Below are positions 1 through 64,000 of a stretch of DNA of 64,000 bases, piece by piece. The DNA comes from Spirosoma fluviale (GTDB lineage: Bacteria > Bacteroidota > Bacteroidia > Cytophagales > Cyclobacteriaceae), in contig CAMDEU010000001.1 in assembly GCA_945897085.1 (NCBI GenBank), positions 42,313 to 106,312 of the forward strand, written 5' to 3'. Both the position numbers and the translations under genes were made by a program. The notes under the pieces were generated by a model. The model saw nothing but the letters and a program-made list of their open reading frames with translations. It had not been told where the DNA came from and ran no database searches. The first letter of the stretch is position 1, and the number at the start of each line of letters is the position of its first letter.

Positions 1-48
1 AAAGTGACCAAAGAAGGGGAAAGCCTACTCGTAGATCTTTTGGATTAA
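1..48 (+). CDS. 3' end of an upstream CDS (partial, ...KVTKEGESLLVDLLD*)
   Basis: Frame 1 is open from base 1 to TAA at 46-48 and is followed directly by a terminator hairpin. Confidence 0.45.
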   Translation, partial: KVTKEGESLLVDLLD

Positions 49-71
49 TAAAATCCCCATTCAATAAAATC

Positions 72-101
72 AAAAAGGCCTCGCACATGCGGGGCCTTTT
101 T
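72..101. terminator. Intrinsic (probably bidirectional) terminator
   Basis: AAAAAGGCCtCGC-acat-GCGgGGCCTTTTT hairpin with A/T tracts, between convergent genes. Confidence 0.8.
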
Positions 102-118
102 GATTGGTAAGTATTTGT

Positions 119-868
119 TTATTTCTTCTGCGTGTCTGCAAAGCCAAAAACTTTTTGAAGCAAGGGGCTGGACCTTAAGTTGCTATTTTTCCGAAGTGCT
201 AATTCTTCTTTGGCGATCTCCACAAATAAGCCCTGAAGTGCTTTTTCGGTCACATAAGCGGTTAGGTCCGTATTCACGGGCTTAACCAAAGGGATTTTAT
301 TGTAGCGAGACATGACCGTTTCCCAATGGGCTGTGGCACCTACTTTTTGCAGACTTGCTTGAATGGGAGGTGCAAATTTAACTTTCAATCCATCCGTGGT
401 GCTTTGCTGTAGGTAGTCGGTAGCGGCACGCTCTGAGCCCAGAAGAATACCTTGAACATCCTTAAAGGTCATTTCTTTGATGGCTTGGGTGAAAAGGGGG
501 CGTGCCTCCTTTACTGCGTCCTCTGCTGCCCTATTCAAGCTGGTGATGAGCTGATCACAGAGGTTGCCCAAACCAATTTTTCGTAAGCTGCGCTCCACTT
601 GAATGGCTTCTTCAGGAAAAGGAAGTTTGATGGCGGGGTTCCCTAGAAATCCATTTTCCAAGTTTAGTCGATCCACGCTCAAACCAGTTCCTTTTTCCAA
701 AGCTTCCTTAAGGCCATTGGCCATTTCAGCTGGGGAAGGATTGGAAGAACCTCCTGTGGCTGTACTTACCTTATCGAGCACCTTTTTAAGTTGCGCTGAA
801 GCTATAGTGGGTAAGAAAACAATTGCAAAAAAGAGCCAAAAGCAAATCGGAAGGATGCGGAAATTCAT
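119..868 (-). CDS. DUF4197 family secreted protein
   Basis: 249 aa with signal peptide (ICFWLFFAIVFLPTIASA|Q); overall sequence resembles DUF4197. Confidence 0.8.
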   Translation of the reverse strand: MNFRILPICFWLFFAIVFLPTIASAQLKKVLDKVSTATGGSSNPSPAEMANGLKEALEKGTGLSVDRLNLENGFLGNPAIKLPFPEEAIQVERSLRKIGLGNLCDQLITSLNRAAEDAVKEARPLFTQAIKEMTFKDVQGILLGSERAATDYLQQSTTDGLKVKFAPPIQASLQKVGATAHWETVMSRYNKIPLVKPVNTDLTAYVTEKALQGLFVEIAKEELALRKNSNLRSSPLLQKVFGFADTQKK

Positions 869-940
869 AGCAAATGTTTTAGAAGTTAGGGATGTGGTAT
901 TCCTAACGAAAATAAGGACTCGAAAGGTTTATTTCTGAGC

Positions 941-3646
941 TTAAAAATCAAAGAAGGTTCTTCTTCTGGAGACTTTTAGGTCTTGCAAGATGCTTGACTT
1001 GACGCGTATGTCAATGTTGTAGGAGGTAAATCTTCCAAACGGAACCCAGTTGACATTCATCTGCCAACAGTGGAGATCCCTTGCAATGCCAATCATGGTT
1101 TGTGTGATTTCCTTCGAGTCAAAATTATATCCTGTATTAAAATTGACCTTCCATTTTTCAGAAATAGAAAGATCACCACTGATATTCATTGCCTGGGTGA
1201 TGTTGGTAGTGTTGTTGACTTGGCGGGCATAAGCAAGGTTATAGCCTACGGTAAGGTTCCACGGAATGTCCCAATCGATGTATTGGCTCGGATCTGCTAC
1301 GATGCGATTGATTTCATTTTCGACAAAGGCATTCATGGCACCCCCTCGCTGGATAAAATCCTGTGTTAACTCATCACGCACCTCACCAGGATTCTTGCCA
1401 TTTTGTGGATTCAGTGATGCATTTAGGTTTAAGGAGGCACTTCTAATGGTTCCAATTCCCTGTCCCTTCTTCCAAGCAAATTCCTTGCTACTGCTGTAGC
1501 GCACTGTTCCATCGGATTCAAGGGAAGAAAGCGTAGCATAGGGATCAATGGTACTATTTACGTTGACGGATAGCTTTTGCTCAAATAAGGTCGTTCGCGC
1601 AGAGATTTGAATTGGAGAGAGCTGGAAAGAGTCTGCAGCAAAGTTGTAGGCGGTATTGAAGTTGAAGGATTCCAACAAAGGAATTTTCTTGAATTCCCCT
1701 TCGGTACTGTCCGTCTGTGTTTTGATTTTGGCTTCCACTACATTTCGAAGACCCAAACTTAAGGCTCTAGACTCTCCAAGCGGTGCATCTCCGAAGATTA
1801 AGCCTTGATGTCTCGAAAATCGAGCGATTCTTCCAGATTTATCTGTCTGAATTTCCTGGTAGTAGCCGTAGGCGGGATCTGAAAAGTCAGGATTGAAATT
1901 GAAAGCAAAGGTAGGGGCCATGTGGTGGCGGATTGTTTGCAATTTGCCCGATGGCTTGAAGTTGTAAAAGCCATAAAAGTTGGTGTTCATCGCAAAGGAG
2001 GTATTGTAGAAACCTACCCGATTAAATCCATCCTCCTTTACCTGTCCTACCTTTTCAGTGGTGGAGTTGTAGCTGTAATTGTAGCGTTGCATGTACCAGA
2101 GTTCGGTGTAGTTGGCAGAGGCAGTACCAGTAAAATACTTAAATAAAGAGAAATTAGAACTTATCGGGATGGTATTTCTTGCTCCATTGTTGCCGTTTTT
2201 TAACAGTAAACCGAAGTTATCCAAGTTGAAAGGGATGGTTTCTGGTCCATCCACAGGAGAGGCTTGGCCAAAGGTATTGATGCGGTTTGTAATGGAATTT
2301 TGGAGGTTAAAATTCCAGGCAACATTTAAGGTTTTTAAAGGTTCAAACTTTACGTTTTCAAAGGGATTTTGTCGATTCATGTTGATCCCGATGGTAGGTA
2401 AGTCTAGTCGAACTTCCCCAGTCTGCACACTTTGAGAGTGGCGGAGGTTGGCTGACATGGAGAAGGGTGTGCCTGCAAAAGTTTTGGAGTAGGAAATATT
2501 CGAGCTTAGATCCCCTGTGACATTATTGGCGAAGTTGTTGGGGTTGATGACATTATTGAAGTAGCTCGTGGAGCCAGCATTCACCGAAGCAGAGAATCTG
2601 CCTGTTCCTCGTGTAATCGGACTATGGTTCCACTGTACCCGGAAAGTATTGTAGTTGAGCGGAATGAGTTCCGTCTCTGGGCTGATAAATTTTTGAAAGT
2701 CCATGTTAAACCCTCCACTGTAGCGATATTTCTTGGTGTACATGGATTGGGATTTTATCCCCCAGCCTCCTTTGGAATACACGTCCCCTGTCACACGAAG
2801 GTGGATGTAATCGTTGAAAGCAAAGTAATAGCCTAGCTCTCTCAAGCTCAATCCACGAACTTGCTCTCGACCATAAGAAGGAAAAATTATCCCTGACGCC
2901 TTCTCTTCGGGGGTGTCAGGAATCAACCCAAAAGGCAATCCGAGTGGGGTAGGAATGCCATTAAAGTACAGGTTGAAGGGTCCTGATACGACTTGCTTTC
3001 CGGAGATGGATTTTATCTTTGAAGAGGAAATGTGCCAATGCGGCTTGGTCAGCTTACAAGTGGTGTAGTAGCCATGTTCTAGAAAAACGCTACCATCCTC
3101 AGTTTTCTTGATTGTCTCTCCACGAAGCACGCCATCTTGCTGCTCAGTGACCACATCTTTGATGATCGCTTTTTGAGTTTTGAAATTGTAGCGCATCTCC
3201 TTTCGAATCTCGTAGACCGAGTTGCCATCCTTGAAGAATGGATTGCCAGAAACTACTCCCACGCTATCTGCTATACCGTAGGCGTAGAGTTCTGAATTTT
3301 TCCAGTCGATGACGATGCGGTCAGCATCTAACCGCATTTTTCCATATTCAAACCAGGCTTTTTTGTAGAGGTAAACCTTGTTTTCTGTAAAGTCTGTAAT
3401 GATACTATCCTCTGCGTAATATAGAATTTCAGTTTCAATATCACTTTTAGGCACATTTTTTGCCGAGTCAAGAAGTGCGAGCGTATCTTGCTTTGCCAGG
3501 GTGGTATCTCCCCTTGGCGCTGAAGCTGCGATCGGGGAGGTAGCCCTCCTTTCTCGCTGAGGTCGAGTAGTTTGCTGCGCTGATGCGCTAAGGTTGACGC
3601 ACCAACTTGCAATCAGGACTAAAAAAAGAACTCTGAAACTCGTCAC
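941..3646 (-). CDS. lptD: LptD-like outer membrane LPS assembly protein
   Basis: 901 aa, signal peptide, N-terminal OstA-like domain, long beta-barrel with C-terminal aromatic (FFDF). Confidence 0.8.
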   Translation of the reverse strand: MTSFRVLFLVLIASWCVNLSASAQQTTRPQRERRATSPIAASAPRGDTTLAKQDTLALLDSAKNVPKSDIETEILYYAEDSIITDFTENKVYLYKKAWFEYGKMRLDADRIVIDWKNSELYAYGIADSVGVVSGNPFFKDGNSVYEIRKEMRYNFKTQKAIIKDVVTEQQDGVLRGETIKKTEDGSVFLEHGYYTTCKLTKPHWHISSSKIKSISGKQVVSGPFNLYFNGIPTPLGLPFGLIPDTPEEKASGIIFPSYGREQVRGLSLRELGYYFAFNDYIHLRVTGDVYSKGGWGIKSQSMYTKKYRYSGGFNMDFQKFISPETELIPLNYNTFRVQWNHSPITRGTGRFSASVNAGSTSYFNNVINPNNFANNVTGDLSSNISYSKTFAGTPFSMSANLRHSQSVQTGEVRLDLPTIGINMNRQNPFENVKFEPLKTLNVAWNFNLQNSITNRINTFGQASPVDGPETIPFNLDNFGLLLKNGNNGARNTIPISSNFSLFKYFTGTASANYTELWYMQRYNYSYNSTTEKVGQVKEDGFNRVGFYNTSFAMNTNFYGFYNFKPSGKLQTIRHHMAPTFAFNFNPDFSDPAYGYYQEIQTDKSGRIARFSRHQGLIFGDAPLGESRALSLGLRNVVEAKIKTQTDSTEGEFKKIPLLESFNFNTAYNFAADSFQLSPIQISARTTLFEQKLSVNVNSTIDPYATLSSLESDGTVRYSSSKEFAWKKGQGIGTIRSASLNLNASLNPQNGKNPGEVRDELTQDFIQRGGAMNAFVENEINRIVADPSQYIDWDIPWNLTVGYNLAYARQVNNTTNITQAMNISGDLSISEKWKVNFNTGYNFDSKEITQTMIGIARDLHCWQMNVNWVPFGRFTSYNIDIRVKSSILQDLKVSRRRTFFDF

Positions 3647-3708
3647 CCGTGCTTTCGCTTTTAGTATTTTTGAAATTAATTTCGTGTAAAGTTAACTCGA
3701 TTGCCCTC

Positions 3709-4509
3709 ATGGAAAGATTTAATACCAAAAAAAATCTGTTAAGGTTTCTTATCCTCGTTCCTTTTTTATTCGGCGGATTTATTCCGAATGATACAATGAT
3801 GCCTGCTTTTCGGATGCGTAAAATCGTATTGGATGCGGGCCACGGAGGGAGCGATCCAGGAAATATTGGTTCCAAAGCAAGAGAAAAAGACATCAACTTA
3901 GCCGTAACCTTATTGGTAGGTAAGTACATCAAAGAAAATATGCCTGATGTGGAGGTGATCTACACTAGAAAGGATGATAGTTTCCAAACGGTTAAACAGC
4001 GGCCCAACATTGCCAACGTCAACAAAGCGGATCTATTTGTTTCCATCCACTCCAATGCAGCTGCCAACAAGACGGCTTTTGGTACTGAAACTTTTGTGAT
4101 GGGGACAAAATATGCAGAGGCTAATTTTGATATTGTTAAAAAGGAAAACTCAGTAATCCTGCTTGAGGAAAACTACAAGGAAGAATACGAAGGTTTTGAC
4201 CCCACCTCTCCAGAATCATATATGATGTTTAACCTGATGCAAAAAGCCTATATGGGGAATAGCATTACCCTAGCAGATCATATTGAAGGTCAATTCCGAG
4301 ATAAGGTAGGCCGAAAAAGCCGTGGGGTAAAGCAGGGCCCATTTTGGGTGCTTTGGACGCCTTCCATGCCCAGCGTCTTGGTGGAGCTTGGCTTCTTATC
4401 CAATACGGAAGAAGAGCGCTTTTTGATAACCAAAGAAGGGCAAGAGTACATGGCTTCGGCGATTTATCGCGCCATCAAAGACTACAAAAATGAAATCGAA
4501 CTGAATTGA
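3709..4509 (+). CDS. N-acetylmuramoyl-L-alanine amidase (Amidase_3)
   Basis: IVLDAGHGGSDPGNIG, SIHSNAA and VLVELGFLSN motifs; start at MERFNTKKN preferred over the ORF-track start. Confidence 0.92.
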   Translation: MERFNTKKNLLRFLILVPFLFGGFIPNDTMMPAFRMRKIVLDAGHGGSDPGNIGSKAREKDINLAVTLLVGKYIKENMPDVEVIYTRKDDSFQTVKQRPNIANVNKADLFVSIHSNAAANKTAFGTETFVMGTKYAEANFDIVKKENSVILLEENYKEEYEGFDPTSPESYMMFNLMQKAYMGNSITLADHIEGQFRDKVGRKSRGVKQGPFWVLWTPSMPSVLVELGFLSNTEEERFLITKEGQEYMASAIYRAIKDYKNEIELN

Positions 4510-4527
4510 TTTTTTCTGTAATCTTGC

Positions 4528-4561
4528 AAAAAACCTTCTTGGATTCAGGAAGGTTTTTTTT
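4528..4561 (+). terminator. Intrinsic terminator after amidase gene
   Basis: AAAACCTTC...GAAGGTTTTTTTT hairpin with T tract. Confidence 0.7.
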
Positions 4562-4630
4562 ATAAATTGAACCAACAATTCCGGTAGCAAATCTTCTACT
4601 CGGGACATCCAATCCACTTGATTTTAATCC

Positions 4631-5467
4631 ATGCTTTCCCCTTCTCAACTTGATGCATTGATTTCCCTCCTGGACGACTCGGACTGGGAGGTGAAGCACC
4701 ATGTGCGAGAAAAATTGATTGCCTTGGGTGCGGAGGTGATACCTGTACTCGAACAAAAATGGGAGGAAAGCTTTAACCCGGTACTACAGAAGGAATTGGA
4801 GGATCTCGTCCATGACCTACAGTTTGGATTGGTGAAACAGCGATTGCAAGATTGGAAAGATTCCGAAAATCAGGACCTGCTGGAAGGGCTCTGGATCCTC
4901 AATACCTACCAGTATCCAGATTTGGAATTAGAAACCTTGACGGCATCTATTCATCAACTCTATGTAGAGGCTTGGACCTATTTTTCTCCTGACTTGCAGG
5001 CCTTAGACCAGGTGAAAATCCTGAACCATGTCTTGTTCAAGCAGCTCCAATTTTCTGGAAACACCAAAAATTTCCATTCCCCGAGCAATAGCATGCTTTC
5101 TATGGTGCTGGAATCAAAAAAAGGAAACCCCATCAGCTTGTGCAGCATCTACCTGCTGGTCGCTAAGAAATTGGATTTACCTATTTATGGGGTCAATCTC
5201 CCGAACCTTTTTGTATTGATCTATACTCAAGAAGATTCGGGTTTCTACATCAATGCATTTAACAAAGGGGTGATTTTTTCAAGGGAAGACATTCAAAATT
5301 TCTTGGAACAACTAAAAATTGACCCACAGCCCGCTTTTTTTGAGCCATGCAGCAACTTGGCGATTGTCTTGCGCTTCCTAAAAAATCTTGCCACTGCTTT
5401 CGAAAAATTAGGTGAAAGCGATAAAGTAGATGAAGTTCAGGAGTTGTTGGACATTCTAGCCCATTAG
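4631..5467 (+). CDS. Transglutaminase-like (SirB1-type) protein with HEAT-like N-terminus
   Basis: SMVLESKKGNPISLCSIYLLVAKKLDLPIYGVNLPNLFVL motif region. Confidence 0.8.
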   Translation: MLSPSQLDALISLLDDSDWEVKHHVREKLIALGAEVIPVLEQKWEESFNPVLQKELEDLVHDLQFGLVKQRLQDWKDSENQDLLEGLWILNTYQYPDLELETLTASIHQLYVEAWTYFSPDLQALDQVKILNHVLFKQLQFSGNTKNFHSPSNSMLSMVLESKKGNPISLCSIYLLVAKKLDLPIYGVNLPNLFVLIYTQEDSGFYINAFNKGVIFSREDIQNFLEQLKIDPQPAFFEPCSNLAIVLRFLKNLATAFEKLGESDKVDEVQELLDILAH

Positions 5468-6042
5468 TAGGTTCGGATATTGCATCCTACCGCTCTCACT
5501 TGGGGAACCGCAGGTTTTTCTCCCCGCAGTACTTGAATCAACGCCATTTCAAGGTATTTTTCAGTTACGGCCCCTTCTACTTGTGGATTATTGTCAATCG
5601 CACCTTTATAGACTAGCTCGGGACCAGTTTTGCCTGGCACCAGCAGAATTACCTCCGGAATTTTACTCACTTGGAAAAGTTGGGCCCACTCTTGCTCTCC
5701 ATCAATCAGATAAGGCATGTTAAGTCCGCTTTCATCTATGTAGGTACGCAGACGGCTTTGTTCAGACTCTGTTGGTTGTGCCTGTGGATTGACAAGTGCA
5801 AATCCCATTCCTTGAGTTTGAAATTTATTTACTAGTGATTTGATGCGGTTTTCGTACAGTTTGGCAAATGGACAGGAGGGATCATGAAAAATGAGGACTA
5901 CTCCTTTTTCATTTGCTAAGTTGGGCAAGGTTTGAAGGATACCGCTAACTGCATCCGTAGCAGAAAGTTGGTTGTATGTTTGACTAAAGGAGACCGAGTT
6001 GAGTCCAAATATGAGAAGCAGGCAGGCAAAGACTAGTTTCAT
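5464..6042 (-). CDS. Thioredoxin-fold redoxin family protein
   Basis: Signal peptide, VVLIFHDPSCPFAKLYENRIKSL, KIPEVILLVPG; C-terminal VGCNIRTY. Start at MKLVFACLL assumed. Confidence 0.78.
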   Translation of the reverse strand: MKLVFACLLLIFGLNSVSFSQTYNQLSATDAVSGILQTLPNLANEKGVVLIFHDPSCPFAKLYENRIKSLVNKFQTQGMGFALVNPQAQPTESEQSRLRTYIDESGLNMPYLIDGEQEWAQLFQVSKIPEVILLVPGKTGPELVYKGAIDNNPQVEGAVTEKYLEMALIQVLRGEKPAVPQVRAVGCNIRTY

Positions 6043-6064
6043 GTGCATTGGGACGAAATCCATA

Positions 6065-6694
6065 CTACCAAATGGTATAAGTTAAGATATGGGTTTCATT
6101 TCGTTCTATCTGCACGTTGTAGTGGTGATCTTTAAAATCTGTCCCATGAATTTTGCCCTTGATCAAGGTTGCATCTGGAGCAAAAGGTTCCAATAAGATG
6201 TTGTCGCGTAAGGACACCCCTTTTTTTCCATGACATTTAAAAATGGATTCCTTTGCGGACCAGGCCATGGTGTAATGGGCAGGCTGCGGTTGAAGAAACT
6301 CCAACTCGCTTTCTGCTAAAAAGCGGGTCCCGATCCGAAGGATTTTTTCTCGGATTACTTCTATATCAATTCCCACTGGAAGCTCTCGGTGGTATATAGC
6401 TGCTGCATAGCCGCGGGTATGAGTTAAAGACACAAATCCTTGCCCATTCATGGGGTGTGACTTCCCATGCTCGTCCTTAAAAAAGCCTGGGTAGGGGATC
6501 TGGAGGAGTTCCAATGCTTCCTGAATGGCAAGTCTAGCTGTGCCCCATTCCTTTTTTCTTTCTGGGTGAGAAATATTGGCAAAGGAAAGTTTTTCTCGAA
6601 AACTTAAAAATTCTAAATCCTTTTCTGACAGTGAATCGATTATCTTCACTGACAAGGCTGAGGAAGAATCAATTTTTCCTATTTTTGTTTGCAT
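6065..6694 (-). CDS. 4'-phosphopantetheinyl transferase superfamily protein
   Basis: VGIDIEVIREKI and AWSAKESIFKCHGKKGVSL motifs; start at MQTKIGKID assumed. Confidence 0.88.
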   Translation of the reverse strand: MQTKIGKIDSSSALSVKIIDSLSEKDLEFLSFREKLSFANISHPERKKEWGTARLAIQEALELLQIPYPGFFKDEHGKSHPMNGQGFVSLTHTRGYAAAIYHRELPVGIDIEVIREKILRIGTRFLAESELEFLQPQPAHYTMAWSAKESIFKCHGKKGVSLRDNILLEPFAPDATLIKGKIHGTDFKDHHYNVQIERNETHILTYTIW

Positions 6695-6732
6695 AGGCCC
6701 TAAAGGCGCAGCTAAGAGTGAGTTTCGAAGAT

Positions 6733-7653
6733 ATGTCAAAAATCCTAGTAAAAAAATTAAATACCCTTACTGGACACAATGACAGCATATATGCATTGAA
6801 AGAAGGCGCTGATCCTCGCTATTTTTATACGGGTGCCGGTGATGGGATGGTGGTAGAATGGGATTTAGATCATCCAAAAGATGGGGTCTTGCTTGCCCGA
6901 CTTCCGCACTCGGTCTACGCACTAGAAGTAGATCCAAAGCGGAATTTTTTGATTGTAGGTCATAACTACGAGGGGATCCACGTGATAGATTTGGAAGAAA
7001 AGAAGGAGAGCTGGAATTTAAAATTGAGCTCAGCTGCTATTTTTGATTTAAAGGTCTTTGGAGACGAACTATTTGTAGCGACAGGGGATGGGGTTCTTAT
7101 TGTGGTTGATATGCAAATGAGGGCAGTGAAAAGACAGGTGAAGCTTTCTTCCAAATCCATTCGAGTACTTGCCATTGCTCCTGAAAAAAAACACTTAGCC
7201 TTGGGCTTTAGTGATCACAGTATTCAGGTGCTAGATCTCGCTGCTGATGCTGTACCCATTGCCCGTCTTGAGAGTCATAGCAATTCGGTTTTTGCGTTGG
7301 GATACAGTCCTGATGCCAAAATACTCGTCTCAGGGGCAAGAGATGCCTGTTTAAAATTTTGGAGCACAGACCACTATTTACTCGAGGAAAATGTAGTGGC
7401 ACATTTGTATGCTATTAATTATTTATCTTTCCGTGAAGACGGTAAATACTTAGTGACTTGTTCGATGGATAAATCACTAAAAATTTGGGAGATGACAAGT
7501 CGCAACCTAGTTAAAGTTATTGATAAGGCTAGGAATGCAGGTCACGGAACCTCTATAAATAAAGTCTTTTGGAGTACCTATTCTGGTGTTATTGTTTCGG
7601 TTTCAGACGACCGAGCTATAGCTATTTGGCAAATTGAAGCACAAAACCTATGA
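6733..7653 (+). CDS. WD40 repeat protein
   Basis: Repeated GH/D...W units (TGHNDSIYALKEG, SHSNSVFALGYSPDAKILVSGARDACLKFW, LVTCSMDKSLKIW). Confidence 0.9.
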   Translation: MSKILVKKLNTLTGHNDSIYALKEGADPRYFYTGAGDGMVVEWDLDHPKDGVLLARLPHSVYALEVDPKRNFLIVGHNYEGIHVIDLEEKKESWNLKLSSAAIFDLKVFGDELFVATGDGVLIVVDMQMRAVKRQVKLSSKSIRVLAIAPEKKHLALGFSDHSIQVLDLAADAVPIARLESHSNSVFALGYSPDAKILVSGARDACLKFWSTDHYLLEENVVAHLYAINYLSFREDGKYLVTCSMDKSLKIWEMTSRNLVKVIDKARNAGHGTSINKVFWSTYSGVIVSVSDDRAIAIWQIEAQNL

Positions 7654-8753
7654 AAATTTCCCCTACGGCCATTCGGCAAAAAGCATTTGAAACCTCTTTT
7701 AGAGGTTATGAAAAAAAACAAGTCGCAGAATTCCTTGAGGAGATGAGTGTGGCTATGGAACAGGTCAACCAGGAGAACTTGGAGTTAAGAAGCCGCTTGC
7801 AACAAGTAGAGGGGGAATCTAAGCGTCTCAAGGATGTGGAAGATTCCCTATTTCGAACGCTTAAGACTGCTGAGGATACGGGGGCTGCCATCATTACGGA
7901 GGCTACCGAGGCTGCTGATCAAATAATTGCAGAGTCGAATCAAATTGCTGAACAAACTACCAAAGAGGCACAGCGCTATGCTGAGCAATTGGGAACCTAT
8001 TCCCAAGAGCAAGCAAGATTGATTACCCAGGCAGCAGAAGAAAATGCAAAAGAAGCCATGCGGGCATTGTCCGAAAACCTAAAGGGACTAATCAAAAGTT
8101 ATGAAGGCCTAGTTGAACAGCGGGAGGCCTTGGTTAAAAGCTTACGCCGGTTTTCAGAAGACGCATTAAATCAAATTGAACTTTCCGAAACGCATTTCTC
8201 TCGAATTGATGCCAAAGCTTACCTTCGCACTGCTGAAGAACTAACTCGCTCCAATTATTTTTCCGCAGCAAATTCAGCTGCGCTTGGAATAGCAGTCAAT
8301 CTAAGCTCAAATCAACCTGAAGAAGCGGTAGCAGAGCAGGAAGAAGAAGCTGAGCCGGTGCTAAGTGAAGAAAAAGAGGAGCTTGCGAGCAACTTTTCCG
8401 AGGAAGTCATCCAGGATGATTTTGTATCAGCCGAGGAAAACAGTTCTTTTCATGAAGAAGAACTTGTTTCAGAAGTTAAAGAGGATTCAGTTGAAGAATT
8501 GGCATTCGAAGCTGATGAAGACGAAGAATTTGTAGAGGAGGAAGAGTTAATTGAAGATGAGGGAGTTGAAGAAGAAAATGAAGGGGTAGAAGAGGAGTTG
8601 GAGGAGGAAGATGAGCCTGAAGTGCCCTCTGAAATCCAAACTGAAGTAGCGAACATGGAAGCACCTGAGGAACCTACCTCCGAGGTAGAGGATAAAAAGA
8701 AGCAAGAGGAGGACAAACCTTCCTCAGGGTCATTTTTTGATCAATTTGACTGA
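7650..8753 (+). CDS. DivIVA domain-containing protein with long acidic C-terminal tail
   Basis: N-terminus ISPTAIRQKAFETSFRGYEKKQVAEFLEEM matches the DivIVA/GpsB consensus; coiled coil then E/D-rich tail; ATGA overlap with the WD40 gene. Confidence 0.85.
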   Translation: MKISPTAIRQKAFETSFRGYEKKQVAEFLEEMSVAMEQVNQENLELRSRLQQVEGESKRLKDVEDSLFRTLKTAEDTGAAIITEATEAADQIIAESNQIAEQTTKEAQRYAEQLGTYSQEQARLITQAAEENAKEAMRALSENLKGLIKSYEGLVEQREALVKSLRRFSEDALNQIELSETHFSRIDAKAYLRTAEELTRSNYFSAANSAALGIAVNLSSNQPEEAVAEQEEEAEPVLSEEKEELASNFSEEVIQDDFVSAEENSSFHEEELVSEVKEDSVEELAFEADEDEEFVEEEELIEDEGVEEENEGVEEELEEEDEPEVPSEIQTEVANMEAPEEPTSEVEDKKKQEEDKPSSGSFFDQFD

Positions 8754-9118
8754 TGGGAAAAGTAGTGCTGGAGGGGATGGAGTTTTTTGGGTACCATGGC
8801 GTGTATCCTGAAGAAAATGTGCTGGGAAACCGGTTTACGGTAGACTTAGAACTTCATACCAATTTTAAGGTGGCCATGGAGACGGACCGTCTCGAAGGGA
8901 CTATCGACTATGAGCAACTCTATAATCTTGTAAAAACTCGAATGGACCAACGTGTCAAGTTGCTCGAGCATCTAAGCTACGGCATCATTCAGGACATCCG
9001 AGCAGCTTATCCTGAGGCACGCCAACTCCGGATAACGATCAAAAAGCAGCAGCCTGCCATTGGAGGCTTGGTTGATTTTTCTGGGGTAACACTTTCCTAT
9101 CCGGAAGATTTTTCCTGA
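8753..9118 (+). CDS. folB: Dihydroneopterin aldolase
   Basis: 121 aa; VVLEGMEFFGYHGVYPEE and TIDYEQLYNLVKTRM typical of FolB; overlaps upstream stop codon. Confidence 0.92.
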   Translation: MGKVVLEGMEFFGYHGVYPEENVLGNRFTVDLELHTNFKVAMETDRLEGTIDYEQLYNLVKTRMDQRVKLLEHLSYGIIQDIRAAYPEARQLRITIKKQQPAIGGLVDFSGVTLSYPEDFS

Positions 9119-9125
9119 ATAAGTC

Positions 9126-9581
9126 ATGTATACCCGAGCGGAACTATCAAAAATCCGAACGGAGTTTTGGATAACTTTTGGGCAATACATGAAGCCCGTT
9201 CCCAATGCGCAAGGGAGGAGAACCAATTGGCCTAATTACAAGACAGGAGTAAAGGATATTTATTTCCGCATGCGTGCAGAGCGCGATTATGCAGCGATTG
9301 CCATCGAATTGGGACATGCTGATTTAGAAATGCAGGAGTTGGTGCTGGACCAATTTGGTCAACTTAAAAAAATCTTTGAAGGATGCTTGCAGGAGGAATG
9401 GAACTGGAAGTTGCATGTGGCGAATGACATGGGTCAAATCACTTCCAAAATCGAATGTGTTTTAGAAGGGGTCAATGTCCTCAATTCAGAAGATTGGCCT
9501 CGAATCATTTCTTTTCTCAAACCGAGAATAATTGCCTTGGACGACTTTTGGGATCAGGTAAAACCCGTATTTGAAGAGTAG
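9126..9581 (+). CDS. DUF4268 domain protein
   Basis: 151 aa; FWITFGQYMKPVP...WPNYKTGVKDIYFRM resembles DUF4268. Confidence 0.75.
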   Translation: MYTRAELSKIRTEFWITFGQYMKPVPNAQGRRTNWPNYKTGVKDIYFRMRAERDYAAIAIELGHADLEMQELVLDQFGQLKKIFEGCLQEEWNWKLHVANDMGQITSKIECVLEGVNVLNSEDWPRIISFLKPRIIALDDFWDQVKPVFEE

Positions 9582-9617
9582 TAATTTCTGGTTGCAGCAG
9601 GGCTTTAAAAAAGTAAA

Positions 9618-9932
9618 TTAAAGGTCGTGTCGCTTAGGAATACTTGGGTTAGTAAACGTGAATCCTCTCGCTTCATCGCCCTCAAAAAAATCTAATTGCA
9701 TCCCCATCAAAAACATGAGGTGTTTTTTCTCAATGAGTACTGGAATACTTTGAATTTCAAAGCGCTGGTCTTCAGGCTTTTTTTTATCAAAACCTAGGGC
9801 AAAAGCCATCCCCCCACAACCACCACCTTTGACGCCTACCCGCAGAAAATAATCTTCGGGAATATTCTTGGTAGCCATGATGTGCTTGATTTCAAGCTCC
9901 GCTTTGGGCGTTATTTCGATGGGAATCAACAT
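9618..9932 (-). CDS. HesB/IscA-like protein lacking C-terminal CxC
   Basis: A-type fold (LRVGVKGGGCGGMAFALGF...) but ends FTNPSIPKRHDL. Confidence 0.85.
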   Translation of the reverse strand: MLIPIEITPKAELEIKHIMATKNIPEDYFLRVGVKGGGCGGMAFALGFDKKKPEDQRFEIQSIPVLIEKKHLMFLMGMQLDFFEGDEARGFTFTNPSIPKRHDL

Positions 9933-10043
9933 GTAATTTAAAGCAACAAGTGTGTGGATTAGTTCAACTTGATTTGTAAACTTACTCGTTTACTCAGTTT
10001 TTTGGCAACAAAGAATTGCAGATATTCGAATTAAAATTTAGAC

Positions 10044-10565
10044 ATGACTTACCTTCTCGAACTTTTAAAAATACTTCTTCCTGCTACCGCAGTTCTATAT
10101 GGGATGTATTTGGTGGTAGTTTCTTTTTTATCCAAGGAAAAGGAAAAATTAAAGTTGGATCTACGAAGCCAGCAAGCGAATCTGGTTCTTCCCATTCGGC
10201 TTCAGGCGGCCGAACGGCTTTGCCTCCTGCTGGAACGTATTACGCCAGCTCAAGTGATCCGAAGGGCCATTCCTGGACAGTTTTCTGCGGAAGAACTGCA
10301 TCATCACCTCATCTCAGAAATCAGAGAGGAGTTTAACCACAATGCCAGCCAGCAGGTGTACTTCTCTGAAGATACCTGGGATGCAGTACGAATTGCAGTA
10401 GAAGAGGTGATCTCCCGCATCAATGTGAGTCGCCAACAATTGAATGAATCCGCTTCCGGTGTAGACTTGGCAAAGGTGGTATTGACCCAGTCCTTTGACC
10501 GGAAAAACGACCCGATTGCCTTGGCTATTCGCAAAGTGAAGACGGAAGTCAGTGTCTATTTTTAA
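10044..10565 (+). CDS. Hypothetical membrane-anchored protein (possibly DUF7935-like)
   Basis: 173 aa, N-terminal TM segment then soluble domain; chosen over the overlapping 10016..10336 ORF. Confidence 0.7.
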   Translation: MTYLLELLKILLPATAVLYGMYLVVVSFLSKEKEKLKLDLRSQQANLVLPIRLQAAERLCLLLERITPAQVIRRAIPGQFSAEELHHHLISEIREEFNHNASQQVYFSEDTWDAVRIAVEEVISRINVSRQQLNESASGVDLAKVVLTQSFDRKNDPIALAIRKVKTEVSVYF

Positions 10566-10619
10566 ACTATAATTCACCAAAAAAATACGATCAAGTACTA
10601 CAGAATTGGAGTTAGTAGT

Positions 10620-10766
10620 TTGAAAACACGATTTTTTAAACCAATTCCAAAATACCTGATGGATCAGCATGCAGCCTTTAAGAAAAATTCAGAAAGCCGA
10701 TCCTATTCAGATTTTTTGGAAGAAGGGCATCTTTGGTATGCCAAAAACAAACAGAAAGACCTCTAA
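10620..10766 (+). CDS. Candidate small protein, 48 aa, TTG start
   Basis: TTG-initiated frame: LKTRFFKPIPKYLMDQHAAFKKNSESRSYSDFLEEGHLWYAKNKQKDL*; protein-like composition, GGAG upstream, below the ORF-track length cut-off. Confidence 0.5.
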   Translation: MKTRFFKPIPKYLMDQHAAFKKNSESRSYSDFLEEGHLWYAKNKQKDL

Positions 10767-10804
10767 AGTGAAATCTATCCTTTAATTTCTTCAACTTTGA
10801 TTCC

Positions 10805-11524
10805 ATGACTATTGCTTTGATTTCTGGAACTTCGGGATTAGTAGGGATGCAGCTCCTGCATCAACTCCTTCGTAATTCTGTATATAGCTATGTGATCAGT
10901 GTAGGGCGAAGGAGCCTTGCCTTGAAGCACGAGAAATTGCTCCAAATCGATGGGGACATGCCTAAATTAACTACTTGGGCCTGGGAAGATAAAATCAATG
11001 CGCAGTCTTTGGGAGGAGCATACCATACTTTGGTGTTGGCCTTGCAAGAAAAAAAGGTGACCGTACATGCTTTTTGTTGCTTGGGCACGACCATTAAGCA
11101 GGTGGGCTCCAAGGATAAATTTTATGCAGTGGACCACGATTTGGTGCTTGAATTTGCTTCTTGGTCCAAGAAACTAGGGGCTTCAAAGTTTTTATATGTC
11201 TCTGCGATGGGAGCTAATCCCCAATCTTCTATTTTTTATAACCAAGTAAAAGGCAAGACGGAAGAGGATTTAAAGGCAATTGGATTCCCATATTTAGGTC
11301 TATTTCGTCCTTCCTTGTTATTGGGAGCTCGCCATGAATTTCGTTTTGGTGAACAAGTGGCCACCTTTTTTATGATGCCTTTGAGTTGGCTGAAGCTTGG
11401 AAAAAATATTCGCCCCATTCGGGACCATGTAGTTGCCAAATCTTTGGTTAATGTGGCGCTAAGCGATTCAAAAAGCAGTATGGACTGCTTTTTATCTGGT
11501 AAAATGCAAGAATTAGGAGCATGA
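10805..11524 (+). CDS. NAD(P)-binding oxidoreductase (HTATIP2-like)
   Basis: IALISGTSGLVGMQLLHQLL Rossmann motif; FLYVSAMGAN. Confidence 0.85.
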   Translation: MTIALISGTSGLVGMQLLHQLLRNSVYSYVISVGRRSLALKHEKLLQIDGDMPKLTTWAWEDKINAQSLGGAYHTLVLALQEKKVTVHAFCCLGTTIKQVGSKDKFYAVDHDLVLEFASWSKKLGASKFLYVSAMGANPQSSIFYNQVKGKTEEDLKAIGFPYLGLFRPSLLLGARHEFRFGEQVATFFMMPLSWLKLGKNIRPIRDHVVAKSLVNVALSDSKSSMDCFLSGKMQELGA

Positions 11525-11973
11525 TTGCAGTGATTCAACGAGTTTCAGAGTCCTCGGTGACCATCGATGGAAAAGTCAAATCCAAAATTGGAACAGGACT
11601 GTTGGTTCTTTTGGGAATCGAAGAGGCGGACGGGAAGGAGGACCTCGAATGGCTCGCAAAAAAAATAGTCAACCTTCGCATTTTTCCAGACGAGCAAGAA
11701 GTGATGAACAAGAGTCTACTGGATGTGGGCGGAGAGCTATTGTTGGTATCGCAGTTTACCCTGCATGCAAGTACCAAAAAGGGCAATCGTCCATCTTACA
11801 TTAAAGCAGCACGGCCTGAGATCGCCCTACCCTTGTACGAGGAAGCGATCAGGGTCCTAGCCGTAGAATTAGGGAAATCCATCAGCACTGGAACCTTTGG
11901 TGCAGATATGAAAGTGAGCCTGATCAATGATGGGCCTGTTACCCTGATCATGGATACCAAAAACAAGGTTTAA
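11521..11973 (+). CDS. dtd: D-aminoacyl-tRNA deacylase
   Basis: MIAVIQRVSESSVTIDGK, LLLVSQFTLHAS, GTFGADMKVSLINDGPVT motifs. Confidence 0.97.
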   Translation: MIAVIQRVSESSVTIDGKVKSKIGTGLLVLLGIEEADGKEDLEWLAKKIVNLRIFPDEQEVMNKSLLDVGGELLLVSQFTLHASTKKGNRPSYIKAARPEIALPLYEEAIRVLAVELGKSISTGTFGADMKVSLINDGPVTLIMDTKNKV

Positions 11974-12008
11974 TACAACTCCAAATTTTAAGGAAGTGAG
12001 GCCGTAGC

Positions 12009-13037
12009 TTAGAAGTGCTTCCAGCCCTGGGCTTTGATTTGTACCGCAGTACCGCTTTTGGTAACCAGGAATTTCCCTTCTTCTGCTTTCGTGATATGCC
12101 CAATAAAATGCACATCAGGATGCTTTTCCAGTTTGGCAAAATCCTTTTGGTCAATCGTAAATAGCAATTCATAATCCTCTCCACCATTCATCACACAGGT
12201 GATGGGGTCGAGGTTGAGTTCGACGGCTGTATCAAAGGTTTGCTTGTCAATAGGCAGCTTATCCTCGTAAATCGTAGCTCCAACATTCGAAGCCTTGCAG
12301 AGGTGAAAAATCTCAGATGCCAGCCCATCGGAAATATCGATCATGCTGCTCGGTACCACGTCTAGTTCTCGGAGCTCGTGGATGATGTCCATGCGGGCAT
12401 CGGGACGAAGTTGACGTCCTGTAACCACCGTATATTTCTCCAGTTCTGGCTTCATTTCTGGATTGGAGAGGAAAACCTGCTTTTCTCGTTCTAGAATCTG
12501 AAGTCCTACCAGTGCCGCACCGAGGTCGCCGGTTACGCAGAGAATATCATTTACTTGGGCCCCTGAGCGGTAGGAGAGTTGCTCTTTTTTGGCCTGACCC
12601 ATAGCTGTGACGGAAATCACGAGCCCAGAACGGGAGGCGGTGGTATCGCCTCCAACCAAATCTACTCCATACTGCTCACAAGCGGCATATATTCCTTCGT
12701 AGAGTGCTTGAACTGCTTCTACTGAAAATCGATTGGATAAGGCAATACTGACCGTAATCTGGGTAGGAATGGCATTCATAGCAGCAATATCTGATACATT
12801 CACCGCTACAGCCTTGAATCCCAGGTGAGGGAGGGGAGTGTAGGCAAGGTCAAAATGTACCCCTTCCAAAAGTAAATCGGTACTTACGACAGTCACTTGA
12901 TCGCCAGCATCGAGTACTGCCGCATCGTCACCGATTCCCTTAAGTGTAGATGGATTTTTGACTAGTGCACCTTTGGCGAGCTGCTCAATTAAGCCAAACT
13001 CTCCCAATTCACTTATTTCAGTTCTTTTCTCAGACAT
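12009..13037 (-). CDS. thiL: Thiamine-phosphate kinase
   Basis: GIGDDAAVLD, NVSDIAAMNA, LVGGDTTAS, DISDGLASE motifs. Confidence 0.95.
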   Translation of the reverse strand: MSEKRTEISELGEFGLIEQLAKGALVKNPSTLKGIGDDAAVLDAGDQVTVVSTDLLLEGVHFDLAYTPLPHLGFKAVAVNVSDIAAMNAIPTQITVSIALSNRFSVEAVQALYEGIYAACEQYGVDLVGGDTTASRSGLVISVTAMGQAKKEQLSYRSGAQVNDILCVTGDLGAALVGLQILEREKQVFLSNPEMKPELEKYTVVTGRQLRPDARMDIIHELRELDVVPSSMIDISDGLASEIFHLCKASNVGATIYEDKLPIDKQTFDTAVELNLDPITCVMNGGEDYELLFTIDQKDFAKLEKHPDVHFIGHITKAEEGKFLVTKSGTAVQIKAQGWKHF

Positions 13038-13085
13038 GCTTTTTGTAGTTGTAGCAGTAAAGGCTATTGATAATTTGGAGGTGCT

Positions 13086-13502
13086 TTAGAGTTTTTCTGG
13101 GTTGGGATTTGTTTGACACAATTCCACCAACACCCCGTTGGTACTGCGCGGATGCAGAAATACCACGATTTTGTTATCGGCACCTTTTTTGGGAACCTCA
13201 TTTAAAATCTCAAAACCTTCGGCTTTCAGTCGGGACATTTCGGCATAGATATCTTCCACATCAAAGGCAATGTGGTGGATCCCTTCGGATTTTTTTTCGA
13301 TGAATTTGGCGATGGGAGAATCAGCTCTGCTAGCTTGAAGCAATTCGATTTTGGTGTCGCCCACTTGAAAAAAACTTGTTTCAACACCCTCAGCCGCAAC
13401 TGTCTCTGATTTATAAGGAGGGTTTCCCAGGAGCCGCTGAAAGAGTTCGTTGGATTTTTTTAGGTCAGCGACCGCAATTCCAAGATGTTCGATTTTCCTC
13501 AT
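13086..13502 (-). CDS. mce: Methylmalonyl-CoA epimerase
   Basis: 138 aa; IEHLGIAVADLKKSNELF...GIHHIAFDVEDI...VLVELCQ. Confidence 0.92.
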   Translation of the reverse strand: MRKIEHLGIAVADLKKSNELFQRLLGNPPYKSETVAAEGVETSFFQVGDTKIELLQASRADSPIAKFIEKKSEGIHHIAFDVEDIYAEMSRLKAEGFEILNEVPKKGADNKIVVFLHPRSTNGVLVELCQTNPNPEKL

Positions 13503-13594
13503 GCCATTAATTTGTATCTTTGTTTGAATCTTTTTCTCCCGTAGGTAGTTTAACGGGGAAGAAGGAACAAATCAAAGTGTAAAGATATAAAGAT

Positions 13595-13921
13595 ATGATC
13601 ACCGTTTCTGACAAAGCCAAAGAGAGAATTCTTGAATTGAAAAAAGAAGAGGGGAGAATGGAGCAAGAGAACATTCGTGTATCTGTGAAAGGAGGAGGCT
13701 GTTCTGGTTTGATGTACGAGTTGGGCTTCGATGCGCAATTGGTAGACAGCGACCATGTATTTGAGGACAAGGGCGTCAAAATTTTGGTAGACAAAAAAAG
13801 CCTCTTGTACTTAGTGGGTACGACTTTGGAATTTTCCGATGGGCTAAATGGCAAGGGATTTCAGTTTGTAAATCCCAATGCTAACCGTACCTGTGGATGT
13901 GGTGAAAGTTTCTCCGTCTAA
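13595..13921 (+). CDS. A-type iron-sulfur carrier (IscA/ErpA family)
   Basis: VKGGGCSGLMYELGF and C-terminal NPNANRTCGCGESF, all three Cys ligands present. Confidence 0.93.
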   Translation: MITVSDKAKERILELKKEEGRMEQENIRVSVKGGGCSGLMYELGFDAQLVDSDHVFEDKGVKILVDKKSLLYLVGTTLEFSDGLNGKGFQFVNPNANRTCGCGESFSV

Positions 13922-13942
13922 GCGATCAAAAACATAAACACT

Positions 13943-13970
13943 AAAGCAGCTTCCACGAGCTGCTTTTTTT
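13943..13970 (+). terminator. Intrinsic terminator after A-type carrier gene
   Basis: AAGCAGCT-tccacg-AGCTGCTTTTTTT. Confidence 0.85.
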
Positions 13971-14057
13971 ATGTGCAATCTCAAAATATATCTTCTTGCT
14001 TACCCCATTTTTTAGGGCATTGCTTACCTTTACTCTCGAATAATCCGACACACCCCA

Positions 14058-15152
14058 ATGGAAACACCCATCAAAACCATCCCTTTAAATGATCTTCACG
14101 CAGCTTTAGGAGGTAAAATGGTTCCTTTTGCAGGCTACATGATGCCAGTTCGCTACAGTTCAGATATGGAAGAACATCTTTGCGTTCGTCAAGGAGTAGG
14201 GGTATTTGATGTTTCCCACATGGGTGAATTTTTTGTAGAGGGGCCTCAGGCTTTGGCACTGATTCAGAAAGTTACCTCCAACGATGCGTCCACTTTGGTG
14301 ATCGGTCAGGCCCAGTATTCCTGCTATCCCAATGAAGTCGGAGGAATCGTAGACGATTTGATTGTGTACAAAATGGAGGAGGAGAAGTACATGCTGGTGG
14401 TCAATGCCTCTAATATCGACAAGGATTGGGCATGGATTTCAAGCCATAATACGATGGGCGCAAGGCTTCGCAATGCATCCGAGGACTATTGTCTTTTTGC
14501 TGTACAGGGACCTAAGGCTGCTGGAGCCATGCAGCCGTTGACGTCGGTGTCGCTAGCAGATATCAAGTTTTATCATTTTGAAATCGGCGACTTTGCGGGC
14601 ATCTCGGACGTGATTATCTCAGGAACAGGCTATACGGGTGCTGGAGGATTTGAGATTTATGTTAAAAACGCCGATGCAGAGCGAGTTTGGAAAAAGATTT
14701 TTGAAGCAGGTGCTAGCTATGGCATCCAACCTATAGGGCTAGGTGCTCGAGATACGCTGCGCTTGGAGATGGGCTATTGCTTGTATGGCAACGACATCAC
14801 CGATACCACTTCACCCATTGAAGCAGGATTGGGTTGGATCACCAAATTCACCAAGGACTTCACAAATTCCGAAGCATTGAAGCAACAAAAAGAAGCAGGG
14901 GTAAGTCGCAAGTTGGTAGGATTTGTCATGCAGGAGCGTGGTATCCCTAGAGGGCATTACCCAATCGTGGATGCTGCTGGAGAGGTGATTGGAGAAGTTA
15001 CTTCCGGTACGCAGTCTCCTAGTATGGGACTTGGAATTGGGATGGGTTATGTTCAAACCGGCTACAGCAAGGTGGGAACGGAGATTTACATCCAGATCCG
15101 AAACAAAAACCTAAAGGCTCAAATAGAAAAATTCCCTTTATACAAAGGATAA
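14058..15152 (+). CDS. gcvT: Glycine cleavage system aminomethyltransferase
   Basis: 364 aa; [40 protein letters not shown] motifs. Confidence 0.97.
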
Positions 15153-15865
15153 TGCGATCCATTGAAGTTTGCTTTAGTCCAGAGCTGATCCACTTACACG
15201 AGGTAACCGGTAAGTTGGTGGTCGTTGTGGATATTTTTAGAGCAACTTCTACCATGGTGTCTGCTTTGGCCCATGGCGTTACGGAGATTCTGCCTTTCGC
15301 AGATTTGGAAGCCTGTAGAGCGATGCAGAGCCAAGGTTATCTTATTTCTGGAGAGCGTAATGGACTTACTGCGCCGGGATTTGAACTGGGAAATTCCCCA
15401 GTAGCCTATATTGATGGAAAGTATGCAGGCAGGAAACTAGCGATGACAACTACCAATGGTACGGTGGCCCTCAAAAAATCCAAAGGTGCTGCAGAAATTT
15501 TGATTGGGGCTTTTCCGAACCTTCAAGCCACAGTAACCTACATCCAATCTCGAGATTTGGATGTGTTGATTCACTGTGCAGGCTGGAAGGGACGATTTAA
15601 TTTGGAAGATTCGCTTTATGCGGGTGCATTGGTTCAAGCGCTTGGAGAAAGCCATTCCAACCGAGAAGACGGAGCACTTGCCATGGGATCTTTGTTTTCC
15701 CTAGAAGGTGAAAATTTGGCAACTTACCTGTCGCAGGCTTCCCACGCCAAGCGCTTACAAAATCATGGTATTGAGACTGATATTGATTTTTGCTTGAGTC
15801 TCAATCTGTGCCAGCTAGTGGTAAGGGTAGCTGAAAATGGGGCCTTACGCATAATTGAAGGGTAA
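15152..15865 (+). CDS. comB: 2-phosphosulfolactate phosphatase family
   Basis: VVVDIFRATSTMVSALAHG, GERNGLTAPGFELGNSP, TTTNGTVAL; start overlaps the gcvT stop (TAATG). Confidence 0.9.
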   Translation: MRSIEVCFSPELIHLHEVTGKLVVVVDIFRATSTMVSALAHGVTEILPFADLEACRAMQSQGYLISGERNGLTAPGFELGNSPVAYIDGKYAGRKLAMTTTNGTVALKKSKGAAEILIGAFPNLQATVTYIQSRDLDVLIHCAGWKGRFNLEDSLYAGALVQALGESHSNREDGALAMGSLFSLEGENLATYLSQASHAKRLQNHGIETDIDFCLSLNLCQLVVRVAENGALRIIEG

Positions 15866-15869
15866 CGCA

Positions 15870-16232
15870 TTAATTTGGTTTCCGCAATTTTTCATTTTCT
15901 TGGTGACGGGTTAAATCTCGGCTATTTTTCTTCTCCAAGTTCTTCATCAAAGCCTCCGTTAAGTTAACGCCTGTTTGGTTGGCAAGGCAAATCAGCACCC
16001 AAAGTACATCGGCCATTTCGTCGTCGAGTGCGCGGCCCTTGTCCGACTCTTTGAATGACTGTTCCCCATAGGTTCGAGCCATGATTCTGGCCAATTCCCC
16101 CACTTCCTCCATCAGTAAAGTCATGTTGGTCAGTTCATTGAAGTAGCGTACGCCCACAGTCTGAATCCAATTGTCTACTAATTTTTGCGCTTCATTGAGC
16201 GTAAGATCATTTTTTTCCATAAGTTCAGTCAT
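15870..16232 (-). CDS. MazG-like nucleotide pyrophosphohydrolase
   Basis: LLMEEVGELARIMARTYGE...DDEMADVLWVLICLANQ (ExxE...ExxD). Confidence 0.9.
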   Translation of the reverse strand: MTELMEKNDLTLNEAQKLVDNWIQTVGVRYFNELTNMTLLMEEVGELARIMARTYGEQSFKESDKGRALDDEMADVLWVLICLANQTGVNLTEALMKNLEKKNSRDLTRHQENEKLRKPN

Positions 16233-16259
16233 CTATTCAAATATAAAGAGCCAGCGCCT

Positions 16260-16643
16260 ATGAATCCCAAACCTAGCAGCGTGGAAGAGTATTTTTCTAG
16301 GTTTCCCCCAGAAATCCAACCCAAATTAACCCAAATAAGAGTGCTATTGAAGCAGACCTTACCCGAGGCAGAAGAAGTCATCAGCTACCACATGCCAGCA
16401 TTTAAAACCAGCGAAGTGTTGGTGTACTATGCAGCTACCAAAAGTCATCTCGGTTTTTATCCTACCTCCTCTGGAGTTTCCAATTTTAAGGAAAAATTGG
16501 CCGGTTATGTGACTTCAAAGGGGGTTATTCAATTTTCGTATGGCGAAGAATTGCCGGAGCAACTTATTGTTGCAATTGCTCAGTTTCGTGCTCAGGAGGC
16601 CATAGAAAGAGCTGCGGCAAAGAAGAAAAAGAAACTCAAGTAA
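16260..16643 (+). CDS. DUF1801 / YdhG-like protein
   Basis: VEEYFSRFPPEIQPKLTQIRVLLKQTLPEAEEVISYHMPAFK; start at MNPKPSS. Confidence 0.88.
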   Translation: MNPKPSSVEEYFSRFPPEIQPKLTQIRVLLKQTLPEAEEVISYHMPAFKTSEVLVYYAATKSHLGFYPTSSGVSNFKEKLAGYVTSKGVIQFSYGEELPEQLIVAIAQFRAQEAIERAAAKKKKKLK

Positions 16644-17904
16644 GGATTTGTTTTAAAGCAACTACAAACGCGTCTAATTCATCTTTGGTATTGTAGACAT
16701 GAGTGGATACGCGAATGGCATTCACGCCTCCTTCAGGTACCTGCCGAATTCGAAATCCTGCTTTGCCCAATGCGTTGCCACAGGTTTGGTAGCTCATATT
16801 TTTAGGCCGGAAAGAAAGAAGTGAGATTCGTGATTCCTTTTCCACAGGGGTGAGGATATCTAGTTTGGAATTCATTTCAGAAAGCCCATCTAGCAGGTGC
16901 TGGTTGAGGGTTCTGAGCCTGGTTTCGATGTTGGCTTTGCCTATTTTCTCATGGAATTCCGCGGCTGCCACCATACCTACGGCTAGGGATCTGCTTTGGG
17001 TGCCGTAGTCAAAGCGCCTCGCGGACGGTACATAGCCTGCTAGGGTAGGGGGATTCACGGTCATGTTCCATCCTGTATCCGAATGCCCTCCAATCATAAG
17101 TGGGCGAACTTTTTCAAGTGCGGCCTCTTTAACATATAGAAATGCGGTGCCACTAGGACCCAACATCCATTTGTGGAAGCAACCTGCATAAAAATCACAG
17201 CCCAGTGCATGGAGGTCTAGATTAAAGGTTCCTGCCCCATGTGCCCCATCTATCGCAGTGAGAATCCCGTGAGTTTGGGCTAGTTTGCAAATCTCCTGAA
17301 TAGGAAATACCAGCCCTGTGGTGCAGGTCACATGGGGCAGGGCAATAACTTTAGTTTTGGGATTAATTAATTTTTGAACTTCAGTCAAATTCTCTTCTTG
17401 TGTCGCTTTAGGTTCAAGAGTTCGAAGGACAATGCCATCGTATTTTGCTCTATTTAGCCAAGGGAGTGCATTTCCAACATGCTCGTGCGTAGTGAGTATG
17501 ACTTCGTCTCCAGACTGCAGCGGTATGCCCCAGGCCAGGATATTGATTCCCTCCGTGGTGTTGTGTGTGATGGATAATTCCGTAGGTTGGATGCGGAGAA
17601 ATTGAGCAAGCTGGATTCGCTCTTGATCCGAGTTTCCATATTCCCCGCTGGTATTGATGTCTCTATTACTTTTTTCTAGGGCATCGAGTACCGAAAAGGG
17701 TGCAGGGCCAAAGGTACCGTTGTTGAGGTAGATGCGGTCAGTGGTGAGGGGGAATTGGCTCCTTATTGCTTTCCAATAAGCTTCATCCTGCACAATGCCC
17801 GAAGGAAAAGGCGGTCTTTCCTCTTGAGGAAATGAAAATCCAGTTAGGGTGGGTAGGCTTAATCCTAGCCCTAGGTGTTGGATAAAGGTTCTTCGGCTGC
17901 TCAT
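16636..17904 (-). CDS. Class V aminotransferase-fold PLP enzyme with Tat-like signal
   Basis: MSSRRTFIQHLGLGLSLPTLTGFS; THNTTEGINILAWG; CDFYAGCFHKWMLGPSGTAFLYV. Confidence 0.9.
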   Translation of the reverse strand: MSSRRTFIQHLGLGLSLPTLTGFSFPQEERPPFPSGIVQDEAYWKAIRSQFPLTTDRIYLNNGTFGPAPFSVLDALEKSNRDINTSGEYGNSDQERIQLAQFLRIQPTELSITHNTTEGINILAWGIPLQSGDEVILTTHEHVGNALPWLNRAKYDGIVLRTLEPKATQEENLTEVQKLINPKTKVIALPHVTCTTGLVFPIQEICKLAQTHGILTAIDGAHGAGTFNLDLHALGCDFYAGCFHKWMLGPSGTAFLYVKEAALEKVRPLMIGGHSDTGWNMTVNPPTLAGYVPSARRFDYGTQSRSLAVGMVAAAEFHEKIGKANIETRLRTLNQHLLDGLSEMNSKLDILTPVEKESRISLLSFRPKNMSYQTCGNALGKAGFRIRQVPEGGVNAIRVSTHVYNTKDELDAFVVALKQILT

Positions 17905-18038
17905 GGGTCGCTTCTAAAGGAGTAAACTAATGAATATCAGCCGAATTTGGAATCCGTTGATCAAGTTTTCTAGTTTCTCAGGTTGCGCGTTAGTTTGAGG
18001 CTGTATTAACCAATCGCTCTGGGTCGGCCTTGCTGCTC

Positions 18039-19517
18039 TTATTCTCCAAGCTTAAGGCAATGATCTATGCAGGCGGGCACATCCTGATCGTAGTGACTGA
18101 CATAGATCAGAGTCATCGGCGAATGAAGTAGGATTGTTTGGAGGGTTTCTCGAAAAAGTTGGCGCTGTTGTTCGTCCATCCCCTGAGAGGCCTCATCTAG
18201 GATAAGGAGTTGCGGGTTTTTGATCAAAGCTCGGGCGAGGAGGGCCCAGCGCTGCTCTGCAAGGGTTAATCCGTGAAAATACCGATCGGATAGGTGCTGT
18301 AGCTTAAAGAAATCCATCCAAGCCTTTGCTTGGCTTTCTTCCTGCTGACTTGCCTTTCTATACAATCCCATGGTGTCTGTCAATCCCGAGAGGATGACTT
18401 TCTGTAGGCTCTGGTTTCTTGGAAAGAAGCGTCCTAGCTCGGGAGCTACAAATCCTATGGGCCGCTTGAGGTCCCAAATGCTTTCGCCTGTTCCCCTTTT
18501 TTTACCAAAAAGGGAGAATTTTTGAGAATAGGCTTGTGGGTTTTCTCCGATCAGCAAACTGATAAGCGTCGATTTACCGCTCCCATTTTGTCCAGAAAGC
18601 CTCCATAGCTCCCCGGCTTCCACTTTCCAACTGAAGCTGTCTAGGATTAGCTTATCTCCATAGCGGATGCTGACTTGATCTAGTTCTACTACGCGGCCTT
18701 CTGATCGAGGAATAGCTGGAAGGAGCTGCGGAAGTAGGGATAGGTCCCAGGGTAAGTTAAATTCGGATGCACTGGGGAGGATGAAATCCTTCCGCTCCCA
18801 GGTGCGGAGACTCCCATTTTCTGCTAGTTGAGCCACCTGGGTGATTTGGGAGGGAATCTCGTGGGAGTTGGTCGTGAGCAGGACATGTATGCCTTGGCGG
18901 ATACATTCTTCCAAAAAATCCCCAAAGGCACTTCTACTTTCTTGATCTAGTCCGGTTAGAGGCTGGTCCATTAGGAACATTTTCGGCTGTCTTAATAAGC
19001 CTAAAGCGAGAGATAAGCGTCTCGTTTCCCCATTGGAAAGAGCTAGTACGGAACGCTCAAGTAGCGGTTGTAATCGAAGGAGTTCTGCTACTTTTTTAAT
19101 GGTCCAAGGCCCAGGAATGGAGGGGCTGTTTTTATGGAGGTAGGCGCTTACCGTTAGCGTATCATCTACTGCTTCACTGTTGAAGCGCTGTTGGTAGTAA
19201 AAATTCTGGAGGCCAGCCGTGTTTCGAATTTGATAGTCCTGTGAGATCAGCGCCATCAAGTCACGGAAACTATAGACCTGACCCTCCTTATTTTTTTGTT
19301 GAGTATACGTTGCCGAAAAGGGCCTGTCAACGGTTCCTTTTTGTAGGAGAGTTCTCCCAAGAAGGGTTTCTAAGAATCCTGTCAACGCCCTACCTGAATC
19401 TCCAAATACCGCCCAATGTTCGCCCTGCTTCCAGGTGAAGTGGAGGTCTTCAAAGAGTGTAGCTCCTCGATAATTGACCTGCGCAGCTACGACTTGAAGG
19501 AGAGTTGGGTCGGACAT
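18039..19517 (-). CDS. Tandem-NBD ABC ATPase, ModF-like
   Basis: Two NBDs; second has GQNGSGKSTL and LLILDEAS; C-terminal half strongly ModF-like (LFGKKRGTGESIWDLKRPIGFV). Confidence 0.88.
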   Translation of the reverse strand: MSDPTLLQVVAAQVNYRGATLFEDLHFTWKQGEHWAVFGDSGRALTGFLETLLGRTLLQKGTVDRPFSATYTQQKNKEGQVYSFRDLMALISQDYQIRNTAGLQNFYYQQRFNSEAVDDTLTVSAYLHKNSPSIPGPWTIKKVAELLRLQPLLERSVLALSNGETRRLSLALGLLRQPKMFLMDQPLTGLDQESRSAFGDFLEECIRQGIHVLLTTNSHEIPSQITQVAQLAENGSLRTWERKDFILPSASEFNLPWDLSLLPQLLPAIPRSEGRVVELDQVSIRYGDKLILDSFSWKVEAGELWRLSGQNGSGKSTLISLLIGENPQAYSQKFSLFGKKRGTGESIWDLKRPIGFVAPELGRFFPRNQSLQKVILSGLTDTMGLYRKASQQEESQAKAWMDFFKLQHLSDRYFHGLTLAEQRWALLARALIKNPQLLILDEASQGMDEQQRQLFRETLQTILLHSPMTLIYVSHYDQDVPACIDHCLKLGE

Positions 19518-19662
19518 GTGGTGGAGGAATGCGGAGATTTAAGCAAATAGATTCAATGATTTTGATTCAATTTAATTTTTAAAACCAGTCGAAGTAATTT
19601 TATATTAAAAACGGATTTTTAGTTAATTATTTATTTGTGATTCAAGTGAATTAGAATCTTTT

Positions 19663-20040
19663 TTAATCAATTGGATACGGAATAAAGACAAAGCTGGTAA
19701 AGGCTCCATCCATCACAAATAAGCAACAAAATTCGTCGGGGTCCTTGTAGTTTTTGGTGAAGTCTTCGAGTCCCTCTTCTGCAATCAGGGTACGCTGCAC
19801 AAACTCATCCACGTAGGTGATGAAGTAGTTCCAATCCAAGTCTTTTTCGGCTTTGCCGATAAAGATTTTTCCGATGGGTTGCATGTCTTTGCAAATAGGG
19901 AAAATAGGAAAGTTAGAAAATCCCTTGGACCGTACTTGGTAGGAGGCCTCTTTGAGTATATCACAGACTTTGACAAAGTCGCTGGTGATCGTACCTAGGT
20001 ATTTCCCACTCAGTTCGGGATCATTGAAATCAGAGATCAT
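19663..20040 (-). CDS. Hypothetical protein, 125 aa
   Basis: Clean ORF overlapping the rlmD stop by ATGA; protein-like composition. Confidence 0.75.
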   Translation of the reverse strand: MISDFNDPELSGKYLGTITSDFVKVCDILKEASYQVRSKGFSNFPIFPICKDMQPIGKIFIGKAEKDLDWNYFITYVDEFVQRTLIAEEGLEDFTKNYKDPDEFCCLFVMDGAFTSFVFIPYPID

Positions 20041-21443
20041 GGCTTTAGGGTTAGTCGTACCACATTTTCTACATGGTAGGTTTGAGGAAACATGTCTACA
20101 GGCTGCACCTTTTCTACCTGATAGCGCTCACCCAATAAGGCTAGATCTCGAGCCTGGGTGGCAGGATTGCAGGAAACGTATACAATTACTGGGGCAGCGA
20201 TTTGAAGAAGCATTTCAATGACTTTTTCGTCCATTCCTGCCCGAGGAGGGTCGGTGATGATCAAATCTGGTTTGGCATGGTTTGCTATAAATTCATCGTT
20301 CAGGATATCCTTCATGTCACCCGCATAGAAGAGGGTGTTTTCAATCCCATTCAGCTGAGAGTTGAGCCGGGCATCTTCAATGGCTGCAGCTACATATTCC
20401 ACCCCTATAACTTGTTTTGCCTGCTTGGCCACAAAGTTGGCAATGGTACCCGTGCCGGTGTAGAGATCGTATACCACCTCATCTCCTTGGAGCTGCGCAA
20501 ATTCGCGTACGACCTTGTAGAGTTCGTAGGCTTGGTCAGAATTGGTTTGGTAGAAGGATTTGGGTCCGATCCGAAACCGTAATCCTTCCATTTGCTCCTC
20601 GATGTAGGGGAGGCCTGAAAAAGTTACTAGGTCTAAATCATTGAAAGTTTCGTTGCCTTTGGTATTGATCACATAGAGTAGGCAAGTTATTTCGGGGAAA
20701 GTCTCCTTCAAAAAGGTCATTACCTTAGAAATTGACTCTGGGTCATTTTCTCCAAATTGAACAATGACCATCGTTTCTCCCGTACTGGTGGTACGAATAA
20801 TCAGGTTACGAAGTACTCCTTCCTGATTGCGGATTGCGTAGAAGGAAATTCCATTTGCTCGGGCAAAAGTTCGAAGGCCATTTCGTACTGCATTGGAAAT
20901 ACCACCCTGCAAGTAGCAGTGCTCGATATCGATGATTTTATCAAACATCTTTGGGATGTGAAAGCCCAAAGCGTTGCGTTCAAATTCTTGGTCTGAGTCG
21001 ATTTCCTCGCGAGTGAGCCAGCGGGAGTTTGAAAAAGTAAAATCTAGTTTGTTGCGGTAGTACTGGGTATTCGCAGAGGCTAGGAGCGGAGCAACTTCCG
21101 GAATAGGTACTTTGGCGATCCGTTCAAACTGATCCACCACCTGTTGCCGCTTGTATTGCTGTTGAAGTTCGTAAGTGATGTGCTGCCATTTGCAGCCACC
21201 ACAGGTTCCAAAATGAGCACAAAAAGGTTCGATTCGGTCTTTGGAGTAGGAGTGGAACTTCACCACTTCCCCTTCCATAAATGAGCTTTTGCCTTTGGTA
21301 ATCCGCACATCCACCACATCTCCAGGGGCGACTTGATTCACAAACACCACCTTTCCCTCGTGGTAACCTAGGCACTTGCCTTCTGTAGCAATCCGTTCGA
21401 TGGTCAGGTCGGTGATGACCTTATGTTTCATTTTTCTTGACAT
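20037..21443 (-). CDS. rlmD: 23S rRNA (uracil-C5)-methyltransferase
   Basis: TRAM-like N-terminus, CAHFGTCGGCKWQH cluster, VYDLYTGTGTIANF, VYVSCNPATQARDL. Confidence 0.93.
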   Translation of the reverse strand: MSRKMKHKVITDLTIERIATEGKCLGYHEGKVVFVNQVAPGDVVDVRITKGKSSFMEGEVVKFHSYSKDRIEPFCAHFGTCGGCKWQHITYELQQQYKRQQVVDQFERIAKVPIPEVAPLLASANTQYYRNKLDFTFSNSRWLTREEIDSDQEFERNALGFHIPKMFDKIIDIEHCYLQGGISNAVRNGLRTFARANGISFYAIRNQEGVLRNLIIRTTSTGETMVIVQFGENDPESISKVMTFLKETFPEITCLLYVINTKGNETFNDLDLVTFSGLPYIEEQMEGLRFRIGPKSFYQTNSDQAYELYKVVREFAQLQGDEVVYDLYTGTGTIANFVAKQAKQVIGVEYVAAAIEDARLNSQLNGIENTLFYAGDMKDILNDEFIANHAKPDLIITDPPRAGMDEKVIEMLLQIAAPVIVYVSCNPATQARDLALLGERYQVEKVQPVDMFPQTYHVENVVRLTLKP

Positions 21444-21573
21444 TGCCGTAAAATTAGGAAAAAAGGGACAGGTTTAGACCAAATTCTCCAAGCGAGGTAC
21501 GCTTTGATCCCACAATTTGCCTGCTTAGGCCTTTGTTTCTAGCATTTTTCTATCTTTAGGACTAAATAAGGGT

Positions 21574-22386
21574 ATGAACTATACGAATAAAGTGGTACTT
21601 ATCACAGGAGCCACCTCAGGAATAGGAGAGGCCTGTGCAGCTGCATTTGGTGCAGCAGGCGCCAAGCTAGTCATCACAGGAAGGAATCCACAAAAGCTCG
21701 AGCATTGTGCGGCACAGTTGCGCTCCAAAAACTATCCCGTACTTCCTATCCTAGCTGATGCAGGTTCAGAAGCCGACAACTGCCGCATGGCTGAGGAAAC
21801 GCTCGCGCACTATGGTCAGCTTGATATATTGGTCAACAACGCAGGAATCTCCATGCGAGCCTTGTTTCTGGATCTGGATTTGGAAGTGTTTCGAAAAGTA
21901 ATGGACACCAATTTTTGGGGAACTGTCTATGCGACCAAGTACTGCTTACCCGCCATTTTGGCATCCAAAGGCTCTATCATTGGGATTTCCTCCATCAACG
22001 GGTACCGGGGCACACCCGCTCGCACTGCCTACACGGCCAGTAAGTATGCGATGAATGGATTTTTTGAATCCTTACGTACCGAGGTGATGAAAAAGGGAGT
22101 TCATGTGCTGGTGGTAGCACCGGGATTTACCAGTTCCAATATTCGAAATACGGCTTTAACTGCCTCAGGAGCTTCCCAAGGAGAATCCCCACGCGATGAA
22201 TCCAAGATGATGTCTTCCGAAGAAGTAGCAGCCCACATCCTCCGGGCTACTTGGAAAAGAAAACGTGACCTGGTACTTACCTCGCAAGGAAAGCTGGCAG
22301 TGTTTTTAAATAAATGGATTCCAGGAATCTTAGATGGGATTGTTTACAATCAGATGGCTAAGGAGAAAGACTCCCCTTTCAACTAA
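21574..22386 (+). CDS. SDR family oxidoreductase
   Basis: VVLITGATSGIGEACAAAFG, NNAGIS, YTASKYAMNGF. Confidence 0.95.
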   Translation: MNYTNKVVLITGATSGIGEACAAAFGAAGAKLVITGRNPQKLEHCAAQLRSKNYPVLPILADAGSEADNCRMAEETLAHYGQLDILVNNAGISMRALFLDLDLEVFRKVMDTNFWGTVYATKYCLPAILASKGSIIGISSINGYRGTPARTAYTASKYAMNGFFESLRTEVMKKGVHVLVVAPGFTSSNIRNTALTASGASQGESPRDESKMMSSEEVAAHILRATWKRKRDLVLTSQGKLAVFLNKWIPGILDGIVYNQMAKEKDSPFN

Positions 22387-22402
22387 TTCCAGATAGCAGC
22401 CA

Positions 22403-23173
22403 TCAATTGTAGCCTACTAGTCGGTATACAACCAGACCAATCCATTCCTTCACCAACAGTTGCCAACTGGCTATCGAGCCCGGACCTGGATAAAGTAGCT
22501 CAGGGAGATCATATTTAACATCATGGCTGTAATAATCTACTGGAAAGGGGATGGTTTTGAGCCCTACTTTGTCAAAGCATTTTTTCGATCGAGGCATGTG
22601 AAATGCTGAAGTAATCAACACAAACTCTTGCTCGATATCAATCCCCTGTTTTTCCAAAAATTCTTTCGTAAAAAGTGCATTTTCTCTTGTATTCACACTT
22701 TTTTCTTCAATTAGGATGTCGGTTTCAGGCATACCCGTCATGATCAAAAAGCGCTTGAGCAATTCTGCCTCGCTGCTGGTATTTGTGGGATTCAAGCCTT
22801 GGCCTCCAGTAATGAGGATTTTCTTGATCTTGCCCAAGCGGTAGAGCTGTAAGGCCTGCGTGATGCGATCGGCACCCCTGCCAAAGAAGGTCCTATCCGT
22901 TGCTGTTTTGTTAAGATTAGTTACCCCGGTGAGGACAATGCCGATTTCAGTGGGCGGAATTTCTTCAAAGGATTTGTAAGGCGGTTCCCAAGCGAGTAGG
23001 GCTAGGTTGGAAAGAAAAGGATTGGAGAAAAATACCAACAGCAGGATCCCTATCCACAAAATTTTCTTACCCCTTGATTTGGGAGTGAAAATGGCGGCAA
23101 TCAAAAGCAGCAGCAACACCAAGGTGAGGGGCATGGCCAAAAAACTGAGGAATTGAGAGAAGTAGAAAAACAT
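22403..23173 (-). CDS. YdcF/ElyC/SanA family membrane protein
   Basis: N-terminal TMs; GIVLTGV, ILITGGQG, FVLITSAFHMPRS. Confidence 0.88.
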   Translation of the reverse strand: MFFYFSQFLSFLAMPLTLVLLLLLIAAIFTPKSRGKKILWIGILLLVFFSNPFLSNLALLAWEPPYKSFEEIPPTEIGIVLTGVTNLNKTATDRTFFGRGADRITQALQLYRLGKIKKILITGGQGLNPTNTSSEAELLKRFLIMTGMPETDILIEEKSVNTRENALFTKEFLEKQGIDIEQEFVLITSAFHMPRSKKCFDKVGLKTIPFPVDYYSHDVKYDLPELLYPGPGSIASWQLLVKEWIGLVVYRLVGYN

Positions 23174-23330
23174 GGTAGCTGGGGTTGAATGCTAAAAACT
23201 GAAATCCATTGGCGAGCAGTTCTTTCTGACTATTTCCGTTTTAATACCTGCCGCAAGATTTTTACGCTTCAAAAGTGCATATTTTTATGTTTTGTTCGTA
23301 AAAATTTGCTGTAGAAAGCTAATTTTGAAT

Positions 23331-26276
23331 ATGCCTTCAGACCAGTCCAACCTTATTCCATTTTTAGAAAATTTAGCCACTCAGTTGGAGGGTACACTCC
23401 ACTGGGATTTACTCACTCAAACCTTGTATGCAACCGATGCATCTGTGTATCGGGAAGTACCCTTGGCAGTAGCATTTCCTAAAACAGAAAAAGATATTCA
23501 GCAGTTGATTCAATTTGCCACGGATAATGGGACCTCCTTGATCCCACGAACGGCAGGAACTTCACTAGCAGGTCAGTGTGTAGGCAATGGAATCGTGGTG
23601 GATGTGTCTACTCATTTCAACCAAATCCTTGAGTTGAATACCGAAGAGCGTTGGGTTCGGGTACAGCCAGGGGTGGTTCGTGATGAGCTCAACAGGTATT
23701 TAAAGCCTTACGGCTTATTTTTCTCGCCCATTACTTCTACTGCCAATCGAGCGATGATTGGAGGGATGGTGGGAAACAACTCCTCAGGAACTACTTCTAT
23801 TGTATATGGCGTCACCCGTGACAAGGTGATTTCCTTAAATACCATCCTCAGCGATGCAAAAAAGGTGGTTTTTCGAGCCCTCTCTCCAGAAGATTTTAAG
23901 CATAAGTGTGGACAAAAAGATTTGGAGGGGAATCTCTACCGGCAGGCGCTTGAGGAGCTAAGCCTTCCAGAAGCTAGAGCAGAAATCGATGCCCAGTTTC
24001 CAAAAAAATCAATCCACCGTCGCAATACGGGCTATGCAGTGGACGAGCTTTTGAAAGCCTCTCAATTTGAGGGAACCGATAATTTTAATTTTTGTAAGCT
24101 TTTGGCCGGTTCGGAGGGAACTTTAGCGTTTACTACCGAGATTAAAATCAGCCTTGATTCGCTACCAGATCCCATAGAAATCGTGGTTGCTGCACATTTT
24201 GAAAGCATTCACGAGAGCATGAAATCTGCTCAGGTGGCCATGAAGTATCCCGTGACGGCAGTGGAGTTGATGGACAAAATCATATTGGACTGCACCAAGG
24301 AAAGCATCGAGTATTCCAAAAACCGCTACTTCGTGGAGGGTGATCCCAAAGCGCTACTCATGATTGAGTTTAGAGGAAAGACCTTGGAGGAAGCAATGGC
24401 AAAAGGAGAGGCCTTGATAGCTGACTTAAAATCATCAGGCTATGGCTATGCCTATCCCATCATTGAACCCGAAAAAGTAGCATCAGCCTGGGCGCTACGA
24501 GCAGCGGGGCTAGGCTTGCTTGGGAATATTCCTGGCGACCCCAAAGCAGTAGCTTGTATTGAAGATACGGCAGTAGACATTGAGGACTTGGCCAACTACA
24601 TCGATGAGTTGGATGGAGTGTTGGAAGGCTTCAACCAAAGTCCTGTCCATTATGCCCATGCTGGGGCGGGTGAGATCCACATGCGTCCCATCTTGAATTT
24701 GAAAAAAGCTGCCGATGTAGAAGAATTTTACCAGATTTCACTTGCTTCAGCCAAGCTGGTCAAGAAATACCAAGGTTCTCTTTCCGGAGAGCATGGCGAT
24801 GGGAGGGTACGAGCTGCCTTTATTCCGATGATGGTGGGAGAAAAAAATTACCAGCTCTTCCGGCGTATTAAGTATAACTGGGATCCAAAAAACATCTTCA
24901 ATCCAGGTAAAATTGTGGATGCCGCTCCGATGAACCAGTTTCTACGCTACGAGGTAGGGATGCATACGCCGGATCCAGAAACGGTTTTTGATTTCTCAGC
25001 TGCTGGAGGAATCTTGAGATTGGCAGAGAAATGCAACGGTTCGGGCGATTGCCGCAAGCTGCCTGGTTCAGGAGGAACCATGTGCCCTTCCTTTATGGCT
25101 ACTCGGAATGAGCGGGATTCTGTCCGTGGCAGAGCGAATACGCTACGGGAGTTTTTGACGCTAGACAAAAAGGAAAATGCCTTTGATCATCCCGAAATCA
25201 AGGAGGCTCTTGACTTGTGCTTGAGTTGCAAGGGATGTACGGCAGAGTGTCCATCCAATGTGGACATGTCCAGTATGAAGGCGGAATTCCTGTATCAATA
25301 CCAAAAGACGCATGGGATACCGCTTCGGTCCAGGGCTTTTGCGTACATCAATGAACTGAATCAGGTTGGATCTTTGCTTCCTATCGTAACTAATTTTCTA
25401 TTGACGAATTTCCTTACCGGTGGGATATTGAAGGCGATTCTTGGCGTGGCTCCCACCCGAAATTTGCCTGAGATTAGTTCGGTCAGCTTGCGAGCTTGGT
25501 ATAAAAGCAACTATCCCATACTTCCTGCTCCAGCCAAGATGATCAAGACGGTTTATTTTTTTGTAGATGAGTTTACGAATTACAACGATACCCAAATCGG
25601 GATCAAGGCCATCTCCTTGCTTAAAAAATTAGGCTATGGGGTCAAGGTAGTGGACCATGAAGAAAGTGGACGCTCTGCACTCTCTAAAGGATTACTTCTC
25701 AAGGCAAAAAAACATGCGGAAGCAAATGTGCGCATTTTTGAAAACTTAATTGACGGCAACACCCCATTGATAGGCTTGGAGCCTTCAGCAATTTTAGGTT
25801 TCCGTGACGAATACCCACGTATTGTGGGTCCAGAATGGGTGGAAGGAGCCAAAAAGCTCAAGTTTCATGCGCAGCTGATTGATGAATTTTTGGGCAAGGA
25901 AGTTGCCGCGGGCAATATTAAGTCTGAAGAATTCACCACGCGAGCACAAAAAATCAAGTTACATGGACATTGCCACCAAAAGGCGCTCTCCTCATTGAGT
26001 TGGACACAAAAAATTCTTCAAATCCCGGTTAATTATGTGGTAGAAACCATCCCTAGTGGTTGCTGTGGGATGGCTGGCTCCTTTGGTTATGAGGCGGAGC
26101 ATTTTGCCGTATCTCAACAAATTGGTGAGTTGGTCTTGTTTCCGGCAATTCGTAAAGCTGAGGTAGACACCTTGATTGCCGCACCGGGTACCTCTTGCCG
26201 TCATCAGATTAGCGATGGTACAGGAAGGAAGGCCTTGCATCCGATTGAGATCTTGTGGAACGCCTTAAAGCGCTAA
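23331..26276 (+). CDS. FAD-linked oxidase fused to (Fe-S)-binding/CCG domain protein (glycolate/D-lactate oxidase type)
   Basis: PRTAGTSLAGQCVGNGIVVD, GSEGTLAFTTEI, CNGSGDCRK..CP, CLSCKGCTAECPSNVDM, IPSGCCGMAGSFGYE. Confidence 0.93.
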   Translation: MPSDQSNLIPFLENLATQLEGTLHWDLLTQTLYATDASVYREVPLAVAFPKTEKDIQQLIQFATDNGTSLIPRTAGTSLAGQCVGNGIVVDVSTHFNQILELNTEERWVRVQPGVVRDELNRYLKPYGLFFSPITSTANRAMIGGMVGNNSSGTTSIVYGVTRDKVISLNTILSDAKKVVFRALSPEDFKHKCGQKDLEGNLYRQALEELSLPEARAEIDAQFPKKSIHRRNTGYAVDELLKASQFEGTDNFNFCKLLAGSEGTLAFTTEIKISLDSLPDPIEIVVAAHFESIHESMKSAQVAMKYPVTAVELMDKIILDCTKESIEYSKNRYFVEGDPKALLMIEFRGKTLEEAMAKGEALIADLKSSGYGYAYPIIEPEKVASAWALRAAGLGLLGNIPGDPKAVACIEDTAVDIEDLANYIDELDGVLEGFNQSPVHYAHAGAGEIHMRPILNLKKAADVEEFYQISLASAKLVKKYQGSLSGEHGDGRVRAAFIPMMVGEKNYQLFRRIKYNWDPKNIFNPGKIVDAAPMNQFLRYEVGMHTPDPETVFDFSAAGGILRLAEKCNGSGDCRKLPGSGGTMCPSFMATRNERDSVRGRANTLREFLTLDKKENAFDHPEIKEALDLCLSCKGCTAECPSNVDMSSMKAEFLYQYQKTHGIPLRSRAFAYINELNQVGSLLPIVTNFLLTNFLTGGILKAILGVAPTRNLPEISSVSLRAWYKSNYPILPAPAKMIKTVYFFVDEFTNYNDTQIGIKAISLLKKLGYGVKVVDHEESGRSALSKGLLLKAKKHAEANVRIFENLIDGNTPLIGLEPSAILGFRDEYPRIVGPEWVEGAKKLKFHAQLIDEFLGKEVAAGNIKSEEFTTRAQKIKLHGHCHQKALSSLSWTQKILQIPVNYVVETIPSGCCGMAGSFGYEAEHFAVSQQIGELVLFPAIRKAEVDTLIAAPGTSCRHQISDGTGRKALHPIEILWNALKR

Positions 26277-26396
26277 CAGACGGACAACACAATCGAAGTT
26301 TCTCCTCTTTCTGAAGGCTGACAATTCTTGTCAAATTACAATTTCCCAAAACGGATTGCGTTTGGAGTTGGCTATATTCGAGTTGAATTTTTTTCT

Positions 26397-29300
26397 ATGA
26401 CCAAACCTTTTCTACTCTACAGGTCCTCGGCAGGTTCGGGTAAGACCTATACGCTCACCTTGGAATACCTGAAATTGGCATTGAAAAACCCCAAGTCAGG
26501 GTACCGGCAAATTTTGGCAGTAACCTTCACCAATAAGGCTACTCAAGAGATGAAGGAGCGAATTGTGAAGGTTTTGGAGCGCTTGAGCAGGGTGGTGAAG
26601 CCGGGTGAATCCTTGGATGAGGAGCTGATGGATCACCTAGGCTTGGACGCAGCGCAGTTGATGCTTCGGGCGCGTATGACACTGCTCCATATTCTACATG
26701 GTTATGGACATTTTGCGGTAAGCACCATCGATTCTTTCTTTCAAAAGGTCATCCGCTCCTTTGCTAGAGAGATGGACTTACAGGCCAAGTTTGATGTGGA
26801 GATGGACACTGATGCGGTACTGGAAAAACTGGTAGATCGGATCGTAGAAAAGGTGGCGGATGATCCTGCTTTAAAAAATTGGTTGATTGCTTACGCGGAG
26901 GAACTGCTATTGGATGGAAAGTCTTGGGATATTCGAGTTGGGATTAAAGGCCTAGGTAAGGAGATTTTTCAGGAGCGTTTTAAGGCCTTTCGTTCCATTT
27001 TCCAAGAGTCTGTTGGCCAAGCCGGTTTTTTGCCCGCGCTCAAGGCACAAATTTCGGAGGTGCGGAAGTCTCTGGTTGTGGAAGGCAAAGGGCAGTGGAA
27101 TCAGGCAGAGGATATTCGGGTTCGATTTGGGTTGGAATGGACCGATTTCAAAGGGGGCAGCAATAGCTTTGCTAAAAAATTTGCAGCGCTAGGCAATGCT
27201 AAATTCCCTTTTCCTGAGCATACGGTAACTATGCATCGGGATTTGCCAGATGCTGCCAATTGGTTTACCAAAAAATCCCCTAAAGAGGCAGCCATCTGTA
27301 GCGCCTATGAGGCCGGTTTGCGGGATTTGCTGCAATCATGGCCGGAAAAGGTTAAAGTTTGGAATACGTACACCTCTCTCCAGAAGAATCTGAATGCTTT
27401 CGGGGTATTTCGCAATTTGATTGTAGAGTTGCGAGATCTTAAGGATGAGGAAGGAATCCTTTTGATCTCAGACGTGAATGATTTTCTAGCTGAGATCACT
27501 CGAGAAAATGAAGCACCTTTCTTGTATGAAAAAATCGGCAACCAGTACCAACACTTTTTGATCGATGAGTTTCAGGATACTTCTGAATTCCAATGGTCGA
27601 GTTTCAAGCCTTTGCTGGAAAATTCCCTAGCCTCTGGGTATACCAACCTTCTGGTTGGCGATGTAAAGCAGTCTATATATCGCTGGCGTGGAGGCAAGTT
27701 GGAATTGCTACTTTCGGAAGTTCAAAACCAGATACATCCAGATTTTGTAGAAGTTAAAAACCTGACGGTCAATTACCGCAGTTTACCGGGTATCATCACC
27801 TTTAATAATTCAGTTTTCCAGCAATTGCCTGGATTGATGGAATTAGGAATGGAGCACCACTATAACTTGGATCCTCAGAAAAAGCTTTCTGAAGCCTTTG
27901 AGGGGGTAGCACAGCAAGTGCCTGATTTTAAAAAAGACTCCCAGTTTAAAGGCAAAATTCATCTAGAATTTACGGAGAAGACTAGTTCGGAAAAACCTGT
28001 TGAGGAGGATAATGAAGACGAGGAGGGGGTAGAATTGGGAGAATTGGAAAGGCTGCCTGCCCTAGTGATGCAGCTGCAGGATCAAGGATATGCCTTGCGG
28101 GATATTGCATTTTTGGTACGAACCAACGGGCAGGGTGCTATTTTAGCAGATGCTTTTATGGAGGTGCAGCGTACACAAACGGGTACAGATTACCGTTTTG
28201 ATGTGCTTTCGGAGGAATCCTTGTTTATCGATAAATCCATAGCAGTCAAGTGTGTGCTCGGATTTTTAACCTATTTGAGTGCGCCTTCTGACCGCGTTGC
28301 ATTAAAAACTCTTTGGCAATACTATGCCTTGGTACACGACATCCCGCTGAGTCATGAACTATTTTTTGTGAGAGGCCTTCCGGCAGAGCTGCAAGAAAAA
28401 GAAAGTGAATTGTTGCGGATGCAAGCAAGCTTCCAACAAATGCCATTAATTGAATTGGTGGAGCAGGGACTTACTTTTCTAGGTCTCACTCAAAAGCAAC
28501 AAGACTTGAGCTATGTGTCTGGATTCAAGGAGGCGGTCTTTGATTTTGTAAAAAAGAATCGTGCAGATCTTCTTGGCTTTTTGGATTGGTGGGAGTTGAA
28601 CAAAAAGAAGCGGACTGTAAAAATTCCAGAGGATCACGATGCAATGCGTATTTTAACCATCCACAAAGCTAAAGGACTTCAATTTAAGGTTGTTGTGATG
28701 CCCTTTATGGATTGGGGGGTTGTATCTTCTGGTCTTCAAGCTACGGTCTTATGGGCTCCATTTGAAACGGAAAACGGGTTGCAAACCGTGGTCCCATTGA
28801 CGCACCAAAGCCTTTTGAAAAACAGCCATTTTGCTGGAGCATACGATGAGGAGGTTCGATTGTCCTATTTGGACTCACTCAATATGCTTTATGTAGCATT
28901 TACGAGAGCTAAAGAGGCTTTTTTCGGCTTTAGTACCTATTCAATTTCTAAAACTAAAAAAGAAGCTTCGCCTACACAAACAGGAAATCTGTTGTACAGC
29001 CTTTTTTCCGGAGGATTTAAGTTTGGGGAGGAGGAGGGCTCTTCATGGAATTCCGACACCATGACTTTTGATTGGGGGCAATGGCCCATAGCGGTCAAAA
29101 GAGAGGACGAAGTAATCAGGCAAGTTCCAGCACTACGCTGGGATTGCATGGATTGGAAGTCTAAACTGCATACCAAGACCTATCCTTGGGATTTTTCTTC
29201 GGAAGGGATTCGTGCGCGTGAGCAGCGAGACTTTGGAGTAATTATTCATGATATTTTGGCAGCATCGCAGGGCTTGGAGGATGCACTTCGGCTATTGAAG

Positions 29301-29642
29301 GAATATACCTTTGATGGGCGATGGGAAGAAGATACTGCTGCACAAATCAAAGTGAAGTTGGAACAGCTTTTTGAGCTGCCACAGGTTAGGTCTTGGTTTG
29401 ACCCTGTCTTTCCTACGCTGACCGAACAGGGAATTTTAGAGCCAGGTGGCACGCAAAAGCGTCCAGATCGAATACTTATTGCAAAAGATGCCGCTTTGGT
29501 GATTGATTTTAAGACTGGGGTGAAGCGGGAGTCACATGTGCTCCAGGTAAGGGAATACATGGCATTGGTTGAAACCTTGACCCAGCTCCCTGTAAAAGGC
29601 TACCTCTGTTACCTTGAACCTACTGAAATTGTTGCGCTATGA
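26397..29642 (+). CDS. UvrD-family helicase/nuclease, AddA/RecB-like
   Basis: YRSSAGSGKTYTLTLEYL, AVTFTNKATQEMKERI, LIDEFQDTSEFQW, GDVKQSIYRWRGG, LTIHKAKGLQF, C-terminal ALVIDFKTG nuclease motif. Confidence 0.93.
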   Translation: MTKPFLLYRSSAGSGKTYTLTLEYLKLALKNPKSGYRQILAVTFTNKATQEMKERIVKVLERLSRVVKPGESLDEELMDHLGLDAAQLMLRARMTLLHILHGYGHFAVSTIDSFFQKVIRSFAREMDLQAKFDVEMDTDAVLEKLVDRIVEKVADDPALKNWLIAYAEELLLDGKSWDIRVGIKGLGKEIFQERFKAFRSIFQESVGQAGFLPALKAQISEVRKSLVVEGKGQWNQAEDIRVRFGLEWTDFKGGSNSFAKKFAALGNAKFPFPEHTVTMHRDLPDAANWFTKKSPKEAAICSAYEAGLRDLLQSWPEKVKVWNTYTSLQKNLNAFGVFRNLIVELRDLKDEEGILLISDVNDFLAEITRENEAPFLYEKIGNQYQHFLIDEFQDTSEFQWSSFKPLLENSLASGYTNLLVGDVKQSIYRWRGGKLELLLSEVQNQIHPDFVEVKNLTVNYRSLPGIITFNNSVFQQLPGLMELGMEHHYNLDPQKKLSEAFEGVAQQVPDFKKDSQFKGKIHLEFTEKTSSEKPVEEDNEDEEGVELGELERLPALVMQLQDQGYALRDIAFLVRTNGQGAILADAFMEVQRTQTGTDYRFDVLSEESLFIDKSIAVKCVLGFLTYLSAPSDRVALKTLWQYYALVHDIPLSHELFFVRGLPAELQEKESELLRMQASFQQMPLIELVEQGLTFLGLTQKQQDLSYVSGFKEAVFDFVKKNRADLLGFLDWWELNKKKRTVKIPEDHDAMRILTIHKAKGLQFKVVVMPFMDWGVVSSGLQATVLWAPFETENGLQTVVPLTHQSLLKNSHFAGAYDEEVRLSYLDSLNMLYVAFTRAKEAFFGFSTYSISKTKKEASPTQTGNLLYSLFSGGFKFGEEEGSSWNSDTMTFDWGQWPIAVKREDEVIRQVPALRWDCMDWKSKLHTKTYPWDFSSEGIRAREQRDFGVIIHDILAASQGLEDALRLLKEYTFDGRWEEDTAAQIKVKLEQLFELPQVRSWFDPVFPTLTEQGILEPGGTQKRPDRILIAKDAALVIDFKTGVKRESHVLQVREYMALVETLTQLPVKGYLCYLEPTEIVAL

Positions 29643-32476
29643 TTCCTTTTTTGAAAGAAACAGCCAAAGCACTCTTGGATTCCGGTAGGGATTTGAAAGC
29701 TATTCGTTTGGTACTTCCTAATCGCCGTGCAGGTTTATTCTTTACCAAATACTTGGGGGAACTAATCGATCAGCCAGTTTGGATGCCGGAAGTGCTGACC
29801 ATTGAGCAGCTGGTGTATCAGTTGGCCCAAAATACGCCTACGGATGAACTCACCTTGGTGTTTGAACTGTATGAGCAGTATTGTCAGTTACAAAAGGACC
29901 CCGAGCCCTTTGATCGTTTTTTTCATTGGGGAGAGTTAATCCTAAAGGACTTCAATGACTTGGATCAATTCTTAGCTCCAGTCGAGCAGGTGTATGCCTA
30001 CTTGGCAGAAATCAAGGAATTTGAAGCGGATTTAAGTTTCCTGACCGAAGAGCAACGAGCACTGATTGCACAGTTTTGGAAAGCTTTTGCCCGTCAAAAT
30101 GAAACAGAGAAGGAGCGCTTCCTTAAGTTTTGGCAAATTTTGGGTTTGCTGTATCAAGGATTTCAGGAAAGACTCCAGTCTAGTGGATTGGCCTATGCAG
30201 GGCAATTGTACCGGCAAGTGGCTGAAAACACTTCATCCATTGCTCAACCAGACAAGCAGCTCGTATTTGTAGGGTTTAATGCTTTTACGCTATCGGAAGA
30301 AAAGATTATAACCCATTTTATTAAGGCTCATGGCGCCGAGATTTTTTGGGATGTGGATGCGTATTACCTAGAAGATCCCTTACAGGAAGCAGGATTATTT
30401 TTCAGAGACTACATTAAGGATCCAATCCTTGGAAAAACCTTCCCTGAAAAAATTCCATCTGAGATAAAAAAGAAGGGTTCTCAAATTCACACACATGCGA
30501 TTCCCTTAAAGACCAACCAGGCCAATTTGGTCGGGAAAATTTTGGAACAGATGGGTGTGAATGAACCTTTGGAAGAAACTGTAATTATTCTCCCGGATGA
30601 GCAGATGCTTTTTCCGATGCTGCATCAGCTTCCAGAAGTGATTACCAAGCTCAATGTGACTATGGGCTATCCCATGCGGAATGCTCCAATTTATGCGTTT
30701 TTGGATGCGGTTTTGGATTTGCAGCGCTACGCGAAAAGCAAGGAGGGAGTGGTGACTTTTTACCATAAACCTGTTTTGGATCTTCTGGCCTATGCCTATC
30801 TGCAGTCAGCCGATACAGGTTGGGCTTCTGAAGCAGCTCAGAAAATCCAGAATGAAAACTGGGTAGATGTGCCCCAAAATCTCTTAAGTAAAGAAAATAC
30901 GCTGTTTGCCTTGGTTTTTCAAAAGGTCGGTTCGGATTCACTTTTGGATTACTTACTTGGGATTATTCAGTTTTTGGCCAAAGAATTTCAGGAAGACCCT
31001 ACGCAGAAAAGCTATTTGTTTCAGGCCTTCAAACAATTGAATCGGGTAAAGGAAATATTCCGTTCATCAGGCACTAAGGAGCTAAAAGTAGAGTTTTTGC
31101 TTAATTTATTCCGAAAGCTATTCAGGGATCTCAAGTTGCCATTTGAGGGGGAGCCGCTCCAAGGCTTGCAGATCATGGGGGTTTTAGAGTCTAGAAATTT
31201 GGATTTCCGACGCGTGATCATTTGCGATGTGAATGAAGGTAATTTTCCTCCAGGTGGGGGAATTCAATCTATGATACCATTCAATATACGGAAAGCATTT
31301 GGTTTGCCTGTTCAGGAGCAAAATGATGCCATCTATGCCTATACCTTTTACCGTTTGCTGCATCGTGCAGAAGAGGTGCATTTGATCTATGCCACCGCGG
31401 GAGAGCAGGGTAAATCGAGTGAAATGAGCCGGTTTATTCAGCAAATGCGAGTAGAGCTACCCATTGCAAAGCCTCAATCTATTTTGGTGCCTGTGAATCT
31501 TACACCAAATCAGCCCATTACGCTGGAGAAGTCTCCTGCCATGCTCAGCAGCTTGGCACGCTATTTTAAGCCTGAAGGTGTTGGAGAAGCAGAAAAACGA
31601 TTTTCAGCTTCTGCTCTTAATATATACTTGGACTGTCGCTTACGGTTTTACCTCAGGTACGTAGCGGAGTTGAAGGAACAGGAGGAAGTGGTGACTACCA
31701 TTGATCCCATGACTTTTGGGACGCTGCTGCACCGTGGGATAGAGCTTTTGTATGAAATTCCTAAGGAGGAGACATTTCGAGATATCGATGGGCATACCAT
31801 TGACCGACTCCTTCCTCAAGTGCCTGCGGCAGTGAATACGGCATTTCGAGAGCTCTATAAAAAGCAAGAGGGAGAGGAGCTGTTGTTGACTGGGCAACTT
31901 CAAATTGCGCGAGAGGTCTTGACTAAGTACATCCAAGCGATTTTGAACTACGACAAAAAGAATGGTGATTTCCGTGTGATCGGTTTGGAGAAAGAACACT
32001 TGGCCCACCTTTCGATCGAAACTCAGGAAGGAACCAAAGAGGTAGCCCTTGGGGGAGTGATCGATAGGATGGATATCAAAGACTCGGTGGTTCGTCTTCT
32101 CGATTACAAAACAGGGAAGGACACCAAAAAAATCCCTTCCTTGGTTTCTCTTTTTGATCGAGCAGATAAGAAAAGAAATAAGGCTGGGATGCAAACTTTT
32201 CTGTATGCCTTTTTCTACCAGTACCAACATCCGGAAAATCTCCTTGCTCTAAAGCCGGGGATTATTAATATCAAAGAAATCTATTCGGAAGATTTTAATC
32301 CCTTCCTCCAATTGGAAGAATCTGAGGTGACTGATTACCGAGATTTTGCAGCCGGATTTGAGGAAGGACTTCGAGGATTGCTAGAAGAAATTATGGATCC
32401 CTTGGTACCTTTCGACCAAACTGACGATAAGAAAAAATGTAACTTTTGCGCCTACAAAGAACTTTGTGGGAGGTAG
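29639..32476 (+). CDS. PD-(D/E)XK nuclease family, AddB-like
   Basis: IRLVLPNRRAGLFF; VVRLLDYKTGKD; Cys quartet (YLDCRLRFYLRY ... CNFCAYKELC). Overlaps AddA-like stop. Confidence 0.9.
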   Translation: MIPFLKETAKALLDSGRDLKAIRLVLPNRRAGLFFTKYLGELIDQPVWMPEVLTIEQLVYQLAQNTPTDELTLVFELYEQYCQLQKDPEPFDRFFHWGELILKDFNDLDQFLAPVEQVYAYLAEIKEFEADLSFLTEEQRALIAQFWKAFARQNETEKERFLKFWQILGLLYQGFQERLQSSGLAYAGQLYRQVAENTSSIAQPDKQLVFVGFNAFTLSEEKIITHFIKAHGAEIFWDVDAYYLEDPLQEAGLFFRDYIKDPILGKTFPEKIPSEIKKKGSQIHTHAIPLKTNQANLVGKILEQMGVNEPLEETVIILPDEQMLFPMLHQLPEVITKLNVTMGYPMRNAPIYAFLDAVLDLQRYAKSKEGVVTFYHKPVLDLLAYAYLQSADTGWASEAAQKIQNENWVDVPQNLLSKENTLFALVFQKVGSDSLLDYLLGIIQFLAKEFQEDPTQKSYLFQAFKQLNRVKEIFRSSGTKELKVEFLLNLFRKLFRDLKLPFEGEPLQGLQIMGVLESRNLDFRRVIICDVNEGNFPPGGGIQSMIPFNIRKAFGLPVQEQNDAIYAYTFYRLLHRAEEVHLIYATAGEQGKSSEMSRFIQQMRVELPIAKPQSILVPVNLTPNQPITLEKSPAMLSSLARYFKPEGVGEAEKRFSASALNIYLDCRLRFYLRYVAELKEQEEVVTTIDPMTFGTLLHRGIELLYEIPKEETFRDIDGHTIDRLLPQVPAAVNTAFRELYKKQEGEELLLTGQLQIAREVLTKYIQAILNYDKKNGDFRVIGLEKEHLAHLSIETQEGTKEVALGGVIDRMDIKDSVVRLLDYKTGKDTKKIPSLVSLFDRADKKRNKAGMQTFLYAFFYQYQHPENLLALKPGIINIKEIYSEDFNPFLQLEESEVTDYRDFAAGFEEGLRGLLEEIMDPLVPFDQTDDKKKCNFCAYKELCGR

Positions 32477-32827
32477 GAATATAGGCTTCAAAAGCGAGTC
32501 ATTTCCTTACCTTTCCTGAATTGAAATAGGGTGGGAGAGGAGAGCCTGTTGTGCTGTTGCTTGTGTGAAAATTTCAAATCAATAGTTATTTTTTGGCTCA
32601 ATTGTTGAATAGATTTAAATCGAATAGGAAGTGATGGGAAGGATGATGAGGAGCGCTTAGTACCTATTTCCGGGGACTAACTAGCCTACTTCGACCAAAT
32701 GTGAGTAGAGAAGCAGTTCCAATACGCTTTAGTAATTTGTTTATTTTTTGATTCAATTACAGCATTTGATATTATATCGTAAAGTACTGATTTATAAGTT
32801 AATATAACAAATTTAACTAAGCCTAAA

Positions 32828-32860
32828 TTAGATTAATCTAAAAAAATTAGATTAATCTAA
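32828..32860. repeat. Tandem pair of identical 14-bp perfect palindromes TTAGATTAATCTAA
   Basis: Copies at 32828-32841 and 32847-32860, centres 19 bp apart. Confidence 0.95.
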
Positions 32861-32876
32861 AAATAAAACTAGGGTA

Positions 32877-32884
32877 TAATTTTG
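32877..32884 (+). promoter_or_regulatory. Possible Bacteroidota -7 box (TAATTTTG)
   Basis: Matches TAnnTTTG; no TTG at the expected -33 position, where the palindrome lies instead. Confidence 0.4.
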
Positions 32885-33305
32885 TGATTTTCTGCTCCTT
32901 CTTTGTATCCCCCTTGTTTTTCTCAGGTTTAGAAGAAGTATGGATCTATTTTTTTTGAATCGAATGCTCCATCCTGATCTTTGATTTTCCTCAGCTACTT
33001 AAAATTGATCCAATGGTCACAAGGCTTTTTTGGGAAAAACGCTTTGGAATGGATCTTCAATTGATTTGAAAATCGTGTGATTTTTTTCTTTCATTTCTAG
33101 GGAGCATCCCGATTTTTAGGGCAAAGAAATCTTAGAGTCTAGGCTAGGGTTTTATTCTATTTTCCTAGGAAGAGTGGAAGGTGAATTGACCTCCAAATGC
33201 ATCTAAGTAGCTTCTAATTTTTGACCTTTTTTTAGGGGATCAATTGCAGGTTTTTGGAACATCCTTTGGATTTTATTCCTTATTTTTGAATCTCCAAATA
33301 CGACT

Positions 33306-34103
33306 ATGGCAGGACAGACCACTACGCGAAAGCATGTCTTTTCAAAAAAAATAGATGCCTTTTTTAAGGGGTTGGCGGATGCATGGAAATTTGTGAAGCG
33401 ATTTTTTCAAGAGGTGTTTGTTCCACCTTATGAGTTTAAGGAAGTCATCCACCAGTGTTACCGTATTGGGGTAGAGTCCTTGCCCTTGATTTCCTTGACT
33501 GGGTTTATTGTAGGGATTGTATTTACGAACCAGTCTCGCCCTTCCTTGTCTGAGTTTGGGGCCACATCTTGGCTACCCTCCTTGATTGCAATTGCAATTG
33601 TTCGGGCTATGGGGCCTTTGGTCACTGCCTTGATTGCTGCAGGAAAGGTTGGATCTGGCATTGGTGCTGAAATTGGATCCATGAAAGTAACCGAGCAAAT
33701 CGATGCAATGGAAGTTTCAGCGACTAATCCTTATAAATTCTTGGTAGTTACCCGGGTATTAGCCACTACCTTTATGATTCCTGTATTGGTGATGTACACT
33801 GATTTTGTGGCTTTGATGGGTGCCTTTATCAATGTCAATGCTAATGAACTGGTGAGTATCTCCACCTTTTTTGCGCAGGTATTTAGTTCAGTTACCTTCC
33901 TAGACATTTTCTCCTCCATCATCAAATCCTTGTTTTTTGGATTTACGATCGGAATGGTGGGTTGCTACAAAGGGTACAATTCTTCCAAAGGAACGGAAGG
34001 AGTAGGTAGAGCTGCTAATGCAGCGGTAGTGGTTTCCATGTTCCTTATTTTCATTGAGGAGCTACTTTCCCTTCAGATCATCAACTTATTCCGAATGAAA
34101 TAG
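33306..34103 (+). CDS. mlaE: MlaE family ABC transporter permease
   Basis: IGVESLPLISLTGFIVGIVFTNQSRP, GSGIGAEIGSMKVTEQIDAMEV. Confidence 0.95.
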   Translation: MAGQTTTRKHVFSKKIDAFFKGLADAWKFVKRFFQEVFVPPYEFKEVIHQCYRIGVESLPLISLTGFIVGIVFTNQSRPSLSEFGATSWLPSLIAIAIVRAMGPLVTALIAAGKVGSGIGAEIGSMKVTEQIDAMEVSATNPYKFLVVTRVLATTFMIPVLVMYTDFVALMGAFINVNANELVSISTFFAQVFSSVTFLDIFSSIIKSLFFGFTIGMVGCYKGYNSSKGTEGVGRAANAAVVVSMFLIFIEELLSLQIINLFRMK

Positions 34104-34105
34104 CC

Positions 34106-34864
34106 ATGGATAATCGAGAAAAAGTGGTTGTGGTCCGTGACTTGTACAAAGCCTTTGGTGAGCTTGAAGTACTGAAAGGAGTGGATATGGATTTGTACCG
34201 TGAAGAAAACCTCGTGGTTTTGGGTCGCTCAGGAACAGGTAAATCGGTGCTGATCAAAATCATGGTTGGACTGCTGCAGCAGGATAGTGGCAGTATGGAG
34301 GTGTTTGGAAAGGAAATTTCCCGTCTTGGTGTTCGCGAATTGAATGAAATGAGACTAAAAATTGGTTTTTCATTTCAAAACTCAGCGCTCTATGATTCCA
34401 TGACTGTACGAGAAAATATGGAGTTTCCATTGGTTAGAAACATCAAGAATCTCACTAAAAAGGAGATTTCTTTCCGAATTGAAGAACTCTTGGATGCCGT
34501 TGGTCTTCCACAAACTATCAATCAAATGCCATCTGAGTTGTCAGGAGGCCAGAAAAAACGAATCGGTGTTGCTCGCACTTTGGTGCTCAATCCAGAGATA
34601 ATGCTTTACGATGAGCCTACAGCTGGGTTGGACCCCATCACTTGTGTGGAAATCAACAATCTGATCAATGAAGTTCGCGAACGATACAAGACCACCTCGA
34701 TTGTGATTACCCATGACTTGTCTTGTGCTAAGCAAACTGGAGATCGGATGGCCGTACTTTTGGAGGGGCAATTTGGTGCTTTAGGTACCTTTGAGGAGGT
34801 TTTTCCTCATGCTGAAGATCAGCGGATTAAATCATTCTACGATTATAATTTTATCAACTCATGA
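34106..34864 (+). CDS. mlaF: ABC transporter ATP-binding protein, MlaF type
   Basis: LGRSGTGKSVLIKI, SELSGGQKKRIGVAR, MLYDEPTAGLDP. Confidence 0.95.
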   Translation: MDNREKVVVVRDLYKAFGELEVLKGVDMDLYREENLVVLGRSGTGKSVLIKIMVGLLQQDSGSMEVFGKEISRLGVRELNEMRLKIGFSFQNSALYDSMTVRENMEFPLVRNIKNLTKKEISFRIEELLDAVGLPQTINQMPSELSGGQKKRIGVARTLVLNPEIMLYDEPTAGLDPITCVEINNLINEVRERYKTTSIVITHDLSCAKQTGDRMAVLLEGQFGALGTFEEVFPHAEDQRIKSFYDYNFINS

Positions 34865-35832
34865 ATCAAGAAAATAAACGATCTGTACTTGTAGGTCTAT
34901 TTGTTTTGATTGGAATTGTCATACTAGTGGCAGCCATCATGACCTTAGGTGGGCAGCAGAAAAAATTTGTGAAAGCCATCCATGTAAAGGCAGTGTTTGA
35001 TGATATTGGAGGACTTCAGCCTGGAAACAACATTTGGTTTTCGGGTGTAAAAATCGGTAACGTAAAGACTATAAAATTCTTTGGAGATTCTCAAGTTGAA
35101 GTTGAATTGAGTGTTGAGGAAAAAGTGGCTGAGTTTATTCGTAAAAATTCCAAGGCAACCATCAGTTCAGATGGCTTGATTGGAAATAAAATCATTGTCA
35201 TTTATGGAGGTACAACCGATTATCCTCCAGTGGAAGAGGGAGATCGCCTAGAGGCGATCATGCCTTTGGATACGGACAAGATGATGGAAACCTTACAAGA
35301 GAACAATAAGAACCTGGTAGACATTACCAATGATCTGAAGGTGCTTACTGGTAAAATAGCCTCGGGAGAAGGAATTATCGGTGCTGTAATGACTGATTCT
35401 ACCTTAGCCGTAAACTTTCGAACGATTTTGAGCAATCTGGAAAGAGCTTCTACAAATAGCAACAAGATGATTGCAGATTTGAATGTCTTCTCCGCCAAGC
35501 TCAACAAAAAGGGAACCTTAATAAATGACTTGGTAACAGATACTTCTATCGTTCCAGATCTTAAAGCTACCATGGAGAGCCTTCGTGTAACCAGTGCGAA
35601 TACCCAAGCTTTATCCAAGGAATTTGCAGGCATCACAGATAAGCTCAATTCCAAAGACAATTCTCTTGGTATGCTATTGAATGACCCAGAATTTGCTAAA
35701 TCTCTGAAAAAAACAATGGAGAATGCAGACTCTGCCTCCTATAATCTGAATAAAGGAATGGAAGCCCTTGAGTACACCTGGCCTTTCAACAAGGGCTTTA
35801 AAAGAAAAGTAAAGGTTGAAGGAGGAAATTAA
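34861..35832 (+). CDS. mlaD: MlaD/MCE family protein
   Basis: N-terminal TM; AVFDDIGGLQPGNNIWFSGVKIGNVKTI MCE domain. Confidence 0.94.
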   Translation: MNQENKRSVLVGLFVLIGIVILVAAIMTLGGQQKKFVKAIHVKAVFDDIGGLQPGNNIWFSGVKIGNVKTIKFFGDSQVEVELSVEEKVAEFIRKNSKATISSDGLIGNKIIVIYGGTTDYPPVEEGDRLEAIMPLDTDKMMETLQENNKNLVDITNDLKVLTGKIASGEGIIGAVMTDSTLAVNFRTILSNLERASTNSNKMIADLNVFSAKLNKKGTLINDLVTDTSIVPDLKATMESLRVTSANTQALSKEFAGITDKLNSKDNSLGMLLNDPEFAKSLKKTMENADSASYNLNKGMEALEYTWPFNKGFKRKVKVEGGN

Positions 35833-35942
35833 TTTATACTACCAAAATCGCTATTGATTTCGCAAAACGCTATAAATTTTAGGACTGCACGAATCCCTTT
35901 CTTTTAACCTGATTCTTTTCATTTAAATATGCTATCACAGCA

Positions 35943-37586
35943 ATGAAAGCTATAAATCCGACCACCACTTCTGCATGGACCAAGCTAGTTGAACTTTCAA
36001 AAAAAAATCAAACTAGCACCATTGCGGCATTTTTTGATCAAAAAGATAGATTTGAGCGCTACAGCAGAAGCTTTGAAGATATTTTGGTTGACTTCTCTAA
36101 AAACCGAATTTCAGACGAAGTTTTCGAGGAACTAATTAAACTAGCTCAGGAGACAGCACTAGAAGACGGCATCGTAAGCATGTTTGATGGTCAAGCAATC
36201 AATCAAACTGAGAACCGTCCTGTTTTACATACGGCCCTCCGAAACCGTTCCAACACTCCAGTAGTGGTGAATGGCCAAGATGTCATGCCTGAAGTCAATG
36301 CAGTATTGACCCAGATGAAGGCTTTTGCTACTCAAATTCATCAAGGAAAATGGTTAGGATATACAGGAAAGCCGATCACTAGGCTAGTAAATATTGGTAT
36401 TGGAGGATCTGACCTGGGACCCGTGATGGTGACAGAAGCATTAAAGGCCTACCAGCACCCTAATTTGAAATTATTTTTCGTTTCCAATGTGGACGGGACG
36501 CATATTGCTGAAACGCTAAATGAAGTTGATCCGGAAACCACACTTTTCTTTGTAGCCTCCAAAACCTTCTCCACGCAGGAGACCATGACCAATGCGCATA
36601 CAGCTAGATCTTGGTTTTTGTCCCATGCAAAAGATGAAAAAGCGATTGCCAAGCATTTTGTGGCCCTTTCAACCAATTCCGCTGCAGTAAGTGATTTTGG
36701 GATTGATCCACAAAATATGTTTGCATTTTGGGATTGGGTAGGAGGTAGATATTCTTTGTGGTCTGCAATCGGACTTCCTATTGCCTGTGCGATTGGATTC
36801 GATCGTTTTGAGGAATTGCTTTCTGGGGCACACTCCATGGACCTGCACTTCAAAAATGCGCCATTAGATCAAAATATTCCTGTGATTTTGGCCTTAGTAG
36901 GAATTTGGAATACCAATTTCCTAGGAGCAACCTCAGAGGCCATCCTACCTTATGACCAATACTTACATCGATTTGCCGCATATTTCCAGCAAGGCAACAT
37001 GGAGAGCAATGGAAAGTACGTAGGTAGAGATGGGAAAAAGGTAAATTATAGTACTGGCCCAATCATTTGGGGGGAACCAGGTACCAATGGACAGCATGCG
37101 TTTTATCAATTAATTCATCAAGGAACACACCTGATTCCATGTGATTTCATTGCACCAGCAAAGTCCCACAACCCGATTGGAGACCATCATATCAAGCTAC
37201 TTTCTAACTTTTTTGCACAAACTGAAGCTCTGATGAAGGGAAAATCGCTGACTGAGGTAGAAGCTGAGATGAGAAAAGGGGGTAAATCAGACGATGAAAT
37301 TCAACGTCTTGCTCCTCATCGCGTATTTGAGGGGAATCGACCTACCAATTCCATATTGGTCAAGAAAATCACTCCCTATACACTAGGGCAGTTGGTAGCG
37401 ATGTATGAACATAAAATTGCTGCACAAGGAATGATTTGGAATATTTTTAGTTTCGATCAGTGGGGAGTGGAACTGGGAAAAGTCCTTGCTAATGGTATCC
37501 TTCCAGAGTTAGCAGGAGAGGCTACTGTCAACTCTCACGATGGCTCTACCAATGGACTGATCAATGCCTACAAAGCGATGAGGTAA
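35943..37586 (+). CDS. pgi: Glucose-6-phosphate isomerase
   Basis: [54 protein letters not shown]. Confidence 0.98.
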
Positions 37587-37773
37587 TTCCTTTAGGTGTC
37601 CCAATCAGTTAAACTGAAACTAGAATTTAAAATCCTTGAAATTAGCCATTTTTAAGATTTTTTTTATGGGTAAAAAACGAAATAGGTAGGTGTTTATTTG
37701 GCAAAACAGGGATAGTTTCTATTTTTTCAAACAATAATCTTTTTCAGGGAGTTTACTCGATATATACCTGACT

Positions 37774-38187
37774 ATGAAAGAGCTACTCGAAGTGCGAAAG
37801 ACCAACGGGAACGGAAGTGGGGAGAAGAAGTTATTTTTCCAAGACACGAAACTACTCGTTAAAGATGCGGTATTCGTACGCCAAGAGGGCAGCCTAGTCA
37901 AGGTCAAATTTGATGACATTCTTTGGTTAAAAGGAGATGGCAATTACACCACCTTGATTACTAAGAACTCTGTGTTTTCTGTTAGAAATATTCTAAAAGA
38001 ATTTGAATCGGTCCTTCCGGTGAGCCAGTTTATCCGTATTCACAAAAGCTATATTGTCCAAGCTTCAGAGATTCTTTCGATCACAACCAAGGAGGTAAAA
38101 GTCGGCAATGATCTTGTGCCCATAGGGCGTACATTTTACCACCAACTCCTAGGGGGTATCCGGAAGCTCGGAAGCTTTGGAGATTAA
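37774..38187 (+). CDS. Standalone LytTR DNA-binding domain protein
   Basis: DDILWLKGDGNYTTLITKN...FIRIHKSYIVQASEI; no receiver domain. Confidence 0.9.
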   Translation: MKELLEVRKTNGNGSGEKKLFFQDTKLLVKDAVFVRQEGSLVKVKFDDILWLKGDGNYTTLITKNSVFSVRNILKEFESVLPVSQFIRIHKSYIVQASEILSITTKEVKVGNDLVPIGRTFYHQLLGGIRKLGSFGD

Positions 38188-39392
38188 ATCCAAAGTAGGC
38201 TACTGTCTCCGTAGCTAAGAAATCGGTAGTTGTTATCGAGGGCTTCTTGGTAAATATTTTTCCAGTCCTTACCCAAAATCGCTGCAATCAATAGTACAAG
38301 CGTTGAGCCAGGTTGGTGAAAGTTGGTGATCAATCCATCTACTAGTTGAAATCGATACCCTGGAAAGAGAAAAATCTCGGTAGTACCCAATAGTGAATCC
38401 ACTGACTTAGCATTCATTTCTTTAACAATTGCTTCTAAGGCCTCTTTGCCCGTGGGCAAATATTCACGTCGAGCATAAGGAGCAAGTTTTTCAATTTGAA
38501 ATAGACTGCCCCTGTTTTCAAGCAATTGAACACCAAACCAGTACATACTTTCTAGAGTCCTTACTGAAGTGGTGCCCACAGCAATAACTTTCCCTTCATG
38601 TTTGAGCAGTTTTTCAATGGTTTCTAGCTGAATTTCCATTTGTTCACTGTGCATGGGATGCTCTTCCACAGTTTGAGCCTTGATCGGCTGAAATGTCCCA
38701 GCGCTTACATGAAGTGTAAGAGCAGCTTCTTGAATTCCCTTTTTTCGTAACCCCGAAAAAATCTCCTCTGTAAAATGAAGACCCGCAGTTGGCGCTGCTA
38801 CAGCACCTTCTTTCTCAGAATAAACGGTTTGGTAACGCGATTTATCTTCTTCTTGTGCCTTTCGATTGAGGTAAGGTGGAAGGGGTGTTTCCCCACATGC
38901 CTCCACCAAATCTACAAAAGCAATTTCTTCACCTGACCATGAAAATTCGACTTGCTTTAGTTCTCTATTTAGAAGGCGGGCTGTAAGGACCACTTGTTGA
39001 TTTGCTACCGAAACAGTCCCTTGAAGTTCTTCCCCCTCTTTCCATTTTTTAACATTACCAATCATGGTTTCCCAAACCACCGGCTTCTTCGAAGCCATAA
39101 TTTCTGACATCACCTTAGAGGGAGCGACAGGTTGGAGTAAAAACACCTCAATCCGAGCACCCGTTTGACGTTGGAAAATTAAGCGAGCAGGAATTACTTT
39201 GGTATTGTTATAAACTAGGAGGCTACTAGAATCCAAAAGTTCAGGAAGATCAAAAAAATGGCGGTGGTGGAGGATTCCCTTTTTATATTCCAAAAGCTTG
39301 GAATGATCCCGTTTTTCTAAGGGATATTTAGCGATTCGTTCTTCGGGTAAAGTATATTCGTACTCTTTAAGATCAATACTCGGGATTTCCAT
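38184..39392 (-). CDS. queA: tRNA preQ1(34) S-adenosylmethionine ribosyltransferase-isomerase
   Basis: YTLPEERIAKYPLEKRDHSKLL, GAVAAPTAGLHFTEEI, LTLHVSAGTFQPI, TNFHQPGSTLVLLIAA. Confidence 0.96.
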   Translation of the reverse strand: MEIPSIDLKEYEYTLPEERIAKYPLEKRDHSKLLEYKKGILHHRHFFDLPELLDSSSLLVYNNTKVIPARLIFQRQTGARIEVFLLQPVAPSKVMSEIMASKKPVVWETMIGNVKKWKEGEELQGTVSVANQQVVLTARLLNRELKQVEFSWSGEEIAFVDLVEACGETPLPPYLNRKAQEEDKSRYQTVYSEKEGAVAAPTAGLHFTEEIFSGLRKKGIQEAALTLHVSAGTFQPIKAQTVEEHPMHSEQMEIQLETIEKLLKHEGKVIAVGTTSVRTLESMYWFGVQLLENRGSLFQIEKLAPYARREYLPTGKEALEAIVKEMNAKSVDSLLGTTEIFLFPGYRFQLVDGLITNFHQPGSTLVLLIAAILGKDWKNIYQEALDNNYRFLSYGDSSLLWI

Positions 39393-39454
39393 AAATAGGG
39401 CAATTTATCCTCAAATATAGTTAACCCTTATCAACTCCTTTTGGTTACAGCTTC

Positions 39455-40537
39455 ATGACTTTACCTGTTCACCTTACTTTTTCTTACCTCAAAAGAATGC
39501 TTCTCTTTCGATTTGAAGCAGGAACCTCTCGAGGGGTAATGCATACACGGGACGTCTTTTGGATCAAGGTGCATCGTATGGGAGATTTAGATCAAGTGGG
39601 CTGGGGAGAGGCTGCACCTTTGATTGGCTTGAGTCCAGACTTCTTACCTGATTTTGAGGAAGTTTTAGGGAAATTTTTAGCCCAGGCAAATCAACGGTCT
39701 TGGGATTTGGAGGAGGAGAGCTTACTCCAGCAAGTGAAAGCGTTAGTACCATTTTCACTCCCTTCTATCCGTTTTGGCTTGGAAACGGCCCTTTTGGATT
39801 TTCTTAATGGTGGAAGGAAGCGTATTCTTTCCAATACATTTTTTGATCAGGGAGTGCCTATTCCTATCAACGGATTGATTTGGATGGGAACTAAAGAATT
39901 TATGCTGCAGCAGATTAATCAAAAATTAGGGGAGGGGTTTACCTGCTTGAAAACAAAAATCGGGGCTATTGACTTTGCTCAGGAGCTTGAAATACTTCGC
40001 TATATCCGAGAGCATGAAGCAGCAAAAAATCTTGTACTGCGAGTGGATGCCAATGGTGCCTTTTCAATCCAAGAAGCAATGGGCAAATTGGAGCTATTGC
40101 AGGATTTTGGAATACATAGTATCGAACAGCCCATCGCGGTGGGTCAGTGGAAAGCAATGCGGGAGTTGGCGGTAAAAAGTCCAATTCCAATCGCCTTGGA
40201 TGAGGAACTTATTGGTAAACTAGCTAAAGAGGAAGTACTGAATTCCATACAGCCGCAGTACCTAATTTTAAAACCCAGCCTTTTGGGAGGGATTTTAGAA
40301 ACCCGTGAATGGATTCAGCTTGCAGAAAAAATGGGTATTGGCTGGTGGATGACTTCAGCCTTGGAGAGTGCGATTGGCCTCAATGCCATCTCGCAACTCA
40401 CTTCTATCTATCTACCAAGTCTCCCACAAGGCTTGGGAACAGGGAAATTGTATCACAACAATTTGGAATCCCCTCTACTCGTCAGCAATGGGGAAATTCA
40501 GTATCAACAGGAAGGGGTTTGGGAAACACCTAGTTAG
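39455..40537 (+). CDS. menC: Enolase-superfamily, o-succinylbenzoate synthase-like
   Basis: CLKTKIGAIDF, LRVDANGAFS, IEQPIAVGQW, IALDEELIG. Confidence 0.8.
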   Translation: MTLPVHLTFSYLKRMLLFRFEAGTSRGVMHTRDVFWIKVHRMGDLDQVGWGEAAPLIGLSPDFLPDFEEVLGKFLAQANQRSWDLEEESLLQQVKALVPFSLPSIRFGLETALLDFLNGGRKRILSNTFFDQGVPIPINGLIWMGTKEFMLQQINQKLGEGFTCLKTKIGAIDFAQELEILRYIREHEAAKNLVLRVDANGAFSIQEAMGKLELLQDFGIHSIEQPIAVGQWKAMRELAVKSPIPIALDEELIGKLAKEEVLNSIQPQYLILKPSLLGGILETREWIQLAEKMGIGWWMTSALESAIGLNAISQLTSIYLPSLPQGLGTGKLYHNNLESPLLVSNGEIQYQQEGVWETPS

Positions 40538-40574
40538 AAGCTTTTGGAGGCCCCTTAATCTTAGTGGGAGTAAG

Positions 40575-41150
40575 TTATTCCAGTACTTTTTTGATGATTT
40601 TCCGCTTGAGAATGACTACGACAGCCCAAGATAAGTAAGCGGAAAGAACGCCGACCAAGGCACCAAAAAACACGTCTAAAGGATAATGTACCCCTAGATA
40701 AATTCGTGTATAACTGACTACCAAAGCATAAAGAAATAGCCAATAGATTCCTTTTTGCTTTTTATGCAGGATAAGCGTTAAAAATGTGGCCATCCCAAAG
40801 GTGTTGGCAGCATGGGAAGAAACAAAACCATAAAGACCTCCGCATCTACCATAGCTGTGCAGGAGTCCTTCCCATTGTGGATCATGGCAGGGACGGAGTC
40901 GTTCGAAATAGGGTTTCATCAATCCTGAACTAACTTGATCGGCAAGGAGGATGGTCAGCATGACTCCTCCAATCACCCAGGCCGTATTTTTAGGATCTTT
41001 CCGGTAGATTAAATAGACTAGCAAAAGGTACAAGGGAACCCAGGTGATCGTTTGCGTTAGCTGCAAGACGATAGGATCCAATCCATCCGAATGGAAGGAA
41101 TTGAGCCATAGAAATGCTTTCTCGTCCCAATGCTTAATAGATTCTATCAT
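40575..41150 (-). CDS. PAP2 family phosphatase
   Basis: KPYFERLRPCHDP, YGFVSSHAANTFGMA, YTRIYLGVHYPLDV. Confidence 0.93.
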   Translation of the reverse strand: MIESIKHWDEKAFLWLNSFHSDGLDPIVLQLTQTITWVPLYLLLVYLIYRKDPKNTAWVIGGVMLTILLADQVSSGLMKPYFERLRPCHDPQWEGLLHSYGRCGGLYGFVSSHAANTFGMATFLTLILHKKQKGIYWLFLYALVVSYTRIYLGVHYPLDVFFGALVGVLSAYLSWAVVVILKRKIIKKVLE

Positions 41151-42058
41151 GCGGTATACGAAATCCAGTCAATTCCTTTTTTTAGATGAGCCAAGGTATA
41201 TTCCTCCGCACTTCCTGGCTTGGGTTCATGCTGATAGGACCATTCTGCTTGTGGGGGCATGCTCATTAAAATACTTTCTGTCCGTCCATTGGTATCCAAA
41301 CCAAACTTGGTTCCTGCATCCCATACCAGATTAAACTCCACATAGCGGCCACGACGGAGTCCTTGCCAAGCTTTTTGCTCAGGTCCGAATGGAAGCACGG
41401 AGTTCTTTTCCATGAAGTGGGTATATACCTCCGGAAAAAGTCTTCCTAAGGCAAGGCTAAAATCTAAAATCTCCTGGAAATGGCTGTCCGAGGTAGCGCT
41501 GAGTCGATCGTAAAAAATGCCCCCAATGCCACGGGTCTCTTGACGATGCTTGATGAAAAAGTACTCATCTGCCCAATTTTTGAACTTGGGATAGTAGCTT
41601 GAATCAAAGGAATCGCAGGTTTCTTTTAATTTTTGGTGAAAGTAAGCCGCATCTTCTGGAACAATATAGTGGGGGGTCAAATCTATTCCTCCACCAAACC
41701 AATGGGTGCCATCTTCCATCTCGAAGTATCGGATATTCATGTGGATGATGGGGACCATAGGATTGAAGGGATGCAAAACGATAGACACTCCAGTAGCAAA
41801 AAAAATACCGGACTCCAACCCAAGCTTATCAGAAATCTTTTTGGGAGTGGGGCCGTGTACAGCCGAAAAGGCTACTCCACCTTTTTCAAGGATTGCTCCA
41901 TCTTGAAAAATTCGAGTTTGCCCTCCTCCACCTTCTTCTCTAACCCAATTGTCTGCTTTGAAGGATCCTGCACCGTCTCCAGCCTCAACGGCTTCGCAAA
42001 TGTAATCCTGCATTTGCTTGTAAATGGCTGCAATTTCTTCTTTTGATTTCCTACTCAT
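41147..42058 (-). CDS. hemF: Oxygen-dependent coproporphyrinogen-III oxidase
   Basis: GGGQTRIFQDGAILEKGGV, WFGGGIDLTPHYI, GIGGIFYDRL; start at MSRKSKEE. Confidence 0.96.
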   Translation of the reverse strand: MSRKSKEEIAAIYKQMQDYICEAVEAGDGAGSFKADNWVREEGGGGQTRIFQDGAILEKGGVAFSAVHGPTPKKISDKLGLESGIFFATGVSIVLHPFNPMVPIIHMNIRYFEMEDGTHWFGGGIDLTPHYIVPEDAAYFHQKLKETCDSFDSSYYPKFKNWADEYFFIKHRQETRGIGGIFYDRLSATSDSHFQEILDFSLALGRLFPEVYTHFMEKNSVLPFGPEQKAWQGLRRGRYVEFNLVWDAGTKFGLDTNGRTESILMSMPPQAEWSYQHEPKPGSAEEYTLAHLKKGIDWISYTA

Positions 42059-42071
42059 TAGTTTTTTGATT

Positions 42072-44489
42072 TTAGAATGGATACCCAATTCCAAAATTAA
42101 ATACGGTTTGTCCTTTTTCCCCGAAGGGTTTATTGAATCGAATGTTGTCAAGAATCCATCGTTGGCCTTCTTGGCGTGCTGGATCGAGGGCTTTGGTAGC
42201 CAAGTCTAGGCGGATGACTAAAAAGTCGAAATCCATTCGTAATCCTACACCAGTGCCTACCGCAATCTCCTTGTAAAATCGATCGTATCTAAAATCTGCT
42301 CCAGGGCGAGCATCGTCCCTGCCGATCATCCAAGAGTTACCTGCGTCTAGGAAAACTGCCATATCAAAGTAGCTAAATAACTTTCTGCGGTACTCAAACA
42401 TGCTCTCAAGAATCATTTCTGCAGGTTGCTCATTTCTGTAATCGTAATTCCCACCTGGTCCAGTGATTGGGGTAGAACTTCCAGGTCCAAGTCTTCTCGC
42501 TTGCCAAGCACGGATACTGGTACCACCTCCAGCAAAGAAATATTTCTCATAAGGCAAAATCCCCACACTGACTCCATAAGGACGTGCCATCCCAAAATTG
42601 AGTCGGTAGGCAAGGGTTTGTTTTTTGCTAATTGGATAATAACGCCTGTAATCAACTTGTCCCTTAAGCCATTGGAAATTGGCATAGTTGATATCTGGAG
42701 AATCGTTTCTCCGAACATTGGTTAAATTCAAGGTAGTCCCGCCACTTTCTCCAAAAACTCGGAGTAGGGAGGCTTTTCGCGCTGAAAAATCGCCGTATCG
42801 ATTAAAATTGATCAGGGTCTGACCTGAAAAACTACTAATCAGGGAGGGTAGAAATGACCAGATCAGGTTGTTACCATCGCTCTGTAAGTTTTCCAGAATG
42901 CTTAGGAATTCGTCTTGAATATAGGGCGTACGGATGTAGCTGACATCTGCGGCATTAATCGTAAAGGATTGACGATTGTTGCGCGTAGCCCAGGTGTATC
43001 CCAATTGTCCATTGATGGCATTTCGGTTGTATTCCGGCCGATTGGTGCTCAAATACCCAAATTGAACTTTTGTATTCGGATTGTATTTTCCCAATTGCTG
43101 AAGTGTCTTTGGGGAAAATGGGATTAAGAATCTAGGGAAAATTACAGAAAGTGAGGTATTGATTTCACTGCTTTGGTAAACGCCTTGGCCTGTGGCAGAA
43201 GCAACACCCTCCAAGCCAGCCCTGAAATTGAGTTCAAGCAGTTCACCAGCTCTAAAGAAATTACGATTTCTTAGTGCCGTACTAAAAAAGGGTCCTGGAA
43301 GCTGCTCAGTGATGGTCATCCCCAGCTGATTGGTTAGCTGGTATTTTTGATTGGGTTGTGTATAAATAGCGGCGGTCAGGGAGGTTCCTAGCGTATCAAA
43401 AGTAATATTAACGAATCGGAAAAGGTCCAAACTATTAATCAGCCGTTGAGTTTCAAGTGCTTCAATCCTATTATAGGGCTTCCCCTTTTGCAATTGAATC
43501 CTTGAGGCTAGGATTTTGGCAGAATACCGATCTCGATAAAAGGAAAAATCAATTCCTTGATAATGGGTTAGGATTCGTCTGTCTGCAAACTCATCGGAAG
43601 GAGGATTGATTTGCAGGCTGATCGAATCGAGCGTATATACTTGATGGCTTTCTGCAAAGGCAGGTTTTTGGATGACTTGCTCCAGTCGTATGGTCTTCGC
43701 CGCAGTGTCTTGGTAGGCGATGAAGTTGATGTAGGACTTCGAAAACATGTAGTAGCCCTTATTTTTGAGCAATTCTTCCAACCTATTGCGTTCTGCCGTG
43801 ATATTATCTTGGTTATAAATCTCTCCTTTTTTGATAAAAGAATTGGATGAAAAGCTCGAAAGGAGCCCTTGAATTTCAGAATTGTCGATGCGTGTATATA
43901 CCGAATCAAGGATGTATGGATTATTTTCTTTGATTAGGTAAGCGATGGATGCTTTTTTGTTTTTAGTTGAAATGCTGTAGTCTACATCTGCATCAAAAAA
44001 ACCATGATTGATAAGATAACCTTTCATGTTTTTTCTGGATTTTTCAACCAAATTACTATCTAAGAGGACTACAGGATTTCCCGTACGCATCAGCGCATTC
44101 CCATATTCTAAGATCTTATCCAGACCTTCTAACTTGATCTTTAAGTTTTCTACTTTTCGTTTGTAGGATAATTCATTGGATTGAACCTCATTATCCAATT
44201 GAAGCGCGTTCAATTCGTCAACTACTTTAGTTCGTTTGGTGGCAACTTTACTACTATCGTAAAATTTGTTTCCTATTCGATAGAGCATTACACCAAAGGA
44301 ACCTCCCAAAATTCTGGTATTAGGTTCTTGCTCTAGCAGTTGTTGAAGAGCATCCGCATCCGCCTTATTTAGGCCAACTAGTTCATTGTCATAGACCGCA
44401 TACTCACCCTCCTCCAAATTTCTGGTCAAAGAGCAGCTAAGGCAAAACCAGAGTAGACTGAGAAAAAGTATATATTTGGAAGATTTCAA
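42072..44489 (-). CDS. BamA/TamA superfamily outer-membrane lipoprotein (TamL-like)
   Basis: Lipobox LWFCLSC|S; POTRA-like region; surface-antigen barrel (YEKYFFAGGGTSIRAWQARRLGPG) and terminal F. Confidence 0.88.
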   Translation of the reverse strand: MKSSKYILFLSLLWFCLSCSLTRNLEEGEYAVYDNELVGLNKADADALQQLLEQEPNTRILGGSFGVMLYRIGNKFYDSSKVATKRTKVVDELNALQLDNEVQSNELSYKRKVENLKIKLEGLDKILEYGNALMRTGNPVVLLDSNLVEKSRKNMKGYLINHGFFDADVDYSISTKNKKASIAYLIKENNPYILDSVYTRIDNSEIQGLLSSFSSNSFIKKGEIYNQDNITAERNRLEELLKNKGYYMFSKSYINFIAYQDTAAKTIRLEQVIQKPAFAESHQVYTLDSISLQINPPSDEFADRRILTHYQGIDFSFYRDRYSAKILASRIQLQKGKPYNRIEALETQRLINSLDLFRFVNITFDTLGTSLTAAIYTQPNQKYQLTNQLGMTITEQLPGPFFSTALRNRNFFRAGELLELNFRAGLEGVASATGQGVYQSSEINTSLSVIFPRFLIPFSPKTLQQLGKYNPNTKVQFGYLSTNRPEYNRNAINGQLGYTWATRNNRQSFTINAADVSYIRTPYIQDEFLSILENLQSDGNNLIWSFLPSLISSFSGQTLINFNRYGDFSARKASLLRVFGESGGTTLNLTNVRRNDSPDINYANFQWLKGQVDYRRYYPISKKQTLAYRLNFGMARPYGVSVGILPYEKYFFAGGGTSIRAWQARRLGPGSSTPITGPGGNYDYRNEQPAEMILESMFEYRRKLFSYFDMAVFLDAGNSWMIGRDDARPGADFRYDRFYKEIAVGTGVGLRMDFDFLVIRLDLATKALDPARQEGQRWILDNIRFNKPFGEKGQTVFNFGIGYPF

Positions 44490-44507
44490 GTTCGAATTGG
44501 AGGACGA

Positions 44508-45254
44508 ATGCTAAGCAAAAATACGGTTAAGTTTATAAAATCCTTACATCAAAAAAAATACCGCCTTGAGTCGGGAAAATTCTTTGTAGAAGGGGAGAAA
44601 AGTGTGGTTGAAGTTCTTCAATCTAGTTTCACGGTGGATTTACTTTTAGTCACCCAGGAATTTGCTGCTAAACATGCCCCATTATTGAGTGGCAAAGCAT
44701 TCGAGGTGCTTTTTGTGACCCCCAATCAACTCGAGCAGGTAGGGCAGTATCAAAGCAATGATTCCGCATTGGCAGTAGTTCAAATTAAGCCAAACCAAGC
44801 ATTTTTACCTGAAAAAGGCGAACTTATCCTTGCATTGGATGAGGTTCGGGATCCGGGTAACCTCGGTACTATCATTCGAATTGCAGATTGGTATGGCATC
44901 AAAAAATTAATTTTTTCCACCCATTCCGCTGAATTTTACAATCCGAAAGTGATTCAAGCCTCCATGGGTTCATTTACGCGTGTGCAATTTTATTATGGAG
45001 ACTTAGCTCAGGCGTTTCAACAATGGAAATTACCAGTGTATGGGGCTTTTTTAGAAGGTGAATCTATTCATGAACTTATAAATCCTTCTCCAGGTGTGCT
45101 TTTGCTTGGGAATGAATCTCAGGGAATATCGAAAGAGGTTGAAAAGTGGGTGAATAGCAAGATTACCATCCCAAGTTTTGGAAAGGCAGAATCTCTCAAT
45201 GTCGCCATAGCCACTGCCATTTTCTGTGATAATTTCAAAAGACTTGTTCACTAA
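44508..45254 (+). CDS. TrmH/SpoU family RNA methyltransferase
   Basis: ALDEVRDPGNLGTIIRIADW, LLLGNESQGIS, SLNVAIATAIFC. Confidence 0.94.
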   Translation: MLSKNTVKFIKSLHQKKYRLESGKFFVEGEKSVVEVLQSSFTVDLLLVTQEFAAKHAPLLSGKAFEVLFVTPNQLEQVGQYQSNDSALAVVQIKPNQAFLPEKGELILALDEVRDPGNLGTIIRIADWYGIKKLIFSTHSAEFYNPKVIQASMGSFTRVQFYYGDLAQAFQQWKLPVYGAFLEGESIHELINPSPGVLLLGNESQGISKEVEKWVNSKITIPSFGKAESLNVAIATAIFCDNFKRLVH

Positions 45255-46243
45255 TGAAGGCCAAATTAAGTGAATCATTAGCTCGTGTTGGCCTGAATGG
45301 ATTTTTGGTTGGCATCCTATGCGCTATAGGACTGGCGGCAATCCTGCCTGAATTGGGTTCAACGCAGTCCAACCTTCCATGGAAGCCATTTATTCAAGTG
45401 GGTATTGGACTGCTTTTCTTTTTTTATGGACTGAAGCTCGATCCAGCACAACTTCGTACGGGGCTGAGCAATTGGAAACTTCATATTTTGATTCAGGTAA
45501 CTACATTTTTGGTTTTTCCGTTGCTTGTATTTTCATTGGTTTATTTTTTCCCTGGATTGGATCCAAATTTTGCCCTTGGCATTAGCTTTCTTGCAGCTTT
45601 ACCCTCTACCGTCAGTGCCTCTGTCGTTTTGGTGTCAATTTCTGGGGGAAATGTTGCCGCAGCTATCTTTAATGCAAGTATTTCAAGCCTTTTAGGAGTA
45701 GTAATCACTCCTTTTTGGATGCGTATTGCAGGAGGGGAGGTCGTAGGAGAACTTGATCTTTGGTCTTCGATCATTGACTTATTTATCAAAGTAGTACTCC
45801 CTGTCCTGCTTGGATTAGTATTGCACCGGTATTTGTTTCCAAAGATTAAGCCCTATTTGAATCGCTTGAAACATTTGGATCAAACGGTCATTCTTTCCAT
45901 TGTGTTTACCACCTTTTCGGAGTCCTTTTCACAACAGCTTTTCGCCTCCTTCACCTGGTTAAGCTTGGGGGGATTAGCCCTATTCATGCTTTTTATTTTA
46001 GTATTGGTTGTGGGAATACTCTTTCTACTGACAAAAATGGGTTCTTTTTCAAAGGAGGATCGAATCGCTGCCCTTTTTTGTGGTTCTACCAAATCCTTGG
46101 TACATGGAGTCGCAATTGGTAAGGTATTATTTCCAAGCGCTGCAATCTTTGGCTTGGTTTTGCTTCCTGTAATGCTGTATCATTTGCAGCAATTGATTCT
46201 TGGAAGTGTTCTGGCGAGGTACTATGAAAAAAATAAGCCCTGA
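45254..46243 (+). CDS. Bile acid:sodium symporter family protein
   Basis: Multi-TM; FLAALPSTVSASVVLVSISGGNVAAAIFNASISSLLGV; CGSTKSL. Confidence 0.9.
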   Translation: MKAKLSESLARVGLNGFLVGILCAIGLAAILPELGSTQSNLPWKPFIQVGIGLLFFFYGLKLDPAQLRTGLSNWKLHILIQVTTFLVFPLLVFSLVYFFPGLDPNFALGISFLAALPSTVSASVVLVSISGGNVAAAIFNASISSLLGVVITPFWMRIAGGEVVGELDLWSSIIDLFIKVVLPVLLGLVLHRYLFPKIKPYLNRLKHLDQTVILSIVFTTFSESFSQQLFASFTWLSLGGLALFMLFILVLVVGILFLLTKMGSFSKEDRIAALFCGSTKSLVHGVAIGKVLFPSAAIFGLVLLPVMLYHLQQLILGSVLARYYEKNKP

Positions 46244-46258
46244 AATTCATTCAGGGCT
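46236..46258. terminator. Bidirectional terminator between convergent genes
   Basis: AGCCCTGAA-attca-TTCAGGGCT; symporter stop codon lies within the stem. Confidence 0.65.
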
Positions 46259-46266
46259 CGTTTCGA

Positions 46267-46527
46267 TTAGATGTATTTTCCGGCAAGTTCTCCCACCAAT
46301 TCTTGATAGGCTAGGGTAGCATCTTCTTTAGATTTCCCTTTTAAAATTAGCCATGCATTGTATTTGGCGGCAGCTTTAAAATCGAATCCTCCAGGTCTTT
46401 CCTCTTCATTATCTCCTTCAGTAGCTTGTTTGTACAATCCATAGAGGCGAAGGAGCTCTTCATTCGAAGGGCGTGAGGTGAATTTTTGGGTGAGCGCTAC
46501 TGCCTCTTCAAGGGTTTGTGGGTTCAT
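46267..46527 (-). CDS. Acyl-CoA-binding protein
   Basis: 86 aa ACBP; LLRLYGLYKQATEGD, KYNAWLILKGKSKEDA. Confidence 0.93.
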   Translation of the reverse strand: MNPQTLEEAVALTQKFTSRPSNEELLRLYGLYKQATEGDNEEERPGGFDFKAAAKYNAWLILKGKSKEDATLAYQELVGELAGKYI

Positions 46528-46654
46528 CGGATCTAAAGGCGTTTGAAATTATTTTTTTTTATCTTTTTGAAAAGCTCAAAAAAACAGCGCCTTTATTTCT
46601 TTTCAGTCAGATTGACAAAATAGAGAAAAAGGAGCTGTTCAGTAATGCAATGAA

Positions 46655-47941
46655 TTATCGCTTTGTCATGGCTACATAATCTCTTTCTATAGCCCCAGTA
46701 TAAACTTGTCGCGGTCTACTGATAGGCTCACCTTTTTGAATCATTTCTTTCCATTGAGCAATCCATCCTGGTAGACGACCCAAGGCAAACATCACAGTAA
46801 ACATATCTGTTGGGATTCCTAGCGCTCGGTATATAATGCCGGAGTAAAAATCAACATTTGGGTACAACTTTTTTTCAACGAAGTAAGGATCATTTAAGGC
46901 TGAAGTTTCTAGTTGTTTCGCAATTTCCAGAATCGGATCTGTGATTCCTAGTTTTCCCAATACGTCATCTGCAGCTTTCTTGATAATCTTAGCGCGAGGA
47001 TCGAAATTTTTATATACCCGGTGACCAAAACCCATCAATCGGAAAGGATCGTTCTTGTCTTTTGCTTTGTCCAAATACTTTTTAGTATTCCCACCATCGG
47101 CTTTAATAGCTTCAAGCATTTCAATCACCGACTGGTTGGCTCCGCCATGAAGTGGTCCCCAAAGTGCATTGATACCCGCAGAAATAGACGCATAAATAGG
47201 TCCTTGAGAAGATCCTACCATGCGAACGGTAGAAGTAGAGCAGTTTTGCTCGTGGTCTGCATGAAGAATCAAGAGTACGTCTAATGCTTTGGCAACCACT
47301 GAATCTACTTGATAACGCTCTGCAGGGAGTGCAAACATCATTTTCAAAAAGTTTGAACAGTAATCAAGCGAGTTGTCTGGATAGTTTACTGGATGGCCCA
47401 TCTTGTTTTTATAAGCCCAAGCCGCAAAGGTGGGCATCTTTGCTAAAAGGCGAACCATACTTAGATTGACTTCTTCTGACGTGCTATTTGGATTTAGGGA
47501 ATCCGGGTAAAAAGCAGATAAAGAGCAGATTAAAGAGGAGAGAACACCCATCGGGTGCGCATTGGAGGGAAAGCCATCCAAAATCTTTTTGATGTCCTCG
47601 TGAACTAGCGTGTGGTAGGTGATCTGTTTTGTGAAATCTTCAAATTGAGCTTGTGTAGGTAATTCACTATGAATAAGGAGGTAAGCCACTTCCATGAAGC
47701 TAGATTTTTCTGCAAGATCTTCGATTCGGTAGCCTCTGTATCGAAGGATGCCTTCTTCTCCATCCAGAAATGTGATCGAACTAGTTGTTGAACCCGTATT
47801 TTTGAAGCCAGAGTCAATGGTGATAAGACCAGTATCACTTCTAAGTTTTGCAATGTCAATTGCAGGTTCGTTTTCAGTACCTATGATAACTGGAAATTCA
47901 AACTCTTGTCCTTTGTAGAACAGCTTGGCAGAATCAGACAT
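46655..47941 (-). CDS. gltA: Citrate synthase
   Basis: GILRYRGYRIEDLAE, LHADHEQNCSTSTVRMVGSS, GFGHRVYKNFDPRA. Confidence 0.98.
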   Translation of the reverse strand: MSDSAKLFYKGQEFEFPVIIGTENEPAIDIAKLRSDTGLITIDSGFKNTGSTTSSITFLDGEEGILRYRGYRIEDLAEKSSFMEVAYLLIHSELPTQAQFEDFTKQITYHTLVHEDIKKILDGFPSNAHPMGVLSSLICSLSAFYPDSLNPNSTSEEVNLSMVRLLAKMPTFAAWAYKNKMGHPVNYPDNSLDYCSNFLKMMFALPAERYQVDSVVAKALDVLLILHADHEQNCSTSTVRMVGSSQGPIYASISAGINALWGPLHGGANQSVIEMLEAIKADGGNTKKYLDKAKDKNDPFRLMGFGHRVYKNFDPRAKIIKKAADDVLGKLGITDPILEIAKQLETSALNDPYFVEKKLYPNVDFYSGIIYRALGIPTDMFTVMFALGRLPGWIAQWKEMIQKGEPISRPRQVYTGAIERDYVAMTKR

Positions 47942-48154
47942 GATGGATTTGTTTGTAGCTTATTTTGGATATAAAACTCTAGAATCGGCCCCAAGTTACT
48001 AATATCGGCCATTTTTCAAATAAATTATTCTAGTGGTAATCTTAGAAAAAGATAAAATGAATTTAATTTAAATCTATTTTTATCTAATCAATTGATTATC
48101 AAGGTATAAATGAATAAACCCTTTTTATCGAAAGGTCAACTTGATTTTGTAAAC

Positions 48155-48178
48155 AAAAAAGTCCCGAAGGACTTTTTT
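48155..48178 (-). terminator. Intrinsic terminator of the suf operon (TTCG tetraloop on minus strand)
   Basis: AAAAAAGTCC-CGAA-GGACTTTTTT perfect hairpin; overlaps the brxA-like stop codon. Confidence 0.88.
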
Positions 48179-48599
48179 AATCACAAAATTGTTCAAAAAC
48201 TTCAACCAAATGCTCTCCAATCATTTTTGCATTTCGTCCTTCAATATGGTGTCTCTCAATAAAGTGGATGAGTTCACCATTCTTAAATAAAGCCATTGCA
48301 GGAGAGGAGGGAGGGTAGGGCAATACCAGTTCACGGACTTTAGCAACCGCATCGCGGTCGTTCCCAGCAAATACAGTAGCTAATGTCGTTGGCTTTTTGC
48401 CAGCTTGTTCAAGAGCCATTTTTACTCCTGGTCTAGCAGCACCAGCAGCACATCCGCACACGGAGTTGACTACTAGGAAAGTAGTTCCTTTATGATCTGG
48501 ACCTAGGTGGGCAGCTACTTGTTCGGCTGTACGAAACTCTTCGAATCCAACGAGAGACAACTCAGCGCGCATGGGGGCAATTAATTCTTCAGGATACAT
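48177..48599 (-). CDS. BrxA/BrxB-type bacilliredoxin
   Basis: 140 aa; VVNSVCGCAAGAARPGV motif. Confidence 0.93.
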   Translation of the reverse strand: MYPEELIAPMRAELSLVGFEEFRTAEQVAAHLGPDHKGTTFLVVNSVCGCAAGAARPGVKMALEQAGKKPTTLATVFAGNDRDAVAKVRELVLPYPPSSPAMALFKNGELIHFIERHHIEGRNAKMIGEHLVEVFEQFCD

Positions 48600-48622
48600 T
48601 GTTCTGCGTGTTTATTTTTTTG

Positions 48623-48964
48623 TTAAAGAAATCCTAATTCTAATTTGGCTACCTCAGACATCATATCTTGGGTATAGGGAGGTTCAAAAGTTACCTCGAC
48701 TTCTACATGGTTAATTCCTTCGATTTGTTGAATTTTTTCCTTCACCTCTGAAGGAATAAACTCAGCCGAAGGGCAATTTGGCGAAGTTAGTGTCATTAAT
48801 ACAAATACATTGTTTACTGGGTAAACACTGATTTCATAGATTAATCCTAATTCATATACGTCAACGGGTATTTCAGGGTCATATACCAACTTAATGGCTG
48901 TGACTACCTTATCCCGGAGGTTATCAATTTGTACTTTATTTTCAGAAGATTCGTCGACGTTCAT
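48623..48964 (-). CDS. SUF-associated MIP18/DUF59 family protein (SufT-like)
   Basis: VYDPEIPVDVYELGLIYEI, LTSPNCPSAEFIP. Confidence 0.92.
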   Translation of the reverse strand: MNVDESSENKVQIDNLRDKVVTAIKLVYDPEIPVDVYELGLIYEISVYPVNNVFVLMTLTSPNCPSAEFIPSEVKEKIQQIEGINHVEVEVTFEPPYTQDMMSEVAKLELGFL

Positions 48965-48965
48965 G

Positions 48966-49397
48966 TTAGGCGTTTTGCTTGGTTTGAAAAGCTAGGGCAT
49001 AGCGCTTCATTTGATTCATCATCGATGCCAATCCATTCGATCGTTGACTGCCTAGGATATTGCCCATTCCAATTCGTGGGATAAAATCAAGATCAGCCTC
49101 TAGAATTTCCTTTGGGCTTCGTTGATTTAATACCCGAATAAGGAGCGAAATCAACCCTTTGGTAATATCGGTATTGCTATCGGCTTTATAAATCACTTTT
49201 CCTCCCTCCTCCTCAGCCACTAACCATACCTTCGATTGACATCCTTGAATAGTGTACTCGTCTTTACGAAAGGATTCTGGGTAGGGTTCTAAGTTTCCTC
49301 CTAACTCCATGATGTAAAAAATCGTGGATTCTCGGTCTTCACCCAAAATCTCAAATTCGGCTACGATCTCATTTTGTATGTCTGCTATCGTGCTCAT
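48966..49397 (-). CDS. sufE: SufE family protein
   Basis: IQGCQSKVWLVAEEEGGKV; operon context. Confidence 0.94.
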   Translation of the reverse strand: MSTIADIQNEIVAEFEILGEDRESTIFYIMELGGNLEPYPESFRKDEYTIQGCQSKVWLVAEEEGGKVIYKADSNTDITKGLISLLIRVLNQRSPKEILEADLDFIPRIGMGNILGSQRSNGLASMMNQMKRYALAFQTKQNA

Positions 49398-50617
49398 TTA
49401 TTTTTAAGGCTAGCGATTTTTGCAAGCGCCTGTGCAAATACTTCCACTTCAGCTCGGGTATTGTAAATAGCAAAGGAGGCACGAACGGTGCCTTCTAATC
49501 CCAATCTGTGCATCAAGGGTTGGGTACAATGGTGGCCGGTCCGAACTGCAATACCTTTAGCATCCAGCAACTGTCCCACATCAAATGGGTGCATCCCTTT
49601 AATCGTAAAGGAGTAGACAGCTATCTTTTCTGCAGCAGTTCCAACAGGGATTATTCCTTTGACATCTTGAAGTAACTCTGCTGCATATTGTAGTAAGTCA
49701 TTCTCATGAAGATGAATATTTGTCTTGCCTGTCGATGTAATGAAATCTAAGGCAGGCTTAAAGGCAATTACTTCTGCAATACTTGGGGTGCCCGCTTCAA
49801 ACTTGAAAGGAATGGTGTTGTAAGTGGTTTTTTCAAAGGTTACCTCTCGAATCATCTCTCCACCTCCAAGGAATGGGGGCATTGCTTCCAAGAGTTCTCT
49901 TTTACCATACAAAACTCCTAATCCGGTGGGACCATAAAGTTTGTGCGCAGAAAAAACAAAAAAATCGCAGTCAAGTTCTTGAACATCCACCTCCAAGTGA
50001 GAAGCAGACTGCGCACCATCCAGTAAAACTTTTGCTCCTACCGCATGGGCTGCATCAATGATTTTTTTTGCAGGATTGATGGTTCCAAGCGCATTTGATG
50101 CATGGACGATACTAATCAATTTGGTTTTTGAACTGAGAAGTTTTTCAAACTCTTCCATCACCAGCTCCCCTGCATCCGTAATTGGGATAACCTTGAGGAT
50201 GGCACCAGTTTGCTCACAAAGCATTTGCCATGGCACAATGTTGCTGTGATGCTCAAGCGTGGAAATGAGAATTTCATCTCCTTTTTGAATGAATTTTGAT
50301 CCAAAGGTTTTGGCAACCAAGTTAATGCTTTCGGTAGTTCCTCTTGTAAAAATCACTTCAGCAGATTCTCGCGCTCCGATCAAGGCTCGGACACTTTCTC
50401 TAGTCTCCTCATACTTGTGCGTAGCACGATCTGCTAAGGTATGTGCACCTCGGTGGATATTGGAATTATCCTTTTCGTAGTACTGTGTTAGTGCATCCAA
50501 TACCACTTGTGGTTTTTGAGTGGTGGCGGCATTGTCAAAATAAATCAAAGGATACCCATTTACCTCTTGGTGAAGTATCGGGAAAAGGCTCCTTATGGCA
50601 TTGACTTGGATGGACAT
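49394..50617 (-). CDS. sufS: Cysteine desulfurase
   Basis: YFDNAATTQKP, FSAHKLYGPTGLGVLYGK, VRTGHHCTQPLM. Confidence 0.97.
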   Translation of the reverse strand: MSIQVNAIRSLFPILHQEVNGYPLIYFDNAATTQKPQVVLDALTQYYEKDNSNIHRGAHTLADRATHKYEETRESVRALIGARESAEVIFTRGTTESINLVAKTFGSKFIQKGDEILISTLEHHSNIVPWQMLCEQTGAILKVIPITDAGELVMEEFEKLLSSKTKLISIVHASNALGTINPAKKIIDAAHAVGAKVLLDGAQSASHLEVDVQELDCDFFVFSAHKLYGPTGLGVLYGKRELLEAMPPFLGGGEMIREVTFEKTTYNTIPFKFEAGTPSIAEVIAFKPALDFITSTGKTNIHLHENDLLQYAAELLQDVKGIIPVGTAAEKIAVYSFTIKGMHPFDVGQLLDAKGIAVRTGHHCTQPLMHRLGLEGTVRASFAIYNTRAEVEVFAQALAKIASLKNK

Positions 50618-50620
50618 GGC

Positions 50621-51889
50621 TTAGAAATTACTCCCGAGTCGGTTTTGGATTTGATTTACAATGTAATTGCGAAGGCTATCGTCCTCGATTTTGTCAAGAA
50701 CCTCCCCTGCAAAAGCATACAGCAATAGCCCTTTTGCGGTGATTTTGTCGATACCTCTTGCCTGGAGATAAAATAAGGCTTCTTCATCAAGCTGTCCGAC
50801 GGTACATCCGTGAGAGCACTTCACATCATCTGCCCAAATCTCAAGTTGAGGTTTGGTATTGATGATCGCATCTTCCGAAAGCAGGATGTTATTGTTTTGC
50901 TGGAAGGCATTTGTTTTTTGTGCGATTTGGCGCACGAAAATCTTTCCATTAAAGACACCTCTGCTTTGGTCTGTAAGAATGCCTTTGTAAAGTTCATTCG
51001 ATTCAGCATGGGGAATCGTATGGTCTACGTTGGTATGGTTGTCTACATGCGTTTTACCTTGTAGCAGATAGAGGCCATTCATATTTCCCACCGAATTGCT
51101 ACCCAATAGATTTAGTGTCAGATTATTTCGCACCATATCCCCAGAGAGGGTGATTTGGGTAGAAGTAAACTGGGAATCCTGTTGGATATCCGTCACTACA
51201 TTACTCACCTCAATCACTTGATTGCTTTCTTCTTGTAAGCTGTGGTAGGTAATATTCGCATGAACTCCACCCTTGATTTCTACTACCTTATTTACAAAAT
51301 AGGGCGCAGCATCCACGGAGATGTGGTAATCGATAAAGGTGGCTTTTGAAAAATCACCTGCTTCAATCCAAATCCGAGGAGAAATTACTTGACCTCCTTG
51401 AGCTTGATGGAACTGTAGTAGTAAAATCGGAGACTCGATCGATTTCTTGTTTTCAATAGAGAGATGGAGTCCATCCATGAAAGTTGCCTGATTTAAGGCA
51501 GCGAAAGGATCCTTATCTGGTTTTGCAATGCTTCCCAGAGGGGTATTTTCAATCTCAGAAAGTAGATTTATGGTAAGACCTTCCGTTGAATTGGATAGTT
51601 CAGGCAAATACTGGCCATTGGAAAAAACCAATACTACTCCTTCAAAACCAGTAAATACAGCCGATTTAACCTGATCGGCGCTAATTTTTACCGGTTTGGC
51701 TGGAGAAAAATCAGTCAAGCCGCTCTCCAATTTCTTGGCTAGTGGGGTGAATTTATATTCTTCGGCTTTGAGGGCTGGCATTCCTTGTGCATAAAAACTT
51801 TCCTTACCCAGTTGGCGCAAAGAAAGAAAAGTAGCTGGTGCTGCTTCAAAAAGACCAAGAACCGATTCGTGTTGTGTCAAGGTACTCAT
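50621..51889 (-). CDS. sufD: Fe-S assembly protein SufD
   Basis: KGILTDQSRGVFNGKIFV..., DDVKCSHGCTVGQLDEEALFYLQARG. Confidence 0.96.
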   Translation of the reverse strand: MSTLTQHESVLGLFEAAPATFLSLRQLGKESFYAQGMPALKAEEYKFTPLAKKLESGLTDFSPAKPVKISADQVKSAVFTGFEGVVLVFSNGQYLPELSNSTEGLTINLLSEIENTPLGSIAKPDKDPFAALNQATFMDGLHLSIENKKSIESPILLLQFHQAQGGQVISPRIWIEAGDFSKATFIDYHISVDAAPYFVNKVVEIKGGVHANITYHSLQEESNQVIEVSNVVTDIQQDSQFTSTQITLSGDMVRNNLTLNLLGSNSVGNMNGLYLLQGKTHVDNHTNVDHTIPHAESNELYKGILTDQSRGVFNGKIFVRQIAQKTNAFQQNNNILLSEDAIINTKPQLEIWADDVKCSHGCTVGQLDEEALFYLQARGIDKITAKGLLLYAFAGEVLDKIEDDSLRNYIVNQIQNRLGSNF

Positions 51890-51906
51890 GTGTGTGGTGG
51901 TAGGGA

Positions 51907-52671
51907 TCAGACTGTGGCTGTAGAATCAACTTCCTCTTTAATCCAATCGTAGCCTTTTTCTTCGAGTTCGAGGGCAAGCTCTTTCTTGCCTGACTTTACG
52001 ATTCGTCCTTTGTATAGGACGTGTACAAAATCGGGAACGATGTAGTCGAGAAGGCGTTGGTAGTGGGTGACCACAATGGTTGCAGTCGTGTCAGATTTCA
52101 ACTTATTTACCCCATTGGACACGATTCGAAGCGCATCGATATCCAAACCAGAATCAGTTTCATCTAAAATGGAGAGTACCGGATTAAGCATGGCCATTTG
52201 GAAAATTTCATTTCGCTTTTTCTCTCCACCAGAGAAACCTTCATTCAAGGAGCGGCTCAATAATTTTTGATCAATTTCCACCAAGGCCATTTTTTCTTTC
52301 ATTAACGAAAGAAATTTTACAGCATCTAAAGGTTCTTGGCCTCTGTATTCTCGAACTTGGTTGAGCGCTGTTCGCAAGAAGTTGGTAGTAGAGACCCCAG
52401 GAATTTCAATCGGATACTGGAAAGCTAAAAATACCCCTTCTCGTGCACGGTCTTCTGGGGAGAGGGATAGGAGCTCTTTGCCTTGAAAGAAGACTTCTCC
52501 TTCGGTGACTTCGTACTCTTCTCTTCCCGCAAGAACAGAGGCTAGAGTAGATTTACCTGAGCCATTGGGCCCCATGATGGCATGTACTTCGCCTGCTTTT
52601 ACTTCAAGGTTGATTCCTCTGAGGATAGGAGTGCCTTCAATGGAGGCATGTAGATTTTTTATAGATAGCAT
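51907..52671 (-). CDS. sufC: Fe-S assembly ATPase SufC
   Basis: IMGPNGSGKSTLASVLAGREEYEVTEG, GFSGGEKKRNEIFQMA. Confidence 0.98.
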   Translation of the reverse strand: MLSIKNLHASIEGTPILRGINLEVKAGEVHAIMGPNGSGKSTLASVLAGREEYEVTEGEVFFQGKELLSLSPEDRAREGVFLAFQYPIEIPGVSTTNFLRTALNQVREYRGQEPLDAVKFLSLMKEKMALVEIDQKLLSRSLNEGFSGGEKKRNEIFQMAMLNPVLSILDETDSGLDIDALRIVSNGVNKLKSDTTATIVVTHYQRLLDYIVPDFVHVLYKGRIVKSGKKELALELEEKGYDWIKEEVDSTATV

Positions 52672-52712
52672 GAGCTAGTTTTTCTAAGGTACGCGTTAGA
52701 TTTTCGGTGGGA

Positions 52713-54158
52713 TTAGCCTACCGAACCTTCCAGGGTGAGTGCTAATAATTTTTGAGCTTCCACTGCAAACTCCATAGGGAGCTGGTTCAGTACTTCCTTG
52801 GCATAGCCATTCACAATCAAGGCCACAGCATCTTCGGTCGCTATTCCGCGTTGGTTGCAGTAGAAGATTTGATCTTCTCCGATTTTTGAAGTTGTAGCCT
52901 CATGTTCCACCTTGGCGGAAGGATTGGCAATGTCTATGTAAGGAAAGGTATGGGCTCCACATTGGTTACCCATCAATAGGGAGTCACATTGTGAAAAGTT
53001 GCGTGCATTGTGTGCCCTCTTCATGACTTGCACCTGTCCTCGATAGGAATTTTGAGATTTACCAGCGGAGATTCCTTTGGAAACAATCCTTGACTTGGTG
53101 TTTTTACCGATATGGATCATTTTAGTTCCTGTATCTGCTTGCTGGTAGTTGTTGGTGACGGCTACGGAATAAAACTCACCGATAGAATAATCTCCCTTTA
53201 GAATGCAAGAAGGATATTTCCAAGTTATAGCCGAACCTGTCTCTACTTGTGTCCAAGAAATCTTGGAGTGGTCCCCGGCGCAAATTCCACGCTTGGTTAC
53301 AAAATTGTAAATCCCACCTTTCCCTTCTTTATCGCCTGGAAACCAGTTTTGAACAGTGGAGTATTTCACTTCTGCATGTGCACCGGCATAAATTTCTACT
53401 ACGGCAGCATGCAGTTGATTTTCGTCACGCTGGGGAGCGGTACAACCTTCCAAGTAGGATACATAAGATGAGTCATCAGCTACAATGAGTGTACGCTCAA
53501 ATTGGCCCGTGTTTGCAGCATTGATACGGAAATAGGTAGACAATTCCATTGGACAACGTACTCCTTTGGGGATATAGCAAAATGAGCCATCAGAAAATAC
53601 AGCAGCATTTAATGCAGCATAGTAGTTGTCTGTCATCGGAATTACTGAACCTAAATATTTTTGAATTAACTCTGGATGTTCTTTTACTGCCTCACTAAAA
53701 GAGCAAAAAACGATTCCAAGCTTACCTAAAGTTTCTTTAAATGTAGTTGCCACGGATACGGAATCAAGGACTACATCTATCGCAATTCCTTGAAGCCTTT
53801 TTTGTTCGTGGAGTGAAATACCCAGCCTTTCATAAATGGCAATTAACTCAGGATCTACCTCATTTATATTTTTTGGCTTTTTACTTTGCTTGGGAGCAGA
53901 GTAATATCTCAAAGCCTGTAAATCCATCTTTAGATACTTCACATTGGCCCAAGTGGGCTCGGTCATGCCTTGCCAGATTTTGAAAGCCTTTAATCTCCAT
54001 TCCAGCAACCAACTTGGCTCTTCTTTTTTTGTAGAAATCCAACGAATAATATCTTCATTTAGGCCAAGTGGGGCCTCATCTGTTTCGAAATTAACAGACC
54101 ATCCATGCTCATATTCTTTGGAGTTAAGGTCTTCTAAAATCTGGTTATCTTTGCTCAT
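52713..54158 (-). CDS. sufB: Fe-S assembly protein SufB
   Basis: [57 protein letters not shown]. Confidence 0.98.
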
Positions 54159-54281
54159 GAACTGAGTTGTTTAGACTAATTATAGTTAGTTCGTAAAAAT
54201 ACAACATTCAAACAAAAAAATATGTTCTTCTTCCGATCAAAAAACTTGAGTGCTTGCTAGATATTTAGGGATAAATGAGAT

Positions 54282-54306
54282 TAAAATACTGATTTTCAGT
54301 ATTTTA
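54282..54306. repeat. Perfect inverted repeat, 11-bp arms
   Basis: TAAAATACTGA-ttt-TCAGTATTTTA. Confidence 0.9.
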
Positions 54307-54313
54307 TACATAT

Positions 54314-54347
54314 AAAAAATGTGAAGAACTTTCTTCACATTTTTTTT
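54314..54347 (-). terminator. Intrinsic terminator downstream of lrp-like gene
   Basis: AATGTGAAGAA-ct-TTCTTCACATT with A/T tracts. Confidence 0.8.
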
Positions 54348-54400
54348 AAAAAATTTACGAATCCTCAAATATTATTTATTTAGATTTAATCCTAATAATC

Positions 54401-54874
54401 TTATTTCTCTTTGTCAAAAAATGAGATCGGTCTATTGATACTTTCTTCCAATACAATTAAGGTTTCTGTTCGGTCAATACCCTCCACTTTTTGGATTTTG
54501 TCTAGCACAAGTCGGAGGTGATTGGTGTCTCTACAAATGATTTTAGCGAAAATCGAGTAATTCCCAGTAGTGTAATAAGCGCTGACTACCTCAGAAATCC
54601 CTTTTAACTTTTCGATCACGGTATCATATAGCGAGCTTTTCTCTAGGTAGATTCCTAAGAATGCAGATATATCGTAGCCTAATTTTGAGAAATTGATGTT
54701 CAGAGTTGCGCTTTTTACCACGCCCATATCCTCCAATTTCTTCATTCTCACATGAACTGTACCGGAAGAAACGAATACTTTTTTTGCTATTTCAGTGTAT
54801 GGCGTCTTCGCATCTTCATTGAGCAAGGAGATAATCTTTAGGTCAACATTATCGATATCTAAAATTTTGTCCAT
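54401..54874 (-). CDS. Lrp/AsnC family transcriptional regulator
   Basis: N-terminal HTH (DLKIISLLNEDAKTPYTEIAKKVFVSSGTVHVRMKKLEDMGV) and RAM domain. Confidence 0.95.
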   Translation of the reverse strand: MDKILDIDNVDLKIISLLNEDAKTPYTEIAKKVFVSSGTVHVRMKKLEDMGVVKSATLNINFSKLGYDISAFLGIYLEKSSLYDTVIEKLKGISEVVSAYYTTGNYSIFAKIICRDTNHLRLVLDKIQKVEGIDRTETLIVLEESINRPISFFDKEK

Positions 54875-55136
54875 TTTTTGGTGTGTGATTTAGATGATTT
54901 TTAATAAAGGATGCATGAAATTATAGATTGTTTAAAATATTCCAAAATTATTTTTTCAATTTGCAATTTTGTATAAAATATATTTCCTTTGTGAAAGTGT
55001 TCTGCAGCCAAATTTAATTTTGGTTTTTGAAATAAAAAACTCAAAAAGGACTAGTCCAACTTAATTAGGCCGAAGAATTGAAACAAAAAAGAACTTTTAA
55101 TTTCTAAAGTTATATTTGGGTTTATATTCTGAAAAG

Positions 55137-55162
55137 GGTCTTGTCATTGACAAGACCTTTTT
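55137..55162 (+). terminator. Orphan intrinsic terminator in the lrp/M14 intergenic region
   Basis: GGTCTTGTC-att-GACAAGACC followed by TTTTTG; no ORF upstream on this strand. Confidence 0.8.
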
Positions 55163-55254
55163 GTTTTTACCTGGTTTTGGGGGCATATTTTTTTTTAACG
55201 GCAATCAATTCTCTGCTTCTCTTTCCTATTTTTAGCTAGTCAACGACCCTTTCC

Positions 55255-57174
55255 ATGAAAAAACAACTCTTATTTTTCCCATCCTTTTTGCTTTCAACTG
55301 TGCTTCTAGCTCAGGTGAGGCCTTTTGTGCCTGAGCAAGTGTTTCCTGAGAAAAACACAATAAGTAAACATTACCTAGTTTCTGGTGAACGTCACGGGAC
55401 TTCTTTTTTCAAGAAGTTTGAATTTCCAGAAGTAGAGTATCGTCCAGGCACCGCTCTTGACTTTACCAAATACCACACTGTGGATGTCATGTACCATTGG
55501 TATGAAACCTGGGCAAAGCAATATCCACAGCTGGTAGACCTCTATGTGATAGAAGAATCTTTTGAAGGAAGACCGATCTACCAAATGACGCTTACCAATA
55601 AGACTACTGGAAAGGATACAGACAAGCCAGCAGCGTATTTTGAAGGAGGGAGACACTCAGGTGAAATAACCGCGAGTGAATCTATCCTGTGGATGACCCA
55701 GCATCTTTTAGAGAACTACGGCAAGGATCCTGAGATCACTGCGTTGCTCGATACTAAGGTGATTTATTTGCGTCCACAAAATAATCCGGATGGCTCCAAC
55801 ATGTATTTATTTACCGCTCAGCGCAACAGGAGTACCGTTAAGCCTCACGATACAGATCGGGATGGCTTGGTGGATGAAGATCCAGAAGAAGATTTAAATG
55901 GGGATGGAATCTTGTACCAAATCCGCAAAAAGGCAGTTACACCCGAAGAAAAAGAAAAAGCAAATTATATCCTGGACCCTAGAGATCCGAAAGGACGATT
56001 GATGAAGCAAACTTTCCCAGGAAAGGGAGAATACATCATCTACAGTGAGGGAATTGACAACGATGGAGATGGTCGCTACAATGAAGACGGAATTGGCGGA
56101 TTAGATCTTCATCGCAACTATCCAGAGAACTGGCGGCCAAACACTGGTGGAGACCTCACCGGAAGGGGATATATCCAGTTTGGTGCAGGAGAATACCCAC
56201 TCAGTGAAATTGAATCTCGCGCTACTGTCCTATGGATGTTGAGTCATCCAAATATCTCCGTGGTCAACTCCATGGATACTCGGGTGCCCATGCACTTGCG
56301 CCCACCTTCCACTTCCAAAAGTGAAGAGCGGATGTATCCACAAGATTTGGCGATTTACAAAGAAATGGATCAGCTAGGATTATCTTTTACCGCTTACCCT
56401 TGGGCTGGCGATGTGTATGAAACCTATGCCACCCGCTACAAGGTCAATTCCATGACGGGGGACCCACTCAAGCCAGAGCCGCTTTTCGGGCATGGGCCTG
56501 ACTTCGGCTACTTTTACTACGGTAGTATTTGGTATGGGGATGAGCTCTGGAACAATGGCGCCATGAAAGATTACGATAACGATGGCATCTATGACGATTA
56601 CGACGGTCTGATGTGGGATGACGAGGCCAATGGCAGTAAAGGTTTTAAGTCATGGACCGCATTTACCCATCCTGAATTGGGCGAAGTTGAATATGGAGGG
56701 TTTCACCCCAAGTTTTTTGGTCAAAATGGTCCTCCTTGGCAATTGGAAAGCTGGGCAAAAAAGCAGGCCCTCTTCAACATAGCGATGGCAAAGAGACTGC
56801 CTCAGCTTGTAGTTGATGATTTGAAAGTTAAAAAAGTGAAAGCTGGAGAATACCAAGTGACCTTAACTTGGGTCAATACTGGGAAATTGCCTGTAGCATT
56901 GGAGCAGGCCAAACTGGTGAAAATTGTTCAAGAGGATCGCGTTTCCTTAGATTTTGATAAGGACTTGTTGAAAGGTGATCAAGAAGCTACCGTTCGAATT
57001 GTTATTCCAAGTTTGTACGATAAAACTATCTATGCCGGCTACACCGGAGTAGGAGAGAAAAAGACAGCCACCTTTGTAGTACAGGTGAAAGGAGATGCCC
57101 CTGTCAAAGGAAAAATTAAGCTTTCATCCACCCGAGGAGGATTTATCGAAAAAGAATTTACCCTAAGTAATTAA
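55255..57174 (+). CDS. Secreted M14 family zinc carboxypeptidase
   Basis: Signal peptide; FEGGRHSGEITASES (HxxE), RPQNNPDGSN, LDLHRNYPENW. Confidence 0.92.
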   Translation: MKKQLLFFPSFLLSTVLLAQVRPFVPEQVFPEKNTISKHYLVSGERHGTSFFKKFEFPEVEYRPGTALDFTKYHTVDVMYHWYETWAKQYPQLVDLYVIEESFEGRPIYQMTLTNKTTGKDTDKPAAYFEGGRHSGEITASESILWMTQHLLENYGKDPEITALLDTKVIYLRPQNNPDGSNMYLFTAQRNRSTVKPHDTDRDGLVDEDPEEDLNGDGILYQIRKKAVTPEEKEKANYILDPRDPKGRLMKQTFPGKGEYIIYSEGIDNDGDGRYNEDGIGGLDLHRNYPENWRPNTGGDLTGRGYIQFGAGEYPLSEIESRATVLWMLSHPNISVVNSMDTRVPMHLRPPSTSKSEERMYPQDLAIYKEMDQLGLSFTAYPWAGDVYETYATRYKVNSMTGDPLKPEPLFGHGPDFGYFYYGSIWYGDELWNNGAMKDYDNDGIYDDYDGLMWDDEANGSKGFKSWTAFTHPELGEVEYGGFHPKFFGQNGPPWQLESWAKKQALFNIAMAKRLPQLVVDDLKVKKVKAGEYQVTLTWVNTGKLPVALEQAKLVKIVQEDRVSLDFDKDLLKGDQEATVRIVIPSLYDKTIYAGYTGVGEKKTATFVVQVKGDAPVKGKIKLSSTRGGFIEKEFTLSN

Positions 57175-57183
57175 TACCTAAGC

Positions 57184-60012
57184 ATGATCAATTTACGAAG
57201 CACTACTGGATGGGTTATTACCCTTCTGCTTATCTCTCAATCGCTTTTTGCGCAGCAAAAGCGATCACTTACCCATGCAGATTACGATGGATGGGAAAAC
57301 CTCTCAGCTGAAAAAATCACGAAAAATGGAGCTTTTGTGGGTTATCAAATCTCTCCCCAACAGGGTGATGGAAGAGTTGAAATTTTCCCTTTCAAGACTC
57401 CGTCTCAGAAGCAGCTAATTTCTAGAGGAACTGGCTTTCAATTTACAGTTGATGATGCCTATGCCGTAGGGAAAATTGTGGCACAGAAAGATTCGGTTTA
57501 TGCACTCAAACTAAAGAAAAAGAAGGCCGATGACCTGCCTAAGGATAGTTTATTTATTCTTCAGCTGGCTACGGGGAAATTGGAAAAAATCGCCCGAGTA
57601 AAATCTTTTGCTACCCCAACGGAAAAGGGTAGTTGGATCGCTATCCACTTTGAAAAGGAAGTGGCCCCAAAGGAGACTCCTAAGGATAAAAGCTCCTCAG
57701 ATTCTACCAAAAAAGTAGAAAAACCCAAAAAGACAGATGGTACCAAATTGCTCGTCAGATCACTCGATGGAACAAAAACTTGGGACATAGAACGTGTGAA
57801 ATCATTTAGCTTCTCCCCGAATGGAGACTTCCTTTATTACGCACTTGCTGAAGAGGAGAAACAAGACAATGCAGCCCTCCACTTGCTTGATTTGACCTCG
57901 GGAGAGCAAAGGTTGGTTCATGAAAAGATGACTATCTATTCAAGAATGGCCTTTTCTCCCCAGTCCAGCTACCTTTCATTTGTAACGAGTGACGACTCCT
58001 TAAAGGCCAAAAAGCCAAGTCATAAGTTGCAGGTCTATGATCTCACAAAGAAGAGTTTAGTTGTTGAATTGGATAAATCAGCTGTAAAACTTGAAAATAG
58101 TCGAATTAGTCCTGATGCCTCCCTTCGGTTTTCGGAAGATGAAAAGAGACTATTCTTTGGTGTAGCGATGGATTACAAGGAGTATTCCTACGAAGACGAC
58201 AGTACTTTGCTGGACGAGGATAGAGTAAGCCTAGATATTTGGGGCTGGCAGGATGATGAGATTCAGCCCATGCAACTCAAAAACAAGGCACAAGAAGAGA
58301 AGAAAAGTTACCTGACCGTACTTTCACTTGTAGATTTAAAGGTGGTGCAGCTCGGAACTCCCGAGGTAGATGAAGTACAACTAGAAAACAAAATTACGCA
58401 AGACATCGCTCTTGCATGGACCGAGTCACCCTATCGAAAAAATTACAGTTGGGATATCCAAATCGGACGCGACCTGTACCTACTAGACCTAGCCACAGGC
58501 AATAAAGCGTTAATTGAAAAAAATGCTTCTGGCTCTGCTCGTCTTTCCCCAGGGGGGAATTATGCGTACTGGTATGATGCGAGGGATAGCTCTTGGGTTG
58601 CGTACGACCTAAAAGCAAAAGTAAAAATCAATCTGACCGCCGCAATTCCAGTTCCTTTTTACGACGAATTACACGATTCTCCCTCCTTACCGAGCAGTTA
58701 TGGTGCAGCAGGATGGCTGGAAGGTGATGCATCCTTTCTGATCAATGACCGTTTTGACCTGTGGAAGGTGGATCCTCGATATCCTGCCTCCGCCCAAAAT
58801 CTTACCGGGGGAGAAGGACGAAAGACACAAAAATCTTTCCGTAGAGAACGTTTGAAAGTGGATGAGGTAGCTATCGATCCCAAGGAGTCCCTCATTCTTT
58901 CCGCATTTGATGAAGTGAACAAGAAAAGTGGATTCTATTCGGCCAACTACCAAGGCAAAGGCCTCCCTAAAGAGTTGTTGCTAAGCAACCACCTCAATTA
59001 TGGAATTCGGAAGGCTAAAAATTCCTCACAACTCCTTTTTCGTCGGTCAACGTACAAGGAAAGTCCTGATCTTTACTTAAGTGACTTGACTTTTTCTTCT
59101 TGGGTAAAGGTCTCAGCGCTCAATCCACAGCAAGCCGGGGTCAAGTGGGGAAATGTCAAGTTGGTATCTTATTTGTCTCAAGATGGGACTCCTCTCCAAG
59201 GGCTTTTATTTACTCCAGAAGGGTTTGATGGGGTAAAAAAATTTCCGATGATGGTTTATTTCTATGAGCGGAATAGCGAGACACTTCACAATTATCGTGC
59301 ACCGGCACCCAGCCGATCCACTATCAATATCCCTTATTTTGTAAGCAACGATTATGTGGTATTTGTACCAGATATCAAATATGACCTAGGCCTTCCAGGA
59401 CCTAGTGCCTACGACTGCATTATGCCTGGGGTACAAGTTGTTATTTCCCAAGGAGGTATAGATTCAGAGAATATGGCTATTCAAGGCCAAAGTTGGGGAG
59501 GGTATCAGGTAGCTTATTTGATGACTCGAACTAATTTATTTAAGGCGGCAGGAGCAGGAGCTCCGGTGGTCAATATGACTTCCGCTTATGGTGGCATTCG
59601 CTGGGGAACGGGCATGAGCCGTATGTTTCAATATGAGCAGACCCAGTCCCGAATCGGGGGAACGCTTTGGGAAAAGCCCTTGTACTACTTGGAAAACTCT
59701 CCATTATTTACCCTGGATCGCGTCAATACACCCGTGTTGATCATGCACAACGATGCAGATGGGTCTGTGCCTTGGTACCAAGGAATTGAAATGTTTATGG
59801 GGCTCAAGCGCCTCAATAAGCCCGCATGGCTCCTCCAATACAATGGAGAGGATCACAACTTAGTGCAACGAAAAAATGCAAAAGACCTTTCTGTTCGACT
59901 GAGCCAGTTCTTTGACCATTACTTAAAAGGAGCTCCAGCGCCACTATGGATGACTGAAGGGCTTCCTGCAGTAGAAAAAGGAAGAACACTTAAATACGAG
60001 TTGGGGAATTAA
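57184..60012 (+). CDS. Secreted S9 (prolyl oligopeptidase) family peptidase
   Basis: Signal peptide; IQGQSWGGYQVAYL nucleophile elbow, NDADGSVPW, NGEDHNL. Confidence 0.94.
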   Translation: MINLRSTTGWVITLLLISQSLFAQQKRSLTHADYDGWENLSAEKITKNGAFVGYQISPQQGDGRVEIFPFKTPSQKQLISRGTGFQFTVDDAYAVGKIVAQKDSVYALKLKKKKADDLPKDSLFILQLATGKLEKIARVKSFATPTEKGSWIAIHFEKEVAPKETPKDKSSSDSTKKVEKPKKTDGTKLLVRSLDGTKTWDIERVKSFSFSPNGDFLYYALAEEEKQDNAALHLLDLTSGEQRLVHEKMTIYSRMAFSPQSSYLSFVTSDDSLKAKKPSHKLQVYDLTKKSLVVELDKSAVKLENSRISPDASLRFSEDEKRLFFGVAMDYKEYSYEDDSTLLDEDRVSLDIWGWQDDEIQPMQLKNKAQEEKKSYLTVLSLVDLKVVQLGTPEVDEVQLENKITQDIALAWTESPYRKNYSWDIQIGRDLYLLDLATGNKALIEKNASGSARLSPGGNYAYWYDARDSSWVAYDLKAKVKINLTAAIPVPFYDELHDSPSLPSSYGAAGWLEGDASFLINDRFDLWKVDPRYPASAQNLTGGEGRKTQKSFRRERLKVDEVAIDPKESLILSAFDEVNKKSGFYSANYQGKGLPKELLLSNHLNYGIRKAKNSSQLLFRRSTYKESPDLYLSDLTFSSWVKVSALNPQQAGVKWGNVKLVSYLSQDGTPLQGLLFTPEGFDGVKKFPMMVYFYERNSETLHNYRAPAPSRSTINIPYFVSNDYVVFVPDIKYDLGLPGPSAYDCIMPGVQVVISQGGIDSENMAIQGQSWGGYQVAYLMTRTNLFKAAGAGAPVVNMTSAYGGIRWGTGMSRMFQYEQTQSRIGGTLWEKPLYYLENSPLFTLDRVNTPVLIMHNDADGSVPWYQGIEMFMGLKRLNKPAWLLQYNGEDHNLVQRKNAKDLSVRLSQFFDHYLKGAPAPLWMTEGLPAVEKGRTLKYELGN

Positions 60013-60031
60013 ATCCTAGTATGCATCCAAC

Positions 60032-60067
60032 AAAAAACGCCTCCGAAATATTTTGGAGGCGTTTTTT
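60032..60067. terminator. Bidirectional terminator between S9 peptidase and thyA
   Basis: AAAAAACGCCTCCGAAAT/ATTTTGGAGGCGTTTTTT. Confidence 0.88.
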
Positions 60068-60108
60068 CATGGTCTTTTGATTGGTGAATATACTTAAACC
60101 AGTTGGTC

Positions 60109-60903
60109 TTAAATGGCTACTGGTGCTTTGATGTGTGGATGTGGATCATAGTTAAGCAATTCAAAATCTTCGTAGGTGAAGGCAAAAATATCTTTCACTG
60201 CTGGGTTGATCTTCATGGTAGGAAGAGGTCTGGATTCTCGGCTAAGTTGGAGTTCCGTTTGCTCTAGGTGGTTCAAATACAAATGGGCATCTCCGAAGGT
60301 ATGTACAAAGTCTCCAGGCTCCAGGTCACATACTTGAGCCACCATTAGGGTGAATAGCGCATAGGAAGCAATATTGAAGGGTACACCAAGAAAAACATCG
60401 GCACTTCGTTGGTAGAGCTGGCAAGACAATTTGCCATCTGCCACATAAAATTGGAAGAGCGTATGGCAGGGTGGGAGGGCCATTTCATCTACATTGGCCA
60501 CATTCCATGCACTTACTAGATGTCTTCTGCTATCTGGTTTGGTTTTGATTTGATGGATCAGGTTTTTGATCTGGTCGATTTCTCCTCCTTTTCCATCTGG
60601 CCAGTGTCTCCACTGGTAGCCATAGACCGGTCCGAGATCTCCTTGCTCATTTGCCCATTCGTCCCAAATGGAAACTCCGTTTTCTTTCAACCAGTTGATA
60701 TTGGATTCACCTCTCAAAAACCAAAGTAATTCGATGATGATGGATCGGAGGTGTAATTTTTTGGTTGTCACCACAGGAAAGCCATCTGCAAGATTGAACC
60801 GCATTTGATGTCCAAAAACGCTGATAGTCCCTGTGCCGGTACGGTCGGTTTTTTTTACACCTTCGGAAAGGATTCGCTTCATCAAATCGTGGTATTGCTG
60901 CAT
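60109..60903 (-). CDS. thyA: Thymidylate synthase
   Basis: 264 aa; DRTGTGT, GQ...[35 protein letters not shown]. Confidence 0.99.
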
Positions 60904-61029
60904 AAAGGCTGAGATTTTTGCTATGGATGCAAGATAGGAAATTGGCCTATTTTTTTAACAAGATTGGATGCAGTTTCCTTTGAAATTTGAAAGCACTCGA
61001 AAAAAATGGAATTTAATCACAAAAGGAAT

Positions 61030-62073
61030 TTAGGGCTCAAAACCATCCCATGTAAAGGTAGCAGCTACAGGATAATGATCTGAATAATCCACCTCACGGT
61101 GAGTTTTAAACTGGATGGGTACTACCGATGGAGAGGCGAAAATATGGTCTATTCTCAAGAAAAAAAGAATTCGATTGAAGGTGAATCCAAATCCCCTACC
61201 AGCAAGCTCGAAGGCATTTTGGAGTGATTCACTTAGACGGAAGTAGGCATTGGAGTAGGGCAACTCATTGAGATCACCCATCAAAAGCACTTTATAAGGG
61301 CTATTTCCTAGGTGTTCCATTAAAATATTCATCTGTTGTGCGCGCTTTAGGCTTCCCAGGTGGAGCTTTCCGAGGGTTTGTTTATATACTATTTTCGCAC
61401 TGTCGTAATTTTCAAATGCTTCTGCCTCAATAGACATAGAAGCCAAATGCACATTGTATACCCGCAAGGTGTCTTTTCCTACCTGTATATCTGCGAAAAT
61501 GGCACCGTTACTATTTTTTTCATTAAACACAACCCCTTCGTTTACAATGGGGTATTTGGAAAATATAGCCAAGCCATAGGAGCGGTTTTTAGGCTCTCCG
61601 CGAAGTGGATGGTAGGTATAGTCGAACTCTCCTTCTTTACTCAAAAACTTTATTGCGTTTCTGTTTTCAATGGTAAAGTCTTGGTAGAATTCTTGGATGA
61701 CTTTAATATCAGCAGGATGCTCATTCAACCATGAAAAAACAGTTGGATCCTCTGCGCCAGTGGGAGGATTTTTATAATTGAAGAGGCGGGCATTGTAGGT
61801 AAGCACTTTTAGGCCGGAAGCCTCCTCATTTTTAGGATGAAATTGAATGGATATTAGAAAAAATTTGTATCCTAAAACAAGACAAATCAAAGGAAAAAAA
61901 GCCAGCCTTCTCCAGGCTAAGGCGAGCATAAAAAAGAGAAAAAGGTTTGCGACAAGGACTACTGGGACCAAAAATGGCAGTAACCCTACGTATGGAAATA
62001 CCTCAGGGGAAATGAATACACTTCCAAATACAAGCAGGCTCAAAACAACTAATAGCCCAGTGATAAATTTCAT
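61030..62073 (-). CDS. Membrane-anchored endonuclease/exonuclease/phosphatase family protein
   Basis: N-terminal TMs; LKVLTYNARLFN, LLMGDLNELPYSNAY, DHIFASPSV, YSDHYPVAATF. Confidence 0.93.
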   Translation of the reverse strand: MKFITGLLVVLSLLVFGSVFISPEVFPYVGLLPFLVPVVLVANLFLFFMLALAWRRLAFFPLICLVLGYKFFLISIQFHPKNEEASGLKVLTYNARLFNYKNPPTGAEDPTVFSWLNEHPADIKVIQEFYQDFTIENRNAIKFLSKEGEFDYTYHPLRGEPKNRSYGLAIFSKYPIVNEGVVFNEKNSNGAIFADIQVGKDTLRVYNVHLASMSIEAEAFENYDSAKIVYKQTLGKLHLGSLKRAQQMNILMEHLGNSPYKVLLMGDLNELPYSNAYFRLSESLQNAFELAGRGFGFTFNRILFFLRIDHIFASPSVVPIQFKTHREVDYSDHYPVAATFTWDGFEP

Positions 62074-62455
62074 TTGAATAGTTAAGGTGACGCAATCAAT
62101 TTGGTATTCAAAATTGGAGAAAATTTCCTCAATAATCATGCGGCGCCTATTTTTTTGATTTCTTAAAAATTACATAAAAAGGAACCTGAACATCCCCACC
62201 TTTCTTAGCTGCTTCCCCCTCATTTATTTTTTGGAAGGGAAAAGCCCTTTGGGTTCAGAATTTCCAATTTTAAGAATCCGATTGGATTTGGAACCTCCTT
62301 TGAATGGGCTATAAAAATTTGTTGCATTCGATTTATATTTCGTGTGAACTGCCACATCTTTTCAACCCTGTGTAGGTAAGGTTCAAATAAATTGTTTCGA
62401 TAATTAATCCATTTTTTTATTTTTACTGAACCAAATAACCACTAAATTTCTACTT

Positions 62456-63022
62456 ATGAAGAAGCACTATTTAGGTTTAATCTTGATTGGATCCCTCTAT
62501 TTTACAGTGTCCTGTCAGCCCAAATCAGAAGAAACGAGTTCTGCTGATGGCCAAGAACAATCGGAAGAAAAAGATACAGAGCAGCGACCAAGTCCGCTGT
62601 TGGTTGCAGAAGGTCAGGTTTCTGGGAAAAATATCAAGGTTCAATATGGTTCGCCAGCTGTCAAAAGCAGAACCATCTGGGGGGACCTTGTGCCCTACAA
62701 TGTAGTTTGGAGAACTGGTGCCAATGAGGCAACCTATATTGACTTAGCAGAAGCCATTACAGTGGAGGGGAAAGCACTTGCAGCAGGCAAGTATTCGATT
62801 TTTACCATCCCAAAAGAAAGTGGATCCTGGACTGTGATTTTTAATTCCGATTGGAATCTGGAACATGGGCATTTCCAATACAATGAGAAAAATGATGTCT
62901 TGCGCGTTGAGGTTCAGCCGCAATGGGAACCAACAAGCCAAGAAAGTTTATCCTTCGCTGTAGCATCGCCTGGATTGATCATCCGCTGGGATAAATTAAA
63001 GCTACCCATAGCTATACAATAG
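62456..63022 (+). CDS. DUF2911 lipoprotein
   Basis: Lipobox SLYFTVSC|Q; KVQYGSPAVKSRTIWGDLVPYNVVWRTGANEAT typical of DUF2911. Confidence 0.92.
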   Translation: MKKHYLGLILIGSLYFTVSCQPKSEETSSADGQEQSEEKDTEQRPSPLLVAEGQVSGKNIKVQYGSPAVKSRTIWGDLVPYNVVWRTGANEATYIDLAEAITVEGKALAAGKYSIFTIPKESGSWTVIFNSDWNLEHGHFQYNEKNDVLRVEVQPQWEPTSQESLSFAVASPGLIIRWDKLKLPIAIQ

Positions 63023-63032
63023 GCATGCATAC

Positions 63033-63062
63033 TCCCCGGCTATGAGGTCGGGGATTTTTTTT
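63033..63062 (+). terminator. Intrinsic terminator after DUF2911 gene
   Basis: TCCCCG...CGGGGA followed by T8. Confidence 0.82.
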
Positions 63063-63131
63063 AATTTTAAAAATCCCTAAGTTTCAGGTAGAATTTGTAA
63101 TCCAAGATAACTTCCCCTTCAGTAACTTTCC

Positions 63132-64000
63132 ATGAAATATATTTCCTTCTTAGGTACGCTTTTACTTACCGGTGCTTTGGGAGTGCTAGTATCACTTCCT
63201 TTTGGACAGATACCTCCCCTTGCTCCCTTGTTGGATCCCAACCATGGGTTCTGGCAAAATTCATTTAGCGAGGACCAGCTTGCCGAGGAGGCCCTGTCTT
63301 TGGAAAATCTGAATGCAGCAGTTGAGGTGGTGTATGACGAGCAGCTGATCCCACATATTTATGCAGAGAATGAGTTAGATCTCTACCGAGCCCAAGGCTA
63401 CATTACTGCAAAGCATCGGCTATGGCAAATGGAGTTTCAAACTAGAGCTGCATCAGGTAGGCTATCAGAAATTGTAGGGCCGATGGCCTTGGAATTGGAT
63501 CGGATGACCCGTAGAAAAGGGCTGGCTTATGGAGCAGAAAAAGGGATAAGCTATCTCACGGAAAATGACCCTGCTACGCTTGCTTTAGTTGAAGCCTATG
63601 CTGATGGAGTCAACCAATACATTGCGCAATTGTCAGATGCGAGGTTACCAGTAGAATATAAAATCTTAAATTATAGACCCGAAGCTTGGTCTGCCTACAA
63701 ATCGCTGCTCTTGCTGAAGTATATGTCTGATATGCTTGTCGGTGATCGGGATTTGGAGTACAGCAACCTTAAAAAAATCTTAGGAAAGGTAAACTTAGAT
63801 CGATTGTATCCAGAGTTTCCAAGTGAAAATGACCCAGTAATTGAAAAGGAGCGAGTATGGGATTTTACATCCTTGGCTCCGGCAAAGCCTGATAGTTTAA
63901 ATTACCCTGAAGAAACTCTTCACCTAGAACCTTTAGTTCAACCAACTGAAGGTACTGGTTCAAACAACTGGGCGGTTAGTGGGAAAAAAACCAAAAATGG
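63132..64000 (+). CDS. Penicillin acylase family protein (3' truncated by window end)
   Basis: MKYISFLGTLLLTGALG...VVYDEQLIPHIYAENELDLYRAQGYITAKHRLWQMEFQTRAASGRLSEIVG...GSNNWAVSGKKTKNG (Ntn Ser motif). Confidence 0.9.
   Translation, partial: MKYISFLGTLLLTGALGVLVSLPFGQIPPLAPLLDPNHGFWQNSFSEDQLAEEALSLENLNAAVEVVYDEQLIPHIYAENELDLYRAQGYITAKHRLWQMEFQTRAASGRLSEIVGPMALELDRMTRRKGLAYGAEKGISYLTENDPATLALVEAYADGVNQYIAQLSDARLPVEYKILNYRPEAWSAYKSLLLLKYMSDMLVGDRDLEYSNLKKILGKVNLDRLYPEFPSENDPVIEKERVWDFTSLAPAKPDSLNYPEETLHLEPLVQPTEGTGSNNWAVSGKKTKN

Follow-up and report, generated by a model that had tools for sequence, protein, structure and literature searches.

In enterobacteria, GcvB is an amino-acid small RNA (sRNA) encoded divergently from the gene of its regulator, GcvA, and Spot 42 represses secondary metabolism in response to sugar. 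RsaE/RoxS, an sRNA of the Bacillota, represses enzymes of the TCA cycle and of amino-acid catabolism, arginase included (PMC8334554). Few sRNAs with a known regulon have been described in Bacteroidota. GibS of Bacteroides thetaiotaomicron is an intergenic sRNA of about 145 nt with a conserved, unpaired seed over the start codons of metabolic genes, for which a link to catabolite control has been proposed (PMC7366714), and Rfp18 of Flavobacterium is a genus-conserved sRNA that uses one pairing region for several targets (PMC9723704). Each of these two has a handful of targets.

Here we analyse an intergenic locus in a stretch of 64,000 nucleotides from a genome recorded as Spirosoma fluviale (henceforth the window). 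We read the feature as a new sRNA family of a known kind (i.e., a trans-acting base-pairing sRNA) encoded next to an Lrp/AsnC-family regulator gene (lrp). Our main reading, to which we assign a probability of roughly 0.8, is that it specifies an antisense sRNA predicted to block translation of a regulon for amino-acid catabolism, fatty-acid catabolism and gluconeogenesis. Judged from its predicted targets, it is probably a master RNA switch for the breakdown of amino and fatty acids and for sugar making, acting on dozens of genes. Five things are shown by comparing genomes: the sRNA gene with its conservation, predicted accessibility of its linker, a motif at start codons, the dependence of this motif on the presence of the sRNA gene, and the shared function of the predicted targets.

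Like RsaE/RoxS, the sRNA is highly conserved and is predicted to have multiple targets, with a short seed for translation start regions; an arginase-family gene is also among the predicted targets of the lrp-adjacent sRNA, and its predicted targets in amino-acid catabolism and central carbon metabolism would agree with those of RsaE/RoxS. By contrast, RsaE/RoxS belongs to another phylum and pairs with the ribosome-binding site through UCCCC motifs, whereas here the seed UAUUUGGGUUUA lies between a hairpin and the terminator, the neighbour is lrp and there is no Rfam match. GibS comes from the same phylum and also places an unpaired, conserved seed over the starts of metabolic genes, but its seed is 5' and nine genes are differentially expressed, whereas here the seed is 3' and about 30 catabolic or gluconeogenic families are predicted; no sequence relation between the two was recognised, and they are set apart by the negative Rfam scan and by description. 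Rfp18 is likewise a Bacteroidota sRNA with a single pairing region and several targets, but it targets metalloproteases via a stem-loop, and its description sets it apart in taxon and regulon. GcvB and Spot 42 differ in being Hfq-dependent and unrelated in sequence, and the regulator beside the new sRNA, which may control it, is of the Lrp/AsnC type rather than GcvA.

A sequence-only reading of the window had proposed a near-consensus promoter, a strong terminator with no open reading frame (ORF) ahead of it and a transcript of about 165 nt (coordinates are given in Table 1). The promoter boxes are present as described. Of 62 scored relatives, about 50 share TTG-N20-TTNNTTTG with a spacer of exactly 20 nt; for most of the rest our script picked an alternative box, and the TTG-N20 pair is readable by eye in several of them. 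In Flavobacterium the -7 consensus has been published as TAnnTTTG (PMC9723704), and the promoter was absent from the output of our promoter scan because that scan is built for E. coli type promoters. The terminator (GGTCTTGTC-ATT-GACAAGACC-TTTTT) ends about 92 nt ahead of the M14 start codon and was the single hit of the terminator scan on the + strand, an unexceptional count (1 found vs 0.7 expected in shuffles); in the alignment of relatives its stem carries compensatory changes at 7 pairs. Given that both are conserved, we regard promoter and terminator as real, and together they would give a transcript of roughly 165–176 nt, in line with the size first suggested. Positions 54998–55165 fold better than 200 of 200 shuffles (z −3.66).

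The window's ORF list holds no ORF ahead of the terminator on the + strand, and no conserved ORF or small peptide was found among the loci, where the longest ORF ranges from 4 to 30 aa depending on the locus; a small peptide gene was thereby ruled out. The sRNA gene is thus intergenic, with its own promoter and Rho-independent terminator and without a conserved ORF. The stem candidates noted earlier (CCAAATTTAATTTTGG, i.e., CCAAA/TTTGG, and TTTTTGA/TCAAAAA) are indeed present, but both fall within the variable 5' half, and relatives do not keep them as such. The promoter region shared by lrp and the sRNA gene (54885–54991) is strongly conserved (AAATTAnAGATTGTTCAAAATATTnCAAAATTATTTTTTCAATTTG) and is possibly an Lrp operator controlling both. 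A motif common to the lrp leader, AATCTCTAA, was dropped as it occurs in just 18 of 64 loci.

Table 1 Features of the sRNA locus, with positions in the window
Feature	Position	Strand	Remarks
lrp, Lrp/AsnC-family regulator	54401..54874	-	Divergent, constant partner of the sRNA; Pfam AsnC_trans_reg 2.4e-17
sRNA promoter, Bacteroidota type	54961..54991	+	TTG (54961-54963)-N20-TTCCTTTG (54984-54991), close to TTG/TAnnTTTG
Predicted sRNA transcript, ~167 nt	54997..55163	+	Start inferred from promoter, end from terminator
sRNA 5' domain	54997..55091	+	Sequence variable, no consensus structure; weakly conserved ATTTTGG/ATTTGG element
44-nt core, AACTTTTAATTTCTAAAGTTATATTTGGGTTTATATTCTGAAAA	55092..55135	+	Near-invariant across genera; one loop change in the window's own genome
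Core hairpin AACTTT-(8 nt)-AAAGTT	55092..55111	+	RNAalifold consensus; invariant
Single-stranded linker	55112..55131	+	Unpaired in consensus fold; seed TATTTGGGTTTA at 55113-55124
Rho-independent terminator	55132..55162	+	14 pairs; compensatory changes in relatives
M14 peptidase gene	55255-57174	+	Downstream neighbour of the sRNA; ATG at 55255

The core (AACTTTTAATCTCTAAAGTTATATTTGGGTTTATATTCTGAAAA) showed 0–1 mismatches in nearly all of about 60 loci, with Litoribacter diverging more, and the roughly 95 nt 5' of it were poorly alignable among relatives. RNAalifold returned a consensus fold made up of the hairpin AACTTT/AAAGTT, the 20-nt unpaired linker AUAUUUGGGUUUAUAUUCUG and the terminator, and found no conserved fold in the 5' half of the sRNA. 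In single-sequence folds the linker can take other partners. Covariation, the check put forward with the sequence-only reading, is seen in the terminator stem; the core hairpin never varies in the alignment, meaning that covariation is silent there. In the 5' half, ATTTGG/ATTTTGG is kept in almost all relatives (alignment columns 27–32; about 55017–55024 in the window), and this element may possibly be a second, weaker seed resembling that of the core.

When we compared the intergenic region with whole genomes by BLAST, almost every member of the same genus gave a strong match. Of 85 genera sampled across the GTDB family, 19 had the core, namely Algoriphagus and about 18 others. An exact 24-mer of the sRNA occurred in 99 stretches of named genomes, with one copy each in the 80 examined; carriers among those listed were Algoriphagus, Belliella, Cecembia, Echinicola, Indibacter, Mongoliibacter, Mongoliitalea, Aquiflexum, Cognataquiflexum, Rhodonellum, Pararhodonellum, Litoribacter, Anditalea, Nitritalea and Arthrospiribacter. 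In these 80 stretches lrp was divergent from the sRNA, at a distance of 201–243 bp, in all 78 loci with lrp in view. A covariance model run against 242 order-level genomes scored family members at 89–102 bits and the next best hit at 42 bits; as the alignments shown at 42 bits and below were terminators without the core, we saw no evidence of the sRNA beyond the family. No match to the sRNA turned up in plasmids, phages or viral contigs. Rfam had no family at the gathering threshold anywhere in the window and nothing above chance at loose thresholds, and we found no literature on sRNAs in Algoriphagus or Cyclobacteriaceae in open-licence PMC. The downstream neighbour of the sRNA turns over (M14, a secreted-looking protein of about 180 aa, or S9) beside the constant lrp and sufB, which suggests that gene loss or gain in the peptidase block happened separately in several lineages.

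The lead to targets came from the first, unbiased BLAST search, which gave weak antisense matches to the core elsewhere in several genomes. As one of these, in a family member, lay immediately 5' of the start codon of PEP carboxykinase, we searched for pckA in carriers and non-carriers of the sRNA gene (30 genomes with and 30 without). In many carriers the pckA leader reads TTTTCAGnnTnTAAACCCAAATAT-tt-ATG, a sequence that is reverse-complementary to the linker along 20–28 nt, and a leader complementarity score of at least 30 was reached in 15 of 25 carriers vs 1 of 23 pckA copies of non-carriers. No pckA was found in the window's own, incomplete genome. In one genus, the pckA leader (ATAACTTTAGACCTTAAAA) is complementary to part of the core hairpin and not to the linker, which hints at a seed role for the hairpin as well.

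We then listed exact copies of the 12-mer complementary to the seed, TAAACCCAAATA, in 18 carrier genomes that were complete or close to it, excluding the sRNA gene itself. Of the 106 copies classified (by a script with simple ORF rules for start codons), 74 lay directly upstream of an ATG in the target orientation, most often at a distance of 3 nt (28/74); the others fell in ORFs on the opposite strand (20) or the same strand (3), ahead of a start but reversed (2), or elsewhere (7). These 74 sites represent about 30 target families. In 18 non-carrier genomes the 12-mer was rarer, with 1 of 30 copies at a start (Fisher p = 1.4e-11), and 400 permuted 12-mers gave 177 matches in 1.38 Mb of related sequence, 12 of them (7%) start-proximal (binomial p ~5e-61 vs 74/106). 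Both p-values are overstated, since orthologous sites of related genomes do not count as independent. The reversed pattern was unusable as a control since ATAAACCCAAAT occurs within the core complement; we used a different permutation instead, which had 5 matches in the 18 genomes, none of them at a start. Across all targets, pairing past the 12-mer was only weakly above background. The -7 box TAnnTTTG was found 5–34 nt ahead of 16 of the 74 sites (background 3%), meaning that at least these 16 sites lie in transcribed leaders. The sRNA thus has a conserved, predicted-accessible seed that is complementary to several putative target mRNAs at or near the start codon. Leaders of fructose-bisphosphatase genes have their site 16–17 nt ahead of the ATG, unlike the usual 3-nt spacing.

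Such a distribution might also arise at the DNA level, if a transcription factor, perhaps Lrp, bound the 12-mer both in the locus and before catabolic genes, with no RNA pairing involved. The locus does adjoin an Lrp/AsnC gene, and the members of the regulon have typical Lrp-type functions. However, the fixed orientation of the sites (74 sense vs 2 reversed), their tight distance to the ATG and not to a promoter, and the -7 boxes upstream of 16 of them, where the site is transcribed, make a DNA-level operator unlikely, and within the locus the complement belongs to a terminated transcript, in its single-stranded linker. We consider this the best of the alternatives, with a small chance of being right. 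Slightly less probable still is that TAAACCCAAATA is a translation-initiation element which pairs with rRNA or another factor, the sRNA being a decoy or a coincidence. A stretch similar to TTATTGGGTTTAAAGG occurs in Bacteroidota 16S rRNA, and a position right before the ATG fits an initiation element, but genomes without the sRNA also have ribosomes and yet show no enrichment at start codons. Moreover, the extension expected for the 16S stretch is absent (C at −5/−4/−3 in just 7–22%), and pairing in pckA extends over 20 nt within sRNA-specific sequence.

Target identities were assigned with NCBIfam and Pfam, and sites were counted per cluster in the 18 carrier genomes. The largest groups were acyl-CoA dehydrogenases (10 sites), acetyl-CoA acetyltransferase (thiolase; 9) and phenylalanine 4-monooxygenase (6), followed by class 1 fructose-bisphosphatase and 3-hydroxybutyryl-CoA dehydrogenase (5 each), PEP carboxykinase (4 exact sites, more with mismatches), and the L-serine dehydratase alpha subunit and 3-oxoacid CoA-transferase A (SCOT; 4 each). 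Homogentisate dioxygenase had 2 sites and recurred in a further genus, RicT had 3 and a FabH-like synthase 2. Further targets were Glu/Leu/Phe/Val dehydrogenase, the methionine gamma-lyase/CGS family, acyl-CoA carboxylase carboxyltransferase, malic enzyme, the arginase family, 2-oxoacid dehydrogenase E1, DUF779, ThuA and a few others. Sites off this theme were those of RicT, ThuA and a flippase (site 44 nt away). The predicted targets belong to one physiology, i.e., amino-acid and fatty-acid/ketone catabolism and gluconeogenesis. As predicted, they cover the route from phenylalanine via homogentisate and acetoacetate to acetyl-CoA, the oxidation of fatty and branched acyl-CoA, the breakdown of serine, methionine and arginine, and malic enzyme, PEPCK and FBPase for gluconeogenesis.

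In the mechanism that we propose, transcription of the sRNA gene would start at its own promoter, in the direction divergent from lrp, and stop at its own terminator. Lrp would sense amino acids and control the sRNA, as the constant lrp neighbour suggests by analogy with GcvA, which controls the adjacent GcvB. The invariant hairpin would present the single-stranded linker for pairing with UAAACCCAAAUA in 5' leaders, a few nt from the start codon, with longer pairing in pckA. Since the paired stretch, at about −15 to −3 relative to the ATG, would occupy the ribosome footprint and block ribosome entry, repression of initiation is likely, and expression of the catabolic and gluconeogenic genes would fall. 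Flavobacterium mRNAs lack Shine-Dalgarno sequences (PMC9723704), and GibS is reported to pair at start codons in the same phylum (PMC7366714); given that translation in the phylum is independent of Shine-Dalgarno pairing, a leader at this position would be a direct ribosome-blocking site. We infer production of the RNA, pairing in the cell, the repressive effect and control by Lrp. On balance, though with less assurance than for our main reading, we favour the wider view that this undescribed, lrp-tied family acts as a global post-transcriptional repressor which, through one seed of 12–20 nt placed over the start codons of some 30 families, would switch a clade of Bacteroidota between sugar and amino-/fatty-acid use. 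The gene, its seed and a coherent predicted regulon can here be read from sequence alone and the hosts are cultivable (Algoriphagus, Belliella, Echinicola), meaning that RNA-based carbon/nitrogen switching in Bacteroidota becomes directly testable. Dozens of natural leader sites are at hand for asking how an sRNA blocks initiation without Shine-Dalgarno sequences and which chaperone, if any, takes part.

The sequence-only reading had further offered a terminated leader (attenuator) regulating the M14 and S9 peptidase genes, which we now regard as very improbable. Although the terminator precedes the M14 gene on the same strand and the downstream gene of relatives is nearly always on the sRNA's strand, the RNA core is invariant beside a changing gene: the closest relatives have M14 there, most others an unrelated c3 protein of about 180 aa and some S9, and the distance varies. 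Furthermore, there is no conserved antiterminator, the upstream half of the sRNA being variable; the consensus fold contains no alternative helix, and an attenuator would leave the start-site motif unexplained. Its other candidate, a group-specific 6S RNA binding RNA polymerase, has the right size and a core containing TATATTTG, which fits the TAnnTTTG promoter consensus, but is the least credible explanation of all, as the consensus shows two short hairpins and an open linker instead of a long closed hairpin with a central bubble, the target motif goes unexplained, and Rfam gave no 6S match in the window or relatives (RF00013: 0 of 29 genomes, although a model that finds no 6S in any of the relatives may be blind here).

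Returning to the trans-acting sRNA, we looked for its targets in the window's own genome (2.24 Mb, 77% complete), of which 824 kb (37%) with 686 genes were sampled. There was no exact copy of the 12-mer outside the sRNA gene. The best two leaders of the 686 genes were those of malic enzyme (GGAATATAGACCCAA) and of an HPPD-like dioxygenase of tyrosine breakdown, in which ATTAACCCAAATACAAC stands two nt ahead of the ATG; leaders of serine dehydratase (ATAAACCCAAA) and of a Glu/Leu-type dehydrogenase pair too. As the number of good leaders was not above that for shuffled seeds (22 vs mean 12, max 30), it is the identity of these genes that speaks for targets in this genome. Close relatives have exact sites at genes for an acyl-CoA dehydrogenase, phenylalanine hydroxylase, PEPCK and a 2-oxoacid dehydrogenase-type protein (named by similarity to typed clusters). 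Metagenome-assembled genome (MAG) records labelled Spirosoma fluviale carry this Algoriphagus-type locus, and their species names look wrong.
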